From assembly GCF_012030425.1 (NCBI RefSeq), contig NZ_JAAUVN010000006.1:124001-188000 (forward strand): DNA of 64,000 bases, given 5' to 3'. The notes beneath the pieces are model-generated. The model was not told where the DNA came from and did no database searches. It saw only the letters and a list, made by a program, of their open reading frames with translations. The position numbers and the translations under genes were made by a program. This document shows, piece by piece, positions 1 through 64,000 of this stretch. The stretch comes from Sphingobacterium sp. B16(2022). GTDB lineage: Bacteria > Bacteroidota > Bacteroidia > Sphingobacteriales > Sphingobacteriaceae. The first letter of the stretch is position 1. Every line of letters begins with the position of its first letter.

Positions 1-669
1 ACTAACGAAGCTTTACGAGATTGGATAAACAATCCCGTTGACACACATTATATCATTGGTTCTGTAGTAGGGCCTCACCCCTATCCAGATATGGTTGCTC
101 GTTTTCAGTCTATCATATCTGAAGAAACAAAAAAACAGCTCTTAGAAAAAACAGGCAAATCCAATCCTGACTATGCAATAGCATGTGTAGGTGGAGGATC
201 GAATGCTGCAGGTATGTTTTATCACTTTGTAGATGAAGAATCAGTAAAGCTGATTGCTGTAGAAGCTGCTGGATTGGGTGTTGATTCTGGCGAGTCTGCC
301 GCAACAACGGCACTTGGAAAAGAAGGTGTATTACATGGGAGCCGATCATTGCTGATGCAGACTCCAGATGGACAGGTTATAGAACCATACTCCATATCTG
401 CGGGATTAGACTATCCTGGAATTGGTCCACAGCACGCCTGGTTATTTAAATCCGGACGCGGCAATTATGTGAGCGTGACGGATAAAGAGGCAATGGAAGC
501 AGGATTGTTGCTCACAAGACTGGAAGGAATTATTCCTGCTATTGAAAGTGCTCATGCTTTAGCATACTTAGAAAAAATGGATTTAAAACCAGATGATACT
601 GTGGTCATCTGTCTGTCAGGACGCGGAGATAAGGATCTGGACAATTACATGAAATATTTTGGCTTTTAA
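1..669 (+). CDS. trpB: Tryptophan synthase beta chain, C-terminal part (5' end outside window)
   Basis: TrpB condenses indole, delivered through a tunnel from TrpA, with L-serine to make tryptophan, using pyridoxal phosphate. The reading frame is open from base 1, so about 222 C-terminal residues of the usual ~390 are present and the PLP lysine lies outside the window. Seen here: the conserved stretch GSVVGPHPYP near the left edge, the PLP phosphate-binding loop GGGSNAAG at about fragment residue 64, and the C-terminal SGRGDKD motif whose serine contacts the PLP ring nitrogen. The gene ends 3 nt before trpA, as in an ordinary trp operon. A methionine at base 91 is internal and not a start. 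Identity is secure. Confidence 0.97.
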   Translation, partial: TNEALRDWINNPVDTHYIIGSVVGPHPYPDMVARFQSIISEETKKQLLEKTGKSNPDYAIACVGGGSNAAGMFYHFVDEESVKLIAVEAAGLGVDSGESAATTALGKEGVLHGSRSLLMQTPDGQVIEPYSISAGLDYPGIGPQHAWLFKSGRGNYVSVTDKEAMEAGLLLTRLEGIIPAIESAHALAYLEKMDLKPDDTVVICLSGRGDKDLDNYMKYFGF

Positions 670-672
670 ACG

Positions 673-1434
673 ATGAGAAAAATAAAAAAAACAGGGGATC
701 AAGGTCTCTTATCGATATATTATACTGCTGGTTACCCAACACTTGATAGCACAGTAACTATTGCCAAAAAGCTGGAGGAATCAGGTGCTGATTTTTTAGA
801 AATCGGTTTCCCTTATTCAGATCCTGTTGCCGATGGCCCCACTATTCAACATAGCTCCGAGGTTGCTTTAAAGAATGGCATGACAGTAGAAATTCTTTTT
901 GAACAATTGAAAGAGTTACGTAAGCATGTGACCATTCCCGTATTTTTAATGGGTTATGTAAACCCTTTATTACAATATGGTGTGGAACGCTTTTGTGCTG
1001 ACTGCAAAAAGGTGGGTATTGACGGAATAATTGTACCGGACTTACCGATGTATGAATATGAAGAACTTTATAAAGATACATTTGAAAAGAATGACGTTGC
1101 CAATATTTTTATAGTGACCCCACAGACTTCAGAAGAACGTATTAGAAAGATTGATAAACTTTCCAATAGCTTTATCTACTTGCTCTCCTCTAATGCAACT
1201 ACAGGGACAGAACTGAATGTAGGAGACACAACAACTGCTTACTTCCAGCGAATAAAAGATATGCAGCTTGAAAATCCAATTGCAATCGGATTTGGCATTT
1301 CAAATAAACAATCTTTTGAACAAGCTACATCGTTTGCCACAGGAGCTATTATAGGTACAGCATTTGTGAAACTACTAACGAAGGACAATTACTTAGATGA
1401 AATTCCTAATTTTATTAAATCAATAAAAGGTTAA
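673..1434 (+). CDS. trpA: Tryptophan synthase alpha chain
   Basis: TrpA cleaves indole-3-glycerol phosphate to indole and glyceraldehyde 3-phosphate and passes indole to TrpB. The protein has 253 residues, slightly short of the ~265 typical length but a complete TIM barrel. The catalytic acids are visible as Glu43 in FLEIGFPYSDP and Asp54 in VADGPTIQ, and the phosphate-binding GFGIS loop lies near residue 210. The ATG is 4 nt after the trpB stop codon, so the two are almost certainly translated from one message and form the usual alpha2beta2 complex. A strong hairpin terminator follows the stop codon, so trpA closes the operon. Confidence 0.97.
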   Translation: MRKIKKTGDQGLLSIYYTAGYPTLDSTVTIAKKLEESGADFLEIGFPYSDPVADGPTIQHSSEVALKNGMTVEILFEQLKELRKHVTIPVFLMGYVNPLLQYGVERFCADCKKVGIDGIIVPDLPMYEYEELYKDTFEKNDVANIFIVTPQTSEERIRKIDKLSNSFIYLLSSNATTGTELNVGDTTTAYFQRIKDMQLENPIAIGFGISNKQSFEQATSFATGAIIGTAFVKLLTKDNYLDEIPNFIKSIKG

Positions 1435-1440
1435 AACAAA

Positions 1441-1475
1441 AAATAGTCCTTGCTCCATCAAGGACTATTTTTATA
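1441..1475 (+). terminator. Intrinsic terminator of the trp operon
   Basis: A perfect 12-bp stem (arms 1441-1452 and 1459-1470, arm AAATAGTCCTTG) with a 6-nt loop is followed by a short T run, directly downstream of trpA. Confidence 0.85.
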
Positions 1476-1561
1476 AACTTCTACTAACTGAACAAAAATT
1501 GTAGCAATAATATGACAACAAGAATGCTTAAGAGAGCAAGTTGTTTATTAGCTTTGTCGAA

Positions 1562-2005
1562 ATGAAACAGTTGATCATACTTATCTTGATTTTTCACTAT
1601 TCCCTTACGGCGACTAGTGCAACTGTGTACTTTCATTTTTGTCATGGAGAAACGCAATCCATCTCCCTCAATAAAGACGAGGCCTCACATGCAGAATGTG
1701 CATTATGCAAAAAAAATGATGCCTGCCATAAAACTCCTGTTTCGGAAGAGCATAAATCAACTGAAGATAATAAATGTAAAAATGTTTCTGTCGATTTAAA
1801 AAACGTCGACGACAATCATTTTTCATCGGATAGTGCAAAGGTTTATCCGGTTATCAGTCCAGCCATTCTGGTATTAAACTGGATTATTATAAATCAAAAC
1901 TACTTTGAAAACATTGCCAATTCCAAATGTGTTTTCGCGTCAAATAAACCGATATCGGCAACTGATATTTCTCCTTATTTGATAAACTGTAACTTCAGAA
2001 TCTGA
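1562..2005 (+). CDS. Small exported Cys/His-rich protein next to a metal-type TonB receptor (HYC_CC_PP-like)
   Basis: A 147-residue protein with an N-terminal hydrophobic segment (about residues 4-18, MKQLIILILIF...) that looks like a signal peptide or anchor. It then has FHFCHGE, CALCKKNDAC and a further CKN, so cysteines and histidines dominate the first half. This resembles the small Bacteroidota HYC_CC_PP proteins that often precede TonB receptors for metals; that assignment is from memory and not secure. I chose ATG 1562 over the upstream in-frame TTG at 1541 because it starts directly with Lys and the hydrophobic core. It lies 97 nt before the HMA-TonB receptor on the same strand and is probably co-transcribed. 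Inference: periplasmic metal, possibly copper, handling. Confidence 0.6.
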   Translation: MKQLIILILIFHYSLTATSATVYFHFCHGETQSISLNKDEASHAECALCKKNDACHKTPVSEEHKSTEDNKCKNVSVDLKNVDDNHFSSDSAKVYPVISPAILVLNWIIINQNYFENIANSKCVFASNKPISATDISPYLINCNFRI

Positions 2006-2102
2006 TTTTTAAATTTTTTAATAGGTCTTTTAAAGACAACCAAGGTCACACTTTAGCGATAAAAGCTGAAGTATACTACTATTTCAAAATTTTAAAAAAA
2101 TC

Positions 2103-5036
2103 ATGAAACAAATATTAAAATACGCACTTATACCCCTATTTATTTTTCTTGCAAATACTTCGCTGAAAGCCACTTCTTATATTGCTAAACAAGACAGTAC
2201 GGTCACATTACATGTCGCTGGAAACTGCGGTATGTGTAAAAAACGTATTGAAAAAGCAGCCAATCTTCCGGGTGTGTCGAACGCCGTATGGAGTGAAGAT
2301 ACTCAGAAACTGTCCTTAACATATAGTGCTAAAAAATCAACATTAGAAACGATTAAAAAAAGCATTGCGGCTGTCGGACATGATGTTGAGAATGTACGAG
2401 GAAACGATAAAGCATATGCCGAATTACATGAATGCTGCTTATATCCTAGATTAGAAAAAGTTCAAGCTTCGCCATTAACAGTTAGTGCTACCACAAACAA
2501 TAGTAGTGCTACAACAATCGTTTCTGTTGATAGCACAACCACTATGCATGTAGCAGGAAACTGTGCTTTATGTAAAAAAAGAATCGAAACTGCGGCAACT
2601 ATTAATGGTGTTACATCAGCAATCTGGGATGTAAACACAAAAGAGCTGGTCGTAAAACATAATCATCAAAAAGCACCTTTAGAAGAAATAAAAAAGAGCA
2701 TTGCTGCCGTTGGACACGATGTAGACAATGTACGTGCCGATGATCAAGTATATGAACAATTACATGAATGTTGTTTATATCCGAGAATGGAAAACGGTAA
2801 AATTACGGATGTAAAAGCAAAGAAAGATGATCATCATGATCACAACCACATTTTAACGGGCGTAGTTGTTGAAGAAAATGAAAAAGGAGACCTCAATCCA
2901 ATCACAGGTGTTAATATCCATTGGTTAGAAGATAAAAGCAAAAATGCAAGAACAAATGAAAATGGTGTTTTCAAATTACAGCATCATGGAAATTTTAAGA
3001 AGATCGTTGTGAGTTTTGCAGGTATGCAATCGGATACGATTACTATAAAAGACTTGCATGAAGTATTGATGATAAACGCAAAAAGCCATGTCTTATCTGA
3101 GGTGGTAGTAACAGGAAGCAGAAGATCAAACTTCATCAATCGAATGAATCCTGCACGTGTAGAGGTATTAACAACTAAAGAACTATTTAAAGCTGCATGT
3201 TGTGATTTAAGTGAAAGTTTCGAAACAAATGCTTCTGTTGATGTCGTAAGTAATGATGCTGTAACAGGTTCTAAACAGATTCAAATGCTAGGATTAAGCG
3301 GTATATATACACAGCTTACTGTAGAGAACTTACCTGGCCCTAGAGGCTTAGCAGCCCCACTAGGTTTAAATTCGATATCTGGAAGCTGGATCGAATCTAT
3401 TCAAATTGCAAAAGGCATTGGTTCTGTTGCAAATGGATATGAAAACATGGCTGGACAAATTAATGTTGAACTTAAAAAACCGCAAAATTCGGACAGACTT
3501 TATTTCAATGCCTATGCAAACAACATGGGAAGAACAGATGTAAACTTAAATTTAGCTCAAAAAATAAACAACAATTGGTCTACCGCTGTCCTGTTACATG
3601 ATAATTTCATGTATAATAAAACAATGAATTTCAGCGATAACGGTTTTCGTGATATCCCTGTTGGAAACCTCTTTTCCGGAGTAAACCGTTGGAACTACGA
3701 AAACGGAAAAGGCTTCATGGCACAGTTTGGAATTAAATATTTAAATGATGACCGTACAGGTGGTCAAACAGATTTTAACAAAAAAACAGATAAAGGAACT
3801 ACCAATAGATATGGTCTAGGTTTTGATATTGAAAGAATCGAAGGTTTTGCTAAAATCGGCTATGTATTTCCAGAAAACAGACACCGCAGTATAGGTCTAC
3901 AACTTGCAGGTTCAAACTATAATCAAAAAAGTTATTTTGGTCTAAAAAATTATAATGGTGAACAACAGAATGGATATGCCAATTTGATATTTCAAGATGT
4001 TCTCGGAACTGTAGCTCACAAATACCGTGTGGGAGCTTCGGTAAATTATGATAACTATGATGAGTTATATCTGGATGTTCAGAATTTTAAGAGAAAAGAA
4101 ACTGTTTCCGGTGCTTTTGTAGAATATACTTTCAGTCCAAATGAAAAATTTGATGCCGTCGTAGGTTTAAGACAAGATTATAACTCATTGTACGGTTGGT
4201 TTACTACACCTCGTTTAAATTTACGTTATGCACCTTTTACAGGTAATACAATGCGTTTAAGTGCTGGTAGAGGGCAAAGAACGGCTAACATTATTGCCGA
4301 AAATATGTCTGCACTAGCAAGTAGCCGTACATTAATTATCAAATCTCCAGACAATTTTAAAAATGCTTACGGATTAGATCCTGAAGTTTCTTGGAATACT
4401 GGCTTTACAATTGATCAAAGTTTCAGATTGTTCAACAGAGAGGCAACTGCATCGGTTGAGTTATTTAGAAACAGTTTTGAAAATCAGGTCGTAGTTGACT
4501 ATGAAAACCCTAGAGAAATATCTTTTTATAACTTAACAGGTAAATCATATTCAAATAGTCTTCAGGCAGAATTACGTTTCAATCCTCTTCCTCGTTTAGA
4601 AACAAGACTTGCATATCGTTTACTCGATGTTCAAACTGACTTTGAAAGTGGTAGAAAAAGTAAACCGCTATTGGCTAAGCACAGAGGTTTTACTAATCTA
4701 GCTTATACATTACCTTCATCAGGATGGAGCTTTGACTATACCTTAAATATTGTAGGAGATAAAAGAATACCTTCAACAATAGAAAACCCAGTTGCATATC
4801 AGGTAGCAACAAAATCAAATGCTTATGTAACGATGAATGCGCAGGTAAGTAAAGATTTTGGGAAAAATAAAAACTTCACAATTTATGTTGGTGGTGAAAA
4901 CTTAACAAATTATTTCCAACATAATCCAATTTTAGGAGCAGATGATCCATTTGGATCTTACTTTGACACGTCTCTATTATGGGGACCATTAACGGGAAGA
5001 ATGTTCTACACCGGTGTAAGATTTCATATCAACTAA
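2103..5036 (+). CDS. TonB-dependent receptor with two N-terminal heavy-metal-associated domains
   Basis: A 977-residue outer-membrane receptor. Order: signal peptide (1-24); HMA-like domain 1 (about 33-100) with metal-site motif GNCGMC (Cys42, Cys45); HMA-like domain 2 (about 145-212) with GNCALC (Cys154, Cys157); a His-rich stretch DDHHDHNH (242-249); a carboxypeptidase-regulatory-like beta-sandwich (about 250-330); then plug and beta-barrel after EVVVTGSRR (333). Each HMA unit ends with the same motif LHECCLYPR, so the repeat unit is about 112 residues. TonB receptors import large or scarce ligands using TonB-ExbBD energy. HMA domains bind soft metals such as Cu(I). Inference: metal acquisition or metal-dependent gating. 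Duplicated HMA domains on a TonB receptor are unusual. The ligand cannot be read from sequence. Confidence 0.85.
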   Translation: MKQILKYALIPLFIFLANTSLKATSYIAKQDSTVTLHVAGNCGMCKKRIEKAANLPGVSNAVWSEDTQKLSLTYSAKKSTLETIKKSIAAVGHDVENVRGNDKAYAELHECCLYPRLEKVQASPLTVSATTNNSSATTIVSVDSTTTMHVAGNCALCKKRIETAATINGVTSAIWDVNTKELVVKHNHQKAPLEEIKKSIAAVGHDVDNVRADDQVYEQLHECCLYPRMENGKITDVKAKKDDHHDHNHILTGVVVEENEKGDLNPITGVNIHWLEDKSKNARTNENGVFKLQHHGNFKKIVVSFAGMQSDTITIKDLHEVLMINAKSHVLSEVVVTGSRRSNFINRMNPARVEVLTTKELFKAACCDLSESFETNASVDVVSNDAVTGSKQIQMLGLSGIYTQLTVENLPGPRGLAAPLGLNSISGSWIESIQIAKGIGSVANGYENMAGQINVELKKPQNSDRLYFNAYANNMGRTDVNLNLAQKINNNWSTAVLLHDNFMYNKTMNFSDNGFRDIPVGNLFSGVNRWNYENGKGFMAQFGIKYLNDDRTGGQTDFNKKTDKGTTNRYGLGFDIERIEGFAKIGYVFPENRHRSIGLQLAGSNYNQKSYFGLKNYNGEQQNGYANLIFQDVLGTVAHKYRVGASVNYDNYDELYLDVQNFKRKETVSGAFVEYTFSPNEKFDAVVGLRQDYNSLYGWFTTPRLNLRYAPFTGNTMRLSAGRGQRTANIIAENMSALASSRTLIIKSPDNFKNAYGLDPEVSWNTGFTIDQSFRLFNREATASVELFRNSFENQVVVDYENPREISFYNLTGKSYSNSLQAELRFNPLPRLETRLAYRLLDVQTDFESGRKSKPLLAKHRGFTNLAYTLPSSGWSFDYTLNIVGDKRIPSTIENPVAYQVATKSNAYVTMNAQVSKDFGKNKNFTIYVGGENLTNYFQHNPILGADDPFGSYFDTSLLWGPLTGRMFYTGVRFHIN

Positions 5037-5040
5037 AATA

Positions 5041-5072
5041 AAAAGGGAACCAAGTTAGCGGTTCCCTTTTTT
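5041..5072. terminator. Bidirectional terminator between TonB receptor and maf
   Basis: An 11-bp stem (5041-5051 with 5060-5070, arm AAAAGGGAACC), 8-nt loop, A run on the left and T run on the right. It lies between two convergent genes and can serve both. Confidence 0.85.
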
Positions 5073-5649
5073 ATTTTAGTTTCTTTAGTTCCTGATAGAG
5101 TCGAGCTGTTGGCAATCCTACCACATTTGTATATTCTCCCTTGATACTTTTGATCCCGATACGACCTATCCACTCTTGTATTCCATAAGAGCCCGCTTTA
5201 TCAAATGGCTCATATTTTTCAATATAAAAATTAATTTCATCATCACTAAGCGGATAAAATTCTACTTCAGTGGATTCCGAAAAAGTAATTAATTTTTCAT
5301 CTTCCAGAATACAAACTGCAGTAATTACTTCGTGGATATCACCAGATAACATCTTTAACACGTGAAAAGCTTCCGCTTTACTTTTGGGTTTTCCTAATAT
5401 TTTTTGATCAGAGGTAACAACAATAGTATCTGCAGTAATGATTACAGCCCCTTCAAAATCATTAAGAAAAGCCTCAGCTTTTTTTGTCGCAATGGCCTTC
5501 ACTACCGCTATAGGTTTTAGAAGTTCATCGACAACTTCATCCGTCTCGCGGACCACCACTTCAAACTTCAAACCCAATTCACTTAACAATTGGCTTCTTC
5601 GCGGCGATTGAGAGCCCAGTATTATTTGTCTATTCTCTAAATTTATCAT
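5071..5649 (-). CDS. maf: Maf-family nucleoside triphosphate pyrophosphatase
   Basis: Maf proteins hydrolyse dTTP/UTP or modified NTPs to the monophosphate plus pyrophosphate and are counted as house-cleaning enzymes. The 192-residue protein has the signature SQSPRRSQLL (13-22), the catalytic acid region ADTIVV (Asp74) and GKPKS (86-90), with the family's usual length. It begins 3 nt after the kdsC stop codon, so both are likely one transcript. Substrate choice (dTTP/UTP type or m7GTP type) cannot be decided here. The stop codon lies in the shared terminator. Confidence 0.93.
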   Translation of the reverse strand: MINLENRQIILGSQSPRRSQLLSELGLKFEVVVRETDEVVDELLKPIAVVKAIATKKAEAFLNDFEGAVIITADTIVVTSDQKILGKPKSKAEAFHVLKMLSGDIHEVITAVCILEDEKLITFSESTEVEFYPLSDDEINFYIEKYEPFDKAGSYGIQEWIGRIGIKSIKGEYTNVVGLPTARLYQELKKLK

Positions 5650-5652
5650 TAC

Positions 5653-6171
5653 TTATATACTTTTGACTGTTGTATCCATTTGCCATTTACCCTGAATTTT
5701 TAATACTTTTTCCATGACATCTCGTACAGCCCCATCACCACCAATTTTTGGAGAAATATAATGGCAAATTCCTTTAATTTCCTCAATAGCATCAGCAGGA
5801 CATGTGGCTAGACCAGCCAGTTTCATACAGTCAAAGTCTGGCATATCATCTCCCATATAAAGGATATCTTCAAAATTCAGGCTCAGTGAAGCCAGGACTT
5901 CATTCAGCTTTCCAATCTTATCGGAGATTCCTGAATGAATTTCTTGAACACCTAACCCCTTTAGTCTTTTAACAACACCAGTAGAATTTCCACCTGTAAT
6001 AATGATGATTGGATAACCCCGCTTAACAGCTAACTGCATGATATAACCATCCTTAATATTAAAAGTGCGCAACTGTTCACCAGCCTCATTGACCAGCACA
6101 CGCCCATCAGTCAACACACCATCCACGTCCAATACAAAAGCTTTCACTTTTTTAAGATTATCAAAAATCAT
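5653..6171 (-). CDS. kdsC: 3-deoxy-D-manno-octulosonate 8-phosphate phosphatase (KdsC-type HAD)
   Basis: KdsC removes phosphate from KDO-8-phosphate, the last step before KDO activation for lipid A inner core synthesis. The 172-residue protein has the compact HAD type C0 fold without a cap: motif I LDVDGVLTDG (Asp15, Asp17), motif II IIITGG (around 59), a lysine near 85 and motif IV GDDMPD (Asp108, Asp109, Asp112). Length is normal and the family acts as a tetramer. It is first in a two-gene unit with maf. A plausible promoter sits just upstream. The same subfamily includes phosphatases for other sugar acids, so the substrate is inferred from family. Confidence 0.92.
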   Translation of the reverse strand: MIFDNLKKVKAFVLDVDGVLTDGRVLVNEAGEQLRTFNIKDGYIMQLAVKRGYPIIIITGGNSTGVVKRLKGLGVQEIHSGISDKIGKLNEVLASLSLNFEDILYMGDDMPDFDCMKLAGLATCPADAIEEIKGICHYISPKIGGDGAVRDVMEKVLKIQGKWQMDTTVKSI

Positions 6172-6184
6172 AGCTGTTTTCTTT

Positions 6185-6216
6185 CAAAAATAAGTAATAT
6201 ATAATTCGAAATACAA
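6185..6216 (-). promoter_or_regulatory. Promoter of kdsC-maf
   Basis: On the minus strand there is a -7 element matching TAnnTTTG (plus-strand 6185-6192) and a TTG (plus-strand CAA at 6214-6216) 21 nt upstream, the spacing of Bacteroidota primary-sigma promoters. The predicted transcript starts a few bases before the kdsC ATG. Confidence 0.45.
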
Positions 6217-6328
6217 TACAAAATAATACAAAATTTACAGCTATTAAGACAACTTATTATTACAAATAGACAAAAAATCATATTAATGTCACAACACATA
6301 TTGTGGAGACAACTTTAATTCAAAAACA

Positions 6329-6361
6329 TTTGGAATAAATAGGTTTTTTGATGTATCTTTG
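6329..6361 (+). promoter_or_regulatory. Consensus Bacteroidota promoter for an intergenic transcript
   Basis: TTTG at 6329-6332, a 21-nt spacer and a perfect -7 element TATCTTTG at 6354-6361. This matches the TTG-N19-21-TAnnTTTG consensus. No plus-strand protein gene follows before the terminator at 6550, so it most likely drives the small RNA listed next. Confidence 0.7.
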
Positions 6362-6365
6362 TAGG

Positions 6366-6583
6366 AGATAATTAAGGTTATCTATTGCAGGGGAATAATG
6401 ATGAATGACATCAAGAAATATTTGAAATGACATTCACATAACATAATATCAAATGTTTATCATTAATTTTGCTGTATCAAATCACTACTTAAAAACAGTG
6501 ATTATTAAAAATGTCTTTTCATAATTTAGGTTTATAATTGGTTAGTAACAAACCCTGGTGCCCATCACCAGGGTTTTGTTTTT
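6366..6583 (+). ncRNA. Candidate free-standing structured small RNA (~218 nt)
   Basis: The segment runs from a consensus promoter to a strong intrinsic terminator and holds no convincing gene. The predicted 5' end is itself a hairpin (AGATAA 6366-6371 with TTATCT 6378-6383). A longer bulged stem follows (6388-6402 with 6459-6474, inner GAATG/CATTC at 6403-6407 and 6431-6435). Next is a 7-bp hairpin (AATCACT 6480-6486 with 6497-6503, 10-nt loop), then the terminator hairpin. A 10-codon ORF starts at 6398 but lies inside the long stem. Both flanking genes are on the other strand, so this is not a leader. I cannot assign a family. A 6S-like or regulatory RNA is possible, but I do not see 5'/3' end pairing typical of 6S. 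Confidence 0.6.
6550..6583 (+). terminator. Strong intrinsic terminator of the intergenic transcript
   Basis: A perfect 11-bp stem (AAACCCTGGTG at 6550-6560 with 6566-6576), 5-nt loop, followed by TGTTTTTT. GC-rich stem in an AT-rich gap. Confidence 0.9.
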
Positions 6584-6655
6584 TAAACAACTAGCAAGAC
6601 AAAAAAATAGCTGCAAATAAACTATTTACAGCTATAATTCCTTAAAAAAACGTTA

Positions 6656-7957
6656 TTATCTTGGAAGTGATTTGAAATCAATATTAGGCTTCACTCCTGT
6701 TGCTTTTCTAATAAATTTACTACCAAACGGAACATACTTATTAAAGAACCCAAAATTCTTTAAATAAAACCCTTTCTCATTTACGCCACCAGCATAGTCC
6801 ATACGGTAACCTTTACGGCCAGTATTATCAATGGTAAATCTACCTTCAGTACATTCATACCAGTCTCCTTTGTCATCGGCTACCCATTGATTTGAAAACT
6901 GTACCTCCCGTTGATAAATACCTTGATCAGGGTTAAAATTTTCTAGGAAAGAATGAAAGCCTGTTAAATATTGATTCGTCTGAGGACGTTCAAATTCGGC
7001 TATAATTTGCCATTTACCTATTTCAGGCGCATAAAACCAAGCAGTATAAGCAGTATAATTATTTGCAATAGGTCTACCTCGCAATAAGAATTTATAAGTA
7101 CTTCCGGCTTTCCAATTAAATTTCAAATAGCTTTGTCCACCAGAGCCTTCGTTTCCGAATTCGCCGGTATGAACAGTTTGACCTTTTGTTTTCAAAATTA
7201 TCTTATGGTCATCAGGAATTTCTTTAGGATCATCTGTTGTAAAAGGACTCCATACGGAGAATAAGACACGACGTTCTGTACTGCTATTTACCTGCATACC
7301 AAAATATCCTACATTAAAACCATTGGACATAAAATAAGATCCTTCCACATCACTACCCTTTGGAACAGTAACTTCGTTATAATAATATTCTATATTCTTA
7401 TCTTTCGGTTGCTGATATCCCATGTGGGTCGACGGCCCTCTTCTACCCCAGTAGAAGAAATTATCTTCATTATCTTTAACATAGTTCATCTGACCATCGG
7501 AAGCTGTTCCTTTCAAAACGTAACCACCTATTGTCGGATACAATGAAGCTATAGTTTTTGCTTTTAATTCAATTGCGTGATATCCGGTATCCGCAATACT
7601 AAAATCAGCAACATTGATCAGTCCTTTTTGATTCGGTTCTATTGTTACATCAACGCTTTTACCAGCGAATGTAAAAGTGAATTTCCCACCAGCATTGGCT
7701 TCAAGTACCTGAACGGAAAGATTTACCTGACCCGTTTTACCAAAGCGAACAAATGTTTTTACTGTCCGTTTATTGTCTTTCCAATTTTCAATCTTTCCAT
7801 TCTTTACAATAGATTCTCTATGATTGCTATTCGGATACTCCCAACTATTACCTCCAATAGGGACAAAATTCTCTTTTCCCGATGTCAAAGACTGTGCGTA
7901 AGCTAGCGTCAGATTCAAAGAAAGGAAGAGAAATAATAACTTTTTTATTGATTTCAT
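6656..7957 (-). CDS. Secreted DUF3472 domain protein
   Basis: A 433-residue exported protein. Residues 1-21 (ending LAYA before Gln22) form a clear signal peptide. The body looks like the DUF3472 family, with an N-terminal beta domain of about 110 residues similar to DUF5077 and the central GYFGMQVNSSTERRVLFSVWSPF stretch (described here in part) that is characteristic. These proteins are common in Bacteroidota and are often found near glycan or plant-polysaccharide genes, but no catalytic function is established. It is monocistronic here: downstream is the small RNA locus on the other strand, upstream the floA terminator. The family call is from recognition; function unknown. Confidence 0.75.
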   Translation of the reverse strand: MKSIKKLLFLFLSLNLTLAYAQSLTSGKENFVPIGGNSWEYPNSNHRESIVKNGKIENWKDNKRTVKTFVRFGKTGQVNLSVQVLEANAGGKFTFTFAGKSVDVTIEPNQKGLINVADFSIADTGYHAIELKAKTIASLYPTIGGYVLKGTASDGQMNYVKDNEDNFFYWGRRGPSTHMGYQQPKDKNIEYYYNEVTVPKGSDVEGSYFMSNGFNVGYFGMQVNSSTERRVLFSVWSPFTTDDPKEIPDDHKIILKTKGQTVHTGEFGNEGSGGQSYLKFNWKAGSTYKFLLRGRPIANNYTAYTAWFYAPEIGKWQIIAEFERPQTNQYLTGFHSFLENFNPDQGIYQREVQFSNQWVADDKGDWYECTEGRFTIDNTGRKGYRMDYAGGVNEKGFYLKNFGFFNKYVPFGSKFIRKATGVKPNIDFKSLPR

Positions 7958-8034
7958 GTTTATAATAATTAATTATAGCACTAAATATAATGATAGGAAT
8001 AGGAATATAGAACAGTCCAAAATATTTAAAAAAA

Positions 8035-8069
8035 AACAACCGATTGCATTTTAACTGCAATCGGTTGTT
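8035..8069 (-). terminator. Terminator of floA
   Basis: A perfect 14-bp stem (8035-8048 with 8056-8069, arm AACAACCGATTGCA), 7-nt loop, followed on the minus strand by a run of T. It separates floA from the DUF3472 gene. Confidence 0.9.
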
Positions 8070-8100
8070 GATTCGTATAAAAAATCTGTTACATCAGCTT

Positions 8101-9090
8101 TTAATCTTTCTGCTGTCCTCTGGTATCATGTCCAGGTTTGGAAATAGAAGTTCGCATGTCTGTATCTGCCTGTATATTTTGCATCTTATAATAATCCATT
8201 ACACCCAAATTTCCATTTCTAAAAGCTTCCGCCATAGCTAATGGCAACTGTGCTTCGGCCTCAATAACTTTCGCTCTTGCTTCCTGTGCCTTGGCACGCA
8301 TCTCTTGTTCACTTGCAACAGCCATTGCTCTCCGCTCTTCTGCTCTTGCATTAGCAACTTTCAAATCAGCTTCAGCTTGATCTGTCTGCAATTTTGCTCC
8401 TACGTTTTCACCGATATCTATATCTGCAATATCAATAGATAATATTTCAAATGCCGTACCGCTATCAAGTCCTTTTGAAAGAACAGTTTTAGAGATTCGA
8501 TCTGGATTTTCTAAGACCTGCTTATGACTTTCCGACGAGCCTATCGTTGTTACGATACCTTCACCGACGCGCGCTAAGATAGTTTCTTCGCCGGCACCAC
8601 CAACTAATTGATTGATATTGGCGCGAACAGTTACTCTTGCTTTCGCTATTAATTGAATTCCATCTTTAGCAACAGCTGCCACTGGAGGTGTATTAATAAC
8701 TTGAGGATTTACTGATAACTGCACAGCATCAAATACATCACGACCAGCCAAATCAATAGCTGTAGCGAGCTTGAAACTCAAAGGAATATTTGCCTTATCG
8801 GCGGATATTAAAGCTTTAATTACTCTATTAACATTTCCCCCCGCCAAATAATGGGTTTCAATTTCATTAGATGTGATGTTTAGTCCTGCTTTTGTTGAGA
8901 TTATCATTGCGTTAGTGACCAAAGAAGGTGGTACTTTACGTAATCGCATCAAAACCAAGTTCAATAAACTAATTTTAACATTAGAAAGCTGTGCGGTAAA
9001 CCAAAGATTTACAGGTAATAAATAAAGCAATAGAAACAAGGCTACAATACAGCCTATAATCATTAAAGCGAAAGAAAAATTTGGATCCAT
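8101..9090 (-). CDS. floA: Flotillin-like protein FloA (UPF0365, SPFH superfamily)
   Basis: FloA scaffolds membrane microdomains and affects membrane fluidity and protein complexes. The 329-residue protein has one N-terminal membrane segment (about 7-28), an SPFH domain, then an Ala/Glu/Arg-rich coiled coil (about 225-285, [18 protein letters not shown] and following) typical of flotillin oligomerisation. Length and the motif VRKVPP-like [10 protein letters not shown] near residue 50 fit UPF0365. No NfeD partner gene is adjacent, although one often accompanies it. It is transcribed alone and closed by a strong hairpin. Confidence 0.92.
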
Positions 9091-9454
9091 TTGATTAGAT
9101 TAATTAAATAGTAATTGTCTTAAAGATATCAAATAATGATCAAACATGAGCCAAAACAATTTAAAAAGAGTAAATAAAGTAAAATCCAACCAAACTCAAC
9201 TTCCAAATATTAACCTCAAAAACTACGAGTACTTCCTCATTTTTTTACTACTTTTACTTAGAACTAGCATTGATTTCTAATTTGCCACTTTTCCCTTAAA
9301 AATTATTGAAACACGCTAAAGAACAGCTTTCTTTGACGCATTTGAATGATAAAAAAGGAATCAAAAGAAATCAGAAAATTATTATGCTATTACTCTAATG
9401 TCAATTAGCGTATTATTTTAACGTGTTATCAAAAAATATTACTCTTATATCAAG
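9091..9454. other. Intergenic region between divergent floA and the hybrid kinase gene
   Basis: 364 bp, very A+T-rich. It must hold both divergent promoters, but I find no full TTG-N19-21-TAnnTTTG match on either strand, no ORF of note, no RNA-like hairpin and no repeat. Confidence 0.6.
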
Positions 9455-12400
9455 ATGAAAAAGCTACGTTTTCAACAACAACTCATCATTGGAATTATAT
9501 TTTCATTTCTAATCATACTTTCGGCATCGTTATTATTTTTCATCCAATTGGATAAAAGTACGGCTCATGAACAAGACCTTATACAAAAAGCAGAAGCAAA
9601 GTTTGATCTTATCGATAATATCAAGAATAGTGTTGCCCGAGTAAATGATGCAAAACTTAAGTTTTATACAGAAAAAAATGCAAGTGTATTTGCACCCTTT
9701 GCTGGTGAAATAACTGTGGTCCTTGAAACTATAAAAAACTTAAGCAAAAAGGACAGCTACTATACATTTGATGCTAACAAGCTAAATAATTTAAAAAATA
9801 CCATTTTAGATTTCTATGACTTCGAGCGAGCCATCTCGTTAAGTAAGGAAAACAAATTTAAAGCGCTAAATGTAAACAATAAACGAGCTGATATTCAAAA
9901 TCAGATTTCTATAATCTCCAAAGACTTAATCGATAAAAGAAAAGAATTAATTAAAAAATCAACAGATAGATTAGAAAATATCAGGTATTTAACTTACTTT
10001 TTAGTTTTTGTGGGTCTAGCAATCATGATCTATATATTCATCATTGTTCTTAATGTTTTTAAAACATTAAAAAAGAGTATAATTGATGAAAAGAAGTCCA
10101 ATACAGCCCTTTTAAAATTAACCTCTAAAGTTGAACAAGACAACTCCATTTTAAATAACATCAACACTTTAGACCACAACCTTCGAGGCGATTTTAATGA
10201 AAAACAAATTGCAACGATAGGACTCGATAATATCTGTAAAACGACTTCCTCTCTTGCTGGTACAGTATATGTCAAAAAAGAAAATAGCACCCTTTTTTCC
10301 CTATTAGCAAATAAAGGAATCCCATTAGATGTCCCTATTAAAACTTTTATTTCAGAAGGAGATGGGATACTCAGTGATGTGATTAATAATCAAAAATTAA
10401 CGATCATTCGCGATGTAAATGCAAACAAATATCAGATTGCGTCTTCGTTAATTGATCAATTTGAAACTAATCTCTATCTTATTCCGATCGTATATGAAGA
10501 AGAATCTATTGGTATAATTGAATTAGTATGTCCAAAAGACAAAAAGAATGAAAATGAAAATATTGAATATTTACACCGCGTTAGCAAAATATTAGCTGTT
10601 AGTTTGAAAGTTGCGCAGGCGCATTCAAAGATGGCGGAACTCTATGAAGAATTACAGCAACAAACGGAAGAATTAGAAGCCCAACAAGAGGAACTGAGAA
10701 CAACGAATGAGGAATTAAGTTATAAAACGAATTTGCTAGAAGCATCCGAAGAGGAATTGAGAGTACAGCAAGAGGAGCTCGTACAAACCAATAATGAACT
10801 GGATGAAAAAGCTAAATTACTACAGGAGCAGAATAATGAATTAGAAAAAGCAAAAGATAACATTGCTTTAAAAATCAAAGAGGTCGAGTCAGCCTCAAAT
10901 TACAAATCAGAATTCATGGCAAACATGAGCCATGAATTGCGTACGCCTTTAAATAGTATTTTAATATTAGCAAAATTATTACAAGATAATAAACTAGACA
11001 ATCTAACTAGTGAACAAATCAAATATGCCAGTGTGATCCATAATGCAGGAACTGATTTACTTCATTTAATCAATGACTTACTTGATCTTGCTAAGATAGA
11101 ATCGGGCAAAGTGGAACTGGCACAAGAGAACATTGACAACAAAGATCTCATCGATTATATCTTAAATTTCTTCAAGAATACTGCGGAAGACAAAGGAATA
11201 AATTTCAAGATAGCTCTTTCTCCCGATGTGCCTACTCATTTTTATTCGGATGAATATCGGATCCAGCAGATCTTGAAAAACTTACTATCAAATGCTTTCA
11301 AATTCACCAATCCTAATGGAAATGTAACACTTCATATTGATATAAATAAGGGTGATGAACTTACTTTTAAAGTTATCGATTCTGGAATTGGCATTGCTGC
11401 TGATAAACAAAAACTCATATTCGAAGCTTTTAGACAAGAAGATGGTTCTACAAGCCGCAAATATGGTGGAACTGGTTTAGGATTATCAATATGTAGAGAA
11501 ACTGCAAAATTACTAGGTGGTCGAATCACATTATCGAGTGAAATCGGAGTAGGAAGCACCTTTATCTTTACATTGCCACTACGTACTGCACCTGGTACCA
11601 TTCAAACACTTAAATCTAATGAGGAACATACGGAAAAAATAATCCCGTCCACTGAAACCGATGATTCAATACTGTTACCAGAAAATAAAGATATAATTCG
11701 AAATCCGGATGACCTGAATACCTTGTTGATCATTGAAGATGATTTGATTTTTGCAGAAATACTAAAGGATTATGCCGAAGCATATCATTACCGTGTCATA
11801 CTTGCCCATGACGGAGAAGAAGGATTAGAAAAGGCAATGGCACTAAGACCAAAGGCGATTATTTTGGATATTATGCTTCCTAAAATTGATGGCTGGAATG
11901 TACTCAAAGTTTTAAAAGCAAATCGGGAGACCTCCTCAATACCTGTACATATGATGTCTGCGGGCACCTATTTGGACAATGAACCAATCAATGCTGGAGC
12001 AATTGGATTTATGGCTAAGCCCGTTTCTGAAAAAACTCTTCAAAACACGTTTGAAAAAATTCAATCCATGCTTTCAAATGTTATGAAAAGAGTTTTACTT
12101 ATTGAAGACCAAAAAGTACAAAGCGATTTTATTAAGCACGGGCTAAAAGATGAAAAACTAACCGTAGATCAAGCCTATGATGCCAATAAAGCTCTTGAAT
12201 TATTGAAGAATAAAGCGAATAATTACGATTGTATTATTTTAGATTTAAATCTTCCAGATAAATCAGGGTTAGAATTACTAGACGAAATAAAATCCTTAGA
12301 GACATACAATGAAACTCCTATCATCATCAACACGGCGATGGAATTGACCTCTGAACAGACTACTAGAATTTTAAAACACTCACAAGCTATGGTTTTAAAA

Positions 12401-12895
12401 TCTGCCAAGTCAAACGACAGATTAGTAGACGAAGTACGCCTTTTCCTGAATAAAATTGACCAGAAAACAGAAAATAAATCGAGGATAATTGATAAAGCAA
12501 ATGATTTTCAACTTGAAAAAACATTAGAAAACAAAACAATTTTATTAGCAGATGATGATATGCGAAATATCTTTGCGTTAACAAGTGCATTTGAAAGTTT
12601 AAATATTCATGTTGAAATTGCCAATAATGGTCAGGAAGCGCTTGATATTCTCAATTTAGAAAATAACATTGATCTGGTATTAATGGATATTATGATGCCC
12701 GTTATGGATGGATATGAAGCCATTGCCAATATCCGTAAAAATAAAAAGTATCAGGAGTTACCCATCATTGCCATAACAGCAAAAGCGATGAAAGGTGATA
12801 AAGAAAAAGCTATCGAAGCGGGTGCCAATGACTATGTCAGTAAGCCTATTGATATTGACAAATTAATTTCATTGATCCGTGTTTGGGTTAGTTAA
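9455..12895 (+). CDS. Hybrid sensor histidine kinase with GAF domain and three receiver domains
   Basis: An 1146-residue membrane sensor. Order: TM1 (about 11-29); an extracytoplasmic helical region (30-176); TM2 (177-202); GAF-like domain (about 235-390); long coiled coil rich in EELE/QQEEL repeats (395-480); HisKA with phospho-acceptor His493 in MSHELRTP; HATPase with GTGLGLSI; then three receiver domains with phospho-acceptors Asp805, Asp930 and Asp1078. REC2 is the most divergent, but Asp930 is kept in ILDLNLP. It starts an operon with cheR, cheB and a REC-kinase-REC gene. No DNA-binding output domain is present, so signalling probably leaves through phosphorelay. The signal is unknown; the coiled coil may be the methylation-like or signal-transmission segment. 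Confidence 0.92.
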   Translation: MKKLRFQQQLIIGIIFSFLIILSASLLFFIQLDKSTAHEQDLIQKAEAKFDLIDNIKNSVARVNDAKLKFYTEKNASVFAPFAGEITVVLETIKNLSKKDSYYTFDANKLNNLKNTILDFYDFERAISLSKENKFKALNVNNKRADIQNQISIISKDLIDKRKELIKKSTDRLENIRYLTYFLVFVGLAIMIYIFIIVLNVFKTLKKSIIDEKKSNTALLKLTSKVEQDNSILNNINTLDHNLRGDFNEKQIATIGLDNICKTTSSLAGTVYVKKENSTLFSLLANKGIPLDVPIKTFISEGDGILSDVINNQKLTIIRDVNANKYQIASSLIDQFETNLYLIPIVYEEESIGIIELVCPKDKKNENENIEYLHRVSKILAVSLKVAQAHSKMAELYEELQQQTEELEAQQEELRTTNEELSYKTNLLEASEEELRVQQEELVQTNNELDEKAKLLQEQNNELEKAKDNIALKIKEVESASNYKSEFMANMSHELRTPLNSILILAKLLQDNKLDNLTSEQIKYASVIHNAGTDLLHLINDLLDLAKIESGKVELAQENIDNKDLIDYILNFFKNTAEDKGINFKIALSPDVPTHFYSDEYRIQQILKNLLSNAFKFTNPNGNVTLHIDINKGDELTFKVIDSGIGIAADKQKLIFEAFRQEDGSTSRKYGGTGLGLSICRETAKLLGGRITLSSEIGVGSTFIFTLPLRTAPGTIQTLKSNEEHTEKIIPSTETDDSILLPENKDIIRNPDDLNTLLIIEDDLIFAEILKDYAEAYHYRVILAHDGEEGLEKAMALRPKAIILDIMLPKIDGWNVLKVLKANRETSSIPVHMMSAGTYLDNEPINAGAIGFMAKPVSEKTLQNTFEKIQSMLSNVMKRVLLIEDQKVQSDFIKHGLKDEKLTVDQAYDANKALELLKNKANNYDCIILDLNLPDKSGLELLDEIKSLETYNETPIIINTAMELTSEQTTRILKHSQAMVLKSAKSNDRLVDEVRLFLNKIDQKTENKSRIIDKANDFQLEKTLENKTILLADDDMRNIFALTSAFESLNIHVEIANNGQEALDILNLENNIDLVLMDIMMPVMDGYEAIANIRKNKKYQELPIIAITAKAMKGDKEKAIEAGANDYVSKPIDIDKLISLIRVWVS

Positions 12896-12907
12896 ATAGA
12901 ATTAGAT

Positions 12908-13717
12908 ATGTTAGACTATTCCGAATTAGACGACGTTATAGAAATCATAAAAAATTTCCATGGATTAGATATCTCTGGATATTCAAAAGCATCTTTAAAA
13001 AGACGAGTTACCCGCATCATGGATATTAATAAACTGGATGTCGTTGGTCTTAAATCAAATCTGATCAATCAGGAAGGTTTTATACATTATTTCATCCCAG
13101 AAATGACGGTAAATGTTACAGAGATGTTTCGGGACCCCGACTTTTATTCATCTGTAACCACAAAACTGTTCCCCTATCTGGAAACTTATCCACATATAAA
13201 AATATGGAGTGCTGGCTGTTCTACAGGCGAAGAAGTTTATTCCCTAGCTATCTTACTAAAAGAAGCTAATTTACTCAACAGATCGTTTATATATGGTACT
13301 GATATTAATTCGCAGGTTATAGAAAAAGCAAAAAAAGGTATTTACACCTTAACAAAGCTTAAGGAGTATTCCGAAAATTATATTAAAACAAAAACTGAAC
13401 ATTCTTTATCCGAGTATTATACCGCGATGTATGATGCGGCCACCATTCAGAATGATCTAAAAAAAAATATACTATTTTCTATTCACAATTTAATTTCTGA
13501 TGGTGTTTTTAATGAATTTCAATTAATTACATGTAGAAATGTATTAATCTACTTTGATCTTAAATTACAAGAAAAAGTTCTTGATCTTTTTTATGATTCT
13601 TTGTGCAAATTAGGATTTCTATGCTTAGGATCAAAAGAATCCCTAATCAACTATAAGCACGCAAACCGATTCAAGTTAATTGATAAAAAAAACAATATCT
13701 ATCAAAAAATAGCGTAA
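12908..13717 (+). CDS. cheR: CheR-type protein-glutamate methyltransferase
   Basis: CheR transfers methyl groups from S-adenosylmethionine to glutamates of chemoreceptors. The 269-residue protein has the N-terminal helical CheR domain (1-60, with KRRVTRIMD) and the SAM-binding methyltransferase domain. Seen: TEMFRDP (71-77), the SAM loop SAGCSTGEEVYS (101-112) and ITCRNVLIYF near residue 210. It lies 12 nt after the hybrid kinase. No chemoreceptor or CheA is in the window, so its substrate is more likely a sensor kinase coiled coil than a classical MCP; that is inference. Confidence 0.93.
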   Translation: MLDYSELDDVIEIIKNFHGLDISGYSKASLKRRVTRIMDINKLDVVGLKSNLINQEGFIHYFIPEMTVNVTEMFRDPDFYSSVTTKLFPYLETYPHIKIWSAGCSTGEEVYSLAILLKEANLLNRSFIYGTDINSQVIEKAKKGIYTLTKLKEYSENYIKTKTEHSLSEYYTAMYDAATIQNDLKKNILFSIHNLISDGVFNEFQLITCRNVLIYFDLKLQEKVLDLFYDSLCKLGFLCLGSKESLINYKHANRFKLIDKKNNIYQKIA

Positions 13718-13846
13718 GAAATATCATATGGAATAAGCTATTTCGTAAGCGGGCGAGATCCAGTACATAACAAAGATTTCATTAACGCTATAAACGAGCT
13801 TAATAATAACACTAAAACGAACACGCATTAAAAAAATTAGCCGTAT

Positions 13847-14422
13847 ATGAATAAGGGCAATAAAATATTACTGTTGGGAGGATCTGCCGGAGGTTTTGGT
13901 GTGATTTTAAATCTATTAAAATCAATACCGAAGAACTTTCAGATTCCAATACTTGTAATCGTTCATCGTAACCCAAAATTTGAATCTAATTTTGAGCAAG
14001 TTTTAAAAAAAAACTATGCCCTACAAATTAAATCGGCTGAAGATAAAGAACAGATTCAAGGAGGAAAGGTTTATTTTGCGCCCCCTGGTTACCATTTATT
14101 GATAGAACCTGATTTCAAACTTGCATTAGATAATTCAGAACCCGTCCAATTTTCAAGGCCTTCGATTGATGTCACATTTGAATCAGCATCCGAAGTTTAT
14201 AAAGAGAACTGTATCGCAATTTTGTTTTCGGGAGCGAATCAAGATGGTGCAAAAGGCTTATTAGCAATTAAAAATAGGGGCGGAATATGTATAGTACAAC
14301 ATCCAGATTCTGCAGAAGTTCCTACAATGCCTCAAGCCGCTATCGATTTACATGCTCAACATCATATTTATACAACAGAAGAAATTGTAAAGTACATTGA
14401 TCATTTAAATGGACTAGTATAA
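13847..14422 (+). CDS. cheB: CheB-type methylesterase domain protein without receiver domain
   Basis: CheB hydrolyses glutamate methyl esters and deamidates glutamines on receptors. At 191 residues this is only the catalytic domain; the usual N-terminal receiver domain is absent. The catalytic triad is intact: Ser13 in GGSAGG, His40 in VIVHRN and Asp133 in ANQDGAKG. The stop codon overlaps the next start (TAATG at 14420-14424), which couples it to the REC-kinase-REC protein. Lacking its own receiver, its activity may be controlled by that neighbour. The 129 nt after cheR hold nothing recognisable. Confidence 0.92.
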   Translation: MNKGNKILLLGGSAGGFGVILNLLKSIPKNFQIPILVIVHRNPKFESNFEQVLKKNYALQIKSAEDKEQIQGGKVYFAPPGYHLLIEPDFKLALDNSEPVQFSRPSIDVTFESASEVYKENCIAILFSGANQDGAKGLLAIKNRGGICIVQHPDSAEVPTMPQAAIDLHAQHHIYTTEEIVKYIDHLNGLV

Positions 14423-16026
14423 TGAAGAATATAAACTTATTAATAGTTGATGATAAAATTGAAAATCTCATTAGCCTTACAGCATTATTAAATGATATTG
14501 TAGGTATCAATATTATCAGTAGTCAAGATCCTAATGAAGCACTTCGTATCTGCTATAAACAAAACATTGATATTGCATTGGTTGATGTACAAATGCCAGA
14601 CATTAATGGGTTCGAATTTGTGGAGCTTATCAAGCATAATCCGAAAACCAGCCACATTATTGCCATCATGGTTACGGCTATATCTAAAGAGGAAAAATAT
14701 CTCATTCAAGGATTGAACAGTGGGGCTGTCGACTACCTTTATAAACCGCTAAGTCCTGAAATCACCATTGCTAAAGTAAAATCCTTTATTCAGCAGGTGC
14801 AAACTCAAAACGAGATTAAAGAAAAAAATCAGGCTTTAGAGAACTCCAAAGAAGAACTTATACGAGCAAAGGAAGAGGCAGAATTAGCCCGAAAATCCAA
14901 AGAAACTTTTCTAGCAAATATGAGTCATGAAATTAGAACACCAATCAATGGTGTGATGGGGATCGCTCAAATGTTAAAAAACTCACCGCTTTCACTTGAA
15001 CAACAAGATTGGGTCAATAAGTTAAATAGTGCATCGCTCAATTTACTTAATATCGTAAATGATATTTTAGATCTTTCCAAATTTGATTCCGGAATGATGA
15101 AACTAGAAATTGAACCCACCTCCGTACATGATATAACAGACGACCTCAAAAATCTATTTGTACATAAAGCGATTCATCAAGGTCTAAATTTTTCTATTTA
15201 TATCGATGAAAAAATAGATAGTTTTTTCTTAGCAGATCCATTGCGATTAAAACAAATTCTCACCAATTTCATATCAAATAGTTTCAAATTTACTGCAGAA
15301 GGCAGTATCACTTTAAATATCAATTTAATTGATAGCAATGTTTCAAAACTTCACCTACAATTTCAAGTTACCGACACTGGAATAGGTATACCGGAACATT
15401 CTTTGGAGAAAATCTTTTTTGCATTCGAACAGGGTGAGGATGGAATCACGAAAAAATTTGGAGGAACAGGTCTTGGTTTAGCAATTGTGAAAAAACTCTC
15501 CATATTGTTAGGAGGAAAAGTTACTGCTGTTAGTACTTATGGAAAAGGGAGTAAATTTACATTTGACTGCTGGTTTGACAGAACAAATGCAGTCACAAAG
15601 TCTAAACCTGAAAAAATACTATACTCAGAACTCAAAAGTTTCGATAATTTAAAAATTCTAGTGGCAGAAGACAATGAATTGAATAGTTTCATGCTTGCTA
15701 ATATCCTCAGAACTTGGAACTGTGAAATTAAAACTGCGAATAATGGTAAAGCCGCACTTGAAAAGGTAGAAAGTGAAGATTTTGACATTATTTTCATGGA
15801 TTCACATATGCCTATTATGAGCGGTTTTGAGACTATCCGTAGAATCAGACAGCATGATAATCCAGCAATTTCGAATATTCTCATCATATCGATATCCGCA
15901 TCTGTGCTTGAGGCAGAACAACAGGAAGCTCTTGATGCTGGAGCGAACAATGTGATTGGAAAACCTTTCGATCCAAACCACCTACATGAAATGATAGAAA
16001 AAATGTTACGCAAAAAATACAATTAA
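14422..16026 (+). CDS. REC-histidine kinase-REC signalling protein
   Basis: A 534-residue soluble protein. Order: N-terminal receiver (1-120, Asp55 in LVDVQMPD); coiled coil (130-160); HisKA with His169 in MSHEIRTP; HATPase with GGTGLGLAI; C-terminal receiver (about 410-530, Asp460 in FMDSHMP). It has no transmembrane segment, so it likely receives phosphate from the hybrid kinase through its first receiver and relays it on. It overlaps cheB by one base and closes the four-gene operon. No output domain such as a DNA-binding or cyclase domain is present. Confidence 0.92.
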   Translation: MKNINLLIVDDKIENLISLTALLNDIVGINIISSQDPNEALRICYKQNIDIALVDVQMPDINGFEFVELIKHNPKTSHIIAIMVTAISKEEKYLIQGLNSGAVDYLYKPLSPEITIAKVKSFIQQVQTQNEIKEKNQALENSKEELIRAKEEAELARKSKETFLANMSHEIRTPINGVMGIAQMLKNSPLSLEQQDWVNKLNSASLNLLNIVNDILDLSKFDSGMMKLEIEPTSVHDITDDLKNLFVHKAIHQGLNFSIYIDEKIDSFFLADPLRLKQILTNFISNSFKFTAEGSITLNINLIDSNVSKLHLQFQVTDTGIGIPEHSLEKIFFAFEQGEDGITKKFGGTGLGLAIVKKLSILLGGKVTAVSTYGKGSKFTFDCWFDRTNAVTKSKPEKILYSELKSFDNLKILVAEDNELNSFMLANILRTWNCEIKTANNGKAALEKVESEDFDIIFMDSHMPIMSGFETIRRIRQHDNPAISNILIISISASVLEAEQQEALDAGANNVIGKPFDPNHLHEMIEKMLRKKYN

Positions 16027-16069
16027 AAGCAATATTTTCCTTATTTTTAGTAAAAATATAATTAACATA

Positions 16070-16606
16070 ATGAAAAAATTATTTGTTTTACCAGTTATTG
16101 CCTTAGCAGTAGCCTTTGCTTCTTGCGGTGGCGATTCAACGAAAAAAGAAACCAGTTCAACAACTGAACAAACAACTCCAGAGGTTGCTGAAACAGAAAC
16201 AGAAAAAATCCCTGGAATTGAGAATGTAGAGCTTTCTAATACATTAGCTTTAGAAGGTAATGATGCAATGAAATATGATAAAAACCTATTCCGCGTAAAA
16301 GCTGGAGAGAGCGTTGAGTTAAATTTTAAGAATGCTGGTACTATGCCTAAAGAATCTATGGGGCATAATGTTGTCATTTTAAAACCAGGAACTGACCTAG
16401 CGACTTTTGGCGCTGAAGCAGCTGGTGCTCAAGCAGATGAATATGTACCTAAATCAGCACTTTCTTCTGTAATTGCACATACAAAATTATTAGGTCCAGG
16501 TGAAACAGATAAAATCACCTTCACGTTAGAAAAAGGAACTTATGATTTCATCTGTAGCTTTCCAGGACATTACGGTGTAATGCAAGGAAAGATTGTTGCA
16601 GAATAA
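16070..16606 (+). CDS. Azurin/plastocyanin-like cupredoxin lipoprotein
   Basis: A 178-residue copper electron-transfer protein. Residues 1-18 are a lipoprotein signal with the lipobox FASC (Cys19). A Thr/Glu-rich linker (23-48) follows, then the cupredoxin domain. Type 1 copper ligands are visible: His99 (MGHNVV), Cys162 (ICSFPGH), His167 and Met171 (GVMQG), the azurin pattern C-x4-H-x3-M. Inference: membrane-anchored electron carrier, for example to a cytochrome c peroxidase or terminal oxidase. It starts 43 nt after the signalling operon but has its own terminator and probably its own promoter. Confidence 0.93.
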   Translation: MKKLFVLPVIALAVAFASCGGDSTKKETSSTTEQTTPEVAETETEKIPGIENVELSNTLALEGNDAMKYDKNLFRVKAGESVELNFKNAGTMPKESMGHNVVILKPGTDLATFGAEAAGAQADEYVPKSALSSVIAHTKLLGPGETDKITFTLEKGTYDFICSFPGHYGVMQGKIVAE

Positions 16607-16627
16607 TCATTCAGAAATATTTCAATG

Positions 16628-16659
16628 AGGCATTCCTTAAATAGGGATGCCTTTTTTTA
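16628..16659 (+). terminator. Terminator of the azurin-like gene
   Basis: A 9-bp stem (AGGCATTCC 16628-16636 with 16644-16652, one G-T pair) with 7-nt loop and a run of seven T. Confidence 0.85.
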
Positions 16660-16714
16660 TGACATTATAACGAGACTACTATTTCAAATTTATACACGTT
16701 TTTAACAAAATAGA

Positions 16715-16745
16715 TTTCCTATAATGTTAATTATGACTAAATTTG
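16715..16745 (+). promoter_or_regulatory. Promoter of the first lpd gene
   Basis: The -7 element TAAATTTG is at 16738-16745, with TTTC (near TTTG) at 16715-16718 after a 19-nt spacer. The start codon follows 24 nt later. Confidence 0.5.
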
Positions 16746-16768
16746 CTCAAACATTTAAAACGTAATAG

Positions 16769-18175
16769 ATGCAATACGACGTAATAGTAATTGGAAGTGG
16801 ACCAGGCGGATATGTAGCAGCAATCCGTTGTGCACAATTAGGGTTAAAAACTGCTGTAATTGAGAAGTATAACACTTTTGGAGGAACTTGTTTAAATGTA
16901 GGTTGTATTCCTTCAAAGGCTTTATTAGATTCATCTGAGCATTACCACAATGCTGCACATTCTTTCGAAGCACATGGTATTAGCTTAAGCAATTTAAAAG
17001 TTGATATTAAGAAGATGATTGCTCGTAAAGACGATGTTATCAATCAAAATACTGCAGGTATCACATACCTATTCAAAAAGAACAAAGTTGAAAGTTTCCA
17101 AGGAATTGGTTCATTTGTAGATAAGAACACCATTAAAATCACAAAAGATGATGGTACTTCTGAGCAAATTACAGGTAAAAATGTAATTATTGCTACAGGT
17201 TCGAAACCTACTTATTTACCATTCTTACCTGTTGATAAAAAAAGAATTATTACTTCGACAGAAGCTTTAAATTTAACAGAAATTCCTAAACACTTAATCG
17301 TAATCGGTGGTGGTGTTATTGGCCTTGAGTTGGGTTCTGTTTACGCTCGTCTTGGTTCTAAAGTATCTGTTGTAGAATTTGCAAAATCAATCATCGGAAC
17401 TATGGATGGTGGTTTAGGTAAAGAATTACAACGCGTTTTGAAAAAATCAGTTGGTATGGAGTTCTATACTGGCCACAAAGTAACAGGAGCAACTTCAAAA
17501 GGTAAAACTGTAACTGTGACGGCTGAAAACCCTAAAGGTGAAATCATCTCATTAGAAGGTGATTACTGTATCGTAGCTGTAGGACGTACTGCTTATACGG
17601 ATAATTTAGGTTTAGAAAATATCGGCATCACTGTTGAAGAAAGAGGTAAAAAAATCACAGTGAACGATCATTTAGAAACAATCGTTCCAGGTGTATACGC
17701 AATTGGAGACGTTGTCAAAGGTGCTATGCTAGCGCACAAAGCAGAAGATGAAGGTATCTTCGTAGCAGAAAGCATTGTTGGTCAAAAACCACATATCGAT
17801 TATAATTTAATTCCTGGTGTTGTTTACACATGGCCTGAAGTTGCCTCTGTAGGTAAAACAGAAGAGCAATTAAAAGAAGCTGGTGTTAAATACAAGACGG
17901 GTTCATTCTCATTCAAAGCTTCTGGTCGTGCCAAAGCTTCGATGGATACGGATGGTTTTGTAAAAATATTAGCTGATGCTGAAACTGATGAAGTTATTGG
18001 CGTACATATGATTGGACCAAGAGCTGCTGATATGATTGCAGAAGCAGTCGTAGCGATGGAATATCGCGCATCAGCAGAAGATATCGGTCGCATTTGCCAT
18101 GCACACCCGACATATACGGAAGCAATAAAAGAAGCTGCGTTAGCCGCAACTTCGAATAGAGCAATTCACGCTTAA
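16769..18175 (+). CDS. lpdA: Dihydrolipoamide dehydrogenase (E3), copy 1
   Basis: The flavoprotein E3 reoxidises dihydrolipoamide in pyruvate, 2-oxoglutarate or branched-chain dehydrogenase complexes, reducing NAD. The 468-residue protein has the FAD motif GSGPGG (9-14), the redox-active disulfide GGTCLNVGCIPSK (Cys41, Cys46), the NAD motif GGGVIGLELG, and the C-terminal His-Glu pair in HAHPTYTEAIKEA contributed across the dimer. Its CLNVGC active site is the classical E3 form. A second paralogue with CLNWGC lies 1 kb downstream. No E1/E2 genes are next to it, so the complex served is not shown. Confidence 0.95.
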   Translation: MQYDVIVIGSGPGGYVAAIRCAQLGLKTAVIEKYNTFGGTCLNVGCIPSKALLDSSEHYHNAAHSFEAHGISLSNLKVDIKKMIARKDDVINQNTAGITYLFKKNKVESFQGIGSFVDKNTIKITKDDGTSEQITGKNVIIATGSKPTYLPFLPVDKKRIITSTEALNLTEIPKHLIVIGGGVIGLELGSVYARLGSKVSVVEFAKSIIGTMDGGLGKELQRVLKKSVGMEFYTGHKVTGATSKGKTVTVTAENPKGEIISLEGDYCIVAVGRTAYTDNLGLENIGITVEERGKKITVNDHLETIVPGVYAIGDVVKGAMLAHKAEDEGIFVAESIVGQKPHIDYNLIPGVVYTWPEVASVGKTEEQLKEAGVKYKTGSFSFKASGRAKASMDTDGFVKILADAETDEVIGVHMIGPRAADMIAEAVVAMEYRASAEDIGRICHAHPTYTEAIKEAALAATSNRAIHA

Positions 18176-18183
18176 AATACTAA

Positions 18184-18216
18184 AAAGGGGAAAATAAAAT
18201 TTTCCCCTTTCTTTTT
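18184..18216 (+). terminator. Terminator of lpd copy 1
   Basis: A perfect 12-bp stem (AAAGGGGAAAAT 18184-18195 with 18199-18210), 3-nt loop, then CTTTTT. Confidence 0.85.
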
Positions 18217-18241
18217 CAACAAACCAAGCCCAAAATAAAAC

Positions 18242-18646
18242 ATGAATTTCTATACAAGAAAATGGGTAAAACCAGAAGACTTAAACCCTAACGGTTCACT
18301 ATTTGGGGGGACCCTATTGAGATGGATTGATGAAGAGGCCGTTATCTATGCAATTGTGCAATTGGCAAATTCACATGTAGTAACGAAGTATATTTCTGAA
18401 ATCAATTTCGTCAGTTCGGCTCAACAAGGTGATATTATAGAATTAGGAATAGAAGCAACTAATTTTGGTACAACATCCATCACGATGAGATGTGAGGTTC
18501 GCAACAAAATTACGAGAAAAACAATTCTATCCATCGACAAATTAGTTTTTGTCAACCTTAATAAAGAAGGCACACCAACACCGCACGGACGCACCGAAAT
18601 TACTTATGCTTATGTAGGTATTGATAAAATAAAAAAGGATGAATAA
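18242..18646 (+). CDS. Hotdog-fold acyl-CoA thioesterase (YciA-like)
   Basis: It hydrolyses acyl-CoA to free acid and CoA. The 134-residue single hotdog domain has the family's NPNGSLFGGTLLRWIDEEA segment (16-34), with the Asn and Asp/Glu used for catalysis, and the strand with SEINFVSSAQQGD (described by position 52-64). The length matches YciA/acyl-CoA thioester hydrolases. Substrate chain length cannot be inferred. The stop codon lies inside the terminator hairpin that it shares with the convergent DUF3817 gene. Confidence 0.85.
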   Translation: MNFYTRKWVKPEDLNPNGSLFGGTLLRWIDEEAVIYAIVQLANSHVVTKYISEINFVSSAQQGDIIELGIEATNFGTTSITMRCEVRNKITRKTILSIDKLVFVNLNKEGTPTPHGRTEITYAYVGIDKIKKDE

Positions 18647-18661
18647 ATCATCCTTTTTTAT
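18631..18661. terminator. Bidirectional terminator overlapping the thioesterase stop codon
   Basis: A 12-bp stem (18631-18642 with 18648-18659) made of A-rich and T-rich arms around GGATGA/TCATCC, 5-nt loop. It includes the thioesterase TAA at 18644-18646. Confidence 0.75.
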
Positions 18662-18664
18662 TTT

Positions 18665-18958
18665 CTATTTCTTTTGTCCATTAATAATCTTCTTCACATC
18701 CAATTCTACCCAGAAACCTACAATAGGAATTAGAGATAAGACAAAATAAGTCAATGGTCTTTTCCAGTTCCATTTATATTCTACTGTGCACATGATCAAC
18801 ATGATGACAAATATGACGACAAAAAAGCCATGAATCGAGCCTGCAATTCTCACCGCTTCGGGCGTTTCAAAAAAATATTTCATCGGCATAGCAAAGAAAA
18901 ACAAACAAATGGTTGAAACAGCTTCCCAAAGTGCTATTTGTCTAAAAATACGGAGCAT
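18665..18958 (-). CDS. DUF3817 small integral membrane protein
   Basis: 97 residues with three predicted membrane helices (about 8-28, 37-58, 69-86). The sequence pattern (ESVSTI-like AVSTICLFF, MPMKYFF, SIHGFFVVIF) fits DUF3817, a widespread small membrane family with no known activity, also found as a domain fused to MFS-like proteins in other bacteria. It stands alone on the minus strand. Function unknown. Confidence 0.8.
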   Translation of the reverse strand: MLRIFRQIALWEAVSTICLFFFAMPMKYFFETPEAVRIAGSIHGFFVVIFVIMLIMCTVEYKWNWKRPLTYFVLSLIPIVGFWVELDVKKIINGQKK

Positions 18959-19105
18959 AAAAACTTGATTTAAAAATAAGTAATCCCAAAAATAGAATTA
19001 TTTAGTGAGATGGATATTTTTTCTGAATGCTTTGACCTTCCTTTGACATATTAATCTTTAAAATGACGTGCGCTTATTAAAATCTGCCAATATAATGTCG
19101 CTCAA

Positions 19106-19138
19106 TTTTATAACATTCAGAAAAAATGCGTACTTTTG
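19106..19138 (+). promoter_or_regulatory. Promoter of the second lpd gene
   Basis: Perfect -7 element TACTTTTG at 19131-19138. A weak TTTTA at 19106-19110 stands in for the -33 element with 20 nt between. The predicted leader before ATG 19212 is about 65 nt. Confidence 0.5.
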
Positions 19139-19211
19139 AATAAGCTTTGCTATTCTGAATCTCAAGAAATTCAGAAATAGATTGAGCATTCAACTACACA
19201 ATAATTATTTT

Positions 19212-20600
19212 ATGAATTACGACATCATTGTAATTGGTAGTGGTCCTGGTGGATATGTTGCTGCCATTAGAGCCTCACAATTAGGTTTCAAAACTGCTAT
19301 CATCGAGCGCGAATCTTTAGGAGGTATTTGTCTAAATTGGGGCTGTATCCCGACGAAAGCTCTATTAAAAAGTGCACAAGTTTTTGAATATTTAAATCAT
19401 GCTGCTGAATATGGTATTAATGTACAAGGTGGTGAGCCTGACTTTGATGCTATTGTAAAAAGAAGTCGTGGCGTAGCAGATGGAATGAGCAAGGGTATTC
19501 AATTCTTAATGAAAAAGAATAAGATTGACGTCATTAATGGTACTGCAAAAATTAAAACCGGTGGTAAGATCGATGTTAAAGCTGCAGATGGTTCATCAAA
19601 AGAATACACCGCGAAACATACTATTTTAGCTACTGGTGCAAGATCACGTGAATTACCAAATTTACCACAAGACGGTAAAAAGATCATCGGTTACAGACAA
19701 GCATTAGTATTACCAAAACAACCAAAATCACTTGTGATTGTTGGATCTGGAGCTATTGGAATCGAATTTGCATATTTCTACAATGCAATTGGTACGAAAG
19801 TAACAGTAGTAGAATTCATGGACAGAATCGTTCCTGTTGAAGATGAAGAAATATCAAAACAATTAGAAAAAAGCTTAAAGAAACAAGGCATTAACATTTT
19901 AACTTCATCTGAAGTACAATCTGTTGATACTTCAGGTACTTTAAGTAAAGTAAATATCAAGTCTGCTAAAGGCATGGAAGTTATCGAGGCTGAAGTTGTA
20001 TTATCAGCAGTAGGTATCATGCCAAATATCGAAAACCTAGGTCTTGAAGAAGTTGGTGTAAAAACAGACCGTGGCCGTGTTGTGGTTGACGATTATTATA
20101 AAACAAATATCGACGGCGTTTATGCTATCGGTGATATCGTAAAAGGACAAGCTCTTGCACACGTTGCTTCAGCAGAAGGAATTTTATGTATAGAAGCGAT
20201 TAAAGGTCTTCATGTAGAACCAATTGACTATAACAACATCCCTGGATGTACCTATTGTTCTCCTGAAATTGCTTCAGTAGGTTATACTGAGAAAGCGGCA
20301 AAAGAAGCTGGTTACGAAGTTAAAGTAGGTAAATTTCCTTTTTCTGCTTCAGGTAAAGCATCTGCTTCCGGAGCAAAAGATGGTTTTGTAAAAGTTATCT
20401 TTGATGCAAAATACGGTGAATTCTTAGGAGCTCATATGATCGGTGCAAATGTTACGGAATTGATTGCTGAAATTGTTGTAGCAAGAAAATTAGAAACAAC
20501 TGGTCATGAAATGATTAAAGCGATCCATCCTCACCCAACTATGAGTGAAGCTATTATGGAAGCTTGTGCCGATGCTTACGATGAAGTGATACACTTATAA
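19212..20600 (+). CDS. lpdA: Dihydrolipoamide dehydrogenase (E3), copy 2
   Basis: A second E3 flavoprotein of 462 residues from ATG 19212. The upstream TTG at 19182 would add ten non-homologous residues and is rejected. Motifs: FAD loop GSGPGG, redox disulfide GGICLNWGCIPTK, NAD loop GSGAIGIEF and the C-terminal HPHPTMSEAIMEA with the catalytic His-Glu. The CLNWGC variant is typical of the E3 that serves pyruvate dehydrogenase or branched-chain complexes in many bacteria. The two copies are clearly divergent paralogues and not a recent duplication. Which complex each serves is not shown. Confidence 0.95.
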   Translation: MNYDIIVIGSGPGGYVAAIRASQLGFKTAIIERESLGGICLNWGCIPTKALLKSAQVFEYLNHAAEYGINVQGGEPDFDAIVKRSRGVADGMSKGIQFLMKKNKIDVINGTAKIKTGGKIDVKAADGSSKEYTAKHTILATGARSRELPNLPQDGKKIIGYRQALVLPKQPKSLVIVGSGAIGIEFAYFYNAIGTKVTVVEFMDRIVPVEDEEISKQLEKSLKKQGINILTSSEVQSVDTSGTLSKVNIKSAKGMEVIEAEVVLSAVGIMPNIENLGLEEVGVKTDRGRVVVDDYYKTNIDGVYAIGDIVKGQALAHVASAEGILCIEAIKGLHVEPIDYNNIPGCTYCSPEIASVGYTEKAAKEAGYEVKVGKFPFSASGKASASGAKDGFVKVIFDAKYGEFLGAHMIGANVTELIAEIVVARKLETTGHEMIKAIHPHPTMSEAIMEACADAYDEVIHL

Positions 20601-20613
20601 CGGTAACGGACAA

Positions 20614-20662
20614 CATAAAATAGAAAGGGCTTATCATAATGATAAGCCCTTTCTATTTTATG
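20614..20662. terminator. Very long perfect hairpin, bidirectional terminator
   Basis: A 23-bp perfect stem (20614-20636 with 20640-20662) with a 3-nt loop between convergent lpd and lacI genes. Each arm carries the core AAAGGGCTTATCA with an AT-rich base that supplies the T run on either strand. Confidence 0.88.
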
Positions 20663-20674
20663 TTAAAAGAATGA

Positions 20675-21682
20675 TTACATAATCAATCTCGACTTAAATA
20701 CAATCTGTTGTGGAGCAAGATCAGGATTATTTATTTTTTCAAATAAAATCTCAGCTGCTTTCTTAGCTTGGTTTCCTGGAAATTGTTCAATACATCCCAT
20801 TGGAGGATTTTCCATATATTTCCAGAGAGGATAATTCGCATAACTAATAAAGTGAATATCATGATTAAGAACCAGACCTCTGTTTCGGGCAGCCTTCATA
20901 ACATCTAAAGTCACAAAGTCATTAAAAGACACAACTGCTGTAGGCCTTTCAGGTAAGGCATATAGTTTCTCCATAGCAGCCTCATTTCCCTCAGTCGTTA
21001 AATCCGTATTCACAATATACTTTTCATCATAGTCCAAGCCATTACGTTTCAAAGCGGATAAAAAGGAATTTTTGCGTTCTTCACTTGCAGGAAGCAATTG
21101 TGGACCATTAATAAGTGCTATTTTAGCATGACCCCGAGCAACGAAAGCATCAATAGCTTCGTTCATACCCGTTGCTAGATCACTTTCAACTTTATTAATT
21201 TTAGGAATATCGGGTACACAGTCAAAGAATACAATTGGTGTTCCAGAATTTTCTAGCTTTTCAAGAAACTCAAGATTTGTGGTATTTTTACCTACTGACA
21301 TTAAAACACCATCAACACGATGGCTTTTAAAGGTTTTCAAAATTCTCTCTTCTCTTTCGGCATCGTCCAAAGATTGTCCCATGATCACGGTATACTTACG
21401 GTCGTTGGAAACATTTTCAATTTCACTAATTGCAGAAGAGAAAAATGGTTCAGATAGACTTGGTAATAAAACACCGATTGTAAAAGTTTTGCGTTGCTTA
21501 AAAAATATCGCCGTTTGGTTAGGCTCATAATTCAATTCCTCAGCAACTTTTTTCACACGCATGGTCGTCACTAATCCAATACTTGGATGGTCATTCAACG
21601 CTCGAGATACAGTAGAGGGTGAAATTTTCAGCTTCTTCGCTATTTCCTTAATTGTTGTTGGTTTATCTCCTTGTATACTCAT
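20675..21682 (-). CDS. LacI-family transcriptional regulator
   Basis: A 335-residue repressor-type protein. The N-terminal helix-turn-helix is at about 10-30 (TIKEIAKKLKISPSTVSRAL), with the hinge helix near 50-60. A periplasmic-binding-protein-like ligand domain of the LacI/GalR family follows. In Bacteroidota such regulators usually control sugar uptake or catabolism. No sugar gene is next to it: the neighbours are convergent lpd and, 138 nt upstream on the same strand, a HAD-like gene ending at 21821. Its target is therefore unknown. Confidence 0.92.
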   Translation of the reverse strand: MSIQGDKPTTIKEIAKKLKISPSTVSRALNDHPSIGLVTTMRVKKVAEELNYEPNQTAIFFKQRKTFTIGVLLPSLSEPFFSSAISEIENVSNDRKYTVIMGQSLDDAEREERILKTFKSHRVDGVLMSVGKNTTNLEFLEKLENSGTPIVFFDCVPDIPKINKVESDLATGMNEAIDAFVARGHAKIALINGPQLLPASEERKNSFLSALKRNGLDYDEKYIVNTDLTTEGNEAAMEKLYALPERPTAVVSFNDFVTLDVMKAARNRGLVLNHDIHFISYANYPLWKYMENPPMGCIEQFPGNQAKKAAEILFEKINNPDLAPQQIVFKSRLIM

Positions 21683-21820
21683 AGTCGAATCTCACTAAAT
21701 TTACATTCTGATAAATATAACATTTTTTAGCATATTTTTTAGAATTAGAGTTTAATTTTAGAAAAAAGCAATTAATTACATAAATTTAAATAACTGATAA
21801 TCAATGGCTAAATCGAAAAA

Positions 21821-22366
21821 CTAACAATCTTGATATATAAAATCATTTTTAGCTATTTGTAGCTCTTCAGCTATATAATCGAGAGGCTCCAAATTGCGGA
21901 ATTTTAACTCATCAACAAAATAAACCTTTAATTTAGATGCCAAAGGCCCCCACTCCATATGTTTTATTTTATTCAACTGCATAAGCGGGTTCCCTTTCGT
22001 CAAAATACAGATCTGTTTATCTGCATTAACAATAGCTGTTAATAATTCTGGAATACCATCTTTCATCAATAATTTAACGGGTAAAACAGCATTAACAAAT
22101 AATCTTTCGAAATGCTCTTTATACTTTAAATCAAAATGAAAAACTTCGGCAGCATGTTCAAAGATCATATCTTCTCCTTGACTATCTAGATGATTCTTAA
22201 AAAATGTAACCAAATCAGCCTGAGGAGGAAAGGTCTCTGTAAATTCAAGAAAATTAGCAAAAAGATAATAAACCTGTAATAAATAGTCCCGTTTTGGATA
22301 AATAACGTCATCCAGTTCAAAAATAAATACCTTTTTATCCGTTGGGAAATCTTGATATCTTAACAT
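21821..22366 (-). CDS. Degenerate HAD-like protein lacking the nucleophile
   Basis: A 181-residue protein from ATG 22366, 7 nt after the upstream gene. The longer reading frame from 22471 overlaps that gene by about 98 nt and is rejected. The start of the protein, KKVFIFELDDVIYPKRDYL, lines up with HAD motif I (FDLDDTLY), but the nucleophilic first Asp is Glu. Motif II may be CILTKGN. The protein stops at FIYQDC, where motif IV (GDS) is expected, so the last ~40 residues of a normal HAD are missing. The likely result is a non-catalytic or regulatory relative; an evolving pseudogene is the alternative. The family call is moderate. Confidence 0.6.
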   Translation of the reverse strand: MLRYQDFPTDKKVFIFELDDVIYPKRDYLLQVYYLFANFLEFTETFPPQADLVTFFKNHLDSQGEDMIFEHAAEVFHFDLKYKEHFERLFVNAVLPVKLLMKDGIPELLTAIVNADKQICILTKGNPLMQLNKIKHMEWGPLASKLKVYFVDELKFRNLEPLDYIAEELQIAKNDFIYQDC

Positions 22367-22373
22367 AAAACAA

Positions 22374-22862
22374 TTAATCTTTTGAAACAGCACATAAGGC
22401 AAAATCATCACCTGAATCCGATACCACAAACAAACCATCCAGTCCAGGATGTTCAGTTGTAAAATCATCAATCAATGACTTACCATCAACTAATAAAGCA
22501 AGTGATAATTCTTTTGGTGGATTTTCAATCACATAGTAATCTTGTAAAACATCCTGAGCTGGAACAATTACCTTAATATCATATTCTTCAAATAAAATTT
22601 TGGCCACGGCTAGAGGTTCAAATTCATAACCTCCCAAAGGCAGGACATAGTCAATCTGATGATCTAAACTTATTTTTAATACTTCGTGAGCATAGGTTGG
22701 CATTAACCCCGCAGGCAATTTAAAATACTTGCCTGAATTTAATAACAGTGAAGGAATCTCCTCAGAACTCGCAAAAAAGATTTCAAATTCATCCCCTAAT
22801 AGCTTTGCAATACGTTGCCCAAGCCCTCTAGTTCCAAAGGTTATTAGTATTCTTTTTTTCAT
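22374..22862 (-). CDS. Unrecognised protein with Rossmann-like N-terminus (pre-ATP-grasp-like)
   Basis: 162 residues. The N-terminus MKKRILITFGTRGLGQRIAKLL resembles the nucleotide-binding pre-ATP-grasp or short-chain Rossmann start, here with GTRGLGQ in the glycine-rich position. After about 105 residues (ending VIVPAQDVLQDYYVIENPP) an ATP-grasp domain would normally follow. Instead a short tail ends in DDFALCAVSKD. In other Bacteroidota, HAD and ATP-grasp genes occur as pairs in polysaccharide loci. This pair could be a reduced remnant of that arrangement (inference). It precedes the HAD-like gene by 7 nt and follows the lolD-type gene by 96 nt. Confidence 0.5.
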   Translation of the reverse strand: MKKRILITFGTRGLGQRIAKLLGDEFEIFFASSEEIPSLLLNSGKYFKLPAGLMPTYAHEVLKISLDHQIDYVLPLGGYEFEPLAVAKILFEEYDIKVIVPAQDVLQDYYVIENPPKELSLALLVDGKSLIDDFTTEHPGLDGLFVVSDSGDDFALCAVSKD

Positions 22863-22958
22863 CAGAATAAAGTGTTTTTTTAAGCGATAAAGTTCTTATG
22901 AGCAATACATTTATCGCGGTTTATGTATTCTAAGTGACTTATAATGACTGTATACATA

Positions 22959-23615
22959 CTATACGATCACAATTCCATCACGCATATGAATAGTACGGTC
23001 CGAAATACGTGCCAGCTCTTCATTATGAGTAACGATGACAAAAGTTTGTTCAAATTTATCCCTTAGGTCAAAAAACAACTGATGTAATGCAGTAGCATTT
23101 TCAGAATCTAGATTTCCTGAAGGTTCATCTGCCAAAATAATAAAAGGGTTATTAATTAAGGCACGAGCAACAGATACACGTTGTTGTTCTCCACCAGACA
23201 TTTGAGTCGGTTTATGGCTAGCCCGATGTGCTACACCTAATAAATCCAATATCTCCATCGCACGAACTTCTGCATCTTTGCGCCCCACACCTTTAATAAA
23301 TGCTGGGATACACACATTTTCCAAAGCCGTAAATTCTGGGAGTAGGTGATGGAACTGAAAAACAAACCCGATATGTTCATTGCGAAAGGCACTCAGTTTT
23401 TTTGCATTCAGTGCACTGATGTTGGTTCCATTGATATACAGTTCCCCCTTATCTGCTAAATCCAAGGTCCCTAAAATGTGAAGAAGCGTACTTTTTCCAG
23501 CTCCAGAAGCTCCAACAATACTCACAATTTCACCCTTTGCAACTTCTATATCCACCCCTTTTAATATAGGTAAAGGACCGTATGATTTGAAAATACTTTT
23601 GGCTTGTAACATCAT
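22959..23615 (-). CDS. lolD: LolD/MacB-type ABC transporter ATPase
   Basis: An ATPase subunit of a type VII ABC system that drives lipoprotein release (LolCDE) or related mechanotransmission exporters. At 218 residues it is a single nucleotide-binding domain: Walker A GASGAGKS (35-42), Q-loop [11 protein letters not shown] (residues 85-95), signature SGGEQ (140-144), Walker B LADEP with Asp163-Glu164, and a switch His in VTHNEE. The [15 protein letters not shown] segment is typical of LolD. No permease gene is adjacent; in Bacteroidota lolCE-type permeases are often elsewhere. A -7 promoter element (plus-strand 23620-23627) lies 4 nt before the ATG. Confidence 0.88.
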
Positions 23616-23619
23616 ATGA

Positions 23620-23627
23620 CAAAGTTA
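23620..23627 (-). promoter_or_regulatory. -7 element abutting the lolD start codon
   Basis: TAACTTTG on the minus strand ends 4 nt before ATG 23615, predicting an mRNA with almost no leader. No well-placed -33 TTG is seen. Confidence 0.45.
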
Positions 23628-23735
23628 AATATTTTTTATGAACAAAACCTTTGAATAAATCAAGACCTTTTAACTCCATATCCGCCAAGTAGTATATAAT
23701 AAAAGTCAATTTAAGCTAAATTTATGCTTCAGAAC

Positions 23736-23766
23736 TTGACCATTCACTTAAAAAATAATACTTTTA
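23736..23766 (+). promoter_or_regulatory. Promoter of sucC
   Basis: TTG at 23736-23738, 20-nt spacer and TACTTTTA at 23759-23766 (one mismatch to TAnnTTTG). The ATG is 20 nt downstream. Confidence 0.55.
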
Positions 23767-23785
23767 CAACACAAACATTTTTGCA

Positions 23786-24979
23786 ATGAACATTCACGAA
23801 TATCAAGGAAAAGAAATACTTAAAAGTTTTGGCGTAAGAGTACAAGAAGGTATTGTTGCTGAAACTCCAGAGCAAGCTGTAGAAGCTGCTAAAAAATTGA
23901 AAGAAGAATACAATTCTGACTGGGTTGTAATCAAGGCTCAAATTCATGCTGGTGGTCGCGGTAAAGGTGGTGGCGTTAAATTAGCTAAAAACCTAGAAGA
24001 AGTATCACAACGTGCTACAGATATCATCGGTATGCAATTAGTAACTCCTCAAACTGGCGCTGAAGGTAAAAAAGTAAATAAAGTATTAGTTGCTCAAGAT
24101 GTTTACTATCCTGGTGAAAGTGAAACTAAAGAATTTTATGTATCTGTGTTATTAGACCGTGCTAAAGGTCGTAATATCATTATGTATTCTACAGAAGGTG
24201 GAATGGATATTGAAGAAGTAGCAGAGAAAACTCCAAACTTAATCTTCAAAGAAGAAATCGACCCTAAAGTTGGTTTACAAGGTTTCCAAGCACGTAAAAT
24301 TGCTTTCAACTTAGGCTTAACTGGTGGTGCACATAAAGAAATGGTGAAATTCGTTGCTGCTTTATATAAAGCATACGATTCAACAGATTCTTCTATGTTC
24401 GAAATCAATCCTGTATTAAAAACATCTGATGATAAAATCTTAGCTGTAGATGCGAAAGTAGACTTAGATGAGAACGCATTATACCGTCACCCGGATTATG
24501 CAGCATTACGTGATGTAACGGAAGAAGATCCTACAGAAGTTGAAGCTGGTAAATCTAACTTAAACTATGTAAAACTTGACGGTAACGTAGGTTGTATGGT
24601 AAATGGTGCTGGTCTTGCAATGGCAACTATGGATATCATCAAAATTGCTGGTGGTGAGCCTGCTAACTTCCTAGATGTAGGTGGTACTGCAAATGCTGAA
24701 ACGGTAAAAGCTGGTTTCAATATCATTTTATCAGATCCAAATGTAAAAGCAATCTTAATTAACATCTTCGGTGGTATCGTTCGTTGTGACCGTGTTGCGC
24801 AAGGTGTAATCGATGCTTATAATGAAATCGGAAATATTCCTGTGCCAATTATCGTACGTCTTCAAGGTACAAATGCTGCTGAAGCGAAAAAATTAATTGA
24901 TGATTCAGGCTTACAAGTTTATTCTGCAATTCAATTACAAGAAGCTGCTGAATTAGTAACTAAAGTATTAAAAGGATAA
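23786..24979 (+). CDS. sucC: Succinyl-CoA synthetase beta subunit
   Basis: It makes succinate and NTP from succinyl-CoA in the TCA cycle together with the alpha subunit SucD. The 397-residue protein has an ATP-grasp domain (1-240, with [19 protein letters not shown] region near 48-65) and the C-terminal CoA-ligase flavodoxin-like domain with GGTANAETV and [13 protein letters not shown]. Length is normal. sucD is not adjacent, which is common in Bacteroidota. Codon use looks strongly biased (GGT, GCT, AAA), as for a highly expressed gene. It has its own promoter and terminator. Confidence 0.96.
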
Positions 24980-25000
24980 TCTTCCCTTTAAAACAATATC

Positions 25001-25033
25001 AAAAGCCTCTGAAAATCTCAGAGGCTTTTTTAA
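25001..25033 (+). terminator. Terminator of sucC
   Basis: A perfect 12-bp stem (AAAAGCCTCTGA 25001-25012 with 25018-25029), 5-nt loop, T run. Confidence 0.9.
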
Positions 25034-25089
25034 TTAAAACAAATACCGAATATTTCTAAATAAATAAAGGATTTTTATAAATTATACCC

Positions 25090-25097
25090 TATTTTTG
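25090..25097 (+). promoter_or_regulatory. -7 element of asnS
   Basis: TATTTTTG matches TAnnTTTG. No clear TTG lies at the right distance. The predicted leader is about 60 nt and contains a short inverted repeat around AGATCctGATCT (25118-25129). Confidence 0.4.
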
Positions 25098-25163
25098 AGT
25101 TTCATACAAAAAAATAAGATCCTGATCTATTATTTAGACCTGATTTGAAATGCCACAATAAAA

Positions 25164-26609
25164 ATGGAACATACACGTATAAAAGAATTATTAAATGCCA
25201 CTGAATTTGGGCATGAAGTTATTGTTAAAGGATGGGTTAAAACTTTCCGAAACAATCAATTTATAGCAATCAATGATGGATCTTCCATTCACAACATCCA
25301 AGCAGTAGTTGATTTTGAAAACACACCCGATGCTTTATTAAAAAGGATCACAACAGGTGCTGCATTACGCGTAAAAGGAAATTTAATTGAATCACAAGGT
25401 AAAGGTCAAAAAGTTGAGATCAAAGTAAATGAGTTGACGATCTTAGGTGATTCAGATGCTGAAAAATATCCTTTGCAACCGAAAAAACATAGCTTAGAAT
25501 TTTTACGTGAAATCGCTCACTTACGTTTCCGTACAACGACATTCAATGCTGTCTTTAAAGTACGTAATGCCTTAGCATTTGCTGTTCACAAATTCTTCAA
25601 TGACAAAGATTTTGTGTACATGCATACGCCAATTATTACTGGTTCTGATGCAGAGGGTGCTGGTGAAATGTTCCGTGTAACTTCATTAGATCTTAACAAT
25701 ATTCCACGTACAGAAAATGGTGATATTGATTTTAAAGAAGACTTTTTTGGTAAATCTACTAATCTAACCGTATCAGGACAATTAGAAGGTGAATTAGCGG
25801 CTATGGCCCTTGGGAATATCTATACCTTTGGTCCAACTTTCCGAGCTGAAAATTCTAATACAACTCGTCACTTAGCAGAATTCTGGATGATTGAACCAGA
25901 AATGGCATTTTATGAGTTGGAAGATAACATGGATTTAGCGGAAGATTTGTTGAAGTATGTCATCAAGTATGCGCTGGATACCTGTCCTGAAGAAATTGAA
26001 TTTTTAAAAACACGTTTATTAGAAGAGGAGAAAAATAAACCTGCGGCAGAAAGGGCAGAATTAAATCTAATAGATAAATTAACGTTTGTACTGAATAATG
26101 ATTTCGAACGCGTAACCTATACAGAAGCGATCGACATATTGAAGCGCAGTAAACCAAATCAAAAGAAACAATTTAAATACTTAATTGATGAATGGGGAGC
26201 TGATTTACAGTCCGAGCACGAACGTTATTTAGTAGAGAAACATTATAAAAAACCAGTGATCCTGATTGATTATCCAGCGGAGATCAAATCATTTTATATG
26301 AAGCAAAATGATGTAGATGCTAATGGACACAAAACAGTACGCGCGATGGATATTCTTTTCCCGGGAATCGGTGAAATGGTGGGCGGATCACAACGTGAAG
26401 AAAATTTAGATAAGTTATTATCACGTATGGCTGAAGTCAACATCCCTGCGGAAGAAATGGAATGGTTCTTAGATACACGTCGTTATGGCTCAGCTCCGCA
26501 TTCCGGTTTTGGACTAGGATTCGAGCGTTTGGTATTATTTGTAACAGGAATGACCAATATTAGAGATGTTATTCCGTTCCCTCGTACACCGAACAACGCA
26601 GAATTTTAA
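25164..26609 (+). CDS. asnS: Asparaginyl-tRNA synthetase
   Basis: It charges tRNA-Asn with asparagine, a class IIb aminoacyl-tRNA synthetase. The 481-residue protein has an N-terminal OB-fold anticodon domain (1-105, [13 protein letters not shown]), then the catalytic core. Seen: motif 2 [19 protein letters not shown] (about 230-248) and motif 3 [13 protein letters not shown] near the C-terminus. The [12 protein letters not shown] text distinguishes AsnRS from AspRS. An insertion of about 60 charged residues (roughly 275-345, [17 protein letters not shown]) is typical of the Bacteroidota form. Confidence 0.96.
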
Positions 26610-26631
26610 TCGATAACAATACGATAGCAAG

Positions 26632-26665
26632 CGGTCAAAACATATCCAGTTTTGACCGTTTTTCT
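26632..26665 (+). terminator. Terminator of asnS
   Basis: A 10-bp perfect stem (CGGTCAAAAC 26632-26641 with 26649-26658), 7-nt loop, followed by TTTTTCTTTT. Confidence 0.88.
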
Positions 26666-26709
26666 TTTATCTATAAATAATTTGTAATTTAGTACTATAT
26701 CTCAACGTT

Positions 26710-27330
26710 ATGTTAGTCCGAATTTACGATAATAACCCCAATGAAAAGTCAATACAGCAAGTTGTTGACGTTCTAAAAAAAGGTGGAGTCATCATCTACC
26801 CCACCGATACGGTTTATGGTATAGGATGCGACATTACAAATCAGAAAGCAATAGAAAAAGTTTGTGAAATTAGAGGATTAAAGGCAGATAAAGCCAATCT
26901 ATCCTTTATTTGCTATGACTTGACAGATATATCTTTGTATACCAAACCATTTGATACAACCGTTTTTAGAGTATTAAAAAAAGCCCTCCCAGGTCCATTT
27001 ACATTTATCTTTAATGCCAGCAGTCAAGTTCCAAAATTATTAAGTTCCAAAAAGAAAACAGTGGGTATCCGTGTTCCTGATAATAATATCGTACGCGAAA
27101 TCGTACGTGTGCTTGGTAATCCCATTGTTACAGCCTCCATTCGAGATGAAGATGACATTCTAGAGTATTCAACAGATCCAGAATTGATCCATGAAAAATA
27201 TGAAAATCTAGTCGATTTAGTAATTGATGGTGGTTATGGTGATAATGTTGCTTCTACAGTAGTTGACCTTACAGAGGGCGAATTTGAAGTTATCAGAGCT
27301 GGCAAAGGAAACTTAGAGGAATATCTATAA
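26710..27330 (+). CDS. TsaC/YciO/Sua5-family threonylcarbamoyl-AMP synthase
   Basis: YrdC-fold enzymes make threonylcarbamoyl-AMP from threonine, bicarbonate and ATP for the t6A37 modification of ANN-decoding tRNAs. At 206 residues it has only the YrdC domain: YPTDTVYGIGCD (about 30-41), the loop KADKANLSF in place of the usual KxRP.SN, and VGIRVPDN. The weakened lysine/arginine loop resembles the YciO branch, whose main role is less clear than TsaC. I therefore do not choose between the two. The gene overlaps the convergent SRPBCC gene by 6 nt. Confidence 0.85.
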   Translation: MLVRIYDNNPNEKSIQQVVDVLKKGGVIIYPTDTVYGIGCDITNQKAIEKVCEIRGLKADKANLSFICYDLTDISLYTKPFDTTVFRVLKKALPGPFTFIFNASSQVPKLLSSKKKTVGIRVPDNNIVREIVRVLGNPIVTASIRDEDDILEYSTDPELIHEKYENLVDLVIDGGYGDNVASTVVDLTEGEFEVIRAGKGNLEEYL

Positions 27331-27771
27331 GATATTCCTATTCTCCACCTGTTTCTTTAAAGCTTCATTAAAAGACTTAAAACCATTGGAGGTTACACCA
27401 TAAATCATCTTTCGAAAAAAATAAACCAACACTCCGGAAAAGTATTCACCTTGAGTCACAACTGTTGCATGATCAGATTTTTTTTCGAGTATAAAATAAT
27501 GTTCGCCATCGAACAAACCTGGAATAAAAAGACTGCCTTTCCAACGAAGCTCCTTCTGAGAATTAATTACTAAAAACATCGGATTCATGGTCATACTTGG
27601 TCCATCAGGCTGTTCCAATCTAACCTTCGATCTTTCTCCAACGCTTGGAATAGAAAAAAAATGCTTAATTGTAGGGCTCCAGATAGAGTAACTATTAAAA
27701 TCAGCTAATACATTCCAAACTGATTCGATTGATGTATTAATAGTAATTGTCTGTTCGATATGTGCTTTCAT
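27325..27771 (-). CDS. SRPBCC (START-like) family protein
   Basis: 148 residues with the helix-grip pattern of the polyketide cyclase/START superfamily: an N-terminal beta strand, SIESVWNVLADFNSYSIWSP (14-33), several beta strands and a long C-terminal helix (about 118-143). Members bind hydrophobic ligands in a cavity, and the ligand cannot be predicted. The start codon lies 4 nt after a -7 promoter element, so it is probably transcribed alone from there. The upstream Crp-family gene is on the same strand 44 nt away and could also feed into it. Confidence 0.82.
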   Translation of the reverse strand: MKAHIEQTITINTSIESVWNVLADFNSYSIWSPTIKHFFSIPSVGERSKVRLEQPDGPSMTMNPMFLVINSQKELRWKGSLFIPGLFDGEHYFILEKKSDHATVVTQGEYFSGVLVYFFRKMIYGVTSNGFKSFNEALKKQVENRNIL

Positions 27772-27775
27772 ATAC

Positions 27776-27783
27776 CAAAACTA
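27776..27783 (-). promoter_or_regulatory. -7 element abutting the SRPBCC start codon
   Basis: TAGTTTTG on the minus strand ends 4 nt before ATG 27771. It suggests a leaderless transcript. Confidence 0.4.
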
Positions 27784-27815
27784 GTATATTCAAATAACCA
27801 TACACTTGACTTTTA

Positions 27816-28388
27816 TCAAGAATTAATTTTTGCTCTTATTCGGCTCAATGTTTCTGGAGACATACCCAGTACAGACGCAATGTATTGAAGCGGCACTCGG
27901 TTAAACAGCGCTTTATGCTGTTCAAAATATAAATGATAGCGTTCTTCTGCCGTATGCGCTATAAAGTTATATATGCGATCTTCCAATTGTAAAAAACATT
28001 TCGCTATAAATCTTTTTTCCAACCGATTCCAATCAGGGATCTGCTGTTCAAATAAAAGATAATCCTGTTTAGAAATGGAAAGTAACTTCGTATCCTCTAA
28101 GACCTGAATACTCCATCTGGCAGGCTCATCAAAAAGAAACGAAGATAAGTCAGTAACGAAGTACCCCTCCTGCCCTATCCATTGCGTAACCTCGCCTGAA
28201 GCATTTTCTTTAAACACGCGGACAATACCCGACTGAATAAAACTCAATCGATCACAGCGTTTACCGTGTTCTAAAAAATATGTTCCTTTTAAAAGATCCT
28301 CTTCGACAAAAGAAGATAATATGGCGGTCAGATTATTGGGGTAAACATCAAAAAGCTTCGCAATTTGATCTTGAAAAAATGTATTCAT
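27816..28388 (-). CDS. Crp/Fnr-family transcriptional regulator
   Basis: 190 residues: a cyclic-nucleotide-binding-like beta barrel (about 15-125) and a C-terminal winged helix with the recognition segment VPLQYIASVLGMSPETLSR (about 163-182). The cNMP site lacks the classical RSA-type phosphate cassette, so the effector is probably not cAMP. No Fe-S cysteines of the FNR type are seen. Bacteroidota carry many such short regulators that answer stress or redox cues. Its neighbour SRPBCC is a possible target but that is a guess. Confidence 0.88.
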   Translation of the reverse strand: MNTFFQDQIAKLFDVYPNNLTAILSSFVEEDLLKGTYFLEHGKRCDRLSFIQSGIVRVFKENASGEVTQWIGQEGYFVTDLSSFLFDEPARWSIQVLEDTKLLSISKQDYLLFEQQIPDWNRLEKRFIAKCFLQLEDRIYNFIAHTAEERYHLYFEQHKALFNRVPLQYIASVLGMSPETLSRIRAKINS

Positions 28389-28417
28389 CTCCTAATACTG
28401 AAGATTTGAAAATTAAA

Positions 28418-28744
28418 TTATAAAACGACAAGTTCTTCAACGATGACGTGACCAACATGCTCATTGACTCGTCCCAATATCTGCCTGCGCATTAAAACAA
28501 GTTCATTTTTAATTACAGCAGACTCGACCTTTACAAAGAGTTTTTTGTCTTTAATATAGATCTGTTTTGTCCGATTGGCAATAGCCTTACCTATCAACGT
28601 TGGCCATACTGCCAGAATAGAAGTTTCTTCAAATTTACGTTTCAATTTGTAAGCATCCAAAAGACGGTCAATCGCCTCTTTTATTGTGATATCATCACTC
28701 GAACGAATATATTCCAATCCGCCCTTATACTTCTTATTATACAT
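28418..28744 (-). CDS. DUF721 (DciA-like) protein, coupled to recF
   Basis: A 108-residue protein with the DUF721 pattern (ITIKEAIDRLLDAYKLKRKF, VWPTLIGKAIANRT, LFVKVESAVIKNELVLMR, given here in pieces under 20 residues each). The family includes DciA, a loader of replicative helicase in bacteria without DnaC, so the recF neighbour makes sense. The start is set by a perfect Shine-Dalgarno AGGAGGTG on the minus strand (28751-28758) 6 nt before ATG 28744. The GTG at 28753 overlaps that site and is rejected. The gene overlaps the recF stop by 8 nt, which indicates translational coupling. Confidence 0.82.
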   Translation of the reverse strand: MYNKKYKGGLEYIRSSDDITIKEAIDRLLDAYKLKRKFEETSILAVWPTLIGKAIANRTKQIYIKDKKLFVKVESAVIKNELVLMRRQILGRVNEHVGHVIVEELVVL

Positions 28745-29840
28745 AAACTTCACCTCCTGCTATGTCAAAGATACGCACTGGACTGGCAATCGCATCAAAA
28801 ATTCGCTTAATTCTTTTTGCATCTGTATCTGTTAGAAAAATTTGACCAAATTCATCATCAGATACCATCTGCATCAGTTTGTGCGTACGTTTATCATCCA
28901 ATTTGTCAAAAATATCATCCAAAAGCAATAGCGGTTTAAAGCCTTTCTTTTGCTGAAAAAAGGAATACTGTGCTAATTTTAGTGCAATTAAAAATGATTT
29001 TTGCTGACCCTGAGAACCAAATTTTTTCAAGGGCATACCTCCGTGGATGGTGAAAATTAGATCATCTTTATGTATACCCACTGTGGTTCTCTCCAGTGCC
29101 CGGTCGCGTTCCAGGTTCTTTTCCAAAATGTTCAAAAATGAATCTTCCATCAAAGGAGATTCATAGACAAGCTGGACAGTCTCTGCATTTTCAGTCAGGT
29201 ATAAGTAATGCCGATCAAATTCTGGCTGAAATTCAGCCATAAAAGCAATACGTTTATTATAAATGACAGTACCAACTTCATCGAGTTGCATGTTTAGCAC
29301 TTCAACAAGACCAAGATCCAATACCCCACTTTGTTTGGCCAGCTTTAGTAGCATATTACGCTGGGCAATGATTTTATTGTAAATAATAAGCGTATCCAGA
29401 TATTTATTATCTGTCTGCGAGATGACATTATCGATAAATTTACGGCGTTCTTCACTGCCATCAGTAATAATTAGGGTATCATTAGGAGAGATCATTACCA
29501 AAGGAAACTGACCGATATGATCAGCCAATCTAGGATAATCCTTTTTATTTTTCTTAAATTGTTTCTTTTGATTACGTTTGATGCTACAGGAAATAACATC
29601 TTGAAATTCGTTTTTTTCGAATGAACCCTGCAACATAAACCAGTCTTGGCCCTGTTTAATATGTTGCGAGTCGATGGGATTAAAATAACTTTTACATAGG
29701 GAAAGATAATGTATAGCATCCAAAAGATTGGTTTTACCAACACCATTATCCCCCGCAAAAGCATTTACCTCCGGTAGGAATTCTAAAGAAGACTCTGAAT
29801 AATTTTTAAAATTTAAAACTGAAAGCTGACGCAACCACAT
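28737..29840 (-). CDS. recF: DNA replication and repair protein RecF
   Basis: RecF binds gapped DNA and with RecO and RecR loads RecA at stalled forks. The 367-residue SMC-like ATPase has Walker A GDNGVGKT (30-37), signature SQGQQKS (about 275), Walker B LLLLDDIFDKLD (about 303-314) and a D-loop. Length is usual. It lies next to DUF721 and not next to dnaA/dnaN, so it does not mark an origin. A -7 element ends 4 nt before the ATG. Confidence 0.95.
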   Translation of the reverse strand: MWLRQLSVLNFKNYSESSLEFLPEVNAFAGDNGVGKTNLLDAIHYLSLCKSYFNPIDSQHIKQGQDWFMLQGSFEKNEFQDVISCSIKRNQKKQFKKNKKDYPRLADHIGQFPLVMISPNDTLIITDGSEERRKFIDNVISQTDNKYLDTLIIYNKIIAQRNMLLKLAKQSGVLDLGLVEVLNMQLDEVGTVIYNKRIAFMAEFQPEFDRHYLYLTENAETVQLVYESPLMEDSFLNILEKNLERDRALERTTVGIHKDDLIFTIHGGMPLKKFGSQGQQKSFLIALKLAQYSFFQQKKGFKPLLLLDDIFDKLDDKRTHKLMQMVSDDEFGQIFLTDTDAKRIKRIFDAIASPVRIFDIAGGEVYV

Positions 29841-29844
29841 AGCA

Positions 29845-29852
29845 CAAAGATA
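29845..29852 (-). promoter_or_regulatory. -7 element abutting the recF start codon
   Basis: TATCTTTG on the minus strand ends 4 nt before ATG 29840. No clear -33 TTG. A leaderless or near-leaderless mRNA is predicted. Confidence 0.5.
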
Positions 29853-29875
29853 CGCTATTTAGCGTAGCAACTCAT

Positions 29876-30199
29876 CTATTTTATTTCTTCAAAATCCACA
29901 AATTCACCAGCATTGTCAGCCACTTTTCTTTTTGACTCTTGTTTAGGTGGAACATAATCTACCGATATACGACCATCTGTTTTTGGAGCTGATTGCGAAC
30001 TGTTATTATTTTGACCAAATGTTTCATAATGGAACGAGCCACCACCATTGGTATAGGTAGAGCCACCTTGTTGCTGCGCTTTTTTCATAAGCTTTTCTGC
30101 AGCCTTACGCATTGCAAATGGTAATATTAATCGAATTAAGAATTTAACTAAATACCATACAGCGAATGCAATCAATAAAAATTTTAATAATCCTGCCAT
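29876..30199 (-). CDS. DUF4834 family small membrane protein
   Basis: 107 residues: one N-terminal membrane helix (about 5-27), a basic/Ala segment (31-43), a Gly/Ser/Asn-rich linker and a C-terminal SVDYVPP...GEFVDFEEIK pattern. This layout is typical of DUF4834, found in Bacteroidota next to recF and small ribosomal/processing genes. Function unknown. It sits between recF and the PH-like membrane protein on the same strand. Confidence 0.72.
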   Translation of the reverse strand: MAGLLKFLLIAFAVWYLVKFLIRLILPFAMRKAAEKLMKKAQQQGGSTYTNGGGSFHYETFGQNNNSSQSAPKTDGRISVDYVPPKQESKRKVADNAGEFVDFEEIK

Positions 30200-30291
30200 A
30201 ACTTTATATTCGTTGTCATTTTAATCAAAAATAAAGAATCTCGTTCAAAACAGTTGTCTTAAAAATGTCAGTATATTCGATTTAACAATTT

Positions 30292-30786
30292 TTAAGGGTT
30301 TGTTTTGGACTTTGCTGTCTCAATTGCACGAAATAATTCCTCTTGACGTTGCGTACCAATTACGTACACCAGACCATCTTTATCTGTTAACCATACCGCA
30401 TCTTTCCCACCTGCATAAAACTTAATCTTACCATTAATATGTAGATTATAAACAGGATTATTGAAGAAAAACTTACTAAATGGTTTTTTTTCCACCTTAA
30501 CAATTGAACTCAATTCAATTTTAACTAAGCGCGTAGTCCATAAGCCACTCAACATCACCTTTCCTTCAAAAACTTCGATACGGTACAGCAATAGATACAT
30601 CATGACCACAGAGGTAATAATAATCGCTATTCCGACTAAAAAAAACAATTGGCTGGAAAGTAATTGATCTATGTTGAGATAAACAGCTGTAAAACAAAAC
30701 AAGGCCAGAACCAGACGTACACTTATCCAAACACGGTCCCGTCCCAAATATTGATTTTCAGTATATAGAAGTCCTTCTTTTATCAT
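30292..30786 (-). CDS. Two-helix membrane protein with PH-like domain
   Basis: 164 residues. Two membrane helices (about 25-43 and 48-67) are followed by a predominantly beta domain (75-140, RIEVFEGKVMLSGLW, KIELSSIVKVEKK) resembling bacterial PH-type domains. It is separated from tilS by one base, so the two are translationally coupled. I recognise no specific family with certainty. Association with membrane stress or tRNA maturation cannot be inferred from this alone. Confidence 0.6.
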   Translation of the reverse strand: MIKEGLLYTENQYLGRDRVWISVRLVLALFCFTAVYLNIDQLLSSQLFFLVGIAIIITSVVMMYLLLYRIEVFEGKVMLSGLWTTRLVKIELSSIVKVEKKPFSKFFFNNPVYNLHINGKIKFYAGGKDAVWLTDKDGLVYVIGTQRQEELFRAIETAKSKTNP

Positions 30787-30787
30787 G

Positions 30788-32113
30788 TTATTTACAGCTT
30801 AAAATAAACACTTTATTTGTATTTCCACTTATTTTATATCGATTATCAAGTTGATAGTTTGCTACCCAGATGATATCGCCGTTACCGTTTATTAAAATTG
30901 GAACATTTCCCTTTTCAAAAACATTCACCTTATAATTATTAAAAAGATCACTCAATTTTTTACGTCCTGTCATTCCCAAAGGATAGAAATAATCACCCGT
31001 TTTCCAAGCTCTTAGCGTCAAAGGAAAAATCAGAAGATTAGCATCTATTTTTGCAATCTGCTTATCCCGAACAATAGAAACATCATGACTATAATCACAA
31101 CAAAAACTATAATTTCTCCAAGATACAGATTTAGTTTCTGAAGTAATAATGGTTTCATCTTCCTGCTTATACTCTTTTTCACGAATAATCAAAAAATCGC
31201 GATCAAGTAACAGATCGTATCCCTCAGATTGAAACAATCGACCTGATTCCTTATCAAAACAAGATTGGAGATCGGTCAGCACACTTTTACTAAAACAAAA
31301 TGGTGAAAATAATTCATACAACAGGGGAAGATCCGTTATATGCTTCCGAAGCTTTTCCTTTTCAATAATCCAAGCTTCTTGTTCCTTTATAAAAAGGTCA
31401 TTACGAAGGGGTGTTATGAATTGTTGCAACAAAGCATAGCTTTCCTTGAAGTGAGCAATGTTCTGTTCAAAAATACGTTCAAAATCAGGTTGCATTTTTT
31501 TAAATTGCGGAATAATGTCGATACGTACTTTATTACGCGCATATTTTGTCGAAAAGTTGGATTGATCATCACGGTATGGAATCTGATATTCCTGGACATA
31601 ATGCAATACTTCCTCTGCTTTAAGAAACAGTAATGGACGAATCAGACGGTCGCGTTTTGCCTGAATGCCCTGTAGGCCTTGAAGGCCTGTTCCACGGGAT
31701 AGATTTAACAACACCGTTTCAATATGATCATTCAAATGCTGTGCAACAGCTATTTTGTCAAAACTTAACGCTTCTCTTAATTCTTCAAACCAGGAATACC
31801 GCAGTTCGCGCGCAGCCATCTGTATAGAAATTCCTCTTTCGGAAGCTATCTGCTCTGTGTCGAAATGCCTCACATAAAAAGGGATACCATGCGCTTCAGC
31901 GAAATCCCGAACCAAGCACTCATCCAGATCAGATTCTGCACCACGTAATTTAAAATTACAATGAGCAATAGCTATCTGATAACCGGCCTTTGCCAATAAA
32001 AAAGTCAAAAGCATCGAATCGCGTCCACCGCTCACTGTCAACAAGATCTTATCATCATCCTCAAAAAGGCTGTTATCTTTGATAAAAAATGTTAATCTTT
32101 CCAGCAAATTCAT
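30788..32113 (-). CDS. tilS: tRNA(Ile)-lysidine synthetase
   Basis: TilS attaches lysine to C34 of tRNA-Ile(CAU), converting its identity from methionine to isoleucine; it is essential. The 441-residue protein has the N-type ATP PP-loop SGGRDS (28-33), HCNFKLRGAESD (51-62), the substrate-binding RELRYSWF and HLNDHIETVLLNLSRGTG blocks, and a C-terminal TilS domain ending with the FNNYKVN region. Length is usual for Bacteroidota. A -7 element ends 4 nt before the ATG, in a 97-nt divergent region shared with the OstA-like gene. Confidence 0.94.
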   Translation of the reverse strand: MNLLERLTFFIKDNSLFEDDDKILLTVSGGRDSMLLTFLLAKAGYQIAIAHCNFKLRGAESDLDECLVRDFAEAHGIPFYVRHFDTEQIASERGISIQMAARELRYSWFEELREALSFDKIAVAQHLNDHIETVLLNLSRGTGLQGLQGIQAKRDRLIRPLLFLKAEEVLHYVQEYQIPYRDDQSNFSTKYARNKVRIDIIPQFKKMQPDFERIFEQNIAHFKESYALLQQFITPLRNDLFIKEQEAWIIEKEKLRKHITDLPLLYELFSPFCFSKSVLTDLQSCFDKESGRLFQSEGYDLLLDRDFLIIREKEYKQEDETIITSETKSVSWRNYSFCCDYSHDVSIVRDKQIAKIDANLLIFPLTLRAWKTGDYFYPLGMTGRKKLSDLFNNYKVNVFEKGNVPILINGNGDIIWVANYQLDNRYKISGNTNKVFILSCK

Positions 32114-32117
32114 ATAT

Positions 32118-32125
32118 CAAAGATA
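32118..32125 (-). promoter_or_regulatory. -7 element abutting the tilS start codon
   Basis: TATCTTTG on the minus strand ends 4 nt before ATG 32113. Confidence 0.45.
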
Positions 32126-32197
32126 ATGTATATTTTTTGAGCATATATTTGTTTAAATGAAAAATTACCATTAATCAACAAGTTCAATTAAAATACA

Positions 32198-32205
32198 TAT
32201 TTTTG
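32198..32205 (+). promoter_or_regulatory. -7 element just before the OstA-like start codon
   Basis: TATTTTTG ends 5 nt before GTG 32211. If transcription starts at the usual distance, the mRNA begins at the start codon or excludes it, in which case ATG 32241 would be used. Confidence 0.45.
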
Positions 32206-32210
32206 TCTCT

Positions 32211-34613
32211 GTGAAACAATACTTTTTGTCCTTTATATTTATGGCCCTGGGCCTCATGCTAGCATCTGCACAACAGCAAGATGAACTCCGTTTATTGTCG
32301 TCTTCTTACAGTGTTCTCAATTCAAAAACAGGCAATGCAATGTTTTACAGACCGGTTTATGAACATAAAGGATCTACCCTCTCTGCAGATAGCGGTTATT
32401 TACATAAAGACGACATAGGGCGCCAGTTCTTTGAAGCTTATAGCAATGTGATCATTACACAGCCTACCGGGACTCAAATATTCGCGGATAAACTTCACTA
32501 CGATGCGGCTTCACAAAATGCAACGCTAACGCAAAACGTCCGTATGGTCAGTCGGTCTTCCATACTTACGACCAATCATCTGCAGTATAACATGAGAAGT
32601 AGTGTTGGAAATTATTATGGTGGCGGCCGTATCACTAGTGGTACAGATACCATTACGAGTACCAATGCGACTTATTTCGAAAATACACAAGATGCCTTTT
32701 TCAATAAAAAAGTCGTGGTACGAACACCAAATGTCAAAATATACACGGATTCAATGAAGTATAATTCGCCTAGCAGTATGACTTACTTCTATACCCCTAC
32801 CAATATCAAAGGGAATAAAGGGGAAAATCTATATACAGAAAAAGGAGATTATAATACCAATACCGGCGTAGCAAACTTCACAAAGAAAAATCTATATACC
32901 GAAGGCAGTAAAATGCTAAAAGGAGATACGCTGCATTATGACCGACGAACCGGAGAAGGAGAAGCGATCCGGAATGTTGTATTTGTCGACACGACCGATA
33001 AGTTTTATGCCTATGGGGACAAAGGATTATATCGACAGTCGGATGAATCCATCACGATGACCGACAAGCCCTTGATCATCTCTGTCGTCAAAAAAGATAG
33101 TACGCAAAGTGATTCAACAAATACTGGAAATTCAAAAGCCAATCCGTCCAATAAAAAAGAGGTAAAGAAGAAAGAAAAAGAAGATAAAAAGGTTAAAGAA
33201 GAAGTTGTCTCAAAAGATAATAACAAGGGAGAGAATAAACTAGTCAAATTAGATCCTGTAGTAGTACCTAAGGACTCTGTACAGATGGATTCAATATTTA
33301 TGACTGCAGATACCCTGTTCTCAAAAATGATTCTCCGAAGCACCTATATACCCAAAAATTTCAAACTAAGCCGTGATGGTGGTGAGCTCGATGTAGAGGT
33401 AGATGAAGATTATGGAGACGATAATGATAGTACGGATACCGATTTTACAGCAGGTTTAGATTCTTTGCAGCAGCAGGGTGATACCTTAGGAAAAAAGGAA
33501 ATCAATACCGATGCACCTCAAAAGAAAATTAAAGACAAGCAAGCTGTCTTAAATGAAAAAACCAAACAGGAGCCTAAAAAAGCAAGTCCAAATACTGAAA
33601 AAACAACAGCAAAACCTGTTGTAAAAGATTTAAATCGTTTTGAATTAGAGAAAAATAGTAAGGCTGACAGTATTTTGCGAAAAAATGCAGTCGTCCCAAA
33701 AGCAGATTATAGTGATCAGATCTTTAATAAAGCTCTTAAAGCTGCGAAAAACAATCATGAAAAACCTGCAGCTCCACCCGACACAGCAAAAACCCGTATT
33801 GTCAAAGCATACCATAATGTGCGCATGTTTAAATCCGATTTTCAAGCTGTAGCAGATTCTGTTTACTATGGTATGGCAGATTCTATGTTCAGGCTAATGG
33901 GAAAACCGATGATCTGGGCAGAGAAATCTCAAATATCCGGTGATACGATTTTTCTGCAATTTGTGAATCAGAAACTGGACAATACGTTAATTGTAGGTAA
34001 TGCTTTTATGGTAAATGCAACTTTGGACTCCGCTAAATACAATCAGTTAAAAGGCCGTAAAATAACCGGATTCTTTGATAAAAACAGTTTAGAGCGGATG
34101 TTCGTTGATGGAAATGCCGAAAACATCATTTATGTCGTCAATGAAGAAACCAATGTAGCAACAGAATTATTCCATGATCGCAGCAGCCGCATTAAAATTT
34201 ATATGGAAAACAATAAATTGAAAGAGTATGTTTCCATTAGAAAAGTTGATGGTAAAGTCTACCCAATTGCCCAGTTAACGCAAGAAAAAGAATTTCTACC
34301 GGGGTTTATTTGGAGGCCGGAAGATAGACCGAAGTCAAAAGAAGATTTACTCAATAGAAAACGATCTGTTGCAAAAGACGAGATTAAAGTTCCCGAGGCT
34401 GAAAACAAAGAGGGAAAACCTAAAGAGAAAACAATTAAAAATATAGAAAGCGAACCGGAGGAAAAGCCTCAAGAAGAAGTTAAAAAACAAACTACGCCTA
34501 AGCGGGAAATTCAGAAAATGGAAAGTAAGGCTCAAGGAGAAAAATTGCAGGCCGTACAAGATAGCACTCTTATTAAAGCAGTTTCTCCAAATAAAGAACC
34601 GATCAAAAAGTAA
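32211..34613 (+). CDS. OstA/LptA-like periplasmic protein
   Basis: An 800-residue exported protein of the OstA-like family, the beta-jellyroll (LptA/LptD N-domain) fold that carries lipopolysaccharide across the periplasm. A signal peptide covers residues 1-20 (MLASAQ). Jellyroll repeats occupy about 30-290 and again 500-680 (ADSVYYGMADSM). Between them and at the C-terminus are long Lys/Glu-rich low-complexity regions (about 295-345, 415-480 and 715-800). The start is GTG; an alternative ATG at 32241 would still leave a hydrophobic leader. Together with the YjgP/YjgQ permease gene at 51.8 kb it belongs to the outer-membrane LPS export set. The charged linkers are unusually long. Confidence 0.82.
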   Translation: MKQYFLSFIFMALGLMLASAQQQDELRLLSSSYSVLNSKTGNAMFYRPVYEHKGSTLSADSGYLHKDDIGRQFFEAYSNVIITQPTGTQIFADKLHYDAASQNATLTQNVRMVSRSSILTTNHLQYNMRSSVGNYYGGGRITSGTDTITSTNATYFENTQDAFFNKKVVVRTPNVKIYTDSMKYNSPSSMTYFYTPTNIKGNKGENLYTEKGDYNTNTGVANFTKKNLYTEGSKMLKGDTLHYDRRTGEGEAIRNVVFVDTTDKFYAYGDKGLYRQSDESITMTDKPLIISVVKKDSTQSDSTNTGNSKANPSNKKEVKKKEKEDKKVKEEVVSKDNNKGENKLVKLDPVVVPKDSVQMDSIFMTADTLFSKMILRSTYIPKNFKLSRDGGELDVEVDEDYGDDNDSTDTDFTAGLDSLQQQGDTLGKKEINTDAPQKKIKDKQAVLNEKTKQEPKKASPNTEKTTAKPVVKDLNRFELEKNSKADSILRKNAVVPKADYSDQIFNKALKAAKNNHEKPAAPPDTAKTRIVKAYHNVRMFKSDFQAVADSVYYGMADSMFRLMGKPMIWAEKSQISGDTIFLQFVNQKLDNTLIVGNAFMVNATLDSAKYNQLKGRKITGFFDKNSLERMFVDGNAENIIYVVNEETNVATELFHDRSSRIKIYMENNKLKEYVSIRKVDGKVYPIAQLTQEKEFLPGFIWRPEDRPKSKEDLLNRKRSVAKDEIKVPEAENKEGKPKEKTIKNIESEPEEKPQEEVKKQTTPKREIQKMESKAQGEKLQAVQDSTLIKAVSPNKEPIKK

Positions 34614-34624
34614 GATTTAATTAA

Positions 34625-34675
34625 AAGATCATCAACAATGCGGCCTGTCAATAATACCGCATTGTTGATGATCTT
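34625..34675. terminator. Long hairpin between convergent OstA-like and DUF417 genes
   Basis: A perfect 19-bp stem (34625-34643 with 34657-34675, core GATCATCAACAATGCGG) and 13-nt loop. A T run is present only on the minus-strand side (TTTTAATT), so it best terminates the DUF417 gene. Confidence 0.7.
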
Positions 34676-34683
34676 CAAATAAG

Positions 34684-35262
34684 TTAATGTCTTTCGGAAA
34701 CCAACAAGCGCTTAGCACTATCTGCAGCGATCACAATACCTGCTGCCAACATAATAATATCTTTTATAACCAAACGCCCTGCTGCGGAAAGATAGGGAAA
34801 TCCATAGTGAGGTGTCGGAAAATCACCACCTAAATTTGGCACAAATGTTTCTGGCGTGGTAATCAAGAATGATAAAGTCACGAGGGACATCCCAAATGTC
34901 AAAACACCACTAAGCAATCCTATTTTCGGGAACCATATACCCAATAAAACAAAAAATCCAATTCCGACAATAACCGCTCCCAAGCCATAAGAAAATAGAT
35001 ATGTCCTGTTTTCATTATGCCAATCCACATTTTTTTGAACAGTTTTACCTTCAGGATTTTTATACTGCTGATACTCTGGTGCCTTCTTGCTGTAAAAAAA
35101 AGACATAACTGGACTATTGGCTACAAAAGGTACAATACCATCAGCTTCGTACTGAAATGCCTTTAAACCACCTATCCATGCCATCACCAGAAAGACTGCA
35201 AAACGTAAAAAATTAATAAATTGATTTTGTAGTCCCGCTAGAAAAGAAATAAATCTGTACAT
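34684..35262 (-). CDS. DUF417 membrane protein (YkgB/RclC-like)
   Basis: 192 residues, four predicted membrane helices (about 17-35, 93-110, 117-137, 160-180). The IGGLKAFQYEADGIVPFVANSPVMSFFY block (33-60, not quoted in full order) is the hallmark of the DUF417/YkgB family. The E. coli member RclC belongs to the reactive-chlorine resistance operon under the AraC-type regulator RclR. Here too an AraC-family gene lies directly upstream on the same strand, 80 nt away. Inference: an oxidant or stress-inducible membrane protein. RclA and RclB are not present. Confidence 0.82.
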   Translation of the reverse strand: MYRFISFLAGLQNQFINFLRFAVFLVMAWIGGLKAFQYEADGIVPFVANSPVMSFFYSKKAPEYQQYKNPEGKTVQKNVDWHNENRTYLFSYGLGAVIVGIGFFVLLGIWFPKIGLLSGVLTFGMSLVTLSFLITTPETFVPNLGGDFPTPHYGFPYLSAAGRLVIKDIIMLAAGIVIAADSAKRLLVSERH

Positions 35263-35342
35263 AGTTGTCTATATTTGATATGGCTACAAATTTCCTTTTA
35301 ATAAATCAGCTATGACATGGACAAATCGGTAAATTCAATAGA

Positions 35343-36161
35343 TTATTTAGCCACAATGGAGATCCCTACACGCTCTCGAAAACCTGAAGGAGAAATACCA
35401 ACATTCTTCTTAAAATACCTGCTAAAGTAAAACTCATCTTCAAATTGAAGTTTTGCAGCTATTTCTTTGACAGATAAATATGTCAGATGCAACATTTTTT
35501 TTGCTTCAAGAACAACACGATCCTGTATCAATTGGGAAGGAGATTTTCCCAATTCTTTTTTAACCTTTTTGCTGAATGAATCTACTCCAAGAGCAAGTTC
35601 ATGTGCATAAAATTGCACCGATCTCTCGAAAAGAAAAGCAGACTCCAACAGTTCTTGAAATTTTAGACTAACTGTCAATTCGTTCTGATAAACATCGGTA
35701 TGAACAAGCTGAAGAGATTTTTCCTTACTACAAAGAGCCAAAACAAGTTGTAGATAAGATTTTAATACAGATTCAGAAAATGGACTTCCTCCATCTTTCT
35801 CAAGTTCAATTTTATTAAAAATTCTTTTTATTTCAGTAAATAAAATCGGAGAAATAGTCACAAATGGTGTTAAGTAGATATTGTTAAATAATAAACCATT
35901 GCAAGCAACTTCCTTTTTATGATATTCAATGCAGTAAAAATCACCATGGAACTCCAATTTAATAATGGAAGCCGGTGTTGTCCCCTGCCACTGGAAATGT
36001 TGATAAGGAGATAAAAAAACCAAACTATAAGCCGCGCTGGAATAATTTGAAAAATCAACCGAAAATTTCGCCGGATTTTCGAACATAAAAATCTGATATA
36101 AAGCCGATTGAAAATCATCTTGAAGCGAAGATGTATGAAGATGCTGAATATCGATTAACAT
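35343..36161 (-). CDS. AraC-family transcriptional regulator
   Basis: 272 residues: an N-terminal ligand/sensor domain (1-165) and a C-terminal AraC double helix-turn-helix (about 170-268), with ELGKSPSQLIQDRVVLEAKKML and KNVGISPSGFRER motif pieces. The sensor domain has two nearby cysteines, Cys77 and Cys87, flanking HKKEVA. RclR of E. coli senses hypochlorous acid through a cysteine pair, so a redox role is a possibility, but these domains are not obviously homologous to RclR. It precedes the DUF417 gene and likely regulates it. Confidence 0.88.
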   Translation of the reverse strand: MLIDIQHLHTSSLQDDFQSALYQIFMFENPAKFSVDFSNYSSAAYSLVFLSPYQHFQWQGTTPASIIKLEFHGDFYCIEYHKKEVACNGLLFNNIYLTPFVTISPILFTEIKRIFNKIELEKDGGSPFSESVLKSYLQLVLALCSKEKSLQLVHTDVYQNELTVSLKFQELLESAFLFERSVQFYAHELALGVDSFSKKVKKELGKSPSQLIQDRVVLEAKKMLHLTYLSVKEIAAKLQFEDEFYFSRYFKKNVGISPSGFRERVGISIVAK

Positions 36162-36290
36162 AGTTTTTCTTCTAAATTTTTAGCTCCATTATAATCTACT
36201 TTGAAAAAAATAAAATAGACTATTCTAGCGTTCGCTTAATTAAAGTAACATCGATTTACAGCTGACTAAATTGAAAAGCAACACCTACTG

Positions 36291-37256
36291 CTATAATACT
36301 GCTCTTTGACCAGTTTTTATAAAAAACTTTTCTAATACCAGGACAGAAACCAGATCTTCTACCATCTGATTTTCAAACCGTTTCACAAACTGATGTGCAT
36401 TCTTAATGATTTCTTCTGCCTTTTCCGGATTTTCGATATAATAATTTAATTTCACTTCTAAATCCGAATAATCATCTTGGATATGTATATAATGATAATC
36501 AGGGATCAATAACCCTTCCATAAACCAAGTTTCAAACTTTGGAATTGGCATTACGGCAATAGAATTTGATGACATCACCCATTTTAAATTGGTCGCCACA
36601 TCATTTCCTTCTAAGGCCAGTATAAATTTATAATGTAGATGTTCTGTTATTGAAATCGCAGGTTTATACCAGCCTTTATGTTGATTCTTTTTAGAGACAT
36701 CTCCTAAATCGCACAGAGGATGATCAAAATAGATCTGAAAAAAACGGCTTCTGTGCTCCTGTTGAACTGTAGCGCGTCCCAGCAACATATTTTTTTTATC
36801 TCGAAAAGCAATCTCATCTTTGATAAAATTAAAATGCCTGACTTTATCCATATTTAGCAATACTGAATTGCAGTTATTTCCTCCAATAGGTCTACTTTTC
36901 ACAATTGCAGGTGTTTTGGGAATATCAACAACATCACCTGGAATCATATCTATTCGAAGATCACCGTCAAAATATCGTAAATATTCTTTCAGATCAAAAT
37001 AATAAACCGAACCTTTTTTAGGTCTCTTCATATCCTTTAAGTAGCAAGCACCCTCTCCCACTGTTTGAATCTCATCTAGTTTATTGTAATAAGCCAGACG
37101 ATCAATTATAGCATGGTCATAAGAAGAAAGATTGTTGATCATTGCTACTCTTTTGAATCGAAACAAAGGCAAAAATGAATATTCCCGGAAACTAGCTTTC
37201 ACATAATATCCAAACTTAAAATTCTTATTCTTAAAAAATATTCGTTTTATATTCAT
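36291..37256 (-). CDS. Glycosyltransferase family 90-like (CAP10-type) protein
   Basis: 321 residues. The block YKFILALEGNDVATNLKWVM (about 228-247) followed by AVMPIPKFETWFMEG matches the donor-binding end of GT90/CAP10-like enzymes that modify surface glycans or LPS core. Upstream, RPIGGNNCNSVLLNMDKVRH is also characteristic (residues 121-140). No signal peptide; cytoplasmic. It ends 2 nt before... the upstream rdgB gene stop at 37259 leaves a 2-nt gap, so both form one unit. The acceptor and sugar are unknown. Confidence 0.8.
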   Translation of the reverse strand: MNIKRIFFKNKNFKFGYYVKASFREYSFLPLFRFKRVAMINNLSSYDHAIIDRLAYYNKLDEIQTVGEGACYLKDMKRPKKGSVYYFDLKEYLRYFDGDLRIDMIPGDVVDIPKTPAIVKSRPIGGNNCNSVLLNMDKVRHFNFIKDEIAFRDKKNMLLGRATVQQEHRSRFFQIYFDHPLCDLGDVSKKNQHKGWYKPAISITEHLHYKFILALEGNDVATNLKWVMSSNSIAVMPIPKFETWFMEGLLIPDYHYIHIQDDYSDLEVKLNYYIENPEKAEEIIKNAHQFVKRFENQMVEDLVSVLVLEKFFIKTGQRAVL

Positions 37257-37258
37257 TT

Positions 37259-37831
37259 CTAATTACTCAAAAACGCGGCTAATTTCTGAACAGCGACTGC
37301 CCGGTGGCTGATACTATTTTTCTCGTCTGCCGTCATTTCCGCAAATGTTTTACTATAGCCATTTGGTATAAAAATAGGGTCATAACCAAATCCATCCGCA
37401 CCTTTACGTTCATCAATAATGTGGCCTTCAATACTACCTTCAAAAAAATGTTGCTGACCGTTTAGGTTAAGTGAAATCACTGTTTTAAATCGAGCGGTAC
37501 GATTAGCGATACCTGCTAACTTCTCTAGAACCAAATTAATATTTTTTTCCATATCACGGCTACCAGAATAACGGGCCGAATACACACCTGGTTCACCATT
37601 TAATGCATCAATTTCCAACCCAGAATCATCTCCGAAACAATTTAATCCATATTTATTGACTAAATAATCTGTCTTCTGTTTTGCATTCTCATGAAAAGTA
37701 ACACCTGTTTCAGGAATATCTTCATGGCAATCAATATCAGACAAAGATTTAAGTAGGAATTTCTTTCCTACAATAGCCTGCACCTCTTCCAATTTATGTG
37801 CATTATTAGTCGCAAAAATAAGTTCAATCAT
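37259..37831 (-). CDS. rdgB: XTP/dITP diphosphatase (Ham1/RdgB)
   Basis: It hydrolyses ITP, dITP and XTP to monophosphates to keep deaminated purines out of DNA and RNA. The 190-residue protein has FATNNAHKLEEV (6-17, the nucleotide-binding SxNxxK-like motif), FGDDSGLEIDALNGEPGVYSAR (66-87 region with the catalytic Asp pair Asp68-Asp69) and the C-terminal KNSISHRA. Length is typical. It precedes the GT90 gene by 2 nt; this is probably a chance operon partner. Confidence 0.95.
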   Translation of the reverse strand: MIELIFATNNAHKLEEVQAIVGKKFLLKSLSDIDCHEDIPETGVTFHENAKQKTDYLVNKYGLNCFGDDSGLEIDALNGEPGVYSARYSGSRDMEKNINLVLEKLAGIANRTARFKTVISLNLNGQQHFFEGSIEGHIIDERKGADGFGYDPIFIPNGYSKTFAEMTADEKNSISHRAVAVQKLAAFLSN

Positions 37832-37898
37832 CCGAATAAGATTTTATTCAAATGTATTAAATATAATAGAAAAAACAGCTAATTATCCGAGCTAAAGA

Positions 37899-38456
37899 CT
37901 AGCTCTGATGTTGAATTAATGACTTAAACTCAGTCCAAAAAGCTTTTTTCTTAACCATGTCTGCAAACATCTCTTCAAAACTGTAGGTATTGAAGACTGT
38001 CGCAATACGACCGTGCATATAGGAGTTATGCGCAATCTCAGGCAACTTTAATGATAAAGGTTCAACGCCTAGAAGAATAATCTTTTTAGGAGTGAAAAAT
38101 GACATAATTCGCTTAAAGTCATTTGGATTGTGTGCATTGGCCAAATTAACAACCGCAACATCAGCAACTGTTAGCTTAAGCGCCCCAATTGTCTTTACAA
38201 ATGCCTCCTCTGCTTCCGGAGAAAAGTAAGGATAAGCGGGATATCTTAAGATAAACAGAATTCCTTTTGCTTTAGAGCCTTGATATATAAATTCCTCAAC
38301 AGATTCCTGATGAGCAGTAACCTGTTGAGGATTTAAAGGTGAAGATACCGATTCAGACTGACCCGAAAAAGCTTCTACAGCATCGGCCGTCGCGAATATA
38401 GTCTCGGACATGAATGCCTGTAAAGCAATGGGGTCTGTAGTCAGTAAATTCGACAT
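37899..38456 (-). CDS. Unrecognised conserved-looking protein coupled to the DHS-like gene
   Basis: A soluble 185-residue protein. The first ~60 residues are low in structure. The remainder alternates strands and helices: KGILFILRYP, ADVAVVNLANAH, KKIILLGVEP, then a C-terminal helical end KKAFWTEFKSL. The pattern recalls small alpha/beta proteins seen near replication genes in Bacteroidota, with a uracil-glycosylase-like or HolD-like flavour, but I cannot assign a family. It follows the deoxyhypusine-synthase-like gene by 7 nt, so the two are likely co-translated. Confidence 0.6.
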   Translation of the reverse strand: MSNLLTTDPIALQAFMSETIFATADAVEAFSGQSESVSSPLNPQQVTAHQESVEEFIYQGSKAKGILFILRYPAYPYFSPEAEEAFVKTIGALKLTVADVAVVNLANAHNPNDFKRIMSFFTPKKIILLGVEPLSLKLPEIAHNSYMHGRIATVFNTYSFEEMFADMVKKKAFWTEFKSLIQHQS

Positions 38457-38463
38457 ATTCTTA

Positions 38464-39444
38464 TTATTTACCCAAAATATAAGAGAAAATCAAAGGAGCA
38501 ACAATAGTTGCATCAGACTCAACTACGAATTTAGGTGTATCGATATCTAATTTACCCCAAGTGATTTTTTCATTTGGAACAGCACCAGAGTAAGAACCGT
38601 AAGATGTTGTTGAATCAGAGATCTGACAGAAGTAAGACCAGAAAGGAACATCTTCCCACTCTAAATCTTGGTACATCATCGGAACAACACAAATAGGGAA
38701 ATCACCAGAGATACCACCACCGATTTGGAAGAAACCAACACCCTTACCAGAAGAGTTAGCACGGTACCACTCTGTTAAGTAAATCATATATTCGATACCA
38801 GATTTCACTGTATGAACATTTAATTTACCTTTGATTACATTAGAAGTAAAGATGTTACCTGTCGTTGAATCTTCCCATCCTGGACAAACGATAGGCAAGT
38901 TTTTCTCTGCAGCAGCAACAATCCAAGAGTTTTTAGGATCAATTTCGTAATATTGTTCCAACACTCCGGAATTAACCACCTGGTATAAAAATTCGTGTGG
39001 TAAATAACGCTCACCTTTTGCTTCAGCTGCATGCCATACATCTTCCAAATGTTTCTGTAAACGACGGAATGCTTCCTCTTCAGGAATACAAGTATCTGTA
39101 ACACGATTATAATGTTGATCTAATAATTCTCTTTCTTGCTCTGGAGTCAAGTCACGATAGTTAGGAACACGCTTGTAATGTGAGTGTGCTACTAAATTCA
39201 TAACATCCTCCTCCAGGTTAGCACCTGTACATGAGATGATATGTACTTTATCTTGACGAATCATTTCAGCCAAAGAAATTCCCAATTCAGCAGTACTCAT
39301 TGCACCACCTAAAGAAATTAACATTTTACCACCTTCTAATAGATGAGCCTCATAACCTTTAGCTGCATCCACCAATGCCGCAGCATTGAAGTGAAGGTAA
39401 TTTTCCTCAATAAACTGAGAAATAGGACCTTTTTGTGTACTCAT
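38464..39444 (-). CDS. Deoxyhypusine-synthase-family protein, catalytic lysine absent
   Basis: 326 residues with the fold motifs of deoxyhypusine synthase: GGAMSTAELG (46-55), SCTGANLEEDV (71-81), CPGWEDSTTGN (187-197). In true DHS the nucleophilic lysine follows GGG (GGGxxKHH). Here the equivalent segment is FQIGGGISGDFPI (239-251), with no lysine. Bacteria lack eIF5A, the DHS substrate; some bacterial relatives act as homospermidine synthases but keep the lysine. The reaction is therefore unknown. NAD binding may be kept. A -7 promoter element (39481-39488) lies about 36 nt upstream. Confidence 0.85.
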   Translation of the reverse strand: MSTQKGPISQFIEENYLHFNAAALVDAAKGYEAHLLEGGKMLISLGGAMSTAELGISLAEMIRQDKVHIISCTGANLEEDVMNLVAHSHYKRVPNYRDLTPEQERELLDQHYNRVTDTCIPEEEAFRRLQKHLEDVWHAAEAKGERYLPHEFLYQVVNSGVLEQYYEIDPKNSWIVAAAEKNLPIVCPGWEDSTTGNIFTSNVIKGKLNVHTVKSGIEYMIYLTEWYRANSSGKGVGFFQIGGGISGDFPICVVPMMYQDLEWEDVPFWSYFCQISDSTTSYGSYSGAVPNEKITWGKLDIDTPKFVVESDATIVAPLIFSYILGK

Positions 39445-39480
39445 AATATTTTGTTACTTTTAATAAAATAATAAGTGTAG

Positions 39481-39488
39481 CAAAGGTA
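39481..39488 (-). promoter_or_regulatory. -7 element of the DHS-like gene
   Basis: TACCTTTG on the minus strand. Predicted leader about 30 nt. -33 element not evident. Confidence 0.35.
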
Positions 39489-39577
39489 CTGAATATTATT
39501 TATTTTAAGCTTGGAGGTCTGCCAAACAGCATGCTATTCAAGCATTTTTTAACAAATGTTAAAAAATATTTGCAATC

Positions 39578-40675
39578 TTAAATTACCCATCGCTCACAGG
39601 AATCCAAAAATTCCTGGTTAATATCAGCACCAATACCCGGAAGATCCGAAAGATGAATATGATATCCTTTATATTGAATACCACCGACAACAGGATCCTC
39701 TAGATGGCCGACCATACAAGTATCCAAATCATAAAACTTCACATTCGGCGCAGCATAAGCAAAATGAACTTTCGCGGCTAAAGCCAATCGACTTTCAAGC
39801 ATCCCCCCTATCATACAGGGAATATTAAATTCAGCAGCTATTGCGGCAATTTTTAATGCCTCATGAATGCCTCCTGATTTTGAAAATTTAATATTAATAT
39901 AGTCACAGGCATCTGCACGACACAAGCGTTCCGCATCATGATGGCTATAAACAGATTCATCTGCCATGATCAGAACCGTTGTTTCGGTACGAAGTTCAGG
40001 AAGCAAATGATCTAAATAAGTACGCATAGGCTGTTCACAAAACTGAATCTTAAAAGGTTCCAGTCCCTGCAAAGCCTCTACAGCACCTTCGTATGTCCAT
40101 CCTTGATTTGCATCAATACGAATCGGCATATCAAAGCCGACCGCTTTACGGATTTCCCGAATCCTTGCGATATCCGTTTTAGGATCCTTGCCCAATTTCA
40201 CTTTCAACATCACAGCCCCTGCACGGTACAACTCTTTTGCCTTAGCTGCCATTTCTTCCGGACTGGCGATACCTAACGTGATATCGGTTACGATCTCTCG
40301 TGGAATACCTTTTAAAAATTGATATAACGGAACTCCTGCATTTTTTGATGCAATATCATATAAAGCCATGTCAAATGCAGATTTTATTGTTGTATTGCCG
40401 GCTATATACATATTTAGCTCTGCGAGACGCTCCTCTATATTTAAAGGATCTTTACCTTTCCATAACTTCGCAAAGTCACGCGCTATCACTAAACAGGTGT
40501 CCTGGGTTTCCCCTACAATCATAGGAAAGGCAGAACATTCACCAACCCCAACGATTTCGGTATCCGTACGAATCCGAATAAAGGTGTTCTGTGCAAAATC
40601 CATAGTGCCTGTTGCAATGACAAAAGGCTCCATAGGAATGCTTAATCTATAAATTTCTATTTCAGTGATTTTCAT
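39578..40675 (-). CDS. Dipeptide epimerase (L-Ala-D/L-Glu epimerase type, enolase superfamily)
   Basis: It epimerises dipeptides such as L-Ala-D-Glu released from peptidoglycan, allowing recycling or catabolism. The 365-residue protein has a capping domain and a modified TIM barrel with all expected residues: the KxK pair Lys158 and Lys160 (MLKVKLG), metal ligands Asp188 (RIDANQGW), Glu214 (CEQP), Asp239 (MADES), and the second-face base Lys266 (KFSKSGG). The DxD-type specificity loop cannot be resolved by eye, so Ala-Glu versus another dipeptide is open. No neighbouring peptidase is present. Confidence 0.88.
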   Translation of the reverse strand: MKITEIEIYRLSIPMEPFVIATGTMDFAQNTFIRIRTDTEIVGVGECSAFPMIVGETQDTCLVIARDFAKLWKGKDPLNIEERLAELNMYIAGNTTIKSAFDMALYDIASKNAGVPLYQFLKGIPREIVTDITLGIASPEEMAAKAKELYRAGAVMLKVKLGKDPKTDIARIREIRKAVGFDMPIRIDANQGWTYEGAVEALQGLEPFKIQFCEQPMRTYLDHLLPELRTETTVLIMADESVYSHHDAERLCRADACDYINIKFSKSGGIHEALKIAAIAAEFNIPCMIGGMLESRLALAAKVHFAYAAPNVKFYDLDTCMVGHLEDPVVGGIQYKGYHIHLSDLPGIGADINQEFLDSCERWVI

Positions 40676-40818
40676 GGTTTAAACTATTATGTATTTCCTA
40701 CCTCACAGCGAAAATAACAAAAGCTAAGATAGATAAAGAATATCTAAAATATAGCGCAAAGCTTATCCGTTCTAGAATTAGTTATATGCTAAAATCTATT
40801 ATTTTTTAAGGACCTGTC

Positions 40819-40845
40819 TCCGATCGACTTCTTATTGAGATCGGA
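40819..40845. repeat. Short inverted repeat at the left edge of the repeat region
   Basis: TCCGATC at 40819-40825 and GATCGGA at 40839-40845 with a 13-nt spacer. Perfect 7-bp arms. It may mark an edge or be a small hairpin. Confidence 0.5.
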
Positions 40846-40860
40846 ATACAATGCGCAAAG

Positions 40861-40910
40861 GAAAGTCCGTGAAAGTCCATGGATGTCCGTAAAAGTCCAT
40901 ACAAGTGCAT
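40861..40910. repeat. Five 10-bp degenerate tandem repeats
   Basis: Five consecutive 10-mers share the pattern nnAAGTCCrT (starts 40861, 40871, 40881, 40891, 40901). The central GTCC or GTGC is kept in every copy. Ten bases is one helical turn, so the copies face the same side of the DNA. Confidence 0.75.
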
Positions 40911-40927
40911 ACGTTATTTCGCCTTAC

Positions 40928-41334
40928 TCCGACATTGCTAGGGCATTGGCAGGACAACTCTTCGAGTCTGGTTCGAGTACCCTTCGACTATTATTCGACA
41001 GGTATTCGGCAGGGTGGCGAACACCTACCGAATAGACCACGAACAACTGTGGGGCTTGTCTCCTATCTCTCCCCTAGCAAACTCGAACTTAAGTCAAACG
41101 GCAGTCATTTCACAATTGAATAAAGTAAGAGTTGATTTCGCCCTTCGTTCGCAAAAGGTTCGAAAAGGATTCGTCTTGCTTATACTAATCCTATACCCAT
41201 CCTATACCTCGCCTATACTGAAACAGTAGACAAACGGAAGACAAACAGAAGACAAACAATAGACAAAAGGTAGAGCTTTACCGAAGGCTTCCCGAACAAA
41301 GTGCGAATAAAGAGTGAAGCATACTCTAATCAAG
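40928..41334. repeat. 11-bp phased degenerate repeat array (~37 units)
   Basis: When the sequence is cut every 11 bases from 40928, a motif with CGA at unit positions 3-5 recurs at 13 units (starts 40928, 40961, 40972, 40983, 40994, 41016, 41027, 41038, 41082, 41159, 41280, 41291, 41302), and CG at four more (41005, 41137, 41148, 41170). Three sub-blocks are near-identical: TTCG units (40961-41015, 41137-41180), TATAC units (41181-41224) and AGACAAA units (41225-41268). All blocks keep one register. 11 is not a multiple of 3, so this is not a coding repeat. Function unknown. Confidence 0.75.
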
Positions 41335-41588
41335 TAAAAGGCAGATAATCTTGATGAACCCGCTTTAAAAACTGCATCACCAATCATTAAGATGATACAA
41401 ATCATTTTATTACAACACGTAACATGCTCATTCAAAAAACAAATCACAAAGCTCTTCCAAAATACAATATCAGCAATAAAAGACTTTTTATTTACAAATA
41501 ACATAAGCTTATTTAAAATAATTTATAAAATCTATAATATTTTAATGTTTTTATTCATATATTAGCAAAGTAATAATTGAATAGGAAG

Positions 41589-44500
41589 ATGATTGAAAGT
41601 AACACAAATCAGCAAGGGCTATACGACCCGAGTTTTGAGCATGACGCCTGTGGGGTTGGTTTTGTAGCGCATATTAAAGGAATAAAATCACATGCACAGG
41701 TAAAAGATGCCTTGACCATGTTAGAAAATATGGAGCATCGTGGTGCTTGTGGCTGTGATCCAGAGAGTGGAGATGGCGCAGGTATTATGATCCAATTACC
41801 ACATGAGTTTCTTTGGGAAGAATGTATTAACCTAGGTATACAACTTAAAGAACCAGGATATTATGGAGCAGGAATGGTTTTCCTACCCAAAGAACCTGAA
41901 ATGAACAAAATTTGCAGAACAGTTATACAAGAAGCGGCTACTGAAAGGGATATGAAATTCCTTGGATTTCGGGATGTACCAGTAAGTAGAGCAGGTATAG
42001 GCCCGACAGCATTAAGCGCTGAACCCGAAATAGTTCAATTCTTTATCGACAGACCCGAGACCGTACATAACACTGAAGAATTTGAACGCAAATTATTTGT
42101 CCTCAGACGTTTGATTATCCAAAAAATCAAACAATATCAAGAATATCCACTACCGCTTTACTTCGCTTCCCTATCTTGCAAAACAATTATTTATAAAGGT
42201 CAGTTGACAACTTACCAAGTTGGCACTTATTTTAAAGACCTTCGCGATCCAAGAGTTGTTTCTGCATTTGGATTAGTACACTCTCGCTTTTCAACCAATA
42301 CTTTCCCTTCCTGGTCTTTAGCACAGCCTTTCCGTATGTTAGCGCATAATGGTGAGATCAACACATTAACAGGAAATCTGAACTGGTTTTACGCAGGCAT
42401 GCGTGCGCTTTCGTCTCCTTATTTTACAGAAGAAGAGATGGAGATCTTATTACCTGTTGTAGACCGTGGTCAATCTGATTCTGCATGTCTAGACAATGTT
42501 GCAGAACTTTTATTACACAGTGGCCGCAGCCTTTCCCATGTGATGCTGATGCTGGTCCCTGAGGCTTGGGATGGCAATACACAAATGGATCCATTAAAAC
42601 GAGCATTTTATGAGTACCACGCCACATTAATGGAACCTTGGGATGGTCCAGCTGCTCTTTGTTTTACTGATGGCAAGTCCATTGGTGCAACCCTAGATCG
42701 AAACGGATTGCGTCCTTTACGCTATGCCATTACTTCAGATCATCGAGTCATCGTTGCTTCAGAGGCAGGCGCACTCCCTATTGATGAATCAACGATCATC
42801 AAAAAAGGAAGACAACAAGCTGGTAAAATTTTCTTGGTCGATATGGAACAGGGTAAAATTTTATCTGACGAAGAGGTAAAAGGCGACTTAATACGTCAAC
42901 AGCCTTATGGCGATTGGTTAGACAGTTATAAAATAAAATTAACAGAATTGGCTGAGCCTCGTGTTACTTATACCTATCTGTCTAAAGAGTCGGTATTTAA
43001 GTATCAGCAGACTTTCGGATATTCGAGAGAAGACTTAGAAACAATTCTAACACCAATGGCACTGACCGGGTATGAGCCAACAGGTTCCATGGGATCTGAT
43101 GTACCATTAGCTATACTTTCCGATCAACCGCAACATTTATCCAGTTACTTCAAGCAGTTTTTTGCTCAAGTGACAAACCCTCCAATTGATCCAATAAGAG
43201 AGCGTTTAGTTATGAGTCTAGCAACATTCATTGGAAATGCAGGCAACATACTCATTGAAGATAAAAAATTCTGTCACTGCGTTACGCTCGAACATCCGAT
43301 ATTGACCTCGAAAGAATTAGAAAAGCTACGGTCAATAGACACGGGTGTATTTCAGGCAAAAACTTTACAATCTTACTTCCGAGCAGATGGTCAAAATGGT
43401 TCTCTGGAAGCTGGATTAGAACGCCTTTGTCGATATGCAGATGATGCTGTACGTGATGGCTTCGAAGTATTGATACTTTCAGACCGTGCCATTGATTCAC
43501 AACATGCTCCTATCCCGTCCATATTAGCTGTATCTGCAGTACATCACCATTTAATCAAAACAGGAAACCGTGGTGCTGTCGGTCTTGTTGTAGAAGCTGG
43601 AGATGCTTGGGAAGTTCATCATTTCGCATGTTTACTTGCATTTGGTGCGACTGCAATCAATCCTTACATGGCTCTTGCGAGTATTCGTACGATGAAAGAA
43701 CAAAGTAAAATCGAAACCGAATTAACATGGCCTGAACTTTCCAAAAACTATGTAAAGGCAGTAAATGCGGGATTATTAAAGATATTTTCAAAAATGGGGA
43801 TATCGACCCTGCAGTCGTATCATGGTGCACAAATTTTTGAAGTATTAGGTTTAGATAAAACTGTTGTAGACAAATATTTTTGCGGTGCCGTATCCCGTAT
43901 CGGGGGCTTAAACTTGGACGATATTGCACAGGAAGTATTGACAAAACACTGGGTGAATTTCAAAGAAAGCCGTACTCCACAAAAATTGCTTCCTGAAGGC
44001 GGTCTTTACCAATGGAAACGAAGAGGTGAAGGACATCTTTGGAACCCAGATACTGTACATCTTCTACAACAGGCTTGTCGCAATGATGATTATGCTACTT
44101 ATAAAAGATATGCGGAAAAAATAAACAACCAAAAAGAACAGATGTTCACCCTGCGTGGTTTATTAGATTTTGCTAAACATAGAACAGCAATTCCTTTAGA
44201 GGAAGTAGAACCAGCTAGTGATATTTTAAAACGTTTTGCCACAGGTGCGATGTCATTTGGTTCTATTTCACATGAAGCACACAGTACACTGGCAATTGCG
44301 ATGAACCGCATCGGTGCAAAATCAAATACTGGAGAAGGTGGTGAAGATGAGCTCCGTTATCAGCCTCTTCCTAATGGTGACTCGATGCGCTCTGCAATCA
44401 AACAAGTAGCATCCGCAAGGTTTGGCGTTACATCCAACTATCTGACACAGGCAGACGAAATACAGATCAAAATGGCTCAAGGTGCTAAACCTGGAGAGGG

Positions 44501-46103
44501 CGGTCAGCTTCCTGGACCTAAGGTTAATGAATGGATTGCTAAAACAAGACATTCAACGCCAGGTGTAGGGTTAATTTCACCGCCACCACATCATGACATC
44601 TATTCGATTGAAGATTTAGCACAATTAATCTTTGATCTAAAAAATGCAAACCGTGCTGCACGTATCAATGTCAAACTCGTTTCAAAAGCGGGTGTTGGAA
44701 CTATTGCTGCGGGTGTCGCAAAAGCACATGCCGACGTTATACTGATAGCAGGATTTGACGGAGGAACAGGAGCTTCTCCGATCAGTTCGACAAAGCACGC
44801 AGGTTTACCTTGGGAATTGGGATTAGCAGAAGCACACCAAACTTTGGTGAAAAACAAACTTAGAAGCCGTATCGTACTACAAGCAGATGGACAGGTAAAA
44901 ACTGGACGTGACATCGTTGTAGCAACCTTATTAGGTGCAGAAGAATGGGGCGTATCAACTGCTGCCCTTATTGCTGGTGGCTGTATCATGATGCGTAAGT
45001 GTCACTTGAATACTTGTCCAGTAGGTGTAGCCACACAAGATCCAGAATTAAGAAAATTATTCACCGGTAAACCTGAGGACATTGTTAACCTATTCCGCTT
45101 CATGGCCGAAGAAATCAGAGAGACCATGGCAGAATTGGGTTTCCGTACCATCAATGAAATGGTAGGAAAAGCACAGTTCCTTAAAAAACGTGAGAACATA
45201 GATCATTGGAAAGCTTCCAAAATTGATTTCTCAGGGATATTATATGTTGAGCCCAACGATCCTAATCAGTCTCTTTACAATACTGAAGAACAAGATCACG
45301 GCATGGGTATGATCTTAGACTGGGGATTATTGAAACAAGCGAAACATGCCTTAGAAAGCAAAACTCCAGTTTTTGGAACTTTCACGGTTAAAAATACGGA
45401 TCGTACCATCGGTACGCTATTGTCGAATGAGATTTCTAAACTATACGGATCCGAAGGCTTACCTGATAATACCATCAATTACAAATTTGAAGGTTCTGCG
45501 GGACAGAGTTTTGGTGCATTCTCAACAAAAGGACTATCATTTGAGTTAGAAGGTGAAGCAAATGATTATGTTGGTAAAGGATTATCTGGTGCACAATTAG
45601 CGATCTATCCGAAAGCAGAAAGTAAATTGATACCGCATGAAAATATCATCATCGGTAATGTTGCTCTATTTGGTGCTACATCGGGACATCTCTTTATTAA
45701 TGGACAAGCCGGCGAACGTTTTGCTGTTCGTAATTCAGGTGCTACGGCAGTAGTAGAAGGTCTTGGCGACCATGGTTGTGAATACATGACCGGGGGACGT
45801 GCACTTATCTTAGGAGCTACTGGAAGAAATTTCGGCGCTGGTATGAGCGGAGGTATCGCCTGGATCTATGATAAACAAGGAACATTTAGAGACAATTGCA
45901 ATACTGAAATGGTAGATCTTGATCCATTGGAACAAGAAGATGAAACAGCAATTATTGCATTGCTAAAAAGACATATTTTACTCACAAACAGCAAAATTGC
46001 ACAACATATCCTCGAAAACTGGACTGCTGAGAAAAACAGCTTTATCAAAGTATTTCCAAAAGAATACAAACAGGTATTACGTACAAAATTAGTTGAAGCA
46101 TAA
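41589..46103 (+). CDS. gltB: Glutamate synthase large (alpha) subunit
   Basis: It transfers the amide of glutamine to 2-oxoglutarate to make two glutamates. From ATG 41589 the protein has 1504 residues. The TTG at 41577 is an alternative, less likely start. Order: a 20-residue propeptide, then Cys21 in ACGVGFV, the N-terminal nucleophile of the class II glutaminase domain; central domain (about 440-780); FMN-binding synthase domain (about 800-1200) with the 3Fe-4S site CIMMRKCHLNTC; and the C-terminal GXGXG beta-helix (about 1230-1480). gltD follows 15 nt downstream. Regulation is unclear, but the 0.9-kb upstream gap holds an unusual repeat array. Confidence 0.96.
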   Translation: MIESNTNQQGLYDPSFEHDACGVGFVAHIKGIKSHAQVKDALTMLENMEHRGACGCDPESGDGAGIMIQLPHEFLWEECINLGIQLKEPGYYGAGMVFLPKEPEMNKICRTVIQEAATERDMKFLGFRDVPVSRAGIGPTALSAEPEIVQFFIDRPETVHNTEEFERKLFVLRRLIIQKIKQYQEYPLPLYFASLSCKTIIYKGQLTTYQVGTYFKDLRDPRVVSAFGLVHSRFSTNTFPSWSLAQPFRMLAHNGEINTLTGNLNWFYAGMRALSSPYFTEEEMEILLPVVDRGQSDSACLDNVAELLLHSGRSLSHVMLMLVPEAWDGNTQMDPLKRAFYEYHATLMEPWDGPAALCFTDGKSIGATLDRNGLRPLRYAITSDHRVIVASEAGALPIDESTIIKKGRQQAGKIFLVDMEQGKILSDEEVKGDLIRQQPYGDWLDSYKIKLTELAEPRVTYTYLSKESVFKYQQTFGYSREDLETILTPMALTGYEPTGSMGSDVPLAILSDQPQHLSSYFKQFFAQVTNPPIDPIRERLVMSLATFIGNAGNILIEDKKFCHCVTLEHPILTSKELEKLRSIDTGVFQAKTLQSYFRADGQNGSLEAGLERLCRYADDAVRDGFEVLILSDRAIDSQHAPIPSILAVSAVHHHLIKTGNRGAVGLVVEAGDAWEVHHFACLLAFGATAINPYMALASIRTMKEQSKIETELTWPELSKNYVKAVNAGLLKIFSKMGISTLQSYHGAQIFEVLGLDKTVVDKYFCGAVSRIGGLNLDDIAQEVLTKHWVNFKESRTPQKLLPEGGLYQWKRRGEGHLWNPDTVHLLQQACRNDDYATYKRYAEKINNQKEQMFTLRGLLDFAKHRTAIPLEEVEPASDILKRFATGAMSFGSISHEAHSTLAIAMNRIGAKSNTGEGGEDELRYQPLPNGDSMRSAIKQVASARFGVTSNYLTQADEIQIKMAQGAKPGEGGQLPGPKVNEWIAKTRHSTPGVGLISPPPHHDIYSIEDLAQLIFDLKNANRAARINVKLVSKAGVGTIAAGVAKAHADVILIAGFDGGTGASPISSTKHAGLPWELGLAEAHQTLVKNKLRSRIVLQADGQVKTGRDIVVATLLGAEEWGVSTAALIAGGCIMMRKCHLNTCPVGVATQDPELRKLFTGKPEDIVNLFRFMAEEIRETMAELGFRTINEMVGKAQFLKKRENIDHWKASKIDFSGILYVEPNDPNQSLYNTEEQDHGMGMILDWGLLKQAKHALESKTPVFGTFTVKNTDRTIGTLLSNEISKLYGSEGLPDNTINYKFEGSAGQSFGAFSTKGLSFELEGEANDYVGKGLSGAQLAIYPKAESKLIPHENIIIGNVALFGATSGHLFINGQAGERFAVRNSGATAVVEGLGDHGCEYMTGGRALILGATGRNFGAGMSGGIAWIYDKQGTFRDNCNTEMVDLDPLEQEDETAIIALLKRHILLTNSKIAQHILENWTAEKNSFIKVFPKEYKQVLRTKLVEA

Positions 46104-46105
46104 TC

Positions 46106-46111
46106 AGGAGG
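46106..46111 (+). promoter_or_regulatory. Perfect Shine-Dalgarno before gltD
   Basis: AGGAGG, 7 nt before ATG 46119. Such a complete match is rare among the starts in this window. Confidence 0.7.
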
Positions 46112-46118
46112 AAAAATC

Positions 46119-47576
46119 ATGGGAAAAATAACAGGATTTAAAGAATACGATCGTGAGCTTCCGCAAAAAGAACCGGTAGCTTACAGAATACAGAATTTTC
46201 AGGAATTCAACAAGGGTTACACAGATAGTCAACTGAATACACAGGCCGCACGTTGTATGGACTGCGGTATTCCATTTTGTCACTCAGGATGTCCTTTGGG
46301 CAATGTAATACCTGAGTTTAATGATGCCGTTTACGATGGAAAATGGGAAGATGCATACAACATATTGACCTCAACAAATAACTTTCCCGAATTTACAGGA
46401 AGAATTTGTCCGGCACCATGCGAATCGGCATGTGTATTGGGTATACACAGTTCTCCTATTACCATTGAGGAAATCGAAAAACATATTATTGAAATTGCTT
46501 TCAATAAAGGTTATGTAAAACCTAACAAAAGCTATATTAAAACAGATAAAAGAGTTGCTATTGTTGGATCAGGACCTGCGGGTTTAGCTGCAGCCGCACA
46601 ATTAAATAAAGCTGGTCATGACGTTGTCGTTTTTGAACGTGATGATCAACTGGGAGGCTTACTCCGTTATGGTATTCCAGATTTTAAATTAGACAAGAAA
46701 ATTATTGACCGCCGGATTTCGGTGATGCAGGAATCAGGTATTAAATTTAACGTAAACGCTGAGGTTGGCAAAAACATCTCCACCCATGAGTTACTTTCTT
46801 TTGATGCTGTTATTTTAGCAACAGGCTCAACTGTTCCTTGGCATTTGGATATTCCTGGAAAAGAATTAAAGGGTGTCCATTTCGCGATGGATTTTCTGAA
46901 ACAGCAGAATAAAAAAGTGAGTGGTATTGAATACACGGAAGAGCACATCATCGCCCAAGGAAAACATGTAGTCGTAGTCGGTGACGGTGATACTGGATCG
47001 GATTGTATCGGCACTTCCAATCGACAACTGGCACAGAGCATTACCCAGATCGCACGTAAACCCATCCCTGCAAAGGAACGATTAAAGAATAATCCATGGC
47101 CATCAGATAAAATCACTTTCAACACTTCATCATCACAAGAAGAAGGTTGTGACCGACTTTGGGCGACCGAAACAAAAGCCTTCATCAGTGATGACCATGG
47201 AAATGTCAAAGCTGTTCAGATCATAGAGATCGAATACGAAGTAGATGATTTCGGTAGAAGAACAAAATTAGGTCAATCAGAGCCTAAAGAAATTCCGGCA
47301 GATCTTGTTCTTTTAGCTGTCGGTTATCAACATACAGAGCAACAATTGCCAGAAAAACTGGGTGTTCAAGTCGATAGCCGAGGAAATATAGTAGCGACAG
47401 ATAAAGCTTACCAGACTTCGGTAGATAAGATCTTTACAGCTGGAGATTGTAGGAAAGGACAATCATTAGTTGTATGGGCGATATCAGAAGGCCGTGAGTG
47501 TGCTAGAAAAGTAGACGAATTCCTAATGGGGCATTCGGAGCTTGAAAGCAAAGAAGCTATTCATCAATATGCTTAA
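46119..47576 (+). CDS. gltD: Glutamate synthase small (beta) subunit
   Basis: It feeds electrons from NAD(P)H through FAD and Fe-S clusters to GltB. The 485-residue protein has N-terminal cysteine motifs CMDCGIPFC and CPAPCESAC (two 4Fe-4S sites), a FAD loop GSGPAGLAAA (about 151-160) and an NAD(P) loop GDGDTGSDC (about 290-298). In place of GxGxxG the second loop reads GDGDTG, a usual GltD variant. Length is normal. It is in an operon with gltB and closed by a strong terminator. Confidence 0.96.
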   Translation: MGKITGFKEYDRELPQKEPVAYRIQNFQEFNKGYTDSQLNTQAARCMDCGIPFCHSGCPLGNVIPEFNDAVYDGKWEDAYNILTSTNNFPEFTGRICPAPCESACVLGIHSSPITIEEIEKHIIEIAFNKGYVKPNKSYIKTDKRVAIVGSGPAGLAAAAQLNKAGHDVVVFERDDQLGGLLRYGIPDFKLDKKIIDRRISVMQESGIKFNVNAEVGKNISTHELLSFDAVILATGSTVPWHLDIPGKELKGVHFAMDFLKQQNKKVSGIEYTEEHIIAQGKHVVVVGDGDTGSDCIGTSNRQLAQSITQIARKPIPAKERLKNNPWPSDKITFNTSSSQEEGCDRLWATETKAFISDDHGNVKAVQIIEIEYEVDDFGRRTKLGQSEPKEIPADLVLLAVGYQHTEQQLPEKLGVQVDSRGNIVATDKAYQTSVDKIFTAGDCRKGQSLVVWAISEGRECARKVDEFLMGHSELESKEAIHQYA

Positions 47577-47592
47577 TACCAATCCTAAATAG

Positions 47593-47636
47593 AAAAGAAT
47601 GAGCCCCGTAAATATATTTACGGGGTTTATTCTTTT
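47593..47636 (+). terminator. Terminator of gltBD
   Basis: A 21-bp stem (47593-47613 with 47616-47636) with two G-T pairs and a 2-nt loop; the core CCCCGTAAAT is perfect. A T-rich arm end follows. Confidence 0.88.
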
Positions 47637-47845
47637 ATAGCACTTCCTGTCACTGACTCATCCGGTTATTTCATCTCAAAAATGAGTAGCATATGGACCC
47701 TCGCTGATCTCAAAAAGCTTTTATTCATTTTAACCGGGACTAAGATTTTCAACCTACATGAAGTTTTTTAATCCTGCGGTTAATTATGGAATTCGTTACT
47801 AAGATGCATCATCTTAAATGAACACAGCAAGCTAATTCAAAAAAT

Positions 47846-50791
47846 ATGAATAAGATCCTCATAATAGTATTGATTTTATGTCTCCTACTTCAGGGAGAGA
47901 ATATTAAATCACAGAATAATCCAAATAGACCTATTCCCAGCTTAAAAATATCGAATGATCCAAAAGATCAGGCAAAAGTTAATCTACAGGAGCTCGATAT
48001 TCAAGTTAATATTTTTGGTAACATCGCGAAAACAACGATGACAATGATCTTCCGTAATAATGAAAACAGAGACTTGGAGGGCATACTGACATTCCCCATG
48101 CCTGAAGGTGTTTCGGTAACAGGATACGCCCTTGATATTAATGGAAAACTACGTCAAGCTGTTGCAGTTGATAAGAGCAAAGGGATTGAAGTCTTCGAAA
48201 GTATTGAATCTCGTCGTGTAGATCCTGGATTATTAGAGCGTGTAGAAGGGAATAATTTTAAGACCAGAATATATCCTATACCTGCACAAGGTCAACGAAC
48301 CATTAGCATAACTTATGAAGAGAATTTACAATTCCATGCTTCGACTGGTTTTCAATACCATTTACCTTTAGCCTATAAACAAGCGATCGAGCGGTTTAAA
48401 CTTCAGGTAAATATCTACCAAACAGACCAGGTACCGACATTGATCAGCAAACCAGATGGATCACTCATATTTTCAGAAAAAAATCACATTTATCAAGCGG
48501 CTATAGCTAAAAACAATTTTATACCTGAGAAATCATTAGTAATTGGACTACCTAAGCGACCAAATGAGAACAACATTTTGACACAGGCTAATCAAGATCA
48601 ATCTTTCTATTTCCTTAGCAATATATTTATCGATGCTCCTTCGAAAGCAAAAACCTGGACTAACAAAATTGGGATCATTTGGGACAATTCTTTAAGCGCT
48701 AAAGATAAAGACATTCAAAAAGAATTAGCACTTCTGGATCTCATCATACAACAAAAAAAGAATTTAACTGTAGAACTGGGCTTACTGAATATCAGCTATG
48801 TAAAAGCGGGAACATTTCACATAGAACAGGGAAATTGGACTGCTCTAAAAAATTATCTCTTGCATTTAACTTATGATGGCGGAACAGACTATTCAAAATT
48901 AAATGATCAAGTGCTGCAAGCGGAGGAATATCTTTTCTTTACCGAAGGGTTATCCACATTTGGGTCAAATCAAGTAACCATCAACAAACCAATATATTGC
49001 ATCTCTTCTTCTGCTATTGCAGATTACAGCACACTCCAGGCCATTAGCAAAAAAACTGGTGCAAAAACGCTCAATCTATTGAACACATCACCTATTGACG
49101 GTATCAAGAAATTAAGTTCAGAAAATTTAAAATTTTTAGGGATCAAAGAACATGCTGATTTCTCAGAAATATATCCAGCGATCCATACAGAAGTACAGGA
49201 TCATATCGCGATTACAGGTCTCGGAAAAAACAACAATTTAAAACAGATTACCTTACTCTTTGGCTACGGGGATCGTGCAACTCAAGAAGTCAAAATTGAC
49301 ATCAATTATCAAGAAAATGAGTTGGATGTTCATAAAATCTGGGCTCAGAAAAAGATTGCAACATTAGATGTTGATTACACGGAAAATAAAGAACGTATTG
49401 AAGAACTTGGTAAGCAATTTGGTATTGTTACCCGTAACACAAGTTTAATTGTATTGGAAACCGTGGAAGATTATGTACGATATGCCATCCTGCCTCCAAC
49501 AGAATTGCTTCCAGCTTATCATAAATTGATTAAAGAACAAAGCGTTCTTCGGGAGGAACGTATGCATGATTTATTGGCACAGGCTGAAACCAATGTCCAA
49601 GAATTAAAAAAATGGTGGCAGACCGACTTCAAAGCAAAGAAAACTTATCCACAGCCTAGCAGGATCGTAGAAGAGTCATTTGTAGCGCCCGAAGTTCATC
49701 CAATCAATAATGCACAAGCTGCAACATCAAAAATGGTATCATCAGAAAGCAGACAGATGTTTTTAGCAGATGATCAATATTCAAATCTGGAGGAAATAGT
49801 ATTAAGCGATTTAGAAGACCCAATTTCTGATCAACAGCATTATTCCGGCACTGATGTGAGTGACAGAACAACTGCTGGTGCAAAAATCACCATTCCTGAC
49901 ATTAAAAATGATAATATGTATCTGCAGGTCTTAGAAAAATCAGCGAATCCCTATCAAACATATCTCGAACTTCGCCAAGCATATTTGGGTACTCCGAGCT
50001 TCTATTTTGACGTTGCTAATTTTTTCTATCGAAAAGGCACAAAAGATAAAGCATTATTAGTGTTGAGCTCACTTGCAGATCTTCAAATTGAAAATGCAGA
50101 TTTATTTAAGACAATAGCTTACACACTTAAACAATGGGAACAATATCAATATGAACTTTACATCAATAAGAAAATCTTAGACTGGCGTCCTATGGATCTG
50201 CAAAGCCACCGCGATTATGCTTTAGCATTATTAGATAATAAACAATATCAAAAAGCTTTTGATCAATTATATAGTATCCTAACGCAAAGTTATTCCCCTG
50301 AAGCAGCCGATCGCGACGATGGTATAGAAGAAATTATTGTGATGGAGTTAAATAATTTATTAAAATTAAACCAGACTCATGTCAATAGCAATAACATCAG
50401 CAAAAAACTCATTGCAGATCTTCCTGTCGATTGTCGTGTAGTGATCAATTGGAATTCAAACAATACAGATATAGATCTTTGGGTCACAGATCCACATGGA
50501 GAAAAATGCTTTTACAGCAATAATAGCACTGCAATAGGAGGACGTTTAAGTAATGATTTTACCGGAGGATATGGCCCTGAACAATTTCTATTAAAAAGAG
50601 CAGTCAAAGGAAAATATAAAGTCGAAGTAGATTTTTATAATGATAATTCGCTAACACTAGCAGGTCCAACAGCAGTTATGGCAGAAATATTCACCTATTA
50701 TAGCTCCGGAAAACAGGAACGTAAAATCATCACCCTGTACTTAGATAAAACCAAAGAGCAGCATGTGACCATCGGAACATTTGATTTTTAA
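47846..50791 (+). CDS. Exported VIT/vWA-like protein with C-terminal DUF2135
   Basis: 981 residues. A signal peptide (1-22) is followed by a VIT domain (about 33-165, MTMIFRNNENRDLEGILTFP region near 62-81). A von Willebrand A-like domain follows (about 270-430) with a MIDAS-type DNSLS and the later GGTDYSK. The region 690-860 is helical and TPR-like. A DUF2135 beta domain (about 865-975, INWNSNNTDIDLWVTDPHGE) ends the protein. VIT-vWA proteins are thought to bind metals or partners at the cell surface; in bacteria their role is largely unknown. It is monocistronic. Confidence 0.85.
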   Translation: MNKILIIVLILCLLLQGENIKSQNNPNRPIPSLKISNDPKDQAKVNLQELDIQVNIFGNIAKTTMTMIFRNNENRDLEGILTFPMPEGVSVTGYALDINGKLRQAVAVDKSKGIEVFESIESRRVDPGLLERVEGNNFKTRIYPIPAQGQRTISITYEENLQFHASTGFQYHLPLAYKQAIERFKLQVNIYQTDQVPTLISKPDGSLIFSEKNHIYQAAIAKNNFIPEKSLVIGLPKRPNENNILTQANQDQSFYFLSNIFIDAPSKAKTWTNKIGIIWDNSLSAKDKDIQKELALLDLIIQQKKNLTVELGLLNISYVKAGTFHIEQGNWTALKNYLLHLTYDGGTDYSKLNDQVLQAEEYLFFTEGLSTFGSNQVTINKPIYCISSSAIADYSTLQAISKKTGAKTLNLLNTSPIDGIKKLSSENLKFLGIKEHADFSEIYPAIHTEVQDHIAITGLGKNNNLKQITLLFGYGDRATQEVKIDINYQENELDVHKIWAQKKIATLDVDYTENKERIEELGKQFGIVTRNTSLIVLETVEDYVRYAILPPTELLPAYHKLIKEQSVLREERMHDLLAQAETNVQELKKWWQTDFKAKKTYPQPSRIVEESFVAPEVHPINNAQAATSKMVSSESRQMFLADDQYSNLEEIVLSDLEDPISDQQHYSGTDVSDRTTAGAKITIPDIKNDNMYLQVLEKSANPYQTYLELRQAYLGTPSFYFDVANFFYRKGTKDKALLVLSSLADLQIENADLFKTIAYTLKQWEQYQYELYINKKILDWRPMDLQSHRDYALALLDNKQYQKAFDQLYSILTQSYSPEAADRDDGIEEIIVMELNNLLKLNQTHVNSNNISKKLIADLPVDCRVVINWNSNNTDIDLWVTDPHGEKCFYSNNSTAIGGRLSNDFTGGYGPEQFLLKRAVKGKYKVEVDFYNDNSLTLAGPTAVMAEIFTYYSSGKQERKIITLYLDKTKEQHVTIGTFDF

Positions 50792-50806
50792 TCCAGTGCT
50801 AAGTCA

Positions 50807-50849
50807 AAAAAAAGCGTGCTTAAAATCAGTTTTAAGCACGCTTTTTTTA
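50807..50849 (+). terminator. Terminator of the VIT gene
   Basis: A perfect 19-bp stem (50807-50825 with 50830-50848) around GCGTGCTTAAAA, 4-nt loop, and T run. It could also act for the convergent EamA gene. Confidence 0.9.
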
Positions 50850-50920
50850 TCAGGATACGCAATATATCCATTAAATTCCGTTCTGCAACAAGAGCAGATA
50901 TATAAAGCTAAAATAGATAA

Positions 50921-51832
50921 TTAATAGATTTTTCTAATAACCAAATCCTGCTTCCTTTTCTCGATTTTTGTTTTTAAGTAAGGATAGAAGAAAACTGCAC
51001 CTAAAACAATGGCAGCACCACCATAAAAACCTAAACTCATCGTCTCTTTTTGACCGAAGATCAGCATGGCCAATAAAATGCCATAAACAGGTTCCAGATT
51101 TGTCGTTAAAGCAACTGTAAAAGCACTCAATTCTTTCATTACAGCAACACCTAACACATACGCAACGGCAGTACACAATACCCCTAAGATCAATAGATAA
51201 ATTAAATCCGATTGATTGAGAACCATATTTTCATTAAAATCTCCACTGCATAACATAAAAACTGACACCCAGAAAAAAGCACCCAGCATTTCATAAAATG
51301 TGATCAAGGTAGCGCTTGATTTTTTAACCATTCTGGCATTTGCAATCGAGAAAATACTTGCACAGAATGCACATGCTAAGCCCGCAAGAATACCTTCAAT
51401 ATAATTGGATTCAAATTGAAATATCATATAGATACCCATTATTATCACTACACCAACTAACATATCCACTAGGGCGATCTTTTTCTTATTGATCAGGGGT
51501 TCCAAAATAGAAGTATACAATGTCAAAGAAGATAATGTCACCAAAGCTACTGATACTGTAGATACCTTAATTGCATAAAAAAAGAGTACCCAGTGAAGCC
51601 CTACGACACCCCCGACCATTATGAAAGAGATAAAATCCTTTCTTTTTACCAGAATCTGCTGCTTGCTAACGGCAAGATAAATCCATAGAGAAATCGCCGC
51701 AATCAAAACCCGATACCAAACAAGATGTATAGCAGATATCGAAATCAAATTACCCAAAATTCCTGTAAAACCCCATATCAGGATTGTTAAATGCAGAATA
51801 AGAACATTCTGATTAATTTTAATTTTTGACAT
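50921..51832 (-). CDS. EamA-family (DMT superfamily) transporter
   Basis: 303 residues with ten predicted membrane helices as two EamA repeats (about 10-145 and 150-290). The family exports metabolites or takes up nucleotide-sugars and amino acids. The substrate is not predictable. It lies 11 nt after the LptF/G-like permease gene on the same strand, so the tgt-permease-EamA genes may form one operon. Confidence 0.88.
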   Translation of the reverse strand: MSKIKINQNVLILHLTILIWGFTGILGNLISISAIHLVWYRVLIAAISLWIYLAVSKQQILVKRKDFISFIMVGGVVGLHWVLFFYAIKVSTVSVALVTLSSLTLYTSILEPLINKKKIALVDMLVGVVIIMGIYMIFQFESNYIEGILAGLACAFCASIFSIANARMVKKSSATLITFYEMLGAFFWVSVFMLCSGDFNENMVLNQSDLIYLLILGVLCTAVAYVLGVAVMKELSAFTVALTTNLEPVYGILLAMLIFGQKETMSLGFYGGAAIVLGAVFFYPYLKTKIEKRKQDLVIRKIY

Positions 51833-51843
51833 TGTCGGTTTGT

Positions 51844-52923
51844 TTATTTTGGCGCCTTTATAGCCAAATAGATTGCAATAATTAAAAATGTAATATTGGG
51901 AATTAACACTGCAATCAAAGGAGGGAGCCCTCCTTTTAATGAGAACATGGTGGCAAATTGAATGAACACTATGTAGGTAAAGCTCAATCCGATACCGATA
52001 CCCAAACTAAGACCAATACCTCCTCTGACCTTCTTAGAGGATAAGGCAACGCCCATCAAAGTAAGCACAAATGCCGAAAAAGGATAGACATAACGTTTAT
52101 ATTTCTCCAATTTAAGATCTGTCATCATCCCTGTACCCCTAATTTCCTCTTTATGGATACGCTCATCCAGCTCTTTCGTATCCATGGCTGTAAAAATATT
52201 ATCATACAGTTCAAAATCACTCGGCTTCATATCCAAAGTGGTATCTTTTACGGTACCCTTGTCCATTCGTTCATGAAGACCATTAATAATCCGGTTTGTA
52301 TAATCATGTATTTTCCACTTAGTCGTTACAGAATCCCATGTAATGCGCTCAGCGATCATTTTTTCCAATAAGGTATCACCCTTAAATTTTTCCAGTACAA
52401 ACTTATATCCAATCTTGGAGTTGTTATCAAAGTTGTCTATGTATACATAACTGTTTTTATCAATCTGCATATGCGTGGACACTTTCGTATTATCTTTCAA
52501 AGGTTTTACATACACATTTTCAAAACCGATCTTCATTTTATTCGTTTTCGGAATAATATAAAGGTTAAAGACAAAAGAAACTGCAAATATAAGCGTTGCA
52601 GAAAAAATATAGGGTCTTAAAAGCCGGTTAAAACTATAGCCGGCACTTAATATGGGTACGATCTCTGTTTGATCGGCCATCTTCGAAGTAAAGAAGATAA
52701 CAGCGATAAAATTGATCAGAGGACAAAGGAAATTTAAATAAAACGGGATAAATCCTGCGTAATATTCAAATATAATTTTGTCCATAGGAGCATTATATTT
52801 CAAGAAATCATCCAATCGCTCAGAAATATCAAAAATGACCATGACGACTGTAAAAATAGCCATCGTGAACACAAATGTGCTCAAGTACTTTTTAATAATG
52901 TAACGATCGATAATAGAAAACAT
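51844..52923 (-). CDS. LptF/LptG family (YjgP/YjgQ) permease
   Basis: 359 residues from ATG 52923. The TTG at 52941 (upstream, in frame) is rejected because MFSIIDRYIIKKYL is the usual N-terminus. Six membrane helices: three at the start (about 12-35, 55-75, 95-118), a large periplasmic jellyroll (125-255), three at the end (about 270-355). LptF and LptG form the inner-membrane permease of the LPS transport bridge, powered by LptB. Its partner genes are elsewhere. It starts 23 nt after tgt's stop codon. Confidence 0.9.
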   Translation of the reverse strand: MFSIIDRYIIKKYLSTFVFTMAIFTVVMVIFDISERLDDFLKYNAPMDKIIFEYYAGFIPFYLNFLCPLINFIAVIFFTSKMADQTEIVPILSAGYSFNRLLRPYIFSATLIFAVSFVFNLYIIPKTNKMKIGFENVYVKPLKDNTKVSTHMQIDKNSYVYIDNFDNNSKIGYKFVLEKFKGDTLLEKMIAERITWDSVTTKWKIHDYTNRIINGLHERMDKGTVKDTTLDMKPSDFELYDNIFTAMDTKELDERIHKEEIRGTGMMTDLKLEKYKRYVYPFSAFVLTLMGVALSSKKVRGGIGLSLGIGIGLSFTYIVFIQFATMFSLKGGLPPLIAVLIPNITFLIIAIYLAIKAPK

Positions 52924-52946
52924 AATACTACTAAGATGCAAAAAAA

Positions 52947-54077
52947 TTACAAACGTTGACCTAATACTTTGACCATTTTATTTTTCCAATCGTAGAATGT
53001 ACCATCTACAATTTTCTCACGTGCCTCATTTACCAGCCATAAATAGAAGTGTAAGTTATGTAAAGAAGCAATCTGTGCACCTAAAAGTTCTTGCGAACGG
53101 ATTAAATGGCGTAAATATGCTTTTGTATATACTTGATCTGAGTAAAGATCACTATCTGGATCAATTGGAGAAAAATCGTCTTTCCATTTTTCATTCTTGA
53201 TATTGATCGTTCCGTGACGTGTAAAAATCATACCGTTACGTGCATTACGCGTTGGCATTACACAATCAAACATATCTATACCCAAAGCGATGTTTTCAAG
53301 TAGATTGATTGGTGTACCTACCCCCATTAGGTAACGTGGTTTATCTTCTGGAAGAATATTACAGACAACTTCCGTCATCGCATACATTTCCTCAGCAGGC
53401 TCTCCTACGGATAAACCACCGATTGCATTTCCTTCACGATTGAAAGACGCAATTTTCTCAGCAGATCTTTCACGTAAGTCTTTATATACTGATCCTTGAA
53501 CAATGGGGAACAATGTCTGGTCATATCCATATAATGGTTCTGTACTGTCAAAACGATCACAACATCTTTTCAGCCAACGGTGAGTCATTTCAATCGAACG
53601 ACGGGCATAACCATAGTCACATGGATAAGGAGTACACTCATCAAAAGCCATGATAATATCCGCACCGATTACTCGTTGTGTATCCATCACATTTTCAGGA
53701 GTAAATAAATGCTTTGAACCATCAATATGTGACCGGAACGTCACACCTTCTTCTCGTATCTTACGATTGTCTGACAATGAATAAACTTGGTAACCTCCAG
53801 AATCTGTTAAAATTGGACGATCCCAACCGTTAAATTTGTGAAGACCACCTGCCTTATTCAAAACATCCAGTCCCGGTCTTAGATATAAATGATAGGTATT
53901 TCCCAAAATAATTTGGGCTTTAATATCATTTCTCAATTCGTGCTGATGCACACCTTTGACCGTACCAGCTGTTCCAACCGGCATAAAAATAGGAGTTTGA
54001 ATTTTTCCGTGAGCTGTCTCAACAACACCTGCACGCGCTTTAGAAAATTTATCTTGTACTTGAAGAGTGAATTTCAT
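52947..54077 (-). CDS. tgt: Queuine/preQ1 tRNA-ribosyltransferase without zinc cysteines
   Basis: Tgt swaps G34 of GUN tRNAs for preQ1. The 376-residue TIM-barrel protein has the base Asp92 (LTDSGGYQV), nucleophile Asp271 (IDMFDCVMPTRNARNG) and GGLSVGEP (220-227). The C-terminal zinc site, normally CxCxxC plus His, is altered: the segment SDLYSD (309-314) replaces the three cysteines while a His remains at about 340 (SLHN). The zinc is usually structural, so a metal-free variant is possible. A -7 element (54165-54172) is present about 90 nt upstream. Confidence 0.93.
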   Translation of the reverse strand: MKFTLQVQDKFSKARAGVVETAHGKIQTPIFMPVGTAGTVKGVHQHELRNDIKAQIILGNTYHLYLRPGLDVLNKAGGLHKFNGWDRPILTDSGGYQVYSLSDNRKIREEGVTFRSHIDGSKHLFTPENVMDTQRVIGADIIMAFDECTPYPCDYGYARRSIEMTHRWLKRCCDRFDSTEPLYGYDQTLFPIVQGSVYKDLRERSAEKIASFNREGNAIGGLSVGEPAEEMYAMTEVVCNILPEDKPRYLMGVGTPINLLENIALGIDMFDCVMPTRNARNGMIFTRHGTINIKNEKWKDDFSPIDPDSDLYSDQVYTKAYLRHLIRSQELLGAQIASLHNLHFYLWLVNEAREKIVDGTFYDWKNKMVKVLGQRL

Positions 54078-54164
54078 TAATCTTTTATTTTTTGGGGATT
54101 CTAATTTGATGATTTTTACTGTTTCAGAAGCAAATTCCCCAACATGCTTTTTTTAAAATCTTTG

Positions 54165-54172
54165 CAAAAATA
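54165..54172 (-). promoter_or_regulatory. -7 element upstream of tgt
   Basis: TATTTTTG on the minus strand. Leader about 80 nt. No well-placed -33. Confidence 0.35.
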
Positions 54173-54264
54173 CTATAAAAAGCAATGCAAAGATTGACCT
54201 TTTACAAGATTTTAACATTTACAGCACAAAAAACATTATTAAAGCAAATATCCTTGGAACATAC

Positions 54265-54272
54265 TATCTTTG
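54265..54272 (+). promoter_or_regulatory. -7 element just before the GT2 start codon
   Basis: TATCTTTG ends 6 nt before ATG 54279. It argues for ATG 54279 and against the in-frame TTG 54270, which overlaps the element. Confidence 0.5.
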
Positions 54273-54278
54273 CAACCT

Positions 54279-55424
54279 ATGAACATCGTACAGCAATACG
54301 CCTTCTATTACCCTTATATCGCCTTTGGCATCATCGGTTTATTACTGCTCATCCAGTTGTACTATATTATAATTGTATACGGAAAACTGAGTCGTCATAA
54401 AGTGCATTCTTATCAGGAACAAGATCAATTTGATCCTATTTCTGTCATCATCTGTGCACATAACGAACAAAAAAATCTAAAGCAGTTTTTAGCATCAATT
54501 TTAGAGCAGGATTATCCCCAATTTGAAGTGATTGTTGTTAATGATTACTCTACTGACGAGACAAAATGGATTTTAAAAGAATATCAATCTCAATATGATA
54601 ACTTAAGAATTGTCGATATTAAGGAACATATACGGCTTAAGCATGGAAAAAAATTCGCCGTTACCCTAGGAATTAAATCTGCTATTTACGAAAAACTGGT
54701 TTTCACAGATGCTGATTGCAATCCAAGTTCAAGCAATTGGTTAAAAGAAATAGCTGGAGCACTTAACCAACCGGATACAGAGATTGTCATCGGGTACTCC
54801 CCTTATTTTAAATATAAAGGTTTTCTCAATAAACTTATCCGGTTCGAGACAACGCATACAGCAATGAGTTATTTATCGTATGCGATAAAAAAAGATGCTT
54901 ACATGGCTGTAGGCAGAAACATGGCCTACACAAAAACGTTATTTTTCAGTAAAAAGGGATTTGCATCACACATGCACATTAAATCTGGTGATGACGATCT
55001 TTTTGTAAATGAAAACGCTACGAAGAAAAATGTAGCCATATCCATTCATGAGGATGCTATCGTTTACTCAGAACCTAAAACAACCTGGAAAAGCTATTAC
55101 AAACAAAAAGCACGGCATTCGGGCGCTTCGGTTATCTACAAAAAAAGACATCAGCGTATGTTGGGTATGCAATTGATCACTTCATTTTTATTCTATTTTA
55201 CGATTATCCTGACTGCGATTATTTTCCCTAATTACTGGTACGTACCTGTAGCTGCATATCTAATTCGCCTACTTGCACAGCTCATTGTTTTTAGGGCAAT
55301 ATATAAGAAATTAGCAGTTTCTGACCTCATTTGGTGGTTACCATTATTAGACATCATCTACTATTTCTATATTTGCATCAACGGACTATTCAACCGTAAA
55401 AAGAAATCACTTAGCTGGAAATAA
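54279..55424 (+). CDS. Membrane glycosyltransferase, family 2
   Basis: 381 residues. An N-terminal membrane helix (about 12-37), a GT-A domain (55-270) with VIICAHNEQKNL, the donor-binding VVNDYSTDET, the DxD-like FTDADCNP and an acceptor motif with GDDDLF, then QKARHSGAS (like the QxxRW motif). Two or three helices end the protein. Such enzymes make cell-surface polysaccharides or lipid-linked sugars. It precedes rsmG by 24 nt. Substrate unknown. Confidence 0.88.
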   Translation: MNIVQQYAFYYPYIAFGIIGLLLLIQLYYIIIVYGKLSRHKVHSYQEQDQFDPISVIICAHNEQKNLKQFLASILEQDYPQFEVIVVNDYSTDETKWILKEYQSQYDNLRIVDIKEHIRLKHGKKFAVTLGIKSAIYEKLVFTDADCNPSSSNWLKEIAGALNQPDTEIVIGYSPYFKYKGFLNKLIRFETTHTAMSYLSYAIKKDAYMAVGRNMAYTKTLFFSKKGFASHMHIKSGDDDLFVNENATKKNVAISIHEDAIVYSEPKTTWKSYYKQKARHSGASVIYKKRHQRMLGMQLITSFLFYFTIILTAIIFPNYWYVPVAAYLIRLLAQLIVFRAIYKKLAVSDLIWWLPLLDIIYYFYICINGLFNRKKKSLSWK

Positions 55425-55448
55425 TATTCATATTTTAAAACTTTCACT

Positions 55449-56084
55449 TTGAATCCTACAGTAGACATCATATATCAGTATTTTCCAAACTTAACAGAAG
55501 TTCAGAAAACACAATTTGCACAACTTGCAGAACTTTATCCGTTTTGGAACAATCAGATCAATGTTATTTCACGCAAAGACGTTGAAAGCCTTTATCTTCA
55601 TCATGTATTACATTCTTTAGGTATTGCAAAATACGTCATGACATTTGCTCCGGGCACTCGTATTTTAGACGTTGGCACAGGCGGAGGATTCCCAGGAATA
55701 CCATTGGCTATTTTATTTCCTGACGTAAAATTTCATTTAGTAGATTCGATCGGAAAAAAAATTAAAGTTGTTCGCGAAGTTGCGTCTGCTTTAGGACTTG
55801 AGAATGTTGAAGCAGATCACATCCGTGCAGAACAATTGGACGACAAATATGATTTTGTTGTATCACGTGCTGTAACACGATTAGCAGATTTTGCTCCTTG
55901 GATCCGCAATAAATTCCTTAAACAGGATAAAAATGGAATTCCTAACGGTATCTTATATCTAAAAGGTGGTGATCTTAAAGAAGAAATTAAAGAGTCACGA
56001 CTGAAAGCTGAGCTGCACCCACTTTCCGATTATTTTAAAGAAGATTTCTTCGAAACGAAATATGTCGTTTATGTTCCGATGTAA
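55449..56084 (+). CDS. rsmG: 16S rRNA (guanine527-N7)-methyltransferase
   Basis: It methylates G527 of 16S rRNA; loss gives low-level streptomycin resistance in other bacteria. 211 residues: PNLTEVQKTQFAQLAELYPFW and INVISRKD near the N-terminus (residues 15-45), then the SAM loop DVGTGGGFPGIPLAI (about 75-89). The start is TTG. The frame between the upstream stop codon (55422-55424) and residue 64 has no ATG, so TTG 55449 is the only reasonable start. It is in an operon with the GT2 gene. Confidence 0.94.
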   Translation: MNPTVDIIYQYFPNLTEVQKTQFAQLAELYPFWNNQINVISRKDVESLYLHHVLHSLGIAKYVMTFAPGTRILDVGTGGGFPGIPLAILFPDVKFHLVDSIGKKIKVVREVASALGLENVEADHIRAEQLDDKYDFVVSRAVTRLADFAPWIRNKFLKQDKNGIPNGILYLKGGDLKEEIKESRLKAELHPLSDYFKEDFFETKYVVYVPM

Positions 56085-56085
56085 T

Positions 56086-56691
56086 TTAGGGATTTAAGAT
56101 TTCTAATTTAGGGAGACTCAGACGTTGATGAATGATTTCGACAGAATCTAGGTAGTTTTTTAAACTGTGCTGCACATAAGCAATCTGATCGTAATGGTCT
56201 GCCTTGCGCAACCATTTGGAGGAAGGTTCATAATAAGAACGAAATTTAACCAAAGAGTCTCCCGTTAAAGGCGTGTAGGCTTCAGTTAGCGCAGTCCATT
56301 GTGCTAAGACTTTGTCTTGTTCGAACTCCCGCTCGAATAGTCTTTGAAGTCTCCGAGAAGCACGACCCTTCTTACTCAAAAGATTATACAACTTATTGAG
56401 ATTAACGGCAAGACCGCCCTGATATGGCAAGGTCACCATATTTTTAGTATCTCCCCAAAAGTATATGGACTTATATGTAATCTGCTTTTCGGTCATTTTC
56501 TCTTCCGCCGTTAATTTTTTCCCAACTATTAGCGCAGTATCCAGTATATTGGTATCCTGATTAATTATTTTTTTATTCCGAAGAGTGGTATCTTGATAGG
56601 AAAAAACAAAATGAGCAGATGAAGATTTGACCCGGCTAAAAAATAAAAGCAGACAGATAGACATCAAAAAAAATAAGCGACCTGGATTCAT
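56086..56691 (-). CDS. Unrecognised exported protein
   Basis: 201 residues. A signal peptide or anchor lies at about 5-22. After a polar stretch comes KQITYKSIYFWGDTKNMV and a basic KKGRASRRLQRLFERE segment (about 105-122), then a helical C-terminal half with LRKADHYDQIAYVQHSLKN. I do not recognise a family; the domain content suggests a Bacteroidota-specific secreted or periplasmic protein. It is convergent with rsmG, one base apart. A function is not evident. Confidence 0.6.
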   Translation of the reverse strand: MNPGRLFFLMSICLLLFFSRVKSSSAHFVFSYQDTTLRNKKIINQDTNILDTALIVGKKLTAEEKMTEKQITYKSIYFWGDTKNMVTLPYQGGLAVNLNKLYNLLSKKGRASRRLQRLFEREFEQDKVLAQWTALTEAYTPLTGDSLVKFRSYYEPSSKWLRKADHYDQIAYVQHSLKNYLDSVEIIHQRLSLPKLEILNP

Positions 56692-56780
56692 TTCTTTATA
56701 ATTAGTTATTTAAAAATAACAACAAAAGAAATACGAGCGGCGATTTTAACTTTGTTTAACTGTCTATCTATCTTGAATTA

Positions 56781-57017
56781 TTAACCCAATTCTTCTATAA
56801 TTTTTTTGCCAATCGCATTAATCTCTTCATCCATACCAAACATTGGTAAACCAGTCTCAGGATTGGTTTTCAACCACAGATTCTCTGTATCTTTAATAAT
56901 CTGTACATATTCTACCCCTTCTTTAAAAATCACATAAGTATCTTCCTCTTCTGGGAATACCGAGTAAACAATATTTTCAATTTCTATATCAAACGGTTCT
57001 TTCATTTCCATAGTCAT
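56781..57017 (-). CDS. Small acidic conserved-looking protein
   Basis: 78 residues, acidic, no membrane segment: MKEPFDIEIENIVYSVFPEE followed by a beta-rich DTYVIFKEGVEYVQI and a C-terminal helix DEEINAIGKKIIEELG. Codon use and a -7 element (57034-57041) 16 nt upstream support a real gene. Family unknown. It lies 89 nt upstream of the exported protein and may be co-transcribed. Confidence 0.65.
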   Translation of the reverse strand: MTMEMKEPFDIEIENIVYSVFPEEEDTYVIFKEGVEYVQIIKDTENLWLKTNPETGLPMFGMDEEINAIGKKIIEELG

Positions 57018-57033
57018 ATATTTTTATTTCAAA

Positions 57034-57041
57034 CAAAGATA
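57034..57041 (-). promoter_or_regulatory. -7 element of the small acidic protein gene
   Basis: TATCTTTG on the minus strand, 16 nt before ATG 57017. Confidence 0.4.
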
Positions 57042-57165
57042 CAAGCTATCTCATAATTCTCTAAAATATGAAAGTAAAATTCTTTTCTAATCATTTTTGA
57101 TACCAAAAGTAAAACTGTTTTAGCCTGAATTTCAGTAAAATATTATTATCTTTAAATAACCGAAT

Positions 57166-58257
57166 ATGAACTTTTATCATCAAATAGCACTTACCAAAAT
57201 TAAGGGGGTAGGACCTAAAACTGCGCGAGCTTTGCTTACGCACTGCGGCTCTGTGCAAGAAATCTTAGAGACAAATGCCAGTACTTTAGCAAAAATTCCA
57301 GGAGTAAATAGTCGAACAGCTAATGAAATCGCTGCGAAAAACTATCAGGAAGCAACCGAAAAAGAAATGGCATTTGTTGAAAAACACCAGATAAAAGTTT
57401 TATGGATAGATAATCCGGATTATCCTCAGAAATTGAGAAATTGTGAGGATGCACCACTGGTCTTATATTACAAAGGGAATGCCGACCTCAATAAAGAACG
57501 TATGGTCAGCATTGTCGGAACGAGAAATGCCACCAGCTATGGTCGCAAAATTTGCGATACGCTCATTGAACAGATGCAGTCTCTTGATACCACAATTGTA
57601 AGTGGACTGGCCTATGGTATCGATATCATGGCTCACAAAAATGCTTTACTGCATCGGATACCAACAGTGGGTGTATTAGGACATGGACTAGACCGGATTT
57701 ATCCGGCGACTCATAGAGAAACAGCGTCAGCAATGCTTCAACAGGGTGGATTACTAACCGAATTTCCTTCAGACAGCAATCTTGACCGACAAAATTTCCC
57801 TATGCGAAATCGCATTATAGCAGGCATGTCTGATGTAACGATTGTCATAGAGGCGGCCACAAAGGGAGGCGCGCTCATTACTGCTGAAATAGCAAATAGC
57901 TATAACCGCGATGTATGCGCATTCCCGGGAGCAATAGATCAGCTTTATTCGGCAGGTTGTAATTATTTAATTAAAACCAACCGCGCACATCTGATCCGGG
58001 ATGCGAAAGATCTTTGCTACCTGATGAATTGGGAAACTTCAGAAAAACAAACAGGTATACAGCTCCCGCTCCTACCTCCTGAGTTAAATAAAGATCAGTT
58101 GCACCTCTATCTCTTTCTCCAGGGTAAACAGCAAGTGGGTATTGACGACATCACGCTTTACTGTAACTGGCCACAAAGTAAACTTGCGATGATTTTACTC
58201 GAAATGGAGATGAATGGTCATATCACCTCTTTACCTGGAAAAATGTATAAAATTTAA
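57166..58257 (+). CDS. dprA: DNA processing protein DprA (Smf)
   Basis: DprA binds incoming single-stranded DNA and loads RecA during natural transformation. 363 residues: helix-hairpin-helix region (1-60, IKGVGPKTARALL), Rossmann-like DprA domain (about 100-300) with GTRNATSYGR, SGLAYGIDIMAH, GGLLTEFPS and RNRIIAG, and a C-terminal winged helix (about 300-363). All core motifs are present. Presence does not prove competence. A TATCTTTA (one mismatch to the -7 consensus) lies at 57147-57154. Confidence 0.95.
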   Translation: MNFYHQIALTKIKGVGPKTARALLTHCGSVQEILETNASTLAKIPGVNSRTANEIAAKNYQEATEKEMAFVEKHQIKVLWIDNPDYPQKLRNCEDAPLVLYYKGNADLNKERMVSIVGTRNATSYGRKICDTLIEQMQSLDTTIVSGLAYGIDIMAHKNALLHRIPTVGVLGHGLDRIYPATHRETASAMLQQGGLLTEFPSDSNLDRQNFPMRNRIIAGMSDVTIVIEAATKGGALITAEIANSYNRDVCAFPGAIDQLYSAGCNYLIKTNRAHLIRDAKDLCYLMNWETSEKQTGIQLPLLPPELNKDQLHLYLFLQGKQQVGIDDITLYCNWPQSKLAMILLEMEMNGHITSLPGKMYKI

Positions 58258-58281
58258 ACCTAAACAACCTTATAAATCTAA

Positions 58282-59766
58282 ATGAAAGAAAATACAAATA
58301 CCAAAACTATTTGGAAAGTAATCGGTGCGTCCTCCATGGGAACACTGATTGAATGGTATGACTTTTTTATCTTCGGAAGTTTATCCATCGTCATTTCAAC
58401 CAAATTTTTCCCTGCGGACAATCCGACTGCGGCTTTCCTTTCTACCTTAGCCACATTTGCTGCTGGTTTTGTTGTCAGACCCTTCGGTGCACTTTTTTTC
58501 GGTAGATTAGGAGACCTTATCGGAAGAAAATACACATTTATGGTTACACTGTTGCTCATGGGAGGTGCCACTTTCTTGATCGGTTGTATACCCAGCTATG
58601 AGAGCATTGGCTTTCTTGCCCCCTTACTCGTACTGATCTTACGTTTATTGCAAGGGCTGGCACTTGGTGGTGAATATGGTGGAGCGGCAACTTATGTGGC
58701 AGAACATGCCCCTGAAGGTCAACGTGGCTATTGGACATCCTGGATACAGACGACAGCAACTTTCGGTTTATTTATCTCTTTGGTTGTTATACTCGTAACA
58801 AAATACATCTTGACCGAAGAACAATTTGACGCCTGGGGATGGCGTGTTCCATTTATTCTATCCATATTGATGGTGTATGTGTCTTACCTCATCCGTAAAA
58901 ACATGAGTGAATCGCCCGAGTTTGCCAAAGCGAAAGAAGAGGGTACAACAAGCAAAAATCCTTTAAAAGAAAGCTTTGGAAACCGGTATAACTTAAAATT
59001 TGTGTTGCTTGCTTTATTTGGCGCAGCTATGGGACAAGGAGTCGTATGGTATACGGGACAATTCTATTCCATGAGTTACATGAAAACTGTGATGCACCTC
59101 AATTCGGACGAAGCTGATATGATCTTAGGAACGGCATTGCTGATCGGAACACCATTTTTTATTCTTTTTGGCTGGTTAAGTGACAAAGTCGGCCGTAAAT
59201 GGATTATGCTTTTGGGCATGCTACTGGCACTTTGTACCTATAGACCTATATACAAAGCGATGTATCAACTAGCGGATACCAGCACAAAAGAAGTGAGCTC
59301 GACCAATACATTAAAATTGGCCGATAACAAGCTTCAAACGGTTATCCACTATACTGATGGAACACGTTCTCAAGAAATAAGCCACGATCAATCGACCGAA
59401 CATGATACGCTTATTAAAAAAACGGTAACGGTGCATGGTAGTAACCGCATAGGTTTAACGGCATTGATATTTATTCAGATCATATACATCACCATGGTGT
59501 ATGGACCAATCGCGGCATTTCTGGTGGAAATGTTTCCGGTTAAAATTCGTTACACGTCCATGTCCTTACCTTACCATGTCGGTAATGGCATTTTCGGAGG
59601 CTTATTGCCTGCAATTTCGACTTACCTGACGACAAATGCGCAAATTGCTCAGGATCCTGAATTTTATTTGGCAGGACTCTGGTATCCGATCATTATTGCG
59701 GCTGTATGTTTCATAATCGGATCGTTGTATATTAAAAATAAACCTAATCACCTCAACAATGGATAA
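58282..59766 (+). CDS. MHS-family MFS transporter (ProP/ShiA-like)
   Basis: 494 residues, twelve helices. The MHS subfamily features are visible: ASSMGTLIEWYDFFIFG near the start (residues 16-32), GRLGDLIGRKYT (about 74-85), RLLQGLALGGEYGGAAT (about 115-131) and GWLSDKVGRKW (about 293-303). MHS proteins move organic acids, osmolytes, or shikimate by proton symport. A 60-residue extra segment (about 320-385, rich in T/S/N/H) lies between later helices, which is longer than usual. The next small gene overlaps its end by 8 nt. Confidence 0.88.
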   Translation: MKENTNTKTIWKVIGASSMGTLIEWYDFFIFGSLSIVISTKFFPADNPTAAFLSTLATFAAGFVVRPFGALFFGRLGDLIGRKYTFMVTLLLMGGATFLIGCIPSYESIGFLAPLLVLILRLLQGLALGGEYGGAATYVAEHAPEGQRGYWTSWIQTTATFGLFISLVVILVTKYILTEEQFDAWGWRVPFILSILMVYVSYLIRKNMSESPEFAKAKEEGTTSKNPLKESFGNRYNLKFVLLALFGAAMGQGVVWYTGQFYSMSYMKTVMHLNSDEADMILGTALLIGTPFFILFGWLSDKVGRKWIMLLGMLLALCTYRPIYKAMYQLADTSTKEVSSTNTLKLADNKLQTVIHYTDGTRSQEISHDQSTEHDTLIKKTVTVHGSNRIGLTALIFIQIIYITMVYGPIAAFLVEMFPVKIRYTSMSLPYHVGNGIFGGLLPAISTYLTTNAQIAQDPEFYLAGLWYPIIIAAVCFIIGSLYIKNKPNHLNNG

Positions 59767-59986
59767 ACTAAAAAAAATATTAGGGATTCTTTGGATTGCG
59801 CTGGCGCTATTTACTGCATACTTTTGTCTTTTTGAGCTCGCAATTCCTAAAATAATGATCGGACATCAAGAAGATTTAGTATTCGGAATCATTATTATGT
59901 TCATTTTAACACCAATTATCTCACTTGGTCTAGGTCTTTTTGGGTATTATTCGCTCTGTGGCGAGTATGGAAAAGACAAGACTTAA
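59759..59986 (+). CDS. Small membrane protein coupled to the MFS transporter
   Basis: 75 residues with two predicted membrane helices (about 8-28 and 42-65), no signal for secretion. It starts 8 nt before the transporter stop codon (ATG 59759), so it is translated with it. Likely a small transporter partner or chaperone, analogous in layout to tiny subunits of other symporters. The family is not certain. Confidence 0.65.
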   Translation: MDKLKKILGILWIALALFTAYFCLFELAIPKIMIGHQEDLVFGIIIMFILTPIISLGLGLFGYYSLCGEYGKDKT

Positions 59987-60035
59987 AATTATTCTTATTG
60001 ACTATCAGCGAAGTAAGCACTAATAGCAAAATATC

Positions 60036-60066
60036 TTTCTTTAGAAGGATTTTTTTTCTACTTTTG
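60036..60066 (+). promoter_or_regulatory. Promoter of the SRP RNA
   Basis: -7 element TACTTTTG at 60059-60066, with TTTC (near TTTG) at 60036-60039, 19-nt spacer. Transcription would begin at about G60071. Confidence 0.6.
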
Positions 60067-60070
60067 TGAC

Positions 60071-60165
60071 GGGTAAGTCTTTTACGACCAGCTCCCATTG
60101 ACTCCCCCAGGTTGGGAACAAAGCAAGGGTATTTGGTTGAGCGGTGCGATAAAAGGAGCTTACCC
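60071..60165 (+). ncRNA. ffs: Signal recognition particle 4.5S RNA (bacterial small SRP)
   Basis: The RNA of the signal recognition particle binds Ffh and guides membrane proteins. The segment starts and ends with complementary GGGTAAG (60071-60077) and CTTACCC (60159-60165). In the middle is the conserved domain: CCCCCAGGTTGGGAACAAAG (60104-60123), then CAAGGG, matching the Ffh-binding hairpin pattern AGG..GGAA..AGCA. Length about 95 nt fits the Bacteroidota form. A promoter lies just upstream and a T run after the end stem (ATTTTTT). An overlapping minus-strand ORF (59916-60167) is rejected. Confidence 0.82.
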
Positions 60166-60243
60166 ATTTTTTATGCCCAAAATTTCGGGTCAGCTTCCTT
60201 TCACAAATCGTAAATACACAGCAATTTTAAGGAATACTTCTAC

Positions 60244-60264
60244 TAAACAAAATAATTTTGTTTA
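60244..60264 (+). promoter_or_regulatory. Palindrome covering the accD -7 element
   Basis: Perfect 10-bp arms TAAACAAAAT (60244-60253) and ATTTTGTTTA (60255-60264) around one central A. The -7 element TAATTTTG is at 60253-60260. It may be an operator for a fatty-acid-linked regulator, or chance in AT-rich DNA. Confidence 0.45.
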
Positions 60265-60289
60265 TTTGTAACTGAATTAGAACTATCGT

Positions 60290-61132
60290 ATGAGTTGGTT
60301 TAAAAGAGATAAAGCCGGAATTAACACGGCAACAGAAAATAAAAAAGAGGCGCCAGACGGATTGTGGAACAAATGTCCATCATGTAAAAAACCGTTGTTG
60401 AACCTTGAACAAATCGAAAACAATTACGTTTGTCAATACTGTGGATACCACCTTAGAATTGGTTCTGCAGCTTATTTTTCAATCATTTTTGATAATAACG
60501 AGTTTACTGAATTATTCCCGACATTAAGCTCAGGTGACCCGATCAATTTCTTCGATTCAAAACCTTATACAGAACGTTTAAAAGAAAGTCAGGCTAAAAC
60601 AGGTCTGGTTGATGCTATTCGTTCTGGTCATGGTAAAATCGATGGGCAGGAACTGGTTATCGCTTGTATGGACTTTAACTTCATCGGAGGTTCTATGGGT
60701 TCTGTAGTAGGTGAGAAAATTGCACGTTCCATCGATTACTGTATCGAACATAACATTCCTTTTATGTTGATCTCCAAATCAGGTGGAGCCCGTATGATGG
60801 AGGCCGCATTCTCATTGATGCAAATGGCGAAAACAGCGGCAAAATTAGCCCTATTGGCTAAAGCAAAATTGCCTTATGTTTGTTTGCTTACAGATCCGAC
60901 GACAGGAGGTGTTACCGCTTCTTACGCCATGTTAGGAGATATCAATATTGCTGAACCAGGAGCTTTAATCGGTTTTGCAGGTCCACGCGTTATCAAAGAA
61001 ACAATCAAAAAGGATCTTCCTAAAGGATTCCAGACTTCAGAATTTATTTTAGAGCACGGCTTCCTGGATTTTATCGTAGACAGAAGACAATTAAAAGAAA
61101 AAGTATCAACATACTTGAGGTTGATTAAATAA
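60290..61132 (+). CDS. accD: Acetyl-CoA carboxylase carboxyltransferase subunit beta
   Basis: It forms the carboxyltransferase with AccA, making malonyl-CoA for fatty-acid synthesis. 280 residues: an N-terminal zinc ribbon with four cysteines (Cys29, Cys32, Cys48, Cys51; CPSCKK and CQYCGYH), then the crotonase-like domain with [12 protein letters not shown] and the acyl-CoA oxyanion loop SGGARMMEA. Length is typical. The upstream palindrome suggests specific control. A double hairpin follows. Confidence 0.96.
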
Positions 61133-61152
61133 TAATCGGTCTTTAAAATATC

Positions 61153-61207
61153 TTCGGTGTTCCACCGAAAAAATAAGAGCTCCTACTATTGGAGCTCTTA
61201 TTTTTTT
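61153..61207. terminator. Tandem hairpins after accD, bidirectional
   Basis: First a 7-bp stem (TTCGGTG 61153-61159 with 61163-61169), then a perfect 13-bp stem (61171-61183 with 61191-61203) with a T run. The second lies over the stop codon of the convergent HExxH gene. Confidence 0.85.
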
Positions 61208-61539
61208 AGATACTTAAAAAAAGCCCAAAATCTCCGCTTGGACAAATAATCAAGATCAGCCTCATTGGCATAAGCCTCTCGCTCGTAAGATATATTCAGG
61301 TAAGCCTGATGGAAATTTCTGTACTGCAGATAACGAAATAAAAATTCAATAAGATAACTGATATAAAAGAATATAATGAGCAATTCCACCGCCTGCCTCA
61401 TATGTATCTGCTCGTGATTGATCAATTGACGGTTATCTTTAAATATACGCTTCTTTAGAAAAATAAAAGGATAAATAGTAATGGCATCAGCCTTTCCCCA
61501 TGAAAATACTTTTGTCCAAAACCGACTAACCAAAATCAT
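61198..61539 (-). CDS. Small membrane protein with HExxH zinc-protease-like motif
   Basis: 113 residues. The motif NHEQIHMRQ (41-49, HExxH at 42-46) is followed by one strong membrane helix (about 52-70) and YEREAYANEAD (85-95), where a Glu could be the third zinc ligand. This is the minimal set of a membrane-embedded gluzincin peptidase, but the rest of any known protease domain is absent. It is in an intergenic setting opposite the MerR gene. Function unknown. Codon use looks normal. Confidence 0.65.
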   Translation of the reverse strand: MILVSRFWTKVFSWGKADAITIYPFIFLKKRIFKDNRQLINHEQIHMRQAVELLIIFFYISYLIEFLFRYLQYRNFHQAYLNISYEREAYANEADLDYLSKRRFWAFFKYLKK

Positions 61540-61581
61540 ATCTTTTCAAATTAAATCCAATTCTATAAATTACTACGAATC

Positions 61582-61655
61582 AAGATAGATAATTTTTATT
61601 ATCTATCTTACATTGTATATTTCCTCTATAAAATAATTCTTGATGGTAGAGGAAA
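61582..61655. repeat. Two strong inverted repeats in the divergent merR region
   Basis: First: a perfect 12-bp stem (AAGATAGATAAT 61582-61593 with 61598-61609) and a 4-nt loop. Second: a perfect 9-bp inverted repeat (TTTCCTCTA 61620-61628 with 61647-61655). No long T run follows, so they may be operators and not terminators. Confidence 0.6.
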
Positions 61656-61669
61656 GAACGATAAATTTG
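61640..61669 (+). promoter_or_regulatory. Consensus promoter of merR gene
   Basis: TTG at 61640-61642, 19-nt spacer and TAAATTTG at 61662-61669, a full Bacteroidota match. A second -7 element, TAAGTTTG, is at 61707-61714. Confidence 0.65.
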
Positions 61670-61706
61670 TTTTATATTAGGTGCAACGATATTCAACAAA
61701 TTTATC
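61660..61706 (+). promoter_or_regulatory. 12-bp inverted repeat overlapping the merR promoter (candidate operator)
   Basis: Perfect arms GATAAATTTGTT (61660-61671) and AACAAATTTATC (61695-61706), spacer 23 nt. The left arm covers one -7 element and the right arm abuts the second. Probable binding site for a regulator, perhaps the MerR protein itself. Confidence 0.6.
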
Positions 61707-61738
61707 TAAGTTTGTTATATAAAAATTAACAGATTAGT

Positions 61739-62074
61739 ATGCCTTACAAAGAGCGCGAAATTAATAAATTGTATTACACGATGGGTGAAGTGACAACCAT
61801 GTTTGATGTCAACGCATCCCAAATTCGTTTCTACGAGCGTGAATTTGATATTATTCAACCAAAAAAGAATAAAAAAGGAAATCGTCTATTTACCCAAGAT
61901 GATATTGCTAATTTAAAAATCATCTTCAATCTGGTTAAAGATAAAGGTTATACCCTTCAAGGTGCACGTGAATATCTGCGCACTAATAAATCTGAAGCTA
62001 AAGAAAATCAGCGCGTCGTCGATTCTTTAGAAAAATTAAAGAGCTTTTTATTGGAAGTACGCGACAGCTTATAA
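61739..62074 (+). CDS. MerR-family transcriptional regulator
   Basis: 111 residues: a winged helix-turn-helix of MerR type (about 12-80) with YYTMGEVTTMFDVNASQIRF (the recognition part), FYEREFD and GNRLFTQDDIANL, then a coiled dimerisation helix (80-108). No C-terminal effector domain or metal cysteines, so it is the short MlrA/SoxR-like minimal form common in Bacteroidota. Target genes are unknown. A long promoter palindrome lies just upstream. Confidence 0.9.
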   Translation: MPYKEREINKLYYTMGEVTTMFDVNASQIRFYEREFDIIQPKKNKKGNRLFTQDDIANLKIIFNLVKDKGYTLQGAREYLRTNKSEAKENQRVVDSLEKLKSFLLEVRDSL

Positions 62075-62082
62075 TGAGTTGC

Positions 62083-62577
62083 CTACCTTCCCGCAAGTTC
62101 AATAATCTCTAAATTTTCAATTTTACTGCCATTTATTTCAAACCGCATAAGTGTTCTCACTTTGTGCCAGCCCTGTTTTCCCGCAGCTCCTGGATTTAGA
62201 TGTAGGCATTTTAACTTCTGATCATACATCACCTTCAAGATATGCGAATGCCCCGTAATAAAAAGCTGGGGAGGATGAGTCGTTATCTGCTTTTTTATCC
62301 GTGGTGCATACTTACCGGGATACCCGCCGATATGTGTCAACCAAACATCTACGCCTTCACAGGTGAACCTCAGATCTTCGGGAAAACGATGACGTAGTTC
62401 TTGATCATCGATATTTCCATAAACACCTCGTAAAGGTTTAAAACCTTCCAGTTGGTCTGCAACAGCGGCATTTCCAAAATCACCAATATGCCAAATTTCG
62501 TCACAGTTTTCAAAGTGCTTAAACACCGACTCGTCCAGATAAGCATGTGTATCTGATATCAATCCAATTCTTATCAT
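62083..62577 (-). CDS. YfcE/MJ0936-type metallophosphoesterase
   Basis: 164 residues, a calcineurin-like phosphodiesterase with two metal ions. All five motifs are visible: SDTH (8-11), GDFGN (32-36), GNIDD (54-58), LTHIGG (80-85) and GHSH (109-112). The small size fits the YfcE type, which hydrolyses phosphodiesters in vitro; the in vivo substrate is unknown. It is one base downstream of trmN6's stop codon, so both genes are one operon. Confidence 0.92.
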   Translation of the reverse strand: MIRIGLISDTHAYLDESVFKHFENCDEIWHIGDFGNAAVADQLEGFKPLRGVYGNIDDQELRHRFPEDLRFTCEGVDVWLTHIGGYPGKYAPRIKKQITTHPPQLFITGHSHILKVMYDQKLKCLHLNPGAAGKQGWHKVRTLMRFEINGSKIENLEIIELAGR

Positions 62578-62578
62578 A

Positions 62579-63286
62579 CTAAAAAGCTAAAAAATAAGGT
62601 CGCAAAGCGGTCTTATACATTTCTGAATAAACACCTTTCGCTTCATAAATTATAAAATCAGAAACTGTTGAAACTCCACGATAAGCTTTCTGAAAAACAA
62701 TAATCTTACGGATGATGGCATCACCTTCGAAAGATCGGATCTGAATCTGCTCTTTTAAACATAAATCCAAGGTTTCCGCAATCTCCTTCAGTTCATCGGC
62801 CAATAGTTTTGGAACGATCAAAGCCAATTGCCCATCTACCTGTAGTTTGTCTGCGGCGAAGGTCAGCAGCTCGTTGAAAAACTGAAGATCGGTATGTCTG
62901 GCCAACTTCTTCCTTGCATCGGGATTATGCAACGAATCGGTGTAAAATGGCGGGTTAGAAATAATAAAATCAAAAGAGCCTGTATCAGTAAAATCTTGAA
63001 ATGAACAAGCGTGCATCACCATTCGGTCTCCAAAATTGGAGTTTCTAAAATTTATTGCTGCCCGCTTCGCGGCTGCAGGATCAATTTCCACAGCGATCAC
63101 CTCGCTATCCGCACAGCGCTGTGCTAACATAAGCGCAATTACACCTGTACCTGTACCAATATCTAATATACGTTCCGAAGATTCAACATGAACGAGTGAA
63201 GCTAATAACACAGCATCGGTATTAATTTTCATCGCACAATCAGATTGATCAACGGCAAACTCTTTAAACTGAAATATAGAAGCCAT
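62579..63286 (-). CDS. trmN6: tRNA1(Val) (adenine37-N6)-methyltransferase, TrmN6 family
   Basis: It methylates A37 of tRNA-Val. From ATG 63286 it has 235 residues: FQFKEFAVDQSDCAMKINTDAVLL (3-27 region), SAM loop DIGTGTGVIALMLA (about 42-55) and catalytic NPPFYTDS (about 110-117). The GTG at 63292 lies in the -7 element TATCTTTG (63292-63299), so it cannot be the start if that promoter is real. The family also includes closely related N5-glutamine methyltransferases, but NPPF and size support TrmN6. Confidence 0.9.
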   Translation of the reverse strand: MASIFQFKEFAVDQSDCAMKINTDAVLLASLVHVESSERILDIGTGTGVIALMLAQRCADSEVIAVEIDPAAAKRAAINFRNSNFGDRMVMHACSFQDFTDTGSFDFIISNPPFYTDSLHNPDARKKLARHTDLQFFNELLTFAADKLQVDGQLALIVPKLLADELKEIAETLDLCLKEQIQIRSFEGDAIIRKIIVFQKAYRGVSTVSDFIIYEAKGVYSEMYKTALRPYFLAF

Positions 63287-63291
63287 TGTCA

Positions 63292-63299
63292 CAAAGATA
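63292..63299 (-). promoter_or_regulatory. -7 element abutting the trmN6 start codon
   Basis: TATCTTTG on the minus strand ends 5 nt before ATG 63286. It decides between GTG 63292 and ATG 63286. Confidence 0.5.
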
Positions 63300-63383
63300 A
63301 TTCTTTTAAAACCGTTGCACTATTTGATCTTAACAATATTTGAATAAATTTTTATTACTTTAGGTCAATAAAAACAAATACGT

Positions 63384-64000
63384 ATGAACCGATATATTTC
63401 TGTTATTCTCTTCAGTATTATCACCCTATTCACGATCATTCCTTCATCCTTTGCACAAGATAAATGTGAACTAACGATCAACAGCTCGCTTGACCCCTTG
63501 ACTAAGATATTAAATGCAAACCAGTACGATAAATTAGCACCGATCTTAGCTCAGATAGAACAAAGCTGTGGGACTATAGAACTTGTTCAGCGAATCAAAA
63601 TAGTACATTTGATCATCGCTAAACAAAGTAGTGGCAATGCCATCGAGCGTTATTTAGACAATGGTTTTGATGAACAATTATTGAACCGCTTTGCTGATGC
63701 TGCAAGAGAGGATTTTGCCTATCAGTATGAATCTAATAAACTGCAATATAATTATGTTCCACTGAGACATCCGATCGACCAGCTCATTAAAACACGTGCA
63801 AAAGCTTTATTGCAGTCTCAATCCTATACGCTTTCCGATGCAGAAATTGACATCTTAAATCTTTTTTCGAACGAAGAGTTATTGCGTAACCAGTCATCAT
63901 CTGTAAAACAAACGGTACCTGAAAAACAAGAGCATGCAGTAAAAGAGGAACAGGAGGAGACATTAGCTATAGCAGATTATTACAATAAGTCTAAGATAGG
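63384..64000 (+). CDS. Unrecognised exported protein, cut by the window end
   Basis: 205 codons are visible, with no stop before the window end. A clear signal peptide (1-24, IPSSFA before Gln25) is followed by a mostly helical region: CELTINSSLDPLTKILNANQ, LAQIEQSCGTIELVQR and a Lys/Glu/Gln-rich linker (about 165-195). Two cysteines (28 and 62) lie in the early mature part. I do not recognise a family; helical repeats like TPR may follow. The ATG at 63384 follows an AT-rich promoter region. Confidence 0.75.
   Translation, partial: MNRYISVILFSIITLFTIIPSSFAQDKCELTINSSLDPLTKILNANQYDKLAPILAQIEQSCGTIELVQRIKIVHLIIAKQSSGNAIERYLDNGFDEQLLNRFADAAREDFAYQYESNKLQYNYVPLRHPIDQLIKTRAKALLQSQSYTLSDAEIDILNLFSNEELLRNQSSSVKQTVPEKQEHAVKEEQEETLAIADYYNKSKI

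Follow-up and report, generated by a model that had tools for sequence, protein, structure and literature searches.

An orphan copy of a dispersed, helix-phased repeat family upstream of gltB in Sphingobacterium: a predicted operator track for a BldC/Xis/Apl-like protein

The window analysed here, a 64,000-nucleotide stretch of the Sphingobacterium sp. B16(2022) genome, carries ahead of gltB a run of degenerate units on an 11-bp grid. We propose that this run belongs, as an orphan copy, to a family of helix-phased operator tracks for a filament-forming protein of the BldC/Xis/Apl kind, and put the chances of this prediction at about even. We establish here the grid itself, its head-to-head order, the dispersal of the arrays, their association with DUF6266 genes, and the position and protein relationships of the HTH_17 genes found beside them.

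Grid and anatomy of the copy upstream of gltB

Across positions 40928-41334 the identity at lag 11 is 0.513, compared with a mean of 0.256 in 500 dinucleotide shuffles (z 11.2), none of which reaches the observed value; lags 22, 33 and 44 are elevated too, while lag 10 is not. The highest lag-11 value elsewhere is 0.364, among 1687 other 407-bp segments of the window, those touching 40700-41500 being excluded. Seventeen of the 21 CpGs in the interval fall in a single phase of 11 (~9e-14, simple binomial), which matches the 17 units with CG counted in the initial annotation. That annotation had claimed a constant 11-bp register and had offered lag-11 autocorrelation against shuffled sequence as its test; the register is real, and the autocorrelation lies far above the controls.

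The same annotation read the interval as one degenerate array. It is instead composed of two adjacent head-to-head elements, B and then A, with a 10-bp tandem block just upstream that had been overlooked (Table 1). Each head-to-head element has TTCG units on the left and CGAA units on the right, and is thus an array followed by its own mirror image. In element B, TTCG stands at 40961, 40972, 40983, 40994 and 41005 and CGAA at 41018, 41029, 41040 and 41084, with a central step (last TTCG to first CGAA) of 13 bp. Element A has TTCG at 41137, 41148, 41159 and 41170, then its inner units, and CGAA at 41282, 41293 and 41304, with a central step of 112 bp. Both steps are 2 modulo 11, so the CpGs stay on one grid through the centre of each element. 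The TTCG, TATAC and AGACAAA sub-blocks described earlier are arms of elements A and B. The 10-bp block gives a lag-10 z of 6.4 across 40855-40915, and the order 10-bp block, then element B, recurs at three other loci (L020, L027, L033) and in the second half of a fourth (L032).

Table 1. Positions in the window of the array elements and of the genes on either side.
Feature	Position	Strand	Remarks
Left flanking gene	39578..40675	-	365 aa; enolase-superfamily-like by eye; kept in nearest relative (context)
10-bp tandem block	40861..40912	+	type AAAGTCCGTG / AAAGTCCATG; 4-5 units, ahead of element B; TRF period 10
Element B	40928..41125	+	head-to-head 11-bp array; TTCG arm 40961-41008, CGAA arm from 41018; limits by eye
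Element A	41137..41330	+	head-to-head 11-bp array; TTCG and CGAA outer arms, TATAC and AGACAAA inner units; limits by eye
gltB (right flanking gene)	41589..46103	+	name from the initial annotation; start codon picked by similarity to G157 (context)

The TTCG registers of A and B differ by 176 bp, a multiple of 11. A second A+B pair in the same genome (G000 C11:1514236 and 1514599) has registers 363 bp apart, also a multiple of 11. A register rule between neighbouring separate hairpins was rejected, since A/B pairs elsewhere than in this genome show offsets of 3 or 6. A further suggestion, that indels came in multiples of 11, holds in part: among gaps between homologous type B copies (109 pairs) there is a local peak, with 79 at 11 bp, 24 at 10 and 19 at 12, but gaps of 1-3 bp are commoner still, and alignments of repeats favour gaps of unit length. 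A coding role, named in the initial annotation as the finding that would contradict it, was rejected: only mechanical ORFs cross the interval, and ORFs running through arrays cluster together because the repeats themselves do.

DUF6266 and HTH_17 genes beside the arrays

Clustering of the ORFs at 119 array loci, with 44 of the 150 fetched loci (those outside Bacteroidota) left out, returned a recurrent family beside the arrays, Pfam PF19781 (DUF6266). The own genome holds eight DUF6266 matches; seven have 11 as their best upstream lag, and the remaining one stands second in a tandem pair. At 38 DUF6266 loci an identity of at least 0.5 at lag 10 or 11 was found upstream in 31 and downstream in one (Fisher 4e-13); farther off at the same loci it was found once far upstream and twice far downstream, one of the latter being a run of N. 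Counted by 50%-identity DUF6266 protein cluster, the ratio is 14/20 upstream versus 1/20 downstream. The phylum set gave 18/28 versus 5/28 as run, and 17/23 versus 5/23 after hand pruning of three misplaced loci (L348, L349, L362) and two that belong to the family (L353, L356), several values lying at exactly 0.50. The motifs differ from one DUF6266 locus to the next and include TTCG, TTACC, CTTACG, GCTAACTATAT, AATAGGGG and others; at these loci the period is kept and the sequence is not. The earlier proposal that the spacing is under selection agrees with this result, spacing rather than sequence being the conserved feature. The converse link is weak. Of the array loci taken from genomes of the family (L157-L186, 30 in all), three have a DUF6266 ORF in their fetched flanks, and most arrays are therefore orphans. 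By genome, and ignoring phylogeny, DUF6266 is present in 36 of 40 array genomes versus 33 of 111 others; four array-bearing genomes have no DUF6266 match.

The sequence TAnnTTTG, which we take to be the Bacteroidota promoter box, stands ~51-111 bp before the start codon at 18 of the 38 DUF6266 loci, where shuffles predict 2.5. This promoter-like box is downstream of the array, so at these loci the array precedes the promoter and stays outside the message. By eye, a palindrome GTACCGGTAC or a close variant follows just after the box in many DUF6266 leaders (L217-L254). Genes within 1.5 kb downstream encode a three-helix membrane protein at 18 of the 38 loci, a CHAP-domain protein at 13, a lipoprotein-like membrane protein at 8, a second DUF6266 at 9 or DUF5675 at 3. 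By our own reading these neighbours resemble lysis genes. The C-terminal half of DUF6266 has a fibronectin-like fold. Upstream of two DUF6266 cassettes in the own genome (L278:2503-3408 and L279:2126-3851) lie, by eye and similarity, a LytTR-like regulator and a sensor/response-regulator pair, possible inputs to the cassette. Two other own-genome DUF6266 copies (L280:3978-5350 and L281:3874-5506) are 97% identical over 1193 bp, both with an IS-like repeat of ~80 bp (ends AACCCGTTGTGCAT) on their flanks; at L280 an 8-bp direct repeat TATCGCTA flanks these ends, by eye.

A phage origin of DUF6266 was considered and set aside, with no useful PHROG or PADLOC match. Its viral relatives comprise two 4.3-kb IMG/VR contigs (L275, L276) and one 8-kb phage record; none has a convincing array (L275 is of low complexity, L276 gives 0.51 at lag 11 and L277 0.35). 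On both IMG/VR contigs DUF6266 is followed by ORFs that are presumably holin-like, muramidase-like and lipoprotein-like, with a presumed integrase-like neighbour on L275 and presumed Cas1/Cas2-like neighbours on L276, all of these names being given from the translations. No DUF6266 gene was found on plasmids, and no paper naming the family was found in a literature search that mostly did not extend to subscription journals.

At 16 of the 38 loci (a tandem pair counting twice) DUF6266 is preceded by a same-strand gene for a small winged-helix protein, and the array separates the two; the other 22 have no same-strand HTH_17 gene upstream. In single-protein searches the own-genome winged-helix protein, encoded at G000 C11:1000530-1000880, matched Pfam PF12728 (HTH_17), and its PHROG matches were excisionases. 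A structure search with a single HTH protein alone gave nothing useful, while a profile of 20 HTH proteins placed the BldC-DNA structures 6ama and 6amk at the top (E 3e-8). The predicted model (pLDDT 93) has a long helix (2-63) and a winged helix like those of MerR regulators and excisionases, at Z under 8. By profile and model, the cassette HTH protein belongs to the BldC/Xis winged-helix superfamily, whose fold is also common to MerR regulators.

Two further observations are in keeping with the operator-track reading. Where the recognition helix reads YYR, in six cassettes, there are 8-13 phased TTCG/CGAA pairs; 14 other cassettes have at most three. Among 29 usable loci matched by the YYR profile, an array follows the HTH gene in 10 of 14 with DUF6266 and in 0 of 15 without; one truncated, misframed locus (L380) was left out of the statistical test. 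Two results speak against a simple code: outside DUF6266 cassettes YYR loci have no arrays, and in non-seed loci the comparison of YYR with TTCG arrays (2/11 versus 0/13, p 0.20) is not significant. At least 13 matches occur in 8/8 genomes with a strong YYR-type HTH versus 4/143 of the rest, six of the eight being profile seeds and phylogeny being ignored. Shared ancestry of whole cassettes could also be the reason for this pairing of helix and motif. A general HTH profile proved uninformative as a genome marker, matching 143 of 151 genomes. In front of another own-genome array (L022) lies a truncated HTH_17 frame, which gives at least one orphan the look of a decayed cassette. Near the copy upstream of gltB no cassette gene or remnant was found in the 64 kb at E 1e-3, and relaxed matches (E 0.05-1) are short fragments only; this copy is an orphan, with no cassette alongside.

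Dispersal, arm register and alternative explanations

A pattern of three phased TTCGs matches the own genome 26 times forward and 10 times in reverse, compared with 2 and 3 for the pattern read backwards. The DNA search led to at least 13 own-genome array loci, the window copy among them; by eye they lie between long ORFs with no favoured gene orientation, and short mechanical ORFs cross some of them. Four phased TTCGs occur in 40 of 151 genomes of the family, Sphingobacteriaceae, and 14 of 296 phylum genomes. The genera among the matches listed are Sphingobacterium, Pedobacter, Parapedobacter, Daejeonella, Olivibacter and Chitinophaga, and other phyla also matched; overlapping loci of one place were merged before several counts. 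A search for the 11-bp pattern in other gaps and genomes, which the initial annotation had recommended, thus recovers it widely. The mobile repeat family of the genus offered there is indeed a dispersed repeat family, but its range is the bacterial family and, sporadically, the phylum rather than one genus.

In two relatives, recent array duplicates of 0.33-1.1 kb bring neighbouring DNA along, which suggests spread by recombination rather than by precise transposition; no target duplication was seen by eye at these duplicates. Fresh duplicates at L323-L325 (G090) and at L328 and L330 (G142) lie upstream of ORFs that by eye resemble secreted thioredoxin-fold proteins, a possible second gene context for arrays. 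In Sphingobacterium nematocida (L084:261-4559) a 1432-residue frame crosses an array and a second 11-bp block, of CTAGTT type, at the frame start. In Paraflavisolibacter caeni (L052, L086, L092) long 11-bp runs with other motifs, such as GCCGTACTTTA, adjoin TTCG units, which suggests that 11-bp phasing extends beyond the TTCG type in Chitinophagaceae.

The alternative that survives best, though we judge it unlikely, is a neutral satellite that grows and shrinks by slippage, is homogenised within each array and is carried about by recombination, its register being the footprint of unit-wise growth. Such a satellite would account for the recombination-borne duplicates, for the local gap peak at 11 bp, for the patchy presence of arrays within a genus, and for the resemblance of units within one array, which share 4.5/7 variable positions, with little decay with unit distance, versus 2.0 for units of different loci (281 arrays, some from other phyla). 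It leaves unexplained why arrays with different motifs stand upstream of DUF6266 in unrelated genomes, and why the reverse arm order is nearly absent: among 81 neighbouring chains TTCG precedes CGAA 78 times and follows it three times.

This arm order would be expected if each element formed a hairpin RNA or a cruciform with a long imperfect stem, one face of which is read by a protein or an RNase; a turn of A-form duplex takes about 11 bp. RNAfold gives -38 to -105 kcal/mol for 13 elements, values that have no shuffle control. In a pairing test of 80 hairpins, a few from other phyla, the innermost facing units pair best (3.94/7), yet facing units overall match at 3.49/7, not detectably better than the remaining units within the same hairpin (3.21, p 0.16); units of other hairpins match at 2.30. 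A stem requires no 11-bp register across its loop, yet the TTCG-to-CGAA step is 0, 1 or 2 modulo 11 in 75 of 78 distinct family loops, with steps of 12-113 bp; a far-pair control, which overlapping loci had inflated, was set aside. The promoter-like box downstream of the array at DUF6266 loci is a further point against an RNA, and Rfam, searched with window positions 40600-41700 at E up to 1, matched no family. Taken together, the loop register and pairing data are easier to reconcile with units phased along linear DNA than with a stem selected for its pairing, and we regard the hairpin as improbable.

The neighbourhood of gltB itself was compared with its closest relative found (G157, GltB N-terminus 100%), which has the same two flanking genes. 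The matching flanks enclose ~119 bp in G157 versus ~711 bp in the window and are too diverged for an insertion site to be read; an empty-site comparison of a 20-kb stretch with G157 returned paralogous matches. A phased TTCG array is absent from the 1000 bases before gltB in 28/28 relatives with upstream sequence, G157 included (strands accounted for; L193 cut at a contig end; nine further matching genomes not fetched), and a single relative (L210) has one chance CGAA pair there and no phased TTCG. A curved-DNA scaffold or insulator specific to gltBD, as first suggested, could draw on the phased CpG steps but is very improbable, because the array is missing before gltB in all testable relatives and the other own-genome copies adjoin other genes.

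The operator-track reading and known systems

The binding mode that the arrays call to mind is that of Xis, Apl, BldC and RdfS, which, in the available text of the reports, load as cooperative filaments onto direct repeats of low consensus that are spaced by one helical turn (PMC7498355, PMC5859096, PMC11963761). Phage 186 Apl is described as occupying seven sites 10-11 bp apart between the lytic and lysogenic promoters (PMC7498355), and lambda Xis-Fis as using the same cooperative, low-specificity direct-repeat mode (PMC7145599). For Streptomyces BldC, the text consulted reports a variable number of degenerate direct repeats, head-to-tail oligomers and, at smeA-sffA, four protected tracts one helical turn apart (PMC5859096).

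The window copy shares with these operators direct repeats 10-11 bp apart (lag 11 z 11.2; lag 10 z 6.4) and a low consensus, units varying within and between arrays. As far as the Apl and lambda Xis sources go (PMC7498355, PMC7145599), their operators are alike in having 10-11 bp tandem repeats, low consensus and a linked small winged-helix gene, and the tie of Apl to lysis-lysogeny control has a counterpart in a cassette that by our reading of its genes is lysis-like. Unlike those operators, the arrays here have up to ten units per arm, are mirrored and occur in many dispersed copies on a Bacteroidota chromosome, and no integrase was seen beside the own-genome cassettes. BldC is the nearest solved relative of the cassette HTH proteins by sequence profile; it differs from them at the N-terminus, where these have the long helix, and, in the portions of the report available, in the 9-bp elements of the whiI structure, mirrored arms not being described there (PMC5859096).

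Several observations sit less easily with the operator-track reading. The window copy has no cassette gene beside it, 22 of the 38 DUF6266 loci are without an upstream HTH_17 gene, and the TTCG/CGAA arms are mirrored, an arrangement not described in the available text for known RDF operators, which are direct repeats; many of the 10-bp blocks are one-directional. Given the missing winged-helix gene, we say that the window copy would work like an RDF/BldC-type operator, not that it is one. REP/BIME elements and MITEs are likewise dispersed, intergenic, palindromic and present in many copies, but the REP/BIME unit is, in the text available, a conserved 20-40 bp palindrome (PMC3733652), whereas copies here share an 11-bp grid with a changing motif and not one palindrome. 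Among the recurrent flank clusters shown, none was recognised as a transposase, RAYT being the type associated with REP/BIME. As for a target-site duplication of the MITE type, the relatives' duplicates show none by eye, and the window flanks are too diverged.

Our inferences concern binding, the formation of filaments, regulation, lysis and a possible role at gltB, and run as follows. A single monomer of a BldC/Xis/Apl-like protein (Pfam HTH_17) would recognise each 10- or 11-bp unit as a weak and degenerate site; monomers would load head-to-tail, one per helical turn and on the same face of the DNA, and the two inverted arms would hold two converging filaments. In the full arrangement, the HTH_17 gene, the array, a putative promoter, DUF6266, and small membrane-protein and peptidoglycan-hydrolase-like genes would follow one another, and the filament would switch the lysis-like cassette in the manner of phage 186 Apl between lytic and lysogenic promoters. 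The copy at gltB, lacking a cassette, may be a relic or a site at which the same protein acts in trans. The excisionase/BldC binding mode would predict just such a long 11-bp array, with an HTH gene beside it and a lysis-like operon downstream, and the original idea that the copies face one side of the DNA for a protein is the best explanation we can offer, with binding as its predicted part.

No published description of these arrays was found in titles and the beginnings of abstracts, subscription journals lying mostly outside the search. The arrays appear to be undescribed, and probably represent a variant of a known operator type, with binding predicted. DUF6266 gains a candidate partner in the HTH_17 protein, and is placed in operons that also encode CHAP-domain and small membrane proteins. 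Helical spacing, not sequence, is seemingly what evolution keeps, and this is visible across many genomes. A wider and more doubtful reading is that Bacteroidota possess a hitherto undescribed regulatory network in which a BldC/Xis-like filament protein and genome-wide 11-bp tracks, the period kept while protein and motif change together, are wired to a multi-copy, domesticated DUF6266 lysis-like cassette. If that reading were true, a single protein could tie lysis to the activity of distant promoters, the gltB promoter among them. If the tracks are operators, the low-specificity, cooperative operators of excisionases and BldC would extend to long, mirrored and dispersed tracks.
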